Assembly (NCBI GenBank): GCA_023301795.1
Contig: JALZVU010000150.1
Coordinates: forward strand, 1-32,561
Source: Granulosicoccus sp.
GTDB taxonomy: Bacteria; Pseudomonadota; Gammaproteobacteria; Granulosicoccales; Granulosicoccaceae
Direction of reading: 5' to 3'
Length of the DNA: 32,561 nucleotides
Position 1 is the stretch's first letter. Each line of letters begins with the position of its first letter. Shown piece after piece: positions 1 through 32,561 of the stretch. A model generated the notes under the pieces. The model saw only the letters and a list, made by a program, of their open reading frames with translations. It was not told the DNA's origin and did not search any database. Made by a program: the position numbers and the translations under genes.

Positions 1-177
1 GTGCTGCTTTTTCTGCAGCTGGTGGGGGGCCTGTAACGTGTCGTGCAGATGGCTGTCCGATTCGGTTGCGATACTGTCAGCGGGTGTAAAGTGCGTTACG
101 ACATGAACCGACGCAGCCACCTGGTTGAAAACCAAGGATAGCAATATCAATATGTTGAATAATATGCGCGTGTTCAT
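1..177 (-). CDS. Partial secreted protein, unknown function (5' end only)
   Basis: The minus strand is open from an ATG at 177 to the window edge, 59 codons without a stop. The translation starts MNTRILFNILILLSLVFNQ, a typical Sec signal peptide: one early Arg, a hydrophobic stretch at about residues 5-17, and a likely cleavage after VAA near residue 21. What follows is polar and His-rich, with six His in about 40 residues. I do not recognise the family; small metal-associated periplasmic proteins can look like this, but that is a guess. No clear Shine-Dalgarno sequence precedes the ATG, which lowers confidence. The rest of the gene lies outside the window. Confidence 0.45.
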   Translation of the reverse strand, partial: MNTRILFNILILLSLVFNQVAASVHVVTHFTPADSIATESDSHLHDTLQAPHQLQKKQH

Positions 178-293
178 CTACGTAGGGTAGCCATCGCAGG
201 CTGGAGATCGCCCGCATCGGTACGGTATCATATCGAGTGGCATCTGAACGGTTGAAAAACAGTAATCCGGAGCGCCAAAAGTGCGGACCCGCA

Positions 294-899
294 TCAGGTT
301 CCTAGTAGCAACCCTAGTCCCAGAAATAACATCATTATGCCCACGATGGCGTCCAGCACTGTCCACGCTATGGGTTTGATGAAGATTGGCTGCAGTAGAC
401 GAGCTCCATAGCCAAGAGAGAAAAAGAGCAGGAACGAGGCGGTGATAGCGCCTGAAGCAAACGCAATACTGTGATCGCTGTGCTGTGTGGAGGTAGATCC
501 CAGCAGCACTACGGTATCCAGGTAGACATGTGGGTTGAGCCATGTGAATGCGAGGCAGGTCACCAGCGCGCTACGCCACGACACCGCAGCCGTGTCGGCG
601 GCCTTCAGCGCATGTTGCGTTTTATAAGATGACCATAGGTTACGGACGCCGTAGCCGCAAAGAAATAGTGCGCCAGCAATGCGGAATACGGGTTCGATCC
701 ATGGAGCGCGCCCAACCAGCGTGCCAAAGCCTGCTACGCCTGCGCTAATCAGCAAGGCATCAGATACTGCACATGTCAGGCAGATGAGCAACACGTGTTC
801 GCCACGCAGGCCCTGCCTCAATACAAAGGCATTCTGTGCGCCGATGGCGAGAATCAGGCCAAAACCTATGCCCAGGCCAGTAAGGTAGGATGCAGTCAT
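294..899 (-). CDS. LysE/ArgO-family amino-acid exporter
   Basis: A 201-residue, very hydrophobic inner-membrane protein with the LysE/ArgO pattern. The N-terminus carries the family motif AIGAQNAFVLRQG (about residues 19-31), followed by a transmembrane segment with TCAVSDALLI, and later the conserved TWLNPHVYLD. Five or six membrane spans fit the length, which is normal for the family. Members export basic amino acids such as lysine or arginine by proton antiport; the exact substrate cannot be read from sequence. Its ATG overlaps the stop of the upstream EEP hydrolase gene by 4 bases, so the two are probably translationally coupled. A LysR regulator lies upstream on the same strand, which is suggestive because LysE-type exporters are often under LysR control. 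Confidence 0.9.
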   Translation of the reverse strand: MTASYLTGLGIGFGLILAIGAQNAFVLRQGLRGEHVLLICLTCAVSDALLISAGVAGFGTLVGRAPWIEPVFRIAGALFLCGYGVRNLWSSYKTQHALKAADTAAVSWRSALVTCLAFTWLNPHVYLDTVVLLGSTSTQHSDHSIAFASGAITASFLLFFSLGYGARLLQPIFIKPIAWTVLDAIVGIMMLFLGLGLLLGT

Positions 900-1723
900 T
901 CTAACGTCATAACCAGTGGCTGGTGGTCAGATGCTGCTGTTTCAGTATCGACATTAATGGTTTTAACGTTGCCGCTTAACGTTGTGGAGGCGAAGAAAAA
1001 ATCGCGACAATGTGGTCCTTCCTGCCATTGCTTGTGATCATAGATTCCGCAGGTGGGCAGGTGGGGCTTTGCAGGATGCAACAGGCGCCAACAATCGACA
1101 AGTGGATTTGTATCGCCGTTGGCAGTGCCTGATAGTAATGCATAGTCTGGTGAGTCCACATTCATGTTGAAGTCTCCACAGTAAATGCTGTCGGCGGATT
1201 CTGCGATGGATGCGAACTGTGCCTCACCACCCTGTGGTGAAGGATTTTTTTGGCGTTGCTGAGACTCGGTGTGGTGAGCTGAAAGGTAGGCGATCTGTGC
1301 GCTTCGTTGTTTTTCAGCAAAGTAATCCAGATGGGTGGTTACGACGCGCAACGGATTGTCATTGTGGTTTATGAGTATCTCAATAGCTTGGCGTGGCATG
1401 TGTTTCGCTGATGGTTCTGCCGGTTGTGGCAGCTTGTGCATGGTGATGGCTAACAGTGGCAGGCGGCACAATATCAGATTACCAAACTGCAGCCTGCCGT
1501 GAGTATCCAGCCGGTCCACGGCTGCACCAAAAACAGGCGTGTGTTCAGGAAAGTGCATGCCAAGCTGCGATGCCTGATCATCCTCAGAGGTTGTCAGTAC
1601 TTCTTGCAGGCAGATAACGTCAGCATCGGATAGGCGCTTTATGTCACTGGCAATACGCTCAATGCTAGTTATCTCGTCAACGCCTTTGGCAGCTTGAATA
1701 TTCCAGCTCAGGATATTGATCAT
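896..1723 (-). CDS. Endonuclease/exonuclease/phosphatase (EEP) family hydrolase
   Basis: A 275-residue protein with the EEP fold signature motifs in order: ILSWNIQ at the N-terminus (Asn 8), a metal-binding Glu in CLQEV (Glu 41), VTTHLDYF in the middle, CGDFNMN (Asp and Asn), and SDHQPLVM near the C-terminus with the paired Asp-His. These are the catalytic metal and base residues of the DNase I/exonuclease III/sphingomyelinase superfamily. There is no signal peptide, so a cytoplasmic enzyme is likely. The substrate is unknown: the superfamily cuts DNA, RNA, phosphoinositides or sphingomyelin. The gene begins 25 bases after the LysR gene and overlaps the exporter gene downstream, suggesting a three-gene transcript. 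Confidence 0.85.
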   Translation of the reverse strand: MINILSWNIQAAKGVDEITSIERIASDIKRLSDADVICLQEVLTTSEDDQASQLGMHFPEHTPVFGAAVDRLDTHGRLQFGNLILCRLPLLAITMHKLPQPAEPSAKHMPRQAIEILINHNDNPLRVVTTHLDYFAEKQRSAQIAYLSAHHTESQQRQKNPSPQGGEAQFASIAESADSIYCGDFNMNVDSPDYALLSGTANGDTNPLVDCWRLLHPAKPHLPTCGIYDHKQWQEGPHCRDFFFASTTLSGNVKTINVDTETAASDHQPLVMTLE

Positions 1724-1748
1724 GATGTGTCAACGTTTGTGTATGTTA

Positions 1749-2579
1749 TTAATGCTTAGTATGCAGTGCTTTGGCAATTTTATATATTCTGTTAATAACG
1801 GTGCGCACATCAGGCCGATGCCTGTCGTCTTGATGAACTACTAACCATTGGTCATGTGATAGGGCTTTTATAAGAGGTGTCACCCGTACCAGATTGTCTT
1901 GTGTATCACCTACAAACGTTGGTAATACAATACGGCCAACACCTGTCAGGGCAAGGTCCATGGCATTGGTGGGTGAAGTGACTTCCACAGGTGCGCGGGC
2001 AAACGCTTGATTTCTTAGCCACTCTGATGAAGGTGTGTTGCCAGACACATGAATCCAGTCAAGAACTCGTTCATCTGTAGCATAGCTGGCAAACTTCACT
2101 CTACCGATCTTGCGGGTTGCAAGCCTTGGGTCTTCTGGTCTCTGGTTACGTATGCCGATAATAGTCTCACGGTGTGTGATATCAAGGCGTTGTTCGGAGG
2201 AGATGAAACGCAAGCGAATGGGCTCGTCGTTTTTTACAATCTCAGGTAAATGTTTGCACAAAACTTGTGTCATCCAGCTGCCTGCTGAGAGTTTTATAAC
2301 TTTGCCGCCACTACCGTTCAAGGCGCTATCGTAAGGCAGTATTATCGCTTCGACGTTTGTTACGCTCTCTAGCAGCTGGTGACCCTCATCCGTAAGTTCG
2401 TACCCGTGAGAGTGGCGAATAAATAGTTCCAGGCCGGTGCTTTGTTCCAGAGCCAGTATTCTGCGCCCTAGGGTTGCAGCACTTTTACCTGTGCTCTGTC
2501 CCGCTGCTGCAAGTCCACCTGCTCGAGCCACACTGAGGAACAGTTGTAAATCTTGCCAGTTGAGTGTTGTTTCATTCAT
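1749..2579 (-). CDS. LysR-family transcriptional regulator
   Basis: A DNA-binding regulator of 276 residues from the chosen ATG at 2579, which gives the usual start MNETTLNWQDLQLF directly before the helix-turn-helix (about residues 8-66, with AAAGQSTGKSAATLGRRI). An in-frame ATG at 2630 would add 17 residues not expected in the family. The rest is a divergent LysR effector-binding domain, including the typical ALTGVGRIVLPTF near residue 215. It is on the same strand as the EEP hydrolase and LysE-type exporter and divergent from the aldo/keto reductase, so either could be its target. The effector cannot be predicted. Start choice is moderately sure; the family is certain. Confidence 0.88.
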   Translation of the reverse strand: MNETTLNWQDLQLFLSVARAGGLAAAGQSTGKSAATLGRRILALEQSTGLELFIRHSHGYELTDEGHQLLESVTNVEAIILPYDSALNGSGGKVIKLSAGSWMTQVLCKHLPEIVKNDEPIRLRFISSEQRLDITHRETIIGIRNQRPEDPRLATRKIGRVKFASYATDERVLDWIHVSGNTPSSEWLRNQAFARAPVEVTSPTNAMDLALTGVGRIVLPTFVGDTQDNLVRVTPLIKALSHDQWLVVHQDDRHRPDVRTVINRIYKIAKALHTKH

Positions 2580-2734
2580 GAAACGATAATTGCATAAATA
2601 GTGGTTCCAACTCAAGCCCTCAAACAGCATAGTGGTGTCGGGCCTTTCATGTTCTTCACGTGTTTTTTGTGAATTGTTGATCTAGCGAATACTGACATGT
2701 GCCTAAGCCATTCTCAACGTATGAAACGGAACAC

Positions 2735-3721
2735 ATGAAATTTCCTGAAAAGAACATAGAGCGCATCGGTATGGGTTGCTGGGCCATCGGAGGCCCTTTC
2801 ACTGCGGGCGTAGAGTCCTGGGGTTATGGAGATGCCAATGACGAGCAATCTGAAAAGACGATACATGCAGCGCTGGATGCTGGCATTCAACTATTTGACA
2901 CAGCGCCGGCGTATGGTGCGGGTCATTCTGAGCGACTGTTGGGGCGTGCGTTGAAACGCCGTCAGGATGCTGTGTTAGTGACAAAGCTTGGATTGTGTAT
3001 CAACGAGGGCACGCGAGAAATTCTGGGTGAAGAAACTGAACCTGAATGTGTCGCTACCGCTATTGAGAATAGCCTTGAACGTCTTCAGCGAGAACACATT
3101 GATGTGATGTTGCTGCATCTGAATACGCTGAGCGTTGAAAAGGCTGAAGGTATTTTTATGGAGCTGGAAAAAGCGGTTAAGGCTGGCAAAGTGGGTTCGT
3201 ATGGATGGAGCACAGATTTCCCAGATAATATTGCACAGACTGCGCATGGAGAATCTTACGAAGTGGTGGAGCATGGTATGAATATTTTTATGGATGTGCC
3301 CACTATTCAGAGCACAGTTCGGGAGCATAAACTGACTGCTTTGATTCGATCACCGCTTGCCATGGGTGTGCTTTCTGGCAAGTATGGCCCCGATAGTGTG
3401 CAACCGGAAAACGATATCCGGTCAACCGATGCTCAATGGATGGAATATTTCGATAAAGGGCGTCCGTCGGCGCAATATCTTACTAACTTGAATATCCTGC
3501 GCGAGTTGTTGCAGAGCGATGGTCGTACTCTGGCGCAGGGTGCTCTCTGCTGGTTGTTGGCCAAGGAGTCGTTCAATACTCCCGTGCCCGGCGCCCGCAC
3601 ACCTGATCAAGCGATCGAGAACGCCGGTGCCATACAGTTTGGACCTTTATCAGAAGCCGTGATGCAGGAGATCGAAACCCTGGTGCTACGTGCTCCTGAA
3701 GGTGAGCCGCGAGAGCGTTAG
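2735..3721 (+). CDS. Aldo/keto reductase
   Basis: An NADPH-dependent oxidoreductase of 328 residues. The AKR signature is plain: FDTAPAYGAGHSERLLG gives catalytic Asp 55 and Tyr 60, VTKLGL gives Lys 84, and MLLHLN supplies the fourth residue region. RSPLAMGVLSGKY and PVPGARTPDQ are the later cofactor-binding motifs of the YajO/PdxI-like group. I chose the ATG at 2735 because the family usually starts just before this point; an in-frame GTG at 2699 would add 12 residues. The 3' end overlaps the convergent glutathione S-transferase gene by 4 bases, so the two stop codons interleave. Substrate unknown. Confidence 0.92.
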   Translation: MKFPEKNIERIGMGCWAIGGPFTAGVESWGYGDANDEQSEKTIHAALDAGIQLFDTAPAYGAGHSERLLGRALKRRQDAVLVTKLGLCINEGTREILGEETEPECVATAIENSLERLQREHIDVMLLHLNTLSVEKAEGIFMELEKAVKAGKVGSYGWSTDFPDNIAQTAHGESYEVVEHGMNIFMDVPTIQSTVREHKLTALIRSPLAMGVLSGKYGPDSVQPENDIRSTDAQWMEYFDKGRPSAQYLTNLNILRELLQSDGRTLAQGALCWLLAKESFNTPVPGARTPDQAIENAGAIQFGPLSEAVMQEIETLVLRAPEGEPRER

Positions 3722-4344
3722 GATACGGGTGCAGTCGGCAGCGTGGATTGGAAGGATTCACGCTGTTCAAAAGGTGCAAACCATTCGGCCAAGGCAGTGT
3801 GGTTTTCGCGCCAGCCGCAATCAGCTGCCCGAAAATCCAGATAGCCCAATGCGCAACCTAATGTAATTTGTGCAAGGTCTGCCTGCGTTGTTTGCCATTG
3901 ATCAGTGTTTGCGTTGAACCATGTAAGTGCACGGTCTATCTTGCTCCACTGATCAGTAATCCAGACATCCCATTGGTGTGCCTCAGGCCGTAAAAATGTC
4001 TCGTAGCGAATGATGACAGCAGCCTCACAGATGCCATGAGCGAGGGCATGATGGGTAAGCACCTTGTAGCGTTCGATACCGCTATTGGGCAGTATTTTTG
4101 TGCCGGCGCTCAAGCTGTCGAGGTATTCGCAGATAATCGTCGAATCGTAGAGTGTTTCGCCAGTGTCAGTTTCCAGCGCGGGTATCTTGCCGAGTGGGTT
4201 TTGTGCTTTGGCATAGTCGAGATTCGGTTTGCCAGGCTGCACCGATGTAGCCTGCAGCTCTACCTCGCTCATCATGCCAAGTTCAATAACTGACGCATGG
4301 ACTTTACGGGCAAACGGTGACGGCGGTGAGTAGAATAATTTCAT
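3718..4344 (-). CDS. Glutathione S-transferase
   Basis: A cytosolic GST of 208 residues. The N-terminal thioredoxin-like domain begins MKLFYSPPSPFARKV, with the Ser-Pro-Phe-x-Arg-Lys pattern of bacterial GSTs, and has the cis-proline region (GKIPALETD) and the Asp-Ser pair that binds the glutathione gamma-glutamyl group in LYDSTIICEYLD. An all-helical C-terminal domain follows. I start it at the ATG at 4344; an upstream in-frame ATG at 4422 would run through the repeat element and is unlikely. It conjugates or reduces small electrophiles with glutathione; the substrate is unknown. With the nearby hydroquinone reductase and MsrA it forms a loose oxidative-stress neighbourhood. Confidence 0.9.
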   Translation of the reverse strand: MKLFYSPPSPFARKVHASVIELGMMSEVELQATSVQPGKPNLDYAKAQNPLGKIPALETDTGETLYDSTIICEYLDSLSAGTKILPNSGIERYKVLTHHALAHGICEAAVIIRYETFLRPEAHQWDVWITDQWSKIDRALTWFNANTDQWQTTQADLAQITLGCALGYLDFRAADCGWRENHTALAEWFAPFEQRESFQSTLPTAPVS

Positions 4345-4699
4345 GGGGCAGTTCCGAGAAAAATTTAGTATCCAGACGAATGGCACTGACTTAAGCGAAA
4401 ACTCGCCAATTGTCATTCCCACGTAGGTGGGAATCTATGTGTATCGTGACATTGATTCCCGCATGCGCGGGGATGGCAGGCTTAAGTAAGTGCCATTCGC
4501 ATCCAGACTACAGGTTACGCCGAACTTAACCAGCTTCCAGTGCTTTATCAATTTTCGTAAGTTCGTCAGATAAATAGGTCGGGAATGGCCGCGCAGTTGT
4601 TTAATGAGTAAGGGTTCTCACATGCAGGTATCTTGTACAGAACCAAGTGGGCGTTCGATAGTCCCACCCCGTAACCAGCTAATCAAGGGCGCGACCACC
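4345..4699. other. Intergenic region between GST and msrA
   Basis: These 355 bases lie between two divergently transcribed genes. The first half is occupied by the MITE-like element at 4370-4508. The remainder (4509-4699) should hold the msrA promoter and leader; I see an AT-rich stretch around 4550-4575 but no convincing paired promoter boxes, and no RNA gene. Confidence 0.5.
4370..4508. mobile_element. MITE-like element with 19-bp inverted ends and two dRS3-like palindromes
   Basis: Inverted ends at 4378-4396 (GAATGGCACTGACTTAAGC) and 4480-4498 match at 18 of 19 positions. Between them lie two hairpins of the form ATTCCC-N8-GGGAAT: a perfect one at 4415-4434 and one with a single change at 4455-4474, exactly 40 bases apart. 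The 8-base direct repeat ATCCAGAC flanks the element at 4370-4377 and 4501-4508 and looks like a target-site duplication. ATTCCC-N8-GGGAAT is the pattern of the Neisseria dRS3 repeat. The element has no coding capacity, so it would need a transposase from elsewhere in the genome. Confidence 0.7.
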
Positions 4700-5326
4700 A
4701 TGCATCAATTACCGACACACCGATTTAGAAAGGCCGTTAGGCGCTTCGCCATTTGTTTGACGGTGGCGAGTACCTGTGTACTCTCAGCACCCGCTTTCGC
4801 AGCCACAGCGGTGTTTGCTGGTGGCTGCTTCTGGTGCGTGGAGAAAGATTTTGAGAAGCTGGAAGGCGTCTCTGAGGCGGTTTCCGGATTCACCGGGGGG
4901 ACGGCGGCAGACCCGACTTACAGCGGTGATCACACTGGGCACTACGAGGCAGTAGAAATCACCTACGATCCAGAGGTTGTGAGCTATGAGCAACTGCTCC
5001 AGCACTTTTGGGTTAATCACGATCCCTTTGATGCGCGTGGACAGTTTTGTGACAAAGGGCCAAGCTACCTGAGTGCAATTTTTGTTGAAACTGACGAGCA
5101 ACGTGCACTCGCTGAAAAGTCATTTCAAGAAACTGTAGAACGTTTTCCTGACCAAAAGGTTGTAACCCCTATACTGCCATTATCGACGTTCTATCCCATT
5201 AAAGGGGCTGAGAGTTTCCATCAGGATTTCTACAAAAAAAGCCCTGTCAGGTACAACGGCTATCGTTTTGCCTGTGGGCGAGATCGTCGTTTGAATCAGA
5301 TTTGGGGTGATGACGCCACGGTATAA
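4700..5326 (+). CDS. msrA: Peptide-methionine (S)-S-oxide reductase MsrA, exported form
   Basis: A 208-residue enzyme that reduces the S epimer of methionine sulfoxide in proteins. The catalytic motif GCFWC is at residues 42-46 (Cys 43 attacks the sulfoxide), followed by GVSEAVSGFTGG and the family's HYEAVEITYDP and HPDPFD-like NHDPFDARGQFCDKG. Residues 1-34 form a Sec signal peptide (two Arg, hydrophobic stretch, cleavage after PAFA), so it should act in the periplasm, unlike the usual cytoplasmic MsrA. I chose the ATG at 4700, preceded by AAGGGC; an in-frame ATG at 4604 would bury the signal peptide. No msrB is nearby. Confidence 0.93.
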   Translation: MHQLPTHRFRKAVRRFAICLTVASTCVLSAPAFAATAVFAGGCFWCVEKDFEKLEGVSEAVSGFTGGTAADPTYSGDHTGHYEAVEITYDPEVVSYEQLLQHFWVNHDPFDARGQFCDKGPSYLSAIFVETDEQRALAEKSFQETVERFPDQKVVTPILPLSTFYPIKGAESFHQDFYKKSPVRYNGYRFACGRDRRLNQIWGDDATV

Positions 5327-5372
5327 ATTTCTAACTAAGCTACTAGGCCAATGGTCGTTGAATAGGCCTTAC

Positions 5373-5421
5373 ACCTGCTACCGCAATCAACCAAGCTGAG
5401 CTCTTGTATGCGGTAGCAGGT
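5373..5421 (-). repeat. 13-bp inverted repeat spanning the yqjG stop codon
   Basis: ACCTGCTACCGCA at 5373-5385 and its exact reverse complement at 5409-5421 enclose 23 bases that contain the stop codon of the minus-strand gene. The transcript could form a long stem just past the end of the gene. There is no T-rich tail, so a classical intrinsic terminator is doubtful; it may stabilise the mRNA 3' end or act as a bidirectional structure between two convergent genes. Confidence 0.6.
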
Positions 5422-6367
5422 AATCGATCTCAGGGCCTACCGGTACAATGCGAGACGGATTGATCGTTTCATGGCTAGCGTAGTAGTGTTTTTTAATGTG
5501 GTCCATGTTAACGGTATCCGCTACACCCGGTTGCTGATACAAATCGCGTGTATAGCCAAATAGATGCTCGTAGTCTGCAATGCGGCGAATGTTGCATTTG
5601 AAATGCCCAACATAGACTGGATCAAAACGCACCAGTGTTGTAAACAAACGCCAATCTGCCTCGGTTATTGTATTGCCAGTCAAATACCGTTGAGTTGACA
5701 AGCGTTCTTCCAGATAATCAAGGGTGTCGAACAAAGGGCCAACTGCCTCTTCATAAGCTTCCTTCGACGTTGCAAATCCAGCCTTGTAAACACCGTTGTT
5801 TACGGTGTCGTAGATTCTTTCGTTTATTGTGTCAATCTCTGCGCGCAGATGCTCAGGGTAATAGTCACCCGCGGCTGCGCCGATACCATCAAATGCGGTG
5901 TTAAACATTCTGATGATTTCGGAAGATTCATTGGTGACAATGGTATTGGTGTGTTTGTCCCACAACACAGGAACCGTTACACGCCCAGAATAGTCAGACA
6001 TTGCCGAGGTGTATACCTGGTGCATGAATTCGGCGTGATTTTGCGTATCTGCGATAACGCCTTCATCAGGCTGAAATGTCCATCCTTTGTCGGCCATATA
6101 CCAGTGTACAACCGATATTGAAATCATAGCCTCCAAGCCCTTGAGGGCCCGAAATATCATGGTGCGGTGTGCCCAGGGGCAGGCGAGCGATACGTACAAG
6201 TGATATCTGTCAGCTTGCGCTTTAAATCCGCTGTCACCGCTGGGCCCTGCTGCGCCGTCAGGTGTTATCCAACTTCTGAACTGGGGTGCCTTACGAACGA
6301 ATCGGCCACCAGAGGATTTTGTGTCGTACCACTGGTCGACCCATTTACCGTCTTGTAAAAGTCCCAT
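5387..6367 (-). CDS. yqjG: Glutathionyl-hydroquinone reductase (YqjG/ECM4 family)
   Basis: A 326-residue member of the Xi-class GST family, which uses glutathione to reduce glutathionyl-hydroquinones to hydroquinones. Diagnostic features are the long N-terminal segment with GRFVRKAPQFRSWI, the active-site motif ACPWAHRT with nucleophilic Cys 63, and the later TLVRFDPVYVGHFKCN and GYTRDLYQQPGV motifs. Length matches the family. It is cytoplasmic. It lies 34 bases downstream of plsY on the same strand and may share its transcript, though the functions are unrelated. Its stop codon sits in the loop of a 13-bp inverted repeat. Confidence 0.93.
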   Translation of the reverse strand: MGLLQDGKWVDQWYDTKSSGGRFVRKAPQFRSWITPDGAAGPSGDSGFKAQADRYHLYVSLACPWAHRTMIFRALKGLEAMISISVVHWYMADKGWTFQPDEGVIADTQNHAEFMHQVYTSAMSDYSGRVTVPVLWDKHTNTIVTNESSEIIRMFNTAFDGIGAAAGDYYPEHLRAEIDTINERIYDTVNNGVYKAGFATSKEAYEEAVGPLFDTLDYLEERLSTQRYLTGNTITEADWRLFTTLVRFDPVYVGHFKCNIRRIADYEHLFGYTRDLYQQPGVADTVNMDHIKKHYYASHETINPSRIVPVGPEIDYLLPHTRAQLG

Positions 6368-6401
6368 TCAATATTCTCTAGTTGCAATGACTGGCAATTT
6401 T

Positions 6402-7016
6402 CTATTTCTTTCCAATGACAGGCTCAGTGCCATCAAGCAGGCGGCTGATGTTTCCACGATGGGTATAGAAAAGGAAAACAGCTATGATGACAAAACCTGC
6501 AGCCAAGGCTTGCTGAGCATCGAACAGCAAATAGAGTGGGACCAGTACGAACGTTGCCAGTGCGGATAAAGATGAGCGTTTGAACGTCAAGCTTATGGCT
6601 AGCCAGGTTATCAGTGCGAGAGCGCCTACCGATAAACTGACCCCGAGTAATGCGCCTAACGCGGTAGCGACACCTTTTCCACCTTCAAATTGAAAAAACA
6701 CAGGATACAAATGTCCGATGAAAGCGGCCAGAGCAGCCAGGGCAATTGTGGGTGGGTGCGATGTCACCATTGAGGCGATGAGGACAGGCAGAAAACCTTT
6801 CAGTCCGTCACCGAGTAACGTTAATGCGGCCGGCAGTTTCCCACCCACCCTCAGAACGTTGGTGGCCCCGGGATTGCCAGAGCCTGCAGTTCTTGGGTCC
6901 TGCAGTCCCATGGCGCGGCAAACAAGGATCGCAGCGGAAACGGACCCGGCGAGATAAGCCAGTATGCTAATAATCAGGGCGGGTAGGGCAAGTTCGGCAC
7001 TAAACACGTAATTCAC
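6402..7016 (-). CDS. plsY: Acyl-phosphate:glycerol-3-phosphate acyltransferase PlsY
   Basis: An inner-membrane enzyme of 204 residues that transfers the acyl group from acyl phosphate to glycerol 3-phosphate, the first step of phospholipid synthesis. All three conserved PlsY motifs are visible: GSGNPGATNVLR (residues 45-56), the LLGDGLKG segment, and HLYPVFFQFEGGKGVATALG. Several membrane spans are evident and the length is normal. It is divergent from the BioC-like gene across only 42 bases, so the two promoters must be packed together. The yqjG gene follows on the same strand. No plsX is in the window. Confidence 0.96.
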   Translation of the reverse strand: MNYVFSAELALPALIISILAYLAGSVSAAILVCRAMGLQDPRTAGSGNPGATNVLRVGGKLPAALTLLGDGLKGFLPVLIASMVTSHPPTIALAALAAFIGHLYPVFFQFEGGKGVATALGALLGVSLSVGALALITWLAISLTFKRSSLSALATFVLVPLYLLFDAQQALAAGFVIIAVFLFYTHRGNISRLLDGTEPVIGKK

Positions 7017-7058
7017 TCTTCCATCAATAGGTGTAAGGACTATAGACTAGCGCGGCTT

Positions 7059-7964
7059 ATGAGTACTCTTATACAACCTGCACCAATTAGCGCTGTCAGA
7101 CGACAGTTTATTAAATCAAACGACACGTTTGGTTTGCACGCGGCTGTTTTTGAAACTATCAGTGATCGGCTTTTGAGTCGACTGGAGCTTTTAGCGATAA
7201 AGCCTACACGTGTTCTGGATCTGGGATGCCGCACGGGCTATCAGCTGGAGGCACTGGCGCAACGCTATCCTGAAGCCAGCATAGTAGGCGCGGACCCTGC
7301 GCCCGGTCGTCCAGCGAAGTTGCAGGGAAATTGGCCCAAATGGTTAAGGCGGACCCGTCCTGAAAGCCCTGCGCGTATCGCTTGTGATCCGCACAGTTTG
7401 CCGTTTGCAGATGGCAGTTTTGATCTTGTCGTGTCGAATCTCCTATTACCGTGGTGCCATTCGCCGCATCAAGTGTTCAGTGAGGCTGCCAGAGTTCTGG
7501 GCAAAGGCGGTGTCATTATGTTCACGAGTGCAGGCCCGGACACGCTTATTGAGTACAGAAAGGCGTGGACCACAATCGATGCGCACCTGCACGGTTTCGG
7601 GCTGCTAGATATGCATGATGTGGGTGACACTATGATGGCGGCAGGTTTCGCCGCGCCAGTGCTCGATCGAGACAATCTTGTAGTGGACTATCCAGACATC
7701 GAAGCATTGCAGCTTGAGTTGCGCAGCTTGGGTGCAGGTAACCTGGCAACGGGCAGGCGCAAAGGACTAATGGCCAAAGAGGTTAATAGTCGCCTGAATT
7801 CAGCTGTGCCAAGCTCATCCCGATTTCCTGTAACACTTGAGCTTGTTCAAGGGCATGGATGGAAGGGGGAGCTTAAATCGTCGGGCGATACATCTGGTGA
7901 TTTCACAATATCGGTCGATAGTTTGCGTGGATCCTGGAGCCAGAAGATGGGGCGAAGGCGTTAG
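7059..7964 (+). CDS. BioC-like SAM-dependent methyltransferase
   Basis: A 301-residue class I methyltransferase. The SAM-binding motif is VLDLGCRTG (residues 52-60), the acidic residue after strand 2 is in VGADPAP, and LPFADGSFDLVVSNLLLPW followed by ARVLGKGG are the later core motifs. MFTSAGPDTLIEYRKAW closely resembles BioC, which methylates malonyl-ACP to start biotin synthesis, and also the related NDUFAF5 proteins. No other biotin genes are in the window, so the exact role is not settled. The C-terminal tail HGWKG resembles the end of longer BioC proteins. It is divergent from plsY. Confidence 0.75.
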   Translation: MSTLIQPAPISAVRRQFIKSNDTFGLHAAVFETISDRLLSRLELLAIKPTRVLDLGCRTGYQLEALAQRYPEASIVGADPAPGRPAKLQGNWPKWLRRTRPESPARIACDPHSLPFADGSFDLVVSNLLLPWCHSPHQVFSEAARVLGKGGVIMFTSAGPDTLIEYRKAWTTIDAHLHGFGLLDMHDVGDTMMAAGFAAPVLDRDNLVVDYPDIEALQLELRSLGAGNLATGRRKGLMAKEVNSRLNSAVPSSSRFPVTLELVQGHGWKGELKSSGDTSGDFTISVDSLRGSWSQKMGRRR

Positions 7965-7997
7965 CCTCAGAGGTGCTCCGCCACTTCGTATATGGTT

Positions 7998-8028
7998 GAT
8001 TGACAGAGTGTCAATCTAGCCTTACATT
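7998..8028 (+). promoter_or_regulatory. Sigma-70 promoter with overlapping palindrome
   Basis: A perfect -35 box TTGACA (8000-8005), a 17-base spacer and TACATT (8023-8028) lie 54 bases upstream of the DUF2244 gene. The -35 box sits inside an exact palindrome, GATTGACA-GAG-TGTCAATC (7998-8016). A protein bound there would compete with RNA polymerase, so a repressor operator is plausible. The spacing between half-sites does not fit the FNR consensus. Confidence 0.6.
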
Positions 8029-8082
8029 TGGCCTCATATTCGCTTGCATAATTGCGGACAATCATCGGACCGAGCGTAATTT

Positions 8083-8556
8083 ATGATTGAAGTTCAAGAT
8101 GAAACGGGTACAACCACTCGATTAATCGTCACAGCTAACCGTTCCATGAGCTGGAAGGCAAACATGTATCTGGCTGCCAGTTTGGGCATCATCTGTATGG
8201 GCGTGGCTATTGCAATGGCTACGTACGGCCTTTGGATGGTTATTCCGTTCGCGGGTCTGGAAATCGTTTTTATAGTCGGCTGCCTCTACTGCACGTTGAA
8301 AAGGTTATCCCGACAGGAGGTTATAACTGTCAATAATGAAGCTATAACCGTAGAGTGGGGCTACAATACGCCCGATGTGACGGTAAACCTGCCGCGTCGG
8401 TGGAGTCGGTTGTCATATCGTTGTAAAGACAGTGTTTTTGAGGTTGGTGAGTTAAGTGTTTCGGCCCATGGAAAAAGTTACTGCTTAGGCGGATGCCTGA
8501 ATAGGCAGGAGAAAAAGGCGCTTTATGGCGAATTGCAGACTGCGCTAGGCAAATAA
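8083..8556 (+). CDS. DUF2244 family membrane protein
   Basis: A 157-residue protein with two membrane segments (about residues 26-47 and 49-70) joined by a very short turn, followed by a beta-rich C-terminal domain of about 80 residues. The pattern TANRSMSW before the first span and VIPFAGLEI in the second is typical of DUF2244, a family frequently found beside cytochrome oxidase genes and proposed to relate to it, without a proven function. The gene here also precedes coxB, separated by 225 bases. A good sigma-70 promoter with a palindrome lies upstream. Confidence 0.82.
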   Translation: MIEVQDETGTTTRLIVTANRSMSWKANMYLAASLGIICMGVAIAMATYGLWMVIPFAGLEIVFIVGCLYCTLKRLSRQEVITVNNEAITVEWGYNTPDVTVNLPRRWSRLSYRCKDSVFEVGELSVSAHGKSYCLGGCLNRQEKKALYGELQTALGK

Positions 8557-8781
8557 GTTTTGTGCCACCAAGTAATAAATGTTGATAAGGAAGGCAGCAT
8601 CTGATGTACCTAATGGACCAATTACAAACGCTGGGCAGAGGTTTACGCTTCCCCAGCTAAATGACAAAGATCCCCAATTAACTTAGCCCGCTCGATGATC
8701 ACGCGAACTACAGCTTCAGTGATTTTGAGCCGCTTATAAAAAATTGAGTTATCAGCTTTTGAATTTTTCGGAGAGTAGTTT

Positions 8782-10032
8782 ATGAGGTCTAGCGTTTGCC
8801 GATCGGGTGTTCGTTGGGCGTTCCTGGCAGTGCTGCTTATGGCGCTTCCAGCGGGCGCATGGGCTGAATGGGGCGCATTGAATATGCCCAGAGGCGTGAC
8901 AGAGATAAGCAACGAGGTGTACACCCTCCACATGCGTATCTTCTATATCTGCTGCGCCATTGGTGCTGCGGTTTTTGGCGTGATGATCGTGTCGATGTTT
9001 TTACATCGCAAATCTCGAGGAGCCAAGCCTGCCACTTTCCATGAGAGCACCACGGTTGAAATCGTCTGGACAGTTGCTCCTTTAATCATCTTAATCGCGA
9101 TGGCCATTCCAGCGGCTCGCGTGTTGATCAAAATGGAAGATTTCAGCGATTCAGAAATGTCCATCAAGGTCACAGGCTATCAGTGGCGCTGGCACTACGA
9201 GTACATGGACAGCGGTGTTCAGTTTTTCAGCCAGCTGCATCCTGAGCACAACAAGGCACGCCAGCAAGGTTCTGATGTCGATTTGGCAACAGCTTTTCCT
9301 GGTAGAGACTTCAACGGTGATGAAGAAGTGTATCTTCGCGAAGTCGACAACGAACTCGTTGTACCTGTCGGTACCAAAATCCGATTCTTGCACACCGCTG
9401 CCGACGTGATTCACTCCTGGTGGGTACACGACCTGGCTATCAAGAAGGATGCTATTCCGGGCTTTATCAACGAAAACTGGGCACGGATCGAAGAGCCTGG
9501 TATCTATCGTGGCAAATGTGCAGAACTATGCGGACGAGATCATGGGTTTATGCCAATCGTTGTGCGGGCTGTACCTCAGGAAGAATTTGATATCTGGGTT
9601 GCCGATCAGCAGTCAGCTATGGCTCAAGCTGACACGGCCAGTGACAGACAGTGGTCCAAGGAAGAGTTGGTTGCCACCGGAGAGAAGGTTTATCAGGCTA
9701 ACTGCATGAGCTGTCATCAAGCTGAGGGGCAGGGTATTCCGGGAATGTTCCCAGCGATCTCAGGTAGCGAAGTGGCCACCGGCAGTATCGACAAACACAT
9801 CAGTACCGTTATGAACGGTGTTGAAGGCACCATGATGTCATCGTTCAGTGGCGTTCTGAGTGATGCAGACATCGCGGCGGTAATCACCTACCAACGTAAC
9901 GGCTTGGGTAATGCAACAGGTGAGTCACTACAACCTGTGCATGTCAGTTCGTTGCGCGCTGGGCTAGACATCAAGGCACCTGCAAATGTTGCATCTGCTG
10001 CAGACACGATTTCAACTGAGGGAGTCAACTGA
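8782..10032 (+). CDS. coxB: Cytochrome c oxidase subunit II with fused cytochrome c domain
   Basis: The 416-residue subunit takes electrons from cytochrome c at its CuA centre. A signal peptide (1-28, cut after AWA) is followed by two membrane spans (about 51-73 and 92-114) and the aromatic motif YQWRWHYEY (133-141). CuA ligands are all present: His 211, Cys 246, Glu 248, Cys 250, His 254 and Met 257. A C-terminal class I cytochrome c domain has CMSCH (308-312) with candidate axial Met 351 or 352, making this a caa3-like subunit II. About 40 residues follow the heme domain. GGAGAG precedes the ATG. The stop codon overlaps the ctaD start by one base. The 225 bases upstream show no convincing promoter boxes. 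Confidence 0.97.
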   Translation: MRSSVCRSGVRWAFLAVLLMALPAGAWAEWGALNMPRGVTEISNEVYTLHMRIFYICCAIGAAVFGVMIVSMFLHRKSRGAKPATFHESTTVEIVWTVAPLIILIAMAIPAARVLIKMEDFSDSEMSIKVTGYQWRWHYEYMDSGVQFFSQLHPEHNKARQQGSDVDLATAFPGRDFNGDEEVYLREVDNELVVPVGTKIRFLHTAADVIHSWWVHDLAIKKDAIPGFINENWARIEEPGIYRGKCAELCGRDHGFMPIVVRAVPQEEFDIWVADQQSAMAQADTASDRQWSKEELVATGEKVYQANCMSCHQAEGQGIPGMFPAISGSEVATGSIDKHISTVMNGVEGTMMSSFSGVLSDADIAAVITYQRNGLGNATGESLQPVHVSSLRAGLDIKAPANVASAADTISTEGVN

Positions 10033-11657
10033 TGAGTTCTACTGACGTCACCCATCATGCGGCCGATGACCAAGGCCACGACCATGATCATGATGAGCAC
10101 GGTCCTGCTCCTGGCCTTATGCGTTGGGTAACAACGACTAACCATAAGGACATTGGTACTTTGTACCTCTGGTTCTCCTTGGTCATGTTCTTTATCGGCG
10201 GTGCAATGGCACTGGTTATCAGAGCCGAGTTGTTCCAGCCTGGTATTCAGATTGTTGATCCGATGTTCTTCAACTCCATGACCACGATGCACGCTATCGT
10301 CATGATCTTCGGTGTAGTTATGCCAGCGTTTGTTGGTCTGGCTAACTGGATGATTCCGATGATGATCGGTGCGCCAGATATGGCGTTACCACGGCTCAAT
10401 AACTGGTCGTTCTGGATCATGCCGTTCGCTTTTACCATCATGCTATCCACGCTGTTCATGGACAGCGGTGGCCCGGCGGGTGGCTGGACTTTGTATCCGC
10501 CTCTGGTTCTGCAGATGGGTGATAGTTTTGCTTACGTAATTTTTGCCATTCACTTCCTTGGCATATCGTCAGTGATGGGCTCCATCAACATCGTGGCCAC
10601 TATCTTCAACATGCGTGCCCCTGGCATGACGTTCATGAAGATGCCAATGTTTGTATGGACCTGGCTCATCACAGCCTACCTGTTGATTGCGACCATTCCG
10701 GTATTCGCGGGTGCGGTTACCATGCTACTTACCGACCGTTTCTTTGGCACCAGCTTTTTCAGTGCTGCTGGTGGTGGTGATCCTGTTATGTTCCAGCATA
10801 TTTTCTGGTTCTTTGGCCATCCCGAAGTCTACATTCTGATTCTGCCTGCCTTCGGCATCGTGTCTTCGATCATTCCCACCTTTGCGCGAAAGCCTCTGTT
10901 TGGTTATGACTCCATGGTTTACGCTACGGCGTCCATTGCCTTCCTGTCGTTCATCGTGTGGGCTCACCACATGTTTACGACTGGCATGCCTTTGGCCGGC
11001 GAGCTGTTCTTCATGTTTTCTACCATGATGATTTCAGTGCCTACGGGTGTGAAAGTGTTCAACTGGGTGGCTACCATGTGGCGCGGCTCCATGACATTTG
11101 AAACTCCTATGCTGTTCGCAATTGGTTTTGTCATCATGTTTACCGTTGGTGGTCTTTCTGGTCTGATGCTGGCTATCACGCCTGCAGACATTCAGTATCA
11201 CGACACCTACTTTGTGGTTGCGCATTTTCACTATGTTCTAGTGCCGGGCGCTGTCTACTCACTCATGGCTGCCACCTACTACTGGCTGCCCAAGTGGACT
11301 GGCAACATGTATGACGAAACTCTGGGCAAATGGCATTTCTGGATTTCTACAGTTTTCGTCAACGTCCTGTTCTTCCCCATGCACTTTGTAGGTCTTGCTG
11401 GCATGCCTCGTCGAATTCCGGATTACAGCCTGCAGTTCGCTGACTGGAACATGATTGCAACGATTGGTGCTTTTGGTTTTGGCTTCAGCCAGCTGATGTT
11501 TGTGTACATCATTGTCAAGTGTGTTCGTGGCGGTGAAAAAGCGACCAGTGAAGTTTGGGAAGGTGCCAGAGGTCTGGAGTGGACGGTAGCATCGCCTGCG
11601 CCTTATCACACTTTCGAAACTGCACCAGTTCTCGATGCTGGTACGGTAACTCGATAG
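10032..11657 (+). CDS. ctaD: Cytochrome c oxidase subunit I
   Basis: The catalytic subunit (541 residues, about 12 spans) of an A-type heme-copper oxidase that reduces oxygen to water and pumps protons. Heme and copper ligands are intact: His 87 and His 400 for the low-spin heme, His 398 for the high-spin heme, and His 263, 312 and 313 for CuB. HPEVYIL (263-269) gives the D-pathway Glu 265 and the Tyr 267 cross-linked to His 263; Lys 341 fits the K pathway and Asp 116 the D-pathway entrance. The N-terminus is unusual: six His in residues 8-23, including HDHDHDEH, on the cytoplasmic side. It overlaps coxB by one base. Confidence 0.98.
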   Translation: MSSTDVTHHAADDQGHDHDHDEHGPAPGLMRWVTTTNHKDIGTLYLWFSLVMFFIGGAMALVIRAELFQPGIQIVDPMFFNSMTTMHAIVMIFGVVMPAFVGLANWMIPMMIGAPDMALPRLNNWSFWIMPFAFTIMLSTLFMDSGGPAGGWTLYPPLVLQMGDSFAYVIFAIHFLGISSVMGSINIVATIFNMRAPGMTFMKMPMFVWTWLITAYLLIATIPVFAGAVTMLLTDRFFGTSFFSAAGGGDPVMFQHIFWFFGHPEVYILILPAFGIVSSIIPTFARKPLFGYDSMVYATASIAFLSFIVWAHHMFTTGMPLAGELFFMFSTMMISVPTGVKVFNWVATMWRGSMTFETPMLFAIGFVIMFTVGGLSGLMLAITPADIQYHDTYFVVAHFHYVLVPGAVYSLMAATYYWLPKWTGNMYDETLGKWHFWISTVFVNVLFFPMHFVGLAGMPRRIPDYSLQFADWNMIATIGAFGFGFSQLMFVYIIVKCVRGGEKATSEVWEGARGLEWTVASPAPYHTFETAPVLDAGTVTR

Positions 11658-11687
11658 ACTAGCGACGACTGACGTATTGGATCTCAG

Positions 11688-11888
11688 ATGAGCGACAAAA
11701 ACGCTACTGATGGTACTTCGGCTTTAGATCCGTCTGGTGCTCCTTCGCAGGTGCACCAGACAGGCATTGCCGACAAGCCTGGTTTCATACGGCGCTACCG
11801 ACTGCCGCTGAGTTTGGCTGTGATAGCTGTTTGTTTGTATGCCACCAGTATTTTGTACATTCTCTTCGGCCGCGGAGAAATATTATGA
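11688..11888 (+). CDS. Small single-span membrane protein of the cox operon
   Basis: A 66-residue protein with a polar, Ser/Gly-rich N-terminal half and one membrane span at about residues 41-60 (LPLSLAVIAVCLYATSILYI). It sits 30 bases after ctaD, and its stop overlaps the ctaG start as ATGA, so it is surely translated in the same unit. Small one-span proteins at this position are common in proteobacterial cox clusters; they may be accessory subunits or assembly helpers, but no function can be assigned from sequence. Confidence 0.8.
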   Translation: MSDKNATDGTSALDPSGAPSQVHQTGIADKPGFIRRYRLPLSLAVIAVCLYATSILYILFGRGEIL

Positions 11889-12505
11889 ATGTTGAGACTG
11901 CCCACGCAGGCGACGCATCAGCTAGCGCTGTTGCCCAGTCAAGCCAAGTGAGCGCTGTCAAACCCAAGTCACACCTGAAAGTAGCCGGCCAAATGCTAGG
12001 GTTGGCTATTGGTATGTTCGGCTTTGGCTATGCGATGGTGCCGCTGTACAACATCATCTGCGATATCACAGGTTTGAACGGCAAGACTGGCAGAGTCAGT
12101 GTTGAGTCTGTTGCCTCAGCACAGGTATTGGATGATCGTGAAGTCATCGTTGAATTTGTGTCCAGTATCAATCAGGGCGGTTCGTGGATTTTCAGACCTG
12201 AAGTGAAAACCATGAGCGTGCAGCCGGGTAAGCTCTACACCACTAGTTACTTTGCACAAAACCTGACTGATGAATTTGTTGTTGCACAGGCGACCCCTAG
12301 TGTTTCGCCATTTGCGGCAGCTAAATATTTTAACAAGACCGAATGTTTCTGCTTTACAAGGCAGCCCTTCGAAGCTCAAGGCTCCAAGGACATGCCGATA
12401 ACCTTCATTATTGATGAAGACTTGCCGATTAATATTGATAGAGTGACGTTGTCCTACACCTTCTTTCGCTCACCCGAGCAAGGCGAAGGCGCTGACCAAA
12501 GTTAA
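11885..12505 (+). CDS. ctaG: Cytochrome c oxidase copper chaperone CtaG (Cox11)
   Basis: A 206-residue membrane-anchored protein that inserts copper into the CuB site of subunit I. After a short cytoplasmic tail there is one membrane span (about 33-53) with the family motif GYAMVPLYNIICDITGLNG, containing Cys 59. The periplasmic immunoglobulin-like domain carries the copper-binding pair ECFCF (Cys 154, Cys 156) and ends with the conserved NIDRVTLSYTFF. I chose the ATG at 11885, which overlaps the previous gene by 4 bases and gives the usual family length; an upstream in-frame ATG at 11831 lies inside that gene. Confidence 0.96.
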   Translation: MNVETAHAGDASASAVAQSSQVSAVKPKSHLKVAGQMLGLAIGMFGFGYAMVPLYNIICDITGLNGKTGRVSVESVASAQVLDDREVIVEFVSSINQGGSWIFRPEVKTMSVQPGKLYTTSYFAQNLTDEFVVAQATPSVSPFAAAKYFNKTECFCFTRQPFEAQGSKDMPITFIIDEDLPINIDRVTLSYTFFRSPEQGEGADQS

Positions 12506-12558
12506 CCCTAGTTTGTTGATGAAAAACCGGGGGTTGTTGGCCCTCAAAAGGATCGTGT

Positions 12559-13431
12559 ATGAGTAGTACGACATCAGCCTATTACATCCCCCATGCCGCC
12601 CGTTGGCCCATAGTCGGATCTATAGGACTCTTTATATTCTTCTACGGGTTTGCCACCTGGCTCAATGAAGGTCCTTTCGGGAAGGAAATGTTCTTCCTTG
12701 GGACCGGCATCGTCGTTTTCATGATGTTTGGCTGGTTTGGCACTGTTGCCAAAGAGAGTGAGTCAGGCACATATAACTCACAGGTGGATTCATCATTCCG
12801 CATGTGCATGATGTGGTTCATTTTCTCTGAAGTCATGTTCTTCGCAGCATTTTTTGGGGCACTTTTCTATGCGCGTGCGTTCTCTGGCCCATGGCTTGGC
12901 GGCATAGGCGGTGGTGGTGCAGAAATGACCAACGAGGTGCTGCATATTGGCCATAACTATGTCTGGCCAAGTAACGGCCCTGAGCATATCGGCGGTGATT
13001 TCAAGCAGATGGGCTGGTTTGGTCTACCACTGATCAACACCCTGCTACTGCTAACCAGTGGTTTGACCTGTACTTTTGCTCACCACGCAATTCGCGCTGG
13101 GCACCGGAAGCCGTTTATCTTGTGGCTTGCCGCAACGGTTTCGATCGGCTTTTTCTTTGTTGGTCTTCAAGGTTATGAGTATTACCATGCCTACCACGCA
13201 CTGAACCTGAAAATGACAAGCGGTATCTATGGTTCAACGTTCTTCATGCTCACCGGATTCCATGGCTTTCACGTCACCATGGGGGCGATAATACTAATGG
13301 TCGTAATGTTCCGAGCCATGCGAAGTCACTTCAGCGCTGAAAACCATTTTGCCTTTGAAGCGGCGGCTTGGTACTGGCATTTCGTGGATGTGGTCTGGTT
13401 AGGGCTGTTTATCTTCGTGTATTTGCTGTGA
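12559..13431 (+). CDS. ctaE: Cytochrome c oxidase subunit III
   Basis: The 290-residue third core subunit, with seven membrane spans. Family features include YYIPHAARWPIVGS at the N-terminus, EVMFFAAFFGALFYARA in the third span, FVGLQGYEYYHA, TGFHGFHVTMGAIIL and the C-terminal AAAWYWHFVDVVWLGLFI. It stabilises subunit I and helps proton uptake. AAAGGA lies 7 bases before the ATG. A 53-base gap separates it from ctaG; in related clusters a small DUF2970 gene often sits there, but nothing coding is visible here. A strong hairpin terminator follows 66 bases after the stop. Confidence 0.97.
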   Translation: MSSTTSAYYIPHAARWPIVGSIGLFIFFYGFATWLNEGPFGKEMFFLGTGIVVFMMFGWFGTVAKESESGTYNSQVDSSFRMCMMWFIFSEVMFFAAFFGALFYARAFSGPWLGGIGGGGAEMTNEVLHIGHNYVWPSNGPEHIGGDFKQMGWFGLPLINTLLLLTSGLTCTFAHHAIRAGHRKPFILWLAATVSIGFFFVGLQGYEYYHAYHALNLKMTSGIYGSTFFMLTGFHGFHVTMGAIILMVVMFRAMRSHFSAENHFAFEAAAWYWHFVDVVWLGLFIFVYLL

Positions 13432-13496
13432 CGGTAAGCGTCAGGTGAAAGGCTCTCGATAGGGGCCAGTGTCCTGCGCCCAAGTTTGATGTCAAT

Positions 13497-13525
13497 GAGA
13501 AAGGGCGGTTTATCCGCCCTTTCTC
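13497..13525. terminator. Strong hairpin terminator after ctaE
   Basis: GAGAAAGGGCGG (13497-13508) and its exact complement CCGCCCTTTCTC (13514-13525) form a perfect 12-bp stem with a 5-base loop. The T-run after it is short, so it may work in both directions between the convergent ctaE and DUF2909 genes. Confidence 0.85.
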
Positions 13526-13628
13526 ATTTGTTCGGCTGCTACTGCGCTTACGGGCTGCGGCACGAGAGATGGCCGAGTGTTTCGAAGAGTTGACCCGCGA
13601 TTATTGAGGGGTTATTAGTTACTCAGAA

Positions 13629-13934
13629 TCATTCGGTGATAAGTCGTCTACCGCCACCACCGCTATTGGGTTCTGAAGGCGTTTTAGTGTCCGGGTCGGC
13701 TGAAGATGTATTTGTCTGTCCCGACAAAGGGCTAGGGTTGAGCTCGATAATGCCGGTGGCACCGGCAATCATCACCACCACGATAGCTACAATCGACAGT
13801 CCGATACGTACAGAAAGTGCGTTTACTGTTCGGTTGGATTGTCCCTTGTCCTTAACCAGGAAATACAGGCCTGAAAACAGGCTGATGATCACGAAGCCGA
13901 GTAATAGAAGAACAATCAGTTTTACGAGTAGCAT
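13629..13934 (-). CDS. DUF2909 twin-transmembrane protein
   Basis: A 101-residue protein with two membrane segments (about residues 3-27 and 43-63) separated by a short charged loop (KDKGQSNRTVNALSVR), which is the DUF2909 pattern. The tail after residue 66 is Ser/Pro/Gly-rich, low in complexity and ends GGGGRRLITE; it is longer than the usual compact DUF2909 protein of about 70 residues. The gene lies on the opposite strand between ctaE and surf1, the same odd orientation seen in Pseudomonas cox clusters. Function unknown, likely connected with oxidase assembly. Confidence 0.8.
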   Translation of the reverse strand: MLLVKLIVLLLLGFVIISLFSGLYFLVKDKGQSNRTVNALSVRIGLSIVAIVVVMIAGATGIIELNPSPLSGQTNTSSADPDTKTPSEPNSGGGGRRLITE

Positions 13935-13979
13935 GGAGCAGGAGCGTCTTGATAGTGTTGTGCAAACGAGGGTACCACT

Positions 13980-14765
13980 ATGCGAATCGGTAACCGTCGG
14001 TTTCGTCCAAAGCTTTGGGCGTTGGCGCTGTATATTGTGGTGCTGTCATGTATGTTGGCGCTAGGTAACTGGCAGATGGACAGGGCGGCCTTAAAAGTAT
14101 CCTTACAAGAGGCTGCGGAGGCTGCCAGAGATGAGGCTGCTGTGCCTTTAGGCTCAATCGCAGATCTAACAGTTGCCGCGGCTGGCTATAAGCGTGTCTC
14201 TCTGGCAGGCTCTTACGATGAGGTGCGGCAGTTTCTGTGGGACAATCGTACGTATAACGGGCAAGCTGGGTATGAGGTTATTTCTGTATTGAGTCTGGAT
14301 TCTGGACAGTTGGCGCTTGTTAATCGTGGATGGGTGGCACCGGGGCAAAGCCGCCAGATACTGCCTGATGTGACTCTGCCAGATGCAGCAATAGAGCAGC
14401 GCGTGGAGATCGAAGGCTACTTGTCCAGGCCCTCACAAGGTTTTGCCAGCGGCGCTGCTGTTACGGGCGGTGAAGGCTGGCCAAAGCTCGTTCAGTATTT
14501 TGACTACGACACGATTGAGCAAACCTTGGGCGAGCCGGTAGTCTCGGCTGTGGTGCAAGCTCAATCACTGGGAACCGATTCGAGCACCGCGACTGTGTTA
14601 ACGTCGCGGCCCGAATGGTTGAAAGCCAACTGGCAGCCTGCTGCATCAGGACCTGCCAAGCATTACAGCTATGCGTTCCAGTGGTTCGCCATGGCTCTGG
14701 CGTTAACGGGTATTTTTCTGGTGGTAAACCTGGAAAAGATTGTTCCGGATGCGCTTGAAACGTAA
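13980..14765 (+). CDS. SURF1 family cytochrome oxidase assembly protein
   Basis: A 261-residue assembly factor that helps place heme a in subunit I. The topology is one N-terminal span (about 12-30) ending with the motif GNWQMDR, a large periplasmic domain with GYEVISVL and ALVNRGWVAPG, and a C-terminal span preceded by KHYSYAFQWFAMAL, the hallmark Y-A-F-Q-W-F motif. GAGGG is placed well before the ATG. The 40-base gap to the next gene supports co-transcription with the Sco-like and ctaB genes, while the DUF2909 gene is divergent 45 bases upstream. Confidence 0.94.
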   Translation: MRIGNRRFRPKLWALALYIVVLSCMLALGNWQMDRAALKVSLQEAAEAARDEAAVPLGSIADLTVAAAGYKRVSLAGSYDEVRQFLWDNRTYNGQAGYEVISVLSLDSGQLALVNRGWVAPGQSRQILPDVTLPDAAIEQRVEIEGYLSRPSQGFASGAAVTGGEGWPKLVQYFDYDTIEQTLGEPVVSAVVQAQSLGTDSSTATVLTSRPEWLKANWQPAASGPAKHYSYAFQWFAMALALTGIFLVVNLEKIVPDALET

Positions 14766-14805
14766 TTTTTTTGACAGGTAGGTTTACGAGTAGGTAACTG
14801 ACATC

Positions 14806-15465
14806 ATGAGCGATACATCCAACACCCTGCAGTCCCCGCAACCAGCGTTACCGCAGATTGACCCTGCCAGTCGCAGGCGATCCAGAATAAAGCTGGTTTC
14901 GATTTTTGCCATTTTTGCTGTGCCACTTATTCTTGCCAGCATCTACTTACAGATGGTTCGTACCAGTGGCGGTACGTTAGGTGACACCGCCCGTGGTGAG
15001 CTGATCAAGCCTGCGGTTCCTCTGACCGAATTCACACTGCAAGGGGCTACTGAGGAGTTCAATCTGGACTCTATAAGAGGTGTGTGGACTATGCTTTATG
15101 TGCCACAAGGCGAGTGTCTGGACGCTTGCGAGCGTAATTTGTACCACATGCGTCAGGTGCGTCTGGCACTCAACCATCGAATGGATCGAGTGCAGCGTGC
15201 AGTGGTTATGGCATCGCCAACGCAGATTAGCCCAGCCCTGCTCTCGGAGCACCCGGGACTTATCGCAGCAACCGGAAGTGCCGAAGAGCAGTCTGTACTG
15301 GGCGCACAGATCATCGAGGCGCAAACCGGGATGGCTCCTTTGCCCGACGCTATCTATCTAATTGATCCCTTCGGCAATCTGATGTTGCGGTTTCCGGCCG
15401 ACTTAGAGCCTAATTTGATGCTCAAAGACATAAAGCACCTGTTAAAAGTTTCACGCATCGGGTAA
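14806..15465 (+). CDS. Sco-like thioredoxin-fold oxidase assembly protein
   Basis: A 219-residue protein with a cytoplasmic polar tail, one membrane span (about 28-49) and a periplasmic thioredoxin-like domain. [20 protein letters not shown] carries a CxxxC pair (Cys 104, Cys 108) at the position of the Sco1 copper site, and [15 protein letters not shown] matches the end of the Sco fold. The His that completes the copper site in Sco1 proteins is not visible before YLIDP, so this may act as a thiol-disulfide protein for CuA rather than as a copper carrier. Proteins like this regularly sit between surf1 and ctaA in related clusters. Confidence 0.8.
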
Positions 15466-15518
15466 TCTTTCGACGCGGGACCCACACACCTTCGGGTTGC
15501 CCCATTAATCTCATCCTC

Positions 15519-16451
15519 ATGAAATCCACATCCCAGATCAAACAGGCTGACACCGTGTTCAGCCACACTGTGCGGCATTGGCGAGATTATCTCGAAATCA
15601 CCAAGCCCAAGGTTGTCTTGTTGCTCGTATTCACAGCGCTGGTCGGTATGGCGTTGGCCGTACCATTGTGGTTGCCGCTGCAGGAAACGTTTTTTGGTCT
15701 GTTGGGTATCGGTCTGGCATCGAGTTCGGCTGCCGCCATTAACCACGTGATTGATCAGCGCACCGATGCGATCATGAAGCGCACCGAGAACAGACCCATT
15801 CCCCAAGGGTCCTTAACTACCAGGCAGTGTATTGTGTTTGCCATCAGTATCGGTGTCATCGCCATGGTAATGCTGGTGACACTGGTTAATGTCCTTACCG
15901 CTGTGCTGACATTCTTCTCACTGATTGGTTACGCCATTGTCTATACGGTCTATCTCAAGCGTGCCACGCCACAAAATATTGTGATTGGAGGAGCTGCCGG
16001 TGCCATGCCCCCAGTGCTTGGCTGGGCTGCTGTGACCAATGAGGTGACGGCTGCGCCTTTGTTACTGTTTCTGATTGTGTTTATCTGGACGCCGCCACAT
16101 TTCTGGGCCCTGGCTATCCATCGGCGGGACGACTATGCAAAAGTGGACATCCCCATGTTGCCGGTTACACACGGTATACCGTTTACGCGGGTGCAGATTT
16201 TTCTGTACACCGTGCTGTTAGTGCTGGTTACTATTTTGCCTTACCTGATACAAATGAGTGGCCCTTTGTATCTGGTGGGTGCCATTGTGCTTGGCGCAAT
16301 GTTTTTATGGCATGCTTGGAAAATGTTTGACGATGAAGCCACCAAGCAGCCTATTAAAACCTTTGTATTCTCTATCAACTATTTGATGTGGTTGTTTGGA
16401 ATCATGCTGGTCGATCATTACATACCTGTGGTTGTCAGCCTCTTCAGATAA
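15519..16451 (+). CDS. ctaB: Protoheme IX farnesyltransferase (heme O synthase)
   Basis: A 310-residue UbiA-superfamily membrane enzyme that adds a farnesyl group to heme B, giving heme O. The first prenyl-diphosphate-binding region is [19 protein letters not shown] and the second includes [20 protein letters not shown], both normal for CtaB/CyoE. About nine spans are present. It follows the Sco-like gene after 53 bases, where heme A synthase (ctaA) would normally lie. No clear Shine-Dalgarno sequence is seen before the ATG. Its end is 11 bases from the convergent globin gene. Confidence 0.96.
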
Positions 16452-16462
16452 TTGTTGCATCA

Positions 16463-16945
16463 TTACTGTTTTATGATTTCGGGTCGCATGCGGGCGAGTA
16501 TTGCTAGTAGTTTGTTCTGAGTAGTAACAGGTACCTTCTCGGCATCCATCGCTTGCATCAATGAGGCAGTCATCTGATTGAATTCACTGGATTGTATGTT
16601 CATTCCCCCGTGTGTTTTTGCCATGGTATCTCCAGTGTAGGTGCAAGGACCTCCTGACAAAAAACAAATATGCTCATTGAACATTCGATCGAATCGACCA
16701 ATATCGGTTTTTTCAAATCGAGCTCTTACGTGTCTATTGGCCGCAATCATTTTAATAAATCGGTGGCTTATAGCCTGAATACCCTCTTGGCCGCCCAGCT
16801 CCAAGTACAACTCATCTGAGGCAGGCGCTGAATGAGTACCCGGAGATGCTTTGGCCAATTTTGGGGCTGTTGAGCAAGCGCTTAATAACAGGCACAGCAT
16901 CATTAGCAAAGCGCCTGCTGTCTGGAGTTTGTATTTCTTATTCAT
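16463..16945 (-). CDS. Group 1 truncated hemoglobin with lipoprotein signal
   Basis: A 160-residue protein from the ATG at 16945. Residues 1-24 form a lipoprotein signal peptide ending in the lipobox LLSAC, so Cys 24 should be lipidated and the protein held in the cell envelope. The remainder is a truncated globin: YLELGGQEGIQAI starts helix A, FLSGGPCTYTG is the EF-region signature, and His 112 in THGGMNI is the likely proximal heme ligand, followed by F-helix residues. Most truncated hemoglobins are cytoplasmic and handle oxygen or nitric oxide; an exported one is unusual. Its start overlaps the stop of the DUF3034 gene as ATGA, making it the last gene of the four-gene operon. Confidence 0.88.
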   Translation of the reverse strand: MNKKYKLQTAGALLMMLCLLLSACSTAPKLAKASPGTHSAPASDELYLELGGQEGIQAISHRFIKMIAANRHVRARFEKTDIGRFDRMFNEHICFLSGGPCTYTGDTMAKTHGGMNIQSSEFNQMTASLMQAMDAEKVPVTTQNKLLAILARMRPEIIKQ

Positions 16946-17859
16946 TGGCTTATTTGCACAGATAGTTGGAGTCCACTCTGGTCGTCGAATCCGGCGATTG
17001 AACCGAGGCTTGCCCAAGACAGGACCATCGATAGGCGTTTGTTCGGAAACCAGCCAACGAACACATCGCGCCAGTCATCTTCTTTTGCAAAACTCAGGTT
17101 GTCTGGTTTTTGTCGGTATTCTGCGCCGACCACCCAGTGACGGTTAATGAACACACCGGCGCTGAGCTCCACCACGGGCTCGTGATCACGGTTCAGATCC
17201 CCGCCGAAGCCCATTAGTCCAATTTGATTGGCGCGTGTGGCGCGCAAGGTTCCGTTGATGAATAAGGAACGATTAAATGGCCCGTTAAGCCACAGCTTAC
17301 TTGCGGCCAGATAAAAATCGACATCGCTGTTATCTACAGCACTGACGCTTTGGGGAATGGTGAATGTGGTGTTGCGTTTGTATTGTATGCCCAGAGAAAC
17401 TTGTGGAATGTGGGTATAGATCAGATCGCCTGCCAGCCGCAATTTTACTCCAAAGACATTTTGTTCCAGTTCTTCACTGGCTGCTACGCTATCAATATCA
17501 AAGCGTTGTCGGGCGGCCGAAAATTCTACACGGTTACCTAGGTTGTACGACACCGCTAGAGTGCTAAAGTCAAAGTCGTCCAAAACGAGATGGCTAACAG
17601 CGGCAGCTCCCCCTTTCTGGTCTTCATCGGCATAGCCTGAAAGAATTGCCCAAGGAACAATACCACCGCCCGCACTGCCCTCTATACTGGTGGCGCCACC
17701 AGTGGCTATTATGCGTGCATTGTTGTTGGCTGCTGCCTGGGTGCTTAGTAAAACGGTGGCAACGCTCAAGACAACGCCTATGAGCTGTGCCTGAAATCGC
17801 ACACATGTTGTTTGTCTGGCAATAACGCACCTCCCGACACTGTCGGTTTCTGTGTTCAT
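16942..17859 (-). CDS. DUF3034 family exported protein
   Basis: A 305-residue protein from the ATG at 17859, preceded by GGTAGAG. A signal peptide with a long polar n-region is visible (hydrophobic LIGVVLSVATVLLS, cleavage near AAA). The mature part begins RIIATGGATSIEGSAGGG, a Gly-rich start typical of DUF3034, then shows alternating hydrophobic strands (for example FSTLAVSYNLG, WVVGAEYRQKP) that suggest an outer-membrane beta barrel. The C-terminus does not end in an aromatic residue, so barrel insertion is not certain. An in-frame start at 17931 would overlap the upstream gene. It lies 19 bases after the GGDEF/EAL gene and overlaps the globin gene. Confidence 0.78.
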   Translation of the reverse strand: MNTETDSVGRCVIARQTTCVRFQAQLIGVVLSVATVLLSTQAAANNNARIIATGGATSIEGSAGGGIVPWAILSGYADEDQKGGAAAVSHLVLDDFDFSTLAVSYNLGNRVEFSAARQRFDIDSVAASEELEQNVFGVKLRLAGDLIYTHIPQVSLGIQYKRNTTFTIPQSVSAVDNSDVDFYLAASKLWLNGPFNRSLFINGTLRATRANQIGLMGFGGDLNRDHEPVVELSAGVFINRHWVVGAEYRQKPDNLSFAKEDDWRDVFVGWFPNKRLSMVLSWASLGSIAGFDDQSGLQLSVQISQ

Positions 17860-17878
17860 AGGGCGTATCTCTACCTTG

Positions 17879-20227
17879 TCAGGCTGCATCGGCCGAAGAG
17901 TTCGGATAGCGGTCAATCCACCATGCCTCAAAATCTGCTGCGGGTAATGGTTTTGAAATGAGATACCCCTGCACTACGTCATTGCCTAGTGTATCCAGTA
18001 AATCCCATTCCGCTTGTGTTTCTACGCCTTCGGTAATGACCGTTAACCCTATGCTGTGGCCAAGATCTATAATGGCTTTGATGATCTTGGCTTTGGGAGT
18101 CTCGGGTTCAATATCAATTACAAACGCACGATCTATTTTTAGCTCATCAATAGGTAGATCTTTAAGCTTTGCCAGTGAAGAGTATCCTGTGCCAAAATCA
18201 TCGATGGAGATTGTGATACCGATAGATCGCATACGTTTTAGCGTAGTCAGTGCTTGCTGTGTGTCTCTTAGCATGGCGCTTTCCGTGACTTCTACAATAA
18301 GTTGTGTAGGGGCTACCTTGTGCGTGTCGAGCAGGTACTCGATGCGTGGCAACAGTGATTCATCTTGCAAATCCAGTGCCGACAAGTTAACCGCCGCTTT
18401 GAGGTGAATGCCTCGCTGATTCCACGTGCTAACCTGCGCAATGACGGCATTGAGCACCCATTGAGACAGCATGCCGATGTTGCCTGATTGTTCCGCCAGT
18501 CCAATGAATTCATCAGGTGCCATAAACCCATGCACAGGATGTATCCATCTAACCAGTGCTTCAACACTTGTTGTAGCGCCGGTAGACATGTTTATCTTTG
18601 GCTGAAAATGCAGTAATAACTGATCTTGCTTTACAGCTATTTTCAAATCAGCAACGATAGACAACCGGCGAATATAGATTTCGTCAGTGCCTTCTTTGTA
18701 CCTACTGGCAAGCAAGTTCTTTTCACGTGCGCCGGCCAAAGCAATACTGGCTCTGCGAAGTGCATCAGTGGTATTGTCTGCATCCTCGGGTACTCCTATA
18801 ACCCCTGCACTTACATCGGGTGTTACCTCTGCCTGGTCGAGCTGTACTGCGCGTGTAAGAGATTTAATAAGCGTTTCTGCGTAACTGATACTGTCTGACA
18901 TTCGCAGGTCAGGGCATATCAGTAGAAACTCGTCCGTGGAGATTCGTGCTACAAATTGCGTATCTTTGCTGATGTCTTTAAGTCGATTCGCTAGTTCCTT
19001 GATCACTGATTCCCCAACCGCATACCCTAGGGTCTCTACAATCTGTCGGTATCGGTTTATGCCAAACAGAAGCAATGACACATTGCACGGGTTTGTTTCT
19101 GCAATCATCTTGCTCAGAACATCTTGGGCGTGACGTAGATTTGGTAGCTCAGTGAGTTCGTCAAATAATGCCTTGTGAAGAATGGTGGCTTCGCGCTCTG
19201 CGATACCCAGTTGCATTTCATCGAATACACCGATCAGTTGACCAAATTCATCACCGCGCTGTGAGTCTAGTGTGGTCGTCAATACTGTCTGGTAGTCACC
19301 GTTTCGAATACGCACTGCAGCGGCTGCCAGTAATTTTACTGGGCGAGTAACGCCCTTGGCAAACCAAGATCCCAAGCCCAGTACCAGTACAAGACTTAGT
19401 GCCATATAATAGAGCAGGTGTAGACGGACCTTATAATAGCCGTCCATCGCTTCACTGAGTGAGGTGTGTAGCACGGCTACTACAGGCGATGGCGCTGAGC
19501 CCAGTGTTACTCGCGCAGTCAGGAACTGGTAATTTTCAATAGTGACAACTTGCCCGTGATCCGATTGTTGCAACGTGTGCCTTGCTAAAGGCAGGTCATT
19601 TTGTTGGGTTTTTGTGAGCGAGGAGCCAAAAAATATGGGTGTTCGCTGTTCTTTTGCGAAAGTGACGTGCATGCCAACCTGATTGGAGAATCCCTGAGCT
19701 ACATCGCTATCTAGTGAGAAGCCCAATACAAGCCAGCCGATAGTTAGTGGTGCTTTGATAGGCACAACCACGACTTGTCGTGCGATACCGTCGAGCACTA
19801 AAGTGTCTGCGCTGATTCCCTCAGATTCATTTTTTTCAAGTAGGCTCTGGTACTTCTTCAGATCCAGTGCTGTGGCTGTAGTGTTACCGATTTGCTGACC
19901 TTGCAACGTAATGAACGTTGCAAGGTCAGCATCAATCCTATCAAGGTTGTTGTCTAACGCTGATTGAATGGTTGTTGTATCGCCGCTGGCGATAGTTGAA
20001 CGAAATCCGAAATCAGCAGCAAGCACTTCTGCGCTGGTTTGCAGCAGATCGACTCGGCGTTGGGCAAGCTGTGCAACGAGTGTTGTTCCGGCAGTCAGGC
20101 TATTGCGTAGCTGGCTCTTGACATCGTTGCCTATCGTTGTGAGCACCACAGATAAATTTACCAACTGCACGAGCAATAGCAGCGCAGAGAGCATCAAGAG
20201 CACACGATGATAGAACGTGAATTTCAT
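17879..20227 (-). CDS. Membrane GGDEF/EAL protein, probable c-di-GMP phosphodiesterase
   Basis: A 782-residue signalling protein. Order: membrane span (about 8-30), periplasmic sensor domain of about 240 residues, second span (271-290), HAMP (290-345), GGDEF (about 355-505) and EAL (about 525-775). The GGDEF site reads STDEF (430-434), so cyclase activity is doubtful. The EAL site is intact: Glu 556 in EAL, Asn 614, Glu 646, Asp 676 and Asp 677 in DDFGTGYSS, Lys 697, Glu 733 and Gln 753. The likely output is hydrolysis of c-di-GMP under control of an envelope signal; the degenerate domain may bind GTP as a regulator. It lies 12 bases after the cupredoxin gene and 19 bases before the DUF3034 gene. 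Confidence 0.93.
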   Translation of the reverse strand: MKFTFYHRVLLMLSALLLLVQLVNLSVVLTTIGNDVKSQLRNSLTAGTTLVAQLAQRRVDLLQTSAEVLAADFGFRSTIASGDTTTIQSALDNNLDRIDADLATFITLQGQQIGNTTATALDLKKYQSLLEKNESEGISADTLVLDGIARQVVVVPIKAPLTIGWLVLGFSLDSDVAQGFSNQVGMHVTFAKEQRTPIFFGSSLTKTQQNDLPLARHTLQQSDHGQVVTIENYQFLTARVTLGSAPSPVVAVLHTSLSEAMDGYYKVRLHLLYYMALSLVLVLGLGSWFAKGVTRPVKLLAAAAVRIRNGDYQTVLTTTLDSQRGDEFGQLIGVFDEMQLGIAEREATILHKALFDELTELPNLRHAQDVLSKMIAETNPCNVSLLLFGINRYRQIVETLGYAVGESVIKELANRLKDISKDTQFVARISTDEFLLICPDLRMSDSISYAETLIKSLTRAVQLDQAEVTPDVSAGVIGVPEDADNTTDALRRASIALAGAREKNLLASRYKEGTDEIYIRRLSIVADLKIAVKQDQLLLHFQPKINMSTGATTSVEALVRWIHPVHGFMAPDEFIGLAEQSGNIGMLSQWVLNAVIAQVSTWNQRGIHLKAAVNLSALDLQDESLLPRIEYLLDTHKVAPTQLIVEVTESAMLRDTQQALTTLKRMRSIGITISIDDFGTGYSSLAKLKDLPIDELKIDRAFVIDIEPETPKAKIIKAIIDLGHSIGLTVITEGVETQAEWDLLDTLGNDVVQGYLISKPLPAADFEAWWIDRYPNSSADAA

Positions 20228-20239
20228 AGCGTGCGGTGG

Positions 20240-20962
20240 TTAGTTGCCAAACAGTGATTGAAGAGGATGGGCCGCTTTGATATCGGGGGCAGCTTGCATC
20301 TTCGTTGTCACTTGGAGTATTTTGCGACTATCGCCGGCGTCGATAGTAATTGGCTGACGGTTAATTCGCATGCCCAGATCCGGGTGCCAGACTTGCAATT
20401 CGTAGTCGCCTGGTGTTATGCCATTGAATGAGATCGCTCCATTGGCATCTGATGTTTCGAACAGCGGCGTATCGACCACACGCAGGTAGCCAATCATGCC
20501 GTCGTGGATGTTGCAGCCCAGCACAACAACGCCTTCATGCTCGAAGGTTTGCTCGCCTGTTGATTCGCCATGATAGAGCTTTAGTTCGAAGGCATTAGGG
20601 TGTGAGAAGGAATAGACATGGTGGCGAACGTCATCCTGATTGGGGAATTCTACGATGGTGCCGCTTTGCACTGCCAATACCCCGGGAGCAAATTGCAACT
20701 GTTTCTGATCCATTATGCTGATGGGCCGTTGCAGCGGCAGCCCAGCGGTGAGGCTTGGAGAATGCAATGAGACTACAACGTGTTCCAGAATGCGTCCAGA
20801 GCTGTCAACCGTTGTAAGCATCAGATTGCCAGCACTGTTGTTCGCATTTGCCGGAACGCTGCTCATTGCCAGTGCCGTGAGCACGCTTAGATGGCTGAGT
20901 ACTCTGATGGCGCGTTGCTGCCAGTTGAGTTGCTTGTCGGGCTTTTCAATTAACTTGCTCAT
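20240..20962 (-). CDS. Periplasmic cupredoxin-like protein (methylamine utilisation-like)
   Basis: A 240-residue exported protein; the hydrophobic segment ends at about residue 40 (PANA). The central domain looks like a plastocyanin: EFPNQDDVRHHVYSFS gives a candidate His ligand (114 or 115), and LGCNIHDGMIGYL gives Cys 150, His 153 and Met 156 in the spacing of a type 1 copper site. A C-terminal beta domain (about 165-220, with GITPGDYELQVWHPDL) resembles carboxypeptidase regulatory domains. Database entries for such proteins are often named methylamine utilisation proteins, but no methylamine dehydrogenase genes are here. First gene of the operon; probably a copper electron carrier or copper/redox sensor partner for the membrane GGDEF/EAL protein. 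Confidence 0.82.
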   Translation of the reverse strand: MSKLIEKPDKQLNWQQRAIRVLSHLSVLTALAMSSVPANANNSAGNLMLTTVDSSGRILEHVVVSLHSPSLTAGLPLQRPISIMDQKQLQFAPGVLAVQSGTIVEFPNQDDVRHHVYSFSHPNAFELKLYHGESTGEQTFEHEGVVVLGCNIHDGMIGYLRVVDTPLFETSDANGAISFNGITPGDYELQVWHPDLGMRINRQPITIDAGDSRKILQVTTKMQAAPDIKAAHPLQSLFGN

Positions 20963-21027
20963 GCCATGCTATCGGCCATAAGTTCTGAATTCGTAGTTGA
21001 ATATGTATCAGCAGTTTTAGGTACTGC

Positions 21028-21043
21028 ATTCATCTTTATGAAT
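21028..21043. promoter_or_regulatory. Palindrome, candidate LysR-type operator
   Basis: ATTCAT-CTTT-ATGAAT is an exact 6+4+6 palindrome 66 bases upstream of the cupredoxin start. Its place in a divergent region beside a LysR gene makes it a candidate binding site for that regulator. The half-site spacing is not an ideal T-N11-A LysR box. Confidence 0.4.
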
Positions 21044-21158
21044 AAAAATATCTCGTTTGGTATCTCGCCTATTTTGCGGAGTCAGTTTCGATTCCCATAT
21101 TTATTAAACTATTGATATTAAAGAATAAATAACCAATATTATTGAAAAGCAGCACTAT

Positions 21159-21187
21159 TTGAATAACTGTCGGAAAATATTTATAGT
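21159..21187 (+). promoter_or_regulatory. Sigma-70 promoter for NhaR-like gene
   Basis: TTGAAT (21159-21164), a 17-base spacer and TATAGT (21182-21187) match the consensus at 4 of 6 and 5 of 6 positions. Transcription would begin near 21194, leaving a leader of about 125 bases before the chosen start codon. Confidence 0.6.
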
Positions 21188-21319
21188 GCGAAAATATCGG
21201 TCTCTGAGAGCCAAATGCTCGTAAAAACCGTAGTATTTGATGACATAACTAAACACTTTCCGATTGTGTATCAGGCCACCAGGAAGAGGCCGAGATCACC
21301 CAACAGGTCTTATTTACTA

Positions 21320-22216
21320 ATGCGACATCTGAATTACAATCATCTTCTGTATTTTTACACCGTGGCCCGTGAGGGCAGCGTGGCGCGTGCAGCAAAAGTG
21401 CTTCATTTGACACCCCAAACCGTCAGCGGTCAGATAAAACTGCTGGAAGATGTCATCGGTGAGCCACTTTTTCTCCGGGTTGGGCGAGGCTTGACCTTGT
21501 CTGATACAGGCCGAGTCGTGCAGACCTACGCCGACGAAATATTTTCTGTGGGTACTGCCCTTGCGCAGCGTCTGCAAAGCACCTCAGAGCAAAGTATCCG
21601 TGAGTTACGCGTCGGAATAGTGGATTCTTTCCCCAAACTGGTGGCCTGTAAACTTCTGGGCGTATCGTTGGGCTCAGAAACTCCTGCCAAGCTTTCGTGC
21701 TCTGAAGGCAAGCTTGAATCGTTGCTTGCCGACTTGTCAGTGCACAAACTCGATCTTGTACTCTCTGACCGCTTGGTGCCCACTGAGTTGAATGTTCGTG
21801 CCTATAACCATTCTTTGGGTACGAGCAAACTGGGATTTTTTGCGCCTCAGAAATGGACAGAGGATCTCGCTGTTGACTTTCCTCAGTGCCTTTCCCGAGT
21901 ACCTGTGCTCATGCCTGATTCCTCGTCAGCATTGCGGCGCAGTCTGGATCATTGGTTCGATGAGCATGAAATAACACCCAAAATTGTGGCTGAATTTGAC
22001 GACAGTGCGCTGATGAAAACATTCGGCGAAGCTGGGCTGGGAGCATTTCCTGCTCCAGTTGTCATCGCTGATGACGTGATCAGATGTTTTCATGCTCGGC
22101 AGATTGGCACCATTGACGGTGTAACTGAAACGTTCACCGCCATATCGCCACAACGAAGGTTGCGCCACCCATCAGTACTGAGTATCGCTGAGAAGGCTCA
22201 TCAGGTATTGGGTTGA
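21320..22216 (+). CDS. NhaR-like LysR-family regulator
   Basis: A 299-residue LysR regulator from the ATG at 21320, giving the family start MRHLNYNHLLYFYTVAREGS. The helix-turn-helix includes AAKVLHLTPQTVSGQIKLLE. This N-terminal sequence is very close to the NhaR subgroup, known in E. coli for sodium-responsive control of nhaA and of the pga biofilm operon. The effector domain has LRVGIVDSFPKLVA and GEAGLGAFPAP. An in-frame ATG at 21215 adds 35 residues with no family match. It is divergent from the cupredoxin/GGDEF-EAL/DUF3034/globin operon and is the obvious candidate regulator of it; no nhaA is in the window. Confidence 0.87.
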   Translation: MRHLNYNHLLYFYTVAREGSVARAAKVLHLTPQTVSGQIKLLEDVIGEPLFLRVGRGLTLSDTGRVVQTYADEIFSVGTALAQRLQSTSEQSIRELRVGIVDSFPKLVACKLLGVSLGSETPAKLSCSEGKLESLLADLSVHKLDLVLSDRLVPTELNVRAYNHSLGTSKLGFFAPQKWTEDLAVDFPQCLSRVPVLMPDSSSALRRSLDHWFDEHEITPKIVAEFDDSALMKTFGEAGLGAFPAPVVIADDVIRCFHARQIGTIDGVTETFTAISPQRRLRHPSVLSIAEKAHQVLG

Positions 22217-22333
22217 TATCTTATTGTCTTATCATACAAAAAAGTAATGTCGGTGCAATACCCTCTATAGCTGTAGTGTCAATACTCGAAGAGAAGCAAG
22301 CTTGCACGCTGCGTGCTGTACTCTGTCTACTTG

Positions 22334-22354
22334 GGCAGCACACAAGGTGCTGCC
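22334..22354 (+). other. Hairpin in leader of the response regulator
   Basis: GGCAGCAC (22334-22341) and its exact complement GTGCTGCC (22347-22354) enclose a 5-base loop. No T-run follows, so it is not a typical terminator; it may be a leftover end of the upstream LysR transcript or a leader structure 41 bases before the next start codon. Confidence 0.45.
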
Positions 22355-22395
22355 TGAGTCGTTGTATCACCCATTGGTAAATTACGGAAGATCCC

Positions 22396-23073
22396 ATGCA
22401 CATACTGCTTGTCGAGGACGACACTCATACAGCTGATTACGCTGCCCGAGGTTTCAAAGAAGCAGGGCATGTTGTTGATGTGCTGGCTGACGGTAAGCAG
22501 GCAATGATTCAGTGTTTGCAAACTGAATACGATGTGCTGGTTATAGATCGTATGCTGCCGGGGATGGACGGCTTGTCGATGGTCAAGAGCTTACGAGCTT
22601 CAGGTAACAAGTCGCCGGTAATATTTTTGACAGCTGTGTCAGGTGTGGACGATCGAGTTGCAGGTCTGGAGGCAGGTGCGGATGACTATCTCACCAAGCC
22701 GTTTGCATTCTCCGAGCTTCTTGCACGGGTAAATGCTTTGGGGCGGCGGCCTGTAACCTCTGTTGAGAACACGCATATCCAAGTGTCCGATCTGTATCTT
22801 GATTTGCTGGCACGAACGGCCAAGCGCGGTAATCAGCCAATTGAACTACAGCCTCGTGAATTCACGTTGCTTGAGGTGCTAATGCGTAATGAGGGGCGCG
22901 TGGTCAGTCGTACCATGTTGCTTGAGCAGGTGTGGGATTTTCACTTTGATCCAAAAACCAGCGTTGTTGAAACACACATCAGCCGACTACGAAGCAAGAT
23001 AGATAAACCCTTTCCTGTGCCCCTGCTGCATACCGTCAGAAATCTGGGCTACAGCTTGCATGCTCCGCGTTAG
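22396..23073 (+). CDS. OmpR/PhoB-family response regulator
   Basis: A 225-residue two-component regulator. The receiver domain (1-115) has the acidic pocket Asp 8 and Asp 9, phosphorylation site Asp 51 in VIDRMLPGMDG, Thr 79 and Lys 101 in LTKPFAFSELLAR. The winged-helix DNA-binding domain (about 125-222) shows LQPREFTLLEVLMRNEG and the recognition helix with SVVETHISRLRSKID. Similarity in length and motifs is to the CopR/CzcR/QseB group. GGAAGA precedes the ATG. It is followed after 41 bases by a sensor kinase gene, clearly its partner. The signal is unknown; metals are a fair guess given the group. Confidence 0.94.
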   Translation: MHILLVEDDTHTADYAARGFKEAGHVVDVLADGKQAMIQCLQTEYDVLVIDRMLPGMDGLSMVKSLRASGNKSPVIFLTAVSGVDDRVAGLEAGADDYLTKPFAFSELLARVNALGRRPVTSVENTHIQVSDLYLDLLARTAKRGNQPIELQPREFTLLEVLMRNEGRVVSRTMLLEQVWDFHFDPKTSVVETHISRLRSKIDKPFPVPLLHTVRNLGYSLHAPR

Positions 23074-23114
23074 AAGCGGCATTAGATAATCTTGGTTTTT
23101 AGTCGGGCAATATC

Positions 23115-24653
23115 ATGGCAACACACGCTAACACCCTGAGTACACCGAATCGATCGACTGATGACTATGCAGATTCATGCGTTGGGCGCGGGCTGACCAC
23201 ACCTGAAGTGCACACTGAGCAAGAATCGTTTTGTGAAGATTCCAAGGCGCAGTGCCTGAAGCGCTATATGTGCGATCGTTTCCAGATTCTTCGCAGCACA
23301 CCGTTTAGACTTGGGATGATGTTCTGGTTGCTTTTTACCCTGTGTTTCGGGCTTGGGTTGTTTGTATTTTACCAGTCACTTCAAGAGCGGTTACTGAACA
23401 GGATTGATGCATCAATTTCTGAACACTTCGATAGCACTGAGAAAATGTATTCGAAATACGGTCTTGAATCTGTTATTGAGTTGACCGGCGCTACATCCAG
23501 CTCACCGATGGCGACGGCCATGGGTTTTTATTTATCGACCCCTGAAGGGATCAGACTTGCGGGCAATGTCCCGGTTTCTGCCACCGCAATGGGGTGGAAT
23601 ATTGTGTCAGGTGAAAATATCGGGCTTGAAAACGATTCGAGTAGTTACCGGTTTCTAACCAGAGAGCTCGGAGGCAACGTTCTGTCCGTGGGGCGAAGTC
23701 TAGATGATCTGATGGAGTTGCGTAGTATCGCGCTGAATTGCGTGTTGTGGATGCTGGCAATATCTACAGTTTTGGCATTGGGCGTCGCCTGGCTGTTTTC
23801 GCAACGCATTCAGGAGCGTATCAGTCATATTTCAGATGCACTAAGCAAGGTAGCATCAGGCAATCTGGTCGTCCGACTCCCGGTAAGTTCAGCAGATGAT
23901 GATATTGATGTGTTGTCTGGTCAGATAAATACATCGCTGGACAGGCTTAAGCATACAGTTGACGGCATGCGGCAGGTGAGTACTGATATTGCCCACGATC
24001 TAAAAACCCCATTAAATCGACTCTTTATCACGATAGACGATGCGGCAACCAAAAGTCGCGCAGGTCAGTGTGTTGGAAACGATCTGGACGGTGCGTTGAA
24101 GGAAGCGCAGGCGATCAACGGCACGTTTGAGGCGCTATTACGCATTGCTCAGATTGAGGCTGGCGCTAAAAAATCCCAGTTCAAAACCCTGGATCTCAAA
24201 GATGTGCTTGAGACAGCAGCAGAAGTCTATCTGCCGGTCATAGAGGAAAACGGGCAGCATCTGGACGTCGATCTCCAGTCTGGCGGCAATGGTCATTCTT
24301 TGCCGTTGTTCGGAGATCGGAATCTGTTACTGCAGTTAGTGGTTAATATTATTGAAAACAGTGTCAATCATTGTGCTCCGGGAACACGCTTGCGTATCGC
24401 GGGAGGAGAGGACGAAGGGATGGTATGGCTCCAGATAGCGGATACAGGATTGGGCATTCCTGCTAATGAGCGCGAAAAAGTATTTCAGCGTCTGTATCGA
24501 CTGGAACGCAGTCGCACAACCCAAGGTACCGGGCTTGGCTTAAGTATGGTGAAGGCAATTGCTGATCTTCACTGCGGTACTCTTTATCTAGATGACAACA
24601 AGCCAGGTCTAGTTACCACTATTCGGTTTTCCAATAACCGTCCGGCTGAATAG
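23115..24653 (+). CDS. Sensor histidine kinase
   Basis: A 512-residue membrane kinase that partners the upstream response regulator. Two membrane spans (about 66-87 and 206-228) flank a periplasmic domain of about 115 residues. Then come HAMP (about 229-282), the dimerisation/phosphotransfer domain with His 294 in DIAHDLKTPLNRL, and the ATPase domain with an N box NIIENSVNH, G1 DTGLGIP (443-449) and G2 GTGLGLS (471-477). The first 60 residues before the first span are polar and not family-like; the true start could be later, for example the ATG at 23268. No strong Shine-Dalgarno sequence is seen at 23115. Confidence 0.92.
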   Translation: MATHANTLSTPNRSTDDYADSCVGRGLTTPEVHTEQESFCEDSKAQCLKRYMCDRFQILRSTPFRLGMMFWLLFTLCFGLGLFVFYQSLQERLLNRIDASISEHFDSTEKMYSKYGLESVIELTGATSSSPMATAMGFYLSTPEGIRLAGNVPVSATAMGWNIVSGENIGLENDSSSYRFLTRELGGNVLSVGRSLDDLMELRSIALNCVLWMLAISTVLALGVAWLFSQRIQERISHISDALSKVASGNLVVRLPVSSADDDIDVLSGQINTSLDRLKHTVDGMRQVSTDIAHDLKTPLNRLFITIDDAATKSRAGQCVGNDLDGALKEAQAINGTFEALLRIAQIEAGAKKSQFKTLDLKDVLETAAEVYLPVIEENGQHLDVDLQSGGNGHSLPLFGDRNLLLQLVVNIIENSVNHCAPGTRLRIAGGEDEGMVWLQIADTGLGIPANEREKVFQRLYRLERSRTTQGTGLGLSMVKAIADLHCGTLYLDDNKPGLVTTIRFSNNRPAE

Positions 24654-24803
24654 CGCCGACAGTCTGCGAGACCATAGATGGCCCCGCAGGACCAGTAGAG
24701 CGAGCGTGATGTTAATTTTACTATGCAGCTTCGTAAAGCCCGTGGTTTGTTCACGCCCGCTATTGCCTGATTGGGCTTGCCTTGCCTGCTGACAATTCAA
24801 GGT

Positions 24804-25139
24804 TCACGCTACCTTTTTATGCGTTTCCTCGAGCTGCTTACTCGTTTTTTCTGTTACGCGTTGCTTATGTAACCGTTCGCCATGATCAAACGTTACGTCA
24901 GCAACGGCGTGCAGTTCCGAGATTTTGTCGAAAGCCAGAGGCTTCTCTTGCTGCTTGGTAGTCGTCTCACGCCATGGCCAGGCTTGCACGCCTTGCTCGA
25001 TTAACTCGCGGGAAAAACCAGCGTCTTCAAGCATTCTGTCACTGCTTTGTAACAATGCTTCACGAACTCTTGTTCGCGCTACGTGGTTCATGTAACGGTT
25101 ATAAGCTTCAGCGATTTTATTCAATTTATTCAACATCAT
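24804..25139 (-). CDS. DUF1127-containing protein, long form
   Basis: A 111-residue protein beginning MMLNKLNKIAEAYNRYMNHV. Residues 20-56 (RTRVREALLQSSDRMLEDAG then FSRELIEQGVQAWPWR) match the short DUF1127/YjiS module, in which an Arg-rich helix precedes a conserved LxDxxLxDIGLSR-like segment. Usual members are 45-75 residues; this one has an extra charged, Lys/Glu/His-rich tail of about 50 residues. AGGAG lies 5 bases before the first ATG (25139). Small DUF1127 proteins in other bacteria affect RNA or phosphate metabolism, but no role is proven here. It is divergent from the GcvA-like gene. Confidence 0.75.
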   Translation of the reverse strand: MMLNKLNKIAEAYNRYMNHVARTRVREALLQSSDRMLEDAGFSRELIEQGVQAWPWRETTTKQQEKPLAFDKISELHAVADVTFDHGERLHKQRVTEKTSKQLEETHKKVA

Positions 25140-25315
25140 ATGTTCTCCTGATTAGCACCATGAAATTTGATTCATCAATCCGCTGCCTGAATCAATACAA
25201 ACTTGGATAACAAGCAATCATTACCCTTAGTGTGTAAGGTAGAGATTGGTACTGGATGCTACAAACGATATTTTCTTAACCTCTGTAGTAGAAGAACTTA
25301 CCTGAGGGTGACAAC

Positions 25316-26296
25316 ATGGCTGGTCCACTTCCTTTGAACGCATTGAATGCGTTTGAAGTTGCAGCGCGACACCAGAGTTTCAGTAAAGCGGCTGAAGAGC
25401 TGCACGTCACCCCTGCAGCTGTTAGTCAGCAGATTCGTATGCTGGAAGAGCTGTTAGGCGTACAGCTTTTTCATAGACTGAATCGCGGTCTTGCCTTAAC
25501 TGATGCTGGAAAATCAGGGCTGGGTAAATTACAAGATGGTTTCAGAAACGTTAGTGAGGCTGTGCAGCAAATCCGGTCAGACAAGCCTGCTGCCAGCCTA
25601 GACGTCTGGATGGCGCCTGCGTTTGCCTCCAAATGGTTGATGCCAAGGCTGCCGCGTTTCATGAAGCTGCATCCAGACATTGATTTGCGTGTGTCTTCCA
25701 GTGTGGAGCTTGTGGATACCGACGAGTCTGCTCCCTCGCTCAGTGAAGAGATCCTGCGCCGTCACGGGGTCGATATTGCTATTCGTTTTGGACGTGGACA
25801 GTACCCGGGTTGTGATGTAGAGCAACTGGTGAGTGTTAGTGTGCAACCGTTGTGTGCGCCATCGTTGTTGAATGATTCACAGCACCCCTTACAGACACCC
25901 AGCGATCTCACTAATCACCTGCTGTTGCACGATGAGACACCGTACGAGGGCAGGCCTGACTGGCAGAGCTGGCTAACGGCTGTGGGCGCTACGGGCGTCG
26001 ATGGGACTAGAGGCTTGCGTTTTAACAGGATGTCTCTGGCCTTGGCAGCAGCCGTTGAAGGGCAGGGTGTGGTGCTGACTCTTGAGCAGCTCGCCATGGA
26101 TGATCTGGACAAGGGGCGATTGGTAATCCCATTCGACTATCCGGTGGCGCTTACTCAGGCTTACCACGTTGTTTCATTGCCCGAGCTGTCGAATGATGAA
26201 CGTGTAGTGATGTTTAAGCGTTGGTTGTTCGACGAAGTGGGACGCGACAAGGGACGGAAACAAACGGTCAACAGTACTACTGAAAAAAGGGCATAA
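25316..26296 (+). CDS. GcvA-like LysR-family regulator
   Basis: A 326-residue LysR regulator starting MAGPLPLNALNAFEVAARHQ, the typical GcvA/AmpR-group opening. The helix-turn-helix is AAEELHVTPAAVSQQIRMLE and the linker LFHRLNRGLALTDAG is normal. The effector domain has WLMPRLPRF, the GcvA-group motif, and GVDIAIRFGRG. Such regulators control glycine cleavage, beta-lactamase or other catabolic genes; no target is next to it except the divergent DUF1127 gene. A symmetric TTAC-N9-GTAA lies at 25221-25237 in the divergent region and could be its site. Its stop codon overlaps the A-run of the rpoH terminator. Confidence 0.9.
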   Translation: MAGPLPLNALNAFEVAARHQSFSKAAEELHVTPAAVSQQIRMLEELLGVQLFHRLNRGLALTDAGKSGLGKLQDGFRNVSEAVQQIRSDKPAASLDVWMAPAFASKWLMPRLPRFMKLHPDIDLRVSSSVELVDTDESAPSLSEEILRRHGVDIAIRFGRGQYPGCDVEQLVSVSVQPLCAPSLLNDSQHPLQTPSDLTNHLLLHDETPYEGRPDWQSWLTAVGATGVDGTRGLRFNRMSLALAAAVEGQGVVLTLEQLAMDDLDKGRLVIPFDYPVALTQAYHVVSLPELSNDERVVMFKRWLFDEVGRDKGRKQTVNSTTEKRA

Positions 26297-26326
26297 AAAA
26301 GGCCGCTAGGGGGGAACCCAGCGGCC
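26295..26326 (-). terminator. Intrinsic terminator of rpoH
   Basis: GGCCGCT (26301-26307) pairs with AGCGGCC (26320-26326), with a further GGG/CCC pairing inside. On the minus strand the stem is followed by six U from the A-run at 26295-26300, so it is a classical terminator for rpoH. It may also slow transcription leaving the GcvA-like gene. Confidence 0.85.
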
Positions 26327-26351
26327 TCGCATCGTACTTGTCTAAAGGAGC

Positions 26352-27224
26352 TTACGCAGCAGCCATCAAGTGTGACTTGATCTTCTTCATTGCTGCCTTC
26401 TCGATCTGACGAATTCGCTCAGCAGACACACCGTACTCGTCCGCCAGCTCATGAAGCGTGGACTTCTGATCTTCGAGCCAGCGACGTTGCAGGATCGCAC
26501 GACTTCTGTCATCAAGAATATCCATTCCTGCCGCCAGACCATCGTGCGAGTTACTACGCCCATCTTCACGTTCCAGAATAATCGACGGATCATCCTGCTC
26601 CTGAAACAACATGTCAGAAGGTGAAAGACTAACCCGGTCTTCGCTGGAACCGACTGGCGCATCAAACGCGCTGTCGTGCCCGTGCATACGGGATTCCATC
26701 TCGACAACCACTTTCTGGTCAACGCCCAGGTCTTCAGCTACCGCTGCAACTTCATCCTGGCTGAACCAGTTGAGCTGCTTCTTGGCGCTGCGCAACTTGA
26801 AAAACAGTTTTCGCTGAGACTTGGTGGTGGCGACTTTCACGATGCGCCAGTTCTTAATGACGAATTCATGGATTTCGGCGCGAATCCAATGGACTGCAAA
26901 TGAGATCAGCCGCACACCGACATCGGGGTCGAAACGCTTGACGGCTTTCATCAGGCCGATGTTGCCTTCTTGAATAAGATCTGCCATTGGCAGACCATAG
27001 CCTTTGTAGGTACGTGCGATATGGACAACGAATCTCAGCTGAGACATAACTAGCTGACGGGCAGCATCGAGATCTTCGTTTTCGCGCAATCGTCTTGCCA
27101 GGCTTTGCTCCTGCTCGACCGTTAGCAGGTCGATGGAGGCAATCTTGGACATATAGCTATTGAGGTCATCTGTGATAACCGGAATAGCCATGGCATTATT
27201 GTTGATGGTCAGGGCATTACTCAT
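26352..27224 (-). CDS. rpoH: RNA polymerase heat-shock sigma factor RpoH (sigma-32)
   Basis: A 290-residue sigma-70 family factor from the ATG at 27224, preceded by GGAGA. It directs polymerase to heat-shock promoters. Region 2 shows LPMADLIQEGNIGLMKAVKR; the diagnostic RpoH box reads QRKLFFKLR (137-145), one residue off the usual QRKLFFNLR; region 4 includes LADEYGVSAERIRQIEKAAM. An in-frame ATG at 27266 would start inside the CIRCE operator and is rejected. It follows ftsY-ftsE-ftsX, the classical gammaproteobacterial order. Upstream, a perfect CIRCE and an overlapping RpoE-like promoter suggest transcriptional control by HrcA and sigma-E. A strong terminator closes the gene. Confidence 0.98.
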   Translation of the reverse strand: MSNALTINNNAMAIPVITDDLNSYMSKIASIDLLTVEQEQSLARRLRENEDLDAARQLVMSQLRFVVHIARTYKGYGLPMADLIQEGNIGLMKAVKRFDPDVGVRLISFAVHWIRAEIHEFVIKNWRIVKVATTKSQRKLFFKLRSAKKQLNWFSQDEVAAVAEDLGVDQKVVVEMESRMHGHDSAFDAPVGSSEDRVSLSPSDMLFQEQDDPSIILEREDGRSNSHDGLAAGMDILDDRSRAILQRRWLEDQKSTLHELADEYGVSAERIRQIEKAAMKKIKSHLMAAA

Positions 27225-27259
27225 AATTTGTATCTCCAACAACCGTCGGGTCAAGTATT

Positions 27260-27286
27260 TTAGCACTCAGCATGTAAGAGTGCTAA
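27260..27286. promoter_or_regulatory. CIRCE operator (HrcA site) upstream of rpoH
   Basis: TTAGCACTC (27260-27268), nine bases, then GAGTGCTAA (27278-27286): an exact match to the CIRCE consensus TTAGCACTC-N9-GAGTGCTAA bound by the heat-shock repressor HrcA. It ends 35 bases before the rpoH start codon and covers the -10 box and probable start point of the promoter at 27275-27302, an ideal place for repression. Confidence 0.93.
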
Positions 27287-27302
27287 TTATCGACTAAGTT
27301 CC
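27275..27302 (-). promoter_or_regulatory. RpoE (sigma-E)-like promoter of rpoH
   Basis: On the minus strand GGAACTT (27302-27296) is followed by 16 bases and TCTTA (27279-27275). The sigma-E consensus is GGAACTT-N15/16-TCTGA or TCAAA, so the -35 box is perfect and the -10 box has one change. E. coli rpoH also has a sigma-E promoter. Transcription would start near 27268, within CIRCE, giving a leader of about 43 bases. Confidence 0.6.
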
Positions 27303-27394
27303 GCCCAAGTTTACCGCTTTCAACGTTAAATAATCGTTACTTGGACAACTAATAATCCTTACGAAAACAACAGTTTGTTGGATTTATGCAAGCT

Positions 27395-28378
27395 TTACTG
27401 TCGATGTGTTAACTGTCGTGACGGTCGGTAAAGACTGCCAATAGCTCCCACCAGTCCAAGGACCACGGACAGGGCTAATACGATCAAAATCTGTGTCAGT
27501 TCAGGCATCTTCAGTGCAAATGTACTTTGGTACAACGAAGACAAGTTATCGGCCGGTTGGCGTATAGCATTGAGCGCGAGTAGCGCTATTGTGCAAGCTA
27601 CTATTCCACCCAGAAATCCATACAATGCGCCGGTATACACAATAGGCCGGTTTACAAACTGCGCGGGTGCGCCGAGCAGGCTCGCTACTTCCATTTCCGC
27701 GCGTCGACGTGATAGCTCCAGGCGTATGGTGTTGCCGATGACGAGGAGGGCGGTGAGTGTCAGAAAGGCCGCTAACAGGCCTCCTACCCATTTCACCAGC
27801 GTCACGAGAGCTTCAAGTCGCCTTACCCACCGCAAATCCAGCTGTACCAGGACCACATCAGGTAGTTCGCGTAAAGATTGAGCCAGAGATTCAATTTGTG
27901 ATGCGTTTACGGCGTCGGTCTGTGGGTACACAATAATCGCACCGGGCAATGGGTTGGCCCCCAGAGCCTCTATGGCGCTGCGAATATCAGTTTGTTCAGC
28001 GAGCATGGCTAACGCCTGTTCGCGTGAGATGTAGTCTGTATCCTCAACACCTGAGCGTGATCGCCAGGCGGTGGCCAGCGACGCACCGTCGATATCGTTG
28101 ACCGTGTCAGCAAGGTAGGCAGTCAGGCTCTCGCCTTGCAGTGATCGTTCACTTAAGTCGGCTAGCAATGTGCTGGCAAAGTACAGAATAAAGGGTAGCG
28201 ATAGTGTGATGCCGAGCACCAGCAATGTGCTTAGACTGGCTAGTTTTCTGGATTTTAACTGCCGAATGCTTTGCGCCAGTGCATAGCCGCGTTTAGTGTA
28301 TGCCCAGCGGGGGCCTTGAACATTCAGCGGAGCAGCTGGCTGGTTTTTGCCGGCTCTGGTTCTCATTTTAGTTGCCAT
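27395..28378 (-). CDS. ftsX: Cell-division protein FtsX
   Basis: A 327-residue inner-membrane partner of FtsE; the FtsEX complex at the division septum regulates peptidoglycan hydrolases. The layout is typical: a cytoplasmic N-terminal tail, first span at about 51-72, a periplasmic domain (about 75-175) with YISREQALAMLAEQ and ALGANPLPGAIIV, then three spans in the C-terminal half with NTIRLELSRRRAEMEVASLL between the second and third. It begins 10 bases after ftsE. A weak stem (27368-27380, CAACA/TGTTG with a short T-run on the minus strand) follows, perhaps a partial terminator before rpoH. Confidence 0.96.
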   Translation of the reverse strand: MATKMRTRAGKNQPAAPLNVQGPRWAYTKRGYALAQSIRQLKSRKLASLSTLLVLGITLSLPFILYFASTLLADLSERSLQGESLTAYLADTVNDIDGASLATAWRSRSGVEDTDYISREQALAMLAEQTDIRSAIEALGANPLPGAIIVYPQTDAVNASQIESLAQSLRELPDVVLVQLDLRWVRRLEALVTLVKWVGGLLAAFLTLTALLVIGNTIRLELSRRRAEMEVASLLGAPAQFVNRPIVYTGALYGFLGGIVACTIALLALNAIRQPADNLSSLYQSTFALKMPELTQILIVLALSVVLGLVGAIGSLYRPSRQLTHRQ

Positions 28379-28388
28379 CCAGAAGTGC

Positions 28389-29147
28389 CTAGTCGTTCTG
28401 TGAATTCATGGCATCACCGGTATGGCCTGCAGCCTGTGTAATCACGGCACTATTGCCACTGCCTAGTTGGCCTTTTGAGAGTGTCAGGCGTGGAAAGCTG
28501 AAGCTGTCCAGCAGCGACTGATCGTGGGTGGCAAACAAGACGGTGACTCCTGACGCATTGAAGTGCATTAGTAGTTGCATAATTTCAGCGCTGATATCGC
28601 TGTCCAGGTTACCGGTAGGCTCGTCTGCAAGCAGTATTTTGGGCCGTGCCACCACTGCCCGGGCAATTCCTACACGTTGCTGCTCACCACCCGAAAGCGT
28701 TATCGGCAAGTCTGAAGCTTTGTCGCTCAAGCCCACTTTCTTCAGCGCCGCATTCACCCGTATACCGATATCTTCGTAGCGATAACCGCCAATGATGAGA
28801 GGAAGGGCGATGTTGTCAAACACATTTCTATCATTAAGTAGCTGATTATCTTGAAAAATAATTCCCATCTGCTGTCTCAGTGCTGCTTCCTGGCGCACTC
28901 GTAGCTGGCTGTAAGCGATATTGCCCACTTGTATGTCGCCGGCGCTCGGACGAGCTAGCCGTGCAATGAGCCTTAGCAGTGAGCTTTTGCCGGCGCCAGA
29001 ATGCCCGGTCAGGAATGTAAACGATCTGGACTCGAGTTTGAACGATACGTCATTCAGCGCAAAACGCCCTGGCTGGTATTCGAGGCTAACGTGGTCGAAG
29101 GCAATCACAGTGTGGGCTCGAAAGCGCGCGATCCGAAATAGGAACAT
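28389..29147 (-). CDS. ftsE: Cell-division ATP-binding protein FtsE
   Basis: The ATPase of the FtsEX complex, 252 residues as drawn. Walker A GHSGAGKSS (48-56), Q-loop IIFQDNQLL, ABC signature LSGGEQQRVGIARA and Walker B ILLADEPTGNLD followed by TVLFATHDQ are all intact. Typical FtsE starts M-I-x-F-x-x-V-S; the matching point here is a GTG at 29108, which would give 239 residues, so the ATG at 29147 may be too early. Neither candidate has a strong Shine-Dalgarno sequence. The C-terminal tail after residue 230 (GSGNSAVITQAAGHTGDAMN) is an extension beyond the usual 222 residues. Confidence 0.95.
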   Translation of the reverse strand: MFLFRIARFRAHTVIAFDHVSLEYQPGRFALNDVSFKLESRSFTFLTGHSGAGKSSLLRLIARLARPSAGDIQVGNIAYSQLRVRQEAALRQQMGIIFQDNQLLNDRNVFDNIALPLIIGGYRYEDIGIRVNAALKKVGLSDKASDLPITLSGGEQQRVGIARAVVARPKILLADEPTGNLDSDISAEIMQLLMHFNASGVTVLFATHDQSLLDSFSFPRLTLSKGQLGSGNSAVITQAAGHTGDAMNSQND

Positions 29148-29220
29148 CCGTAAACGAGTATAGGACGAGTTTGGAAAATGGGAATCCGGCTCCTTAGCTT
29201 TTCTAAGCCGCGTCAGTTAG

Positions 29221-29246
29221 CTCTCGTTCCAAATTATTCACGAGAG
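29221..29246. repeat. 7-bp inverted repeat between ftsY and ftsE
   Basis: CTCTCGT (29221-29227) and ACGAGAG (29240-29246) are exact complements around a 12-base AT-rich spacer. The pair lies in the 120-base gap between ftsY and ftsE, where many gammaproteobacteria have overlapping genes. It could be a protein-binding site or a weak hairpin; there is no T-run. Confidence 0.4.
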
Positions 29247-29267
29247 TTGCAAGCTGTCACCGCAGTG

Positions 29268-30245
29268 TTAGTCTTGCGTGCTAGATAACAGAGCGTTGAC
29301 ATAACGCTGCGCCTCGAATACCTCCAGATCTTCGACCTGCTCACCTACGCCGATGAACCTTATCGGCAGTCCGAGCTTCTCAGCGATGGCAAAGATAACA
29401 CCACCTTTGGCGGTGCCATCCAGCTTTGTGACCACCATGCCTGTCAGGTCCATGGTCTCGTGAAATTGTACCGCCTGATTCAGCGCATTCTGGCCGGTAC
29501 CACCATCGAGCACGATAAGGGTTTCGTGGGGGGCTGTAGGGTCTACTTTTCCGATAACGCGCTTTACCTTGCGCAGTTCTTCCATCAGATTGGTTTGGGT
29601 GTGCAGTCGCCCAGCAGTATCCGCTATGACAACATCAATCCCGCGCGACTGAGCCGATTGCACTGCATCGAAGATCACGGAAGCCGAGTCGGCACCGCTG
29701 CCTTGGGACACAACAGGGACATTGTTACGTTCGCCCCAGGTTTGCAATTGCTCAACTGCTGCTGCGCGAAAGGTATCGCCAGCTGCCAACATGACACTTT
29801 TGCCACCTTCCTGCAATTGCTTGGCAAGTTTGCCAATCGTTGTGGTCTTGCCAGATCCGTTGACGCCTACTACCAGAATGACAAACGGAGTTTGTTGTTC
29901 GGGTATTTCCAGTGGCTCCTCCACGGGCAGGAGTAGCTCGGTAAGCTCGCGCACAAGAGCAACTTTAAGAGCGCTTGAATCGCTCACCTCTGATCGACCC
30001 ACTTGCCGGTTCAAGGCGTTCATCACCCGTGACGTGGCGTCAACGCCGACATCGGCCATGATTAACTGACTTTCGAGTTCCTCCAGCAAGTCAGCGTCGA
30101 TTGGCTTGTTGCCAAGCATGAAATCGAGCAGATTATCGCGGAACTTGGAGCGCGTCCGGACCAGTTTCTGGTCCAGTGTAGCCGCCACTTCAGGGGTTTC
30201 GGTGCGTTGTTCTTTCTGGCGCTTGAGAAAGCTGAAAATACCCAT
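29268..30245 (-). CDS. ftsY: Signal recognition particle receptor FtsY
   Basis: A 325-residue SRP GTPase that docks ribosome-SRP complexes at the membrane SecYEG site. From the ATG at 30245 it begins MGIFSFLKRQ, the usual amphipathic membrane-targeting start; an in-frame ATG at 30296 adds 17 non-family residues. The helical N domain (about 20-110) is followed by the G domain: GVNGSGKTTT (G1, 127-136), DTFRAAA, VIADTAGRLHT (G3), VVTKLDGTAKGG (G4) and the closing GVGEQVEDL. It lacks the long acidic A domain of E. coli FtsY. First gene of the ftsY-ftsE-ftsX-rpoH group and divergent from rsmD. Confidence 0.97.
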   Translation of the reverse strand: MGIFSFLKRQKEQRTETPEVAATLDQKLVRTRSKFRDNLLDFMLGNKPIDADLLEELESQLIMADVGVDATSRVMNALNRQVGRSEVSDSSALKVALVRELTELLLPVEEPLEIPEQQTPFVILVVGVNGSGKTTTIGKLAKQLQEGGKSVMLAAGDTFRAAAVEQLQTWGERNNVPVVSQGSGADSASVIFDAVQSAQSRGIDVVIADTAGRLHTQTNLMEELRKVKRVIGKVDPTAPHETLIVLDGGTGQNALNQAVQFHETMDLTGMVVTKLDGTAKGGVIFAIAEKLGLPIRFIGVGEQVEDLEVFEAQRYVNALLSSTQD

Positions 30246-30438
30246 TGAGTTGTTCTGGACAGGTCCGCAGTTATCAATAAGAATACAAAAGCTCATTATG
30301 GTGATGAGCTCGACAATAATATAAGAGTATGCGCGATGTGCTGGTTACTCAAGACAACAATTTACGGTCACATGACTTGCTGTGCCCTTTCAACCGCATC
30401 TGGATGGTTATCTGTGTTGATTTCTCAGCACTAGCGTC

Positions 30439-31122
30439 ATGACAAGACATTCCAAAGTAGCTTCGAAGCGACACACTAAAGCCAAGGCAGCCCCTCCAGG
30501 GCGGGTGCGCATTATCGCGGGCCGCTGGCGTGGGCGAAAGTTGGCCGTACCTGTCGTCGATGGTTTGCGCCCCACCGGCGACAGACTAAGGGAAACTTTG
30601 TTCAGCTGGTTGCATTCGCATATTGCAGGCGCCCGATGCCTGGATTTGTTTGCAGGCTCTGGAGCACTGGGATTTGAGGCCCTGTCGCGTTACGCCGCCA
30701 GTGTGGTGTTCGTAGAATCTGACTCAACTGCTTATCGATCTCTGACTCAATCGTGTGACACGCTGGGTATTCACCGGGCGAAAACGATGCCGGATCTTGC
30801 AAATTTGACTGAAAACGATGGCGGCAGTGCTCATCTGTATGCGGGACCTGCATTGCAGGCGATCGATGTCTGGAAGGGTGGGGATGAGCGACCGCTGTTC
30901 GATCTTGTGTTCATCGACCCGCCTTTTCGGCTGGGCTGCCAGTGGGAGATGTTGGCAAGGCTTGCACCCTTGCTGCTGGCACAAAACGCCCGGATCTACC
31001 TGGAATCACCGAGTGATCAGCCTATTCCCGAGGCATTGCCGGCGGGCTGTGACATTATTCGTGAAAAATGTCTGGGGGATGTCACTGCGCACCTTGTACA
31101 CTTTGCCTGCACGTCACGATAA
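30439..31122 (+). CDS. rsmD: 16S rRNA (guanine(966)-N(2))-methyltransferase RsmD
   Basis: A 227-residue rRNA methyltransferase acting on G966 of 16S rRNA during 30S assembly. Family motifs: RIIAGRWRGRKLAVP near the start, LRPTGDRLRETLFSWL, the SAM-binding DLFAGSGALGFEAL (69-82) and the catalytic DPPF at 160-163. The first 20 residues are Lys/Arg-rich and probably disordered. The gene is divergent from ftsY across about 190 bases, the standard arrangement in gammaproteobacteria, which supports the assignment. Confidence 0.96.
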   Translation: MTRHSKVASKRHTKAKAAPPGRVRIIAGRWRGRKLAVPVVDGLRPTGDRLRETLFSWLHSHIAGARCLDLFAGSGALGFEALSRYAASVVFVESDSTAYRSLTQSCDTLGIHRAKTMPDLANLTENDGGSAHLYAGPALQAIDVWKGGDERPLFDLVFIDPPFRLGCQWEMLARLAPLLLAQNARIYLESPSDQPIPEALPAGCDIIREKCLGDVTAHLVHFACTSR

Positions 31123-31226
31123 GCGTTAAGTTGCTGATATGATCATCAAGATACGTCTTTTTGCGTTGCAAAATAACAGTATTTAGCCCAAAATTCACGA
31201 TCGAATAACGAGTGTGCACCCCACCC

Positions 31227-31733
31227 ATGCGTGTTACTGCCATTTATCCCGGGACTTTTGATCCCATGACTGTCGGCCACATCGATGTAGCGCGGCGAGC
31301 CAGCAGCATGTTTGACGATCTCATCGTCGCAGTTGCCGCCAGCACGAACAAAGGTCCGTACTTCTCTCTTGAGGAGCGCGTTGATATGGCCACCCTCATT
31401 CTGGAAGACTTGGAGAACGTGACTGTTCAGTCCTTCAGTGGATTATTGATGGACTATGCGCGCGACGTGCCAAGCCGCGTCATCGTTCGTGGCTTGCGTG
31501 CCATCTCTGATTTTGAATATGAAGTGCAGATTGCGGGCGTTAACCGGCATCTGGCTCCCGAGGTCGAGACTGTATTTATCGCAGCTGCTCAGGAATACAC
31601 CTTTTTATCCTCTAGCATCGTAAGAGAGATAGCAAGAATGCATGGCGATGTTAGTGAATTTGTTCACCCGGTGGTGATTGATGCTTTTGCCAGACGCCAG
31701 CAACTTGCAAGCAATAGCAACAACAACAGATAA
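31227..31733 (+). CDS. coaD: Phosphopantetheine adenylyltransferase CoaD
   Basis: A 168-residue cytoplasmic enzyme that adenylates 4'-phosphopantetheine, the fourth step of coenzyme A synthesis. The nucleotidyltransferase motif is IYPGTFDPMTVGH (residues 6-18, with Thr 10 and His 18), then VIVRGLRAISDFEYE and the C-terminal FLSSSIVREIA, which matches the ISSTxIR motif. I prefer the ATG at 31227 because the family begins M-x-x-A-I-Y-P-G; an in-frame GTG at 31212 would add five residues. The ribosome-binding site is weak. It is followed after 12 bases by a ferredoxin gene, as in Pseudomonas. Confidence 0.97.
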   Translation: MRVTAIYPGTFDPMTVGHIDVARRASSMFDDLIVAVAASTNKGPYFSLEERVDMATLILEDLENVTVQSFSGLLMDYARDVPSRVIVRGLRAISDFEYEVQIAGVNRHLAPEVETVFIAAAQEYTFLSSSIVREIARMHGDVSEFVHPVVIDAFARRQQLASNSNNNR

Positions 31734-32485
<752 letters not shown>

Positions 32486-32561
32486 TGGCTGTGCAGTAAG
32501 CTCAAGGCGCTGTTTGGGTAAGACTGATGGCGCAAACCTCTTGCTGGGGACTAGGCCTAGG

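Follow-up and report, generated by a model that had tools for sequence, protein, structure and literature searches.

The rpoH gene of this Granulosicoccus genome is preceded by a perfect CIRCE operator nested in two candidate promoters, one of the sigma-E type and one of the sigma-70 type, and HrcA is quite likely to repress this promoter pair, which would gate the supply of sigma-32 by GroE capacity. The window, i.e. the whole stretch of 32,561 nucleotides analysed here, is one contig of a 5.78 Mb assembly that is 97% complete. The HrcA repressor and sigma-32 are usually described as alternative strategies or parallel regulons. In the arrangement reported here, the repressor site sits on the sigma factor's own promoters, where the envelope-stress and housekeeping sigma factors would also read. 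The nested and widely conserved combination appears to be new; the operator, the promoter types, and the target gene are each already known. A previous sequence-only reading of this DNA had proposed a wiring of rpoH to both sigma-E and HrcA. Comparison among genomes supports this proposal, which appears incomplete with regard to a putative second promoter and to the wider spread of the arrangement.

The features of the rpoH upstream region are compiled in Table 1. CIRCE, TTAGCACTC-N9-GAGTGCTAA, is present with zero mismatches, as had been claimed, and is the sole match in the window at up to three mismatches; 100 shuffles gave no match. Read on the minus strand from 27286 to 27260, the order is TTAGCACTC, TTACATGCT, and GAGTGCTAA, followed by AAT. 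The consensus of sigma-E promoters consists of GGAACTT, a spacing of about 16 nt, and TCnnA. The GGAACTT-N16-TCTTA ahead of rpoH agrees with this rpoHP3-type pattern, and the claimed overlap of its -10 box with CIRCE is seen directly in the sequence.

The predicted second promoter, with the extended -10 TGCTAAAAT, was missed by the sequence-only reading and appears to be more conserved than the sigma-E one. It displays a TGnTATAAT-like motif, for which a -35 element at 16–18 nt is optional, and TTAGCA is located 18 nt upstream. TTAGCA-N18-TAAAAT with TG before the -10 was the sole sigma-70 site revealed in region 27200–27420 by a plain consensus scan (9/12), a scan that is weak by itself because shuffled versions of the region contain 0.4 such sites on average. 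The conservation of TTAGCA is inseparable from that of the CIRCE arm. The operator ends 35 nt before the rpoH ATG at position 27224. The genes upstream of rpoH are ftsX, ftsE, and ftsY; FtsE and FtsY scored above their family cut-offs. One further hexamer, GATAAT at 27286–27291 (minus strand), shares its last base with the start of the left CIRCE arm and occupies the site where groES operators have a TATnAT -10. It could be a third rpoH start in this genome; among rpoH operators in general, the sequence at this site is not conserved.

Table 1. Operator, promoter elements, and genes in the rpoH region of the window.
Feature	Position	Strand	Remarks
CIRCE operator (predicted HrcA site)	27260..27286	-	Exact consensus; N9 spacer TTACATGCT on minus strand
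Sigma-E type -35, GGAACTT	27296..27302	-	Read from sequence; conserved in 95/126 genomes (GAACTT, up to 1 mismatch, 8–10 nt before CIRCE)
Sigma-E type -10, TCTTA	27275..27279	-	TC, last two bases of left CIRCE arm; TTA, spacer
Predicted sigma-E transcript start	27268..27270	-	Inferred from -10 / promoter spacing
Sigma-70 type -35-like hexamer, TTAGCA (4/6)	27281..27286	-	Inside left CIRCE arm
Extended -10 TGCTAAAAT (sigma-70 type)	27257..27265	-	Right CIRCE arm plus AAT
Shine-Dalgarno GGAG of rpoH	27234..27237	-	Read from sequence
rpoH, heat-shock sigma factor, 290 aa	26352..27224	-	TIGR02392, 395.8 bits (cut-off 323.1)
ftsX, gene upstream of rpoH	27395..28378	-	TIGR00439, 251.1 bits, just under cut-off 255

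Both regulators are encoded in the host genome. The search for hrcA, on whose presence the earlier proposal depended, revealed a single full-length gene (TIGR00331, 299.7 bits, cut-off 197.2; positions 1–337 of 338). It was also matched by PF01628, and its DNA-binding domain, PF03444, was barely above cut-off (23 versus 21). The gene order is hrcA, grpE, dnaK, with dnaK identified from its translation. The rpoE-rseA-rseB locus is complete: rpoE was recognized by TIGR02939 (302.4 bits, cut-off 236), with RseA_N and MucB_RseB adjoining.

The sequence-only reading had also named CIRCE ahead of groES and dnaK as a check. Such an operator, with one mismatch, precedes groES, and none was found ahead of hrcA-grpE-dnaK in the genome scan at up to three mismatches. 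The scan yielded three sites, namely the exact one at rpoH, the one at groES, and one with three mismatches. The groES gene was identified from its first codons and the neighbouring fxsA because contig C259 ends within groES, and the Cpn10 family search gave no match in the genome because only these first codons are assembled. The three-mismatch site (G000:C286:847-873, L003) is located before an unrelated, sulfatase-like gene, whose type was read from the translation. It is probably due to chance; three-mismatch matches are at noise level in this genome because the reversed control also matched, with two per strand. Within the assembled sequence, the predicted HrcA regulon comprises groESL and rpoH.

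RpoH was found in 53 of 57 genomes examined (own genome included), and 30 loci were returned, i.e. the window and 29 relatives. Both CIRCE and GAACTT (up to one mismatch) were present in the window and in all 28 relatives with enough upstream sequence; the remaining locus, L034, was too short for this assessment, with only 49 nt ahead of rpoH. The closest RpoH among the matches listed (80 titled loci) was that of an uncultured Granulosicoccus (L115), with 89% identity.

A class sample of 369 genomes contained RpoH in 347 and hrcA in 268 of them. The composite motif GAACTT-N9-CIRCE was detected at up to three mismatches in 188 of the 369 genomes, a number that cannot be equated with rpoH sites because some three-mismatch matches are other CIRCEs (groES and the like); the reversed pattern was found in none among the matches listed. 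The survey of rpoH upstream regions covered the best 150 of the 347 by RpoH score, which is not a random draw. CIRCE (up to four mismatches, within 400 nt upstream of rpoH) was present in 126 of these 150 regions and, when the sequences were reversed, in 0/150. A chance match, already disfavoured by the shuffles, was rejected on this control as well, and the recurrence of the arrangement in many genomes, with its register unchanged, argues against it.

The exact composite was recovered at no fewer than 117 loci, i.e. at least 117, in a scan of approximately 85,000 genomes. It is followed by rpoH at 113 of these loci; one has rpoH on the other side, and three are cut off by the end of the sequence within 250 nt, so that all 114 readable matches flank rpoH. 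The one exception in orientation, L165, has no rpoH in the direction of the pattern; its rpoH flanks the palindrome on the opposite side (tblastn E-value 8e-98). On that side, GCACTT, one mismatch from GAACTT, is located before CIRCE at gap 9. The taxa represented among the matches listed include Rhodocyclaceae, other betaproteobacteria, a Chromatiales bacterium, Methylomonas, Methylovulum, Silanimonas, Arenimonas, Alcanivorax, and Thioalkalivibrio.

Among 269 highly complete genomes sampled from the phylum, 11 had the composite with up to two mismatches. The own class accounted for 9 of 74 genomes (own genome included), and many gammaproteobacteria therefore lack the composite. Other classes of the phylum gave 2/195 matches (G468 and G445), in each of which the two mismatches fall in the -35 hexamer. 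GTDB counts the betaproteobacteria among the Gammaproteobacteria, and there was no sign of the composite outside the class so defined among the sampled genomes. The layout with an HrcA operator in the rpoH promoter thus appears to be common to many gamma- and betaproteobacteria, a wider distribution than the sequence-only reading had stated.

The spacing between the -35 element and the operator is narrowly defined. Exact GAACTT preceded CIRCE at gap 8 in 2, at gap 9 in 48, and at gap 10 in 9 of the 126 CIRCE-containing regions, with two or fewer at any other gap; about 0.1 exact occurrences at gaps 8–10 are expected by arithmetic. Over these three gaps, GAACTT was exact in 59 regions and had one mismatch in 36, two in 11, and three or more in 20. 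The latter 20 of 126 genomes have no recognizable -35, which counts against the proposed nesting. Information content was 0.02–0.20 bits in the columns from the -35 to CIRCE, 0.37–1.13 in the -35, 0.63–1.64 in AAT, and 1.03–2.00 in the CIRCE arms.

Several bases around the palindrome are specific to rpoH. Of the 126 regions, 87 have T at spacer base 1 and 104 have A at spacer base 3; the three bases after the right arm are A (81), A (95), and T (119). Among 27 groES CIRCEs from 30 groES loci, spacer base 3 was A in 4/27 and the final T was present in 3/27; most of these operators have TATnA ahead of the left arm. CIRCE was also found in 20 of 20 further groES regions (one a repeat), most of them with a similar -10 before it. 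Since the spacer A3 and AAT are absent from groES CIRCEs, they are best interpreted as elements of the rpoH promoters and not as part of the site recognized by HrcA. An extended HrcA palindrome was considered as the reason for AAT and rejected: there is no matching conservation ahead of the left arm, at the mirror positions, and groES sites lack AAT.

The two sets of bases behave differently. The spacer A3 was present in 96 of 106 regions with up to two -35 mismatches versus 8 of the 20 regions that had at least three (p = 2e-6), and the corresponding values for the final T of AAT were 101/106 versus 18/20 (p = 0.3). Because A3 tracks the -35 and the final T does not, the sigma-E promoter and the extended -10 would be two separate elements.

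The distribution of the regulators was compared with that of their presumed sites. CIRCE at rpoH was present in 116 of 124 genomes with hrcA versus 10 of 26 without it (Fisher p = 1.6e-9). Since related genomes do not count as independent observations, p-values are only a guide; when each family was represented by a single genome, the association was weak (49/52 versus 5/7). Ten genomes without hrcA retain CIRCE, which counts against the proposed nesting; seven of these ten are under 90% complete, and G129, G110, and G237 are 97–99% complete. Since G129 keeps a perfect groES CIRCE, its hrcA may be absent only from the assembly. Also against the proposal, 8 of 124 hrcA-containing genomes lack CIRCE in the 400 bp upstream of rpoH (G236, G185, G390, G296, G274, G107, G067, and G369); they may represent losses or another type of rpoH control. 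A clear sigma-E motif was identified in only one of the eight, G236.

Taking the 99% level of shuffled regions as the threshold, we detected a sigma-E motif in 9 of 24 regions without CIRCE versus 104 of 126 training regions. Among the former, it was present in 8 of 16 genomes lacking hrcA and in 1 of 8 possessing it. In six genomes without hrcA (G112, G340, G238, G255, G199, and G196), the sigma-E motif is kept and CIRCE is decayed or lost. Three of these (G112, G340, and G238, family f78) display fossil CIRCEs: no hrcA was found, and a damaged operator is readable between intact promoter elements.

The survey for rpoE covered 80 chosen genomes, i.e. 31 with CIRCE and at least two -35 mismatches, 25 of the 95 with CIRCE and a good -35, and 24 without CIRCE. 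At an E-value of 1e-40, rpoE was missing in seven of the 80; five of these seven have CIRCE, and all five are devoid of the -35 and keep TAAAAT or TAGAAT. The gene was missing in 5 of 20 genomes with three or more -35 mismatches versus 0 of 36 with fewer (p = 0.004). In this comparison, closer relatives of the window are over-represented among the genomes with a good -35, and G134, which is among the five rpoE-less genomes, is 73% complete. Taken as a whole, the comparison supports the predicted sigma-E promoter and HrcA operator as functional elements; the binding of HrcA, the occlusion of both promoters, and the gating by GroE are what we infer from them.

Three other explanations have to be weighed. 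HrcA might control the sigma-70 promoter only, with the sigma-E motif being weak or secondary and the triple wiring over-read. Such an explanation would agree with the wider conservation of AAT (T in 119 of 126) than of the -35 (absent from 20 of 126), and with the fact that the five rpoE-less genomes keep CIRCE together with TAAAAT or TAGAAT. We nevertheless consider it unlikely: the -35 of the window is GGAACTT, its 16-nt spacing is that of E. coli rpoH, it is kept in the window and in all 28 judgeable relatives, and the -35 and spacer A3 co-vary. In addition, SigE transcribes a betaproteobacterial rpoH in vitro (PMC3490749).

It is distinctly improbable that CIRCE matters little, i.e. that HrcA may bind and the level of RpoH is set mainly by stability and translation, as in E. 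coli. The operator is near perfect across families while the adjacent bases randomize, and it is decayed or gone in several hrcA-less genomes. E. coli regulates sigma-32 mainly after transcription, and it copes without hrcA or CIRCE at rpoH, both of which favour a minor role. The same is true of the joint rise of rpoH and hrcA reported for nitrogen-starved Xylella (PMC11764788). Mere common descent of the rpoH upstream DNA, with no present function, could also produce a fixed spacing between CIRCE and the promoters, and it fits the observation that every readable composite motif flanks rpoH. Its chance of being correct is extremely small, given the far higher information content in the elements than in the columns between the -35 and CIRCE, and the tendency of cis elements to vanish where their protein is missing. 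Repression of a nested promoter pair by HrcA is therefore the reading that we retain.

HrcA/CIRCE control of groESL employs the same operator, which (with up to four mismatches) was found at 46 of 49 distinct groES loci and at groES in this genome. The target is a chaperone there and a sigma factor gene here. The layout differs as well: most groES sites have a -10 just before the left arm (TATnATTAGC), whereas the rpoH promoters are located inside and just after the operator. As to E. coli, of which the sequence-only reading states that rpoH has a sigma-E promoter and no HrcA, GAACTT-N16-TCTGA was found before rpoH, and no hrcA was present in the E. coli control genome. The rpoHP3 promoter of E. 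coli K-12 is similar to the sigma-E promoter described here, with no CIRCE in the stretch examined.

For Geobacter sulfurreducens, a CIRCE at -51 relative to rpoH and its control by HrcA were predicted (PMC545781, Rodionov 2004). This is a prediction for a single delta-proteobacterium, and the excerpt of PMC545781 mentions neither a sigma-E promoter nor nesting. In Bordetella bronchiseptica, the RpoE-like SigE transcribes the SigE-dependent rpoH (fam) promoter in vitro (PMC3490749, Barchinger 2012); HrcA occurs 0 times in that paper. A 2025 review describes HrcA as the groE repressor, gives the gene order hrcA-grpE-dnaK-dnaJ, and lists an increase of more than 4-fold for hrcA and of 2-fold for rpoH in Xylella under nitrogen starvation (PMC11764788). 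If Xylella has the operator, this co-rise does not fit a simple repression of rpoH in that organism. Full-text searches gave, among the matches listed, no report of a CIRCE nested in the sigma-E promoter of rpoH, and the excerpts of PMC1978210, PMC10490939, and PMC3135505 contained nothing further on such nesting.

In the proposed working, two nested promoters would drive rpoH, the sigma-E promoter GGAACTT-N16-TCTTA and the sigma-70 promoter with its extended -10 TGCTAAAAT. A single CIRCE would cover the core of both, namely the sigma-E -10 and start as well as the sigma-70 -10, all of which lie within or against the operator. Bound at CIRCE, HrcA would block polymerase at both promoters, and active HrcA would repress rpoH and groESL together. 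HrcA would be kept active by GroEL, as in Bacillus. Since the activity of HrcA depends on GroE, a shortage of GroE would raise groESL and rpoH together: misfolded protein would occupy GroE and render HrcA inactive, with groESL going up and rpoH being transcribed from the housekeeping promoter. Envelope stress would add sigma-E-driven rpoH, only as far as HrcA has released the operator, and RpoH would then raise dnaK and the rest. A sharp prediction follows, that a single operator mutation should release both promoters together.

If true, GroE capacity would gate both the general and the envelope-triggered supply of RpoH in many hrcA-bearing gamma- and betaproteobacteria, and the situation in E. 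coli would be derived. We lean slightly towards the view that gamma- and betaproteobacteria ancestrally controlled their heat-shock response through the nested sigma-E/sigma-70/HrcA promoter of rpoH, with HrcA, as a sensor of GroE, placed above sigma-32 and the textbook sigma-32 circuit being derived. E. coli and other species would then have lost hrcA and the operator and kept naked promoters.

Transcription from both proposed promoters would begin inside or after the operator, so that CIRCE would function in the DNA, as an operator, rather than as a hairpin in the mRNA. A 71-nt transcript folds with z = -3.7, and a role of CIRCE as an mRNA hairpin is possible only for transcripts that start further upstream. 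No support was obtained for a conserved hairpin or an RNA thermosensor in the leader of rpoH: in 29 leaders (the window and 28 relatives), one of them reduced to 5 nt by the start-codon rule, the mean folding z was -0.17, with four values below -1. The 50-nt rpoH leader of the window gave z = -0.88. Two leaders, L016 and L017, possess a 6-bp hairpin directly before the Shine-Dalgarno sequence, with one paired base change between the two species; this hairpin is absent in other relatives.

Variants of the operator were observed at rpoH in 16 genomes (G189, G299, G394, G215, G047, G307, G367, G157, G173, G099, G376, G336, G257, G355, G175, and G166). Their left arm contains GCAGTC or their right arm GACTGC, and sometimes both changes are present. 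The groES site was compared in three genomes with a changed arm: G047 has the left-arm GCAGTC there too, and G099 and G124 are without their change at groES. These variant operators may possibly be tuned weaker sites or, in the family of G047, may reflect a shifted specificity of HrcA.
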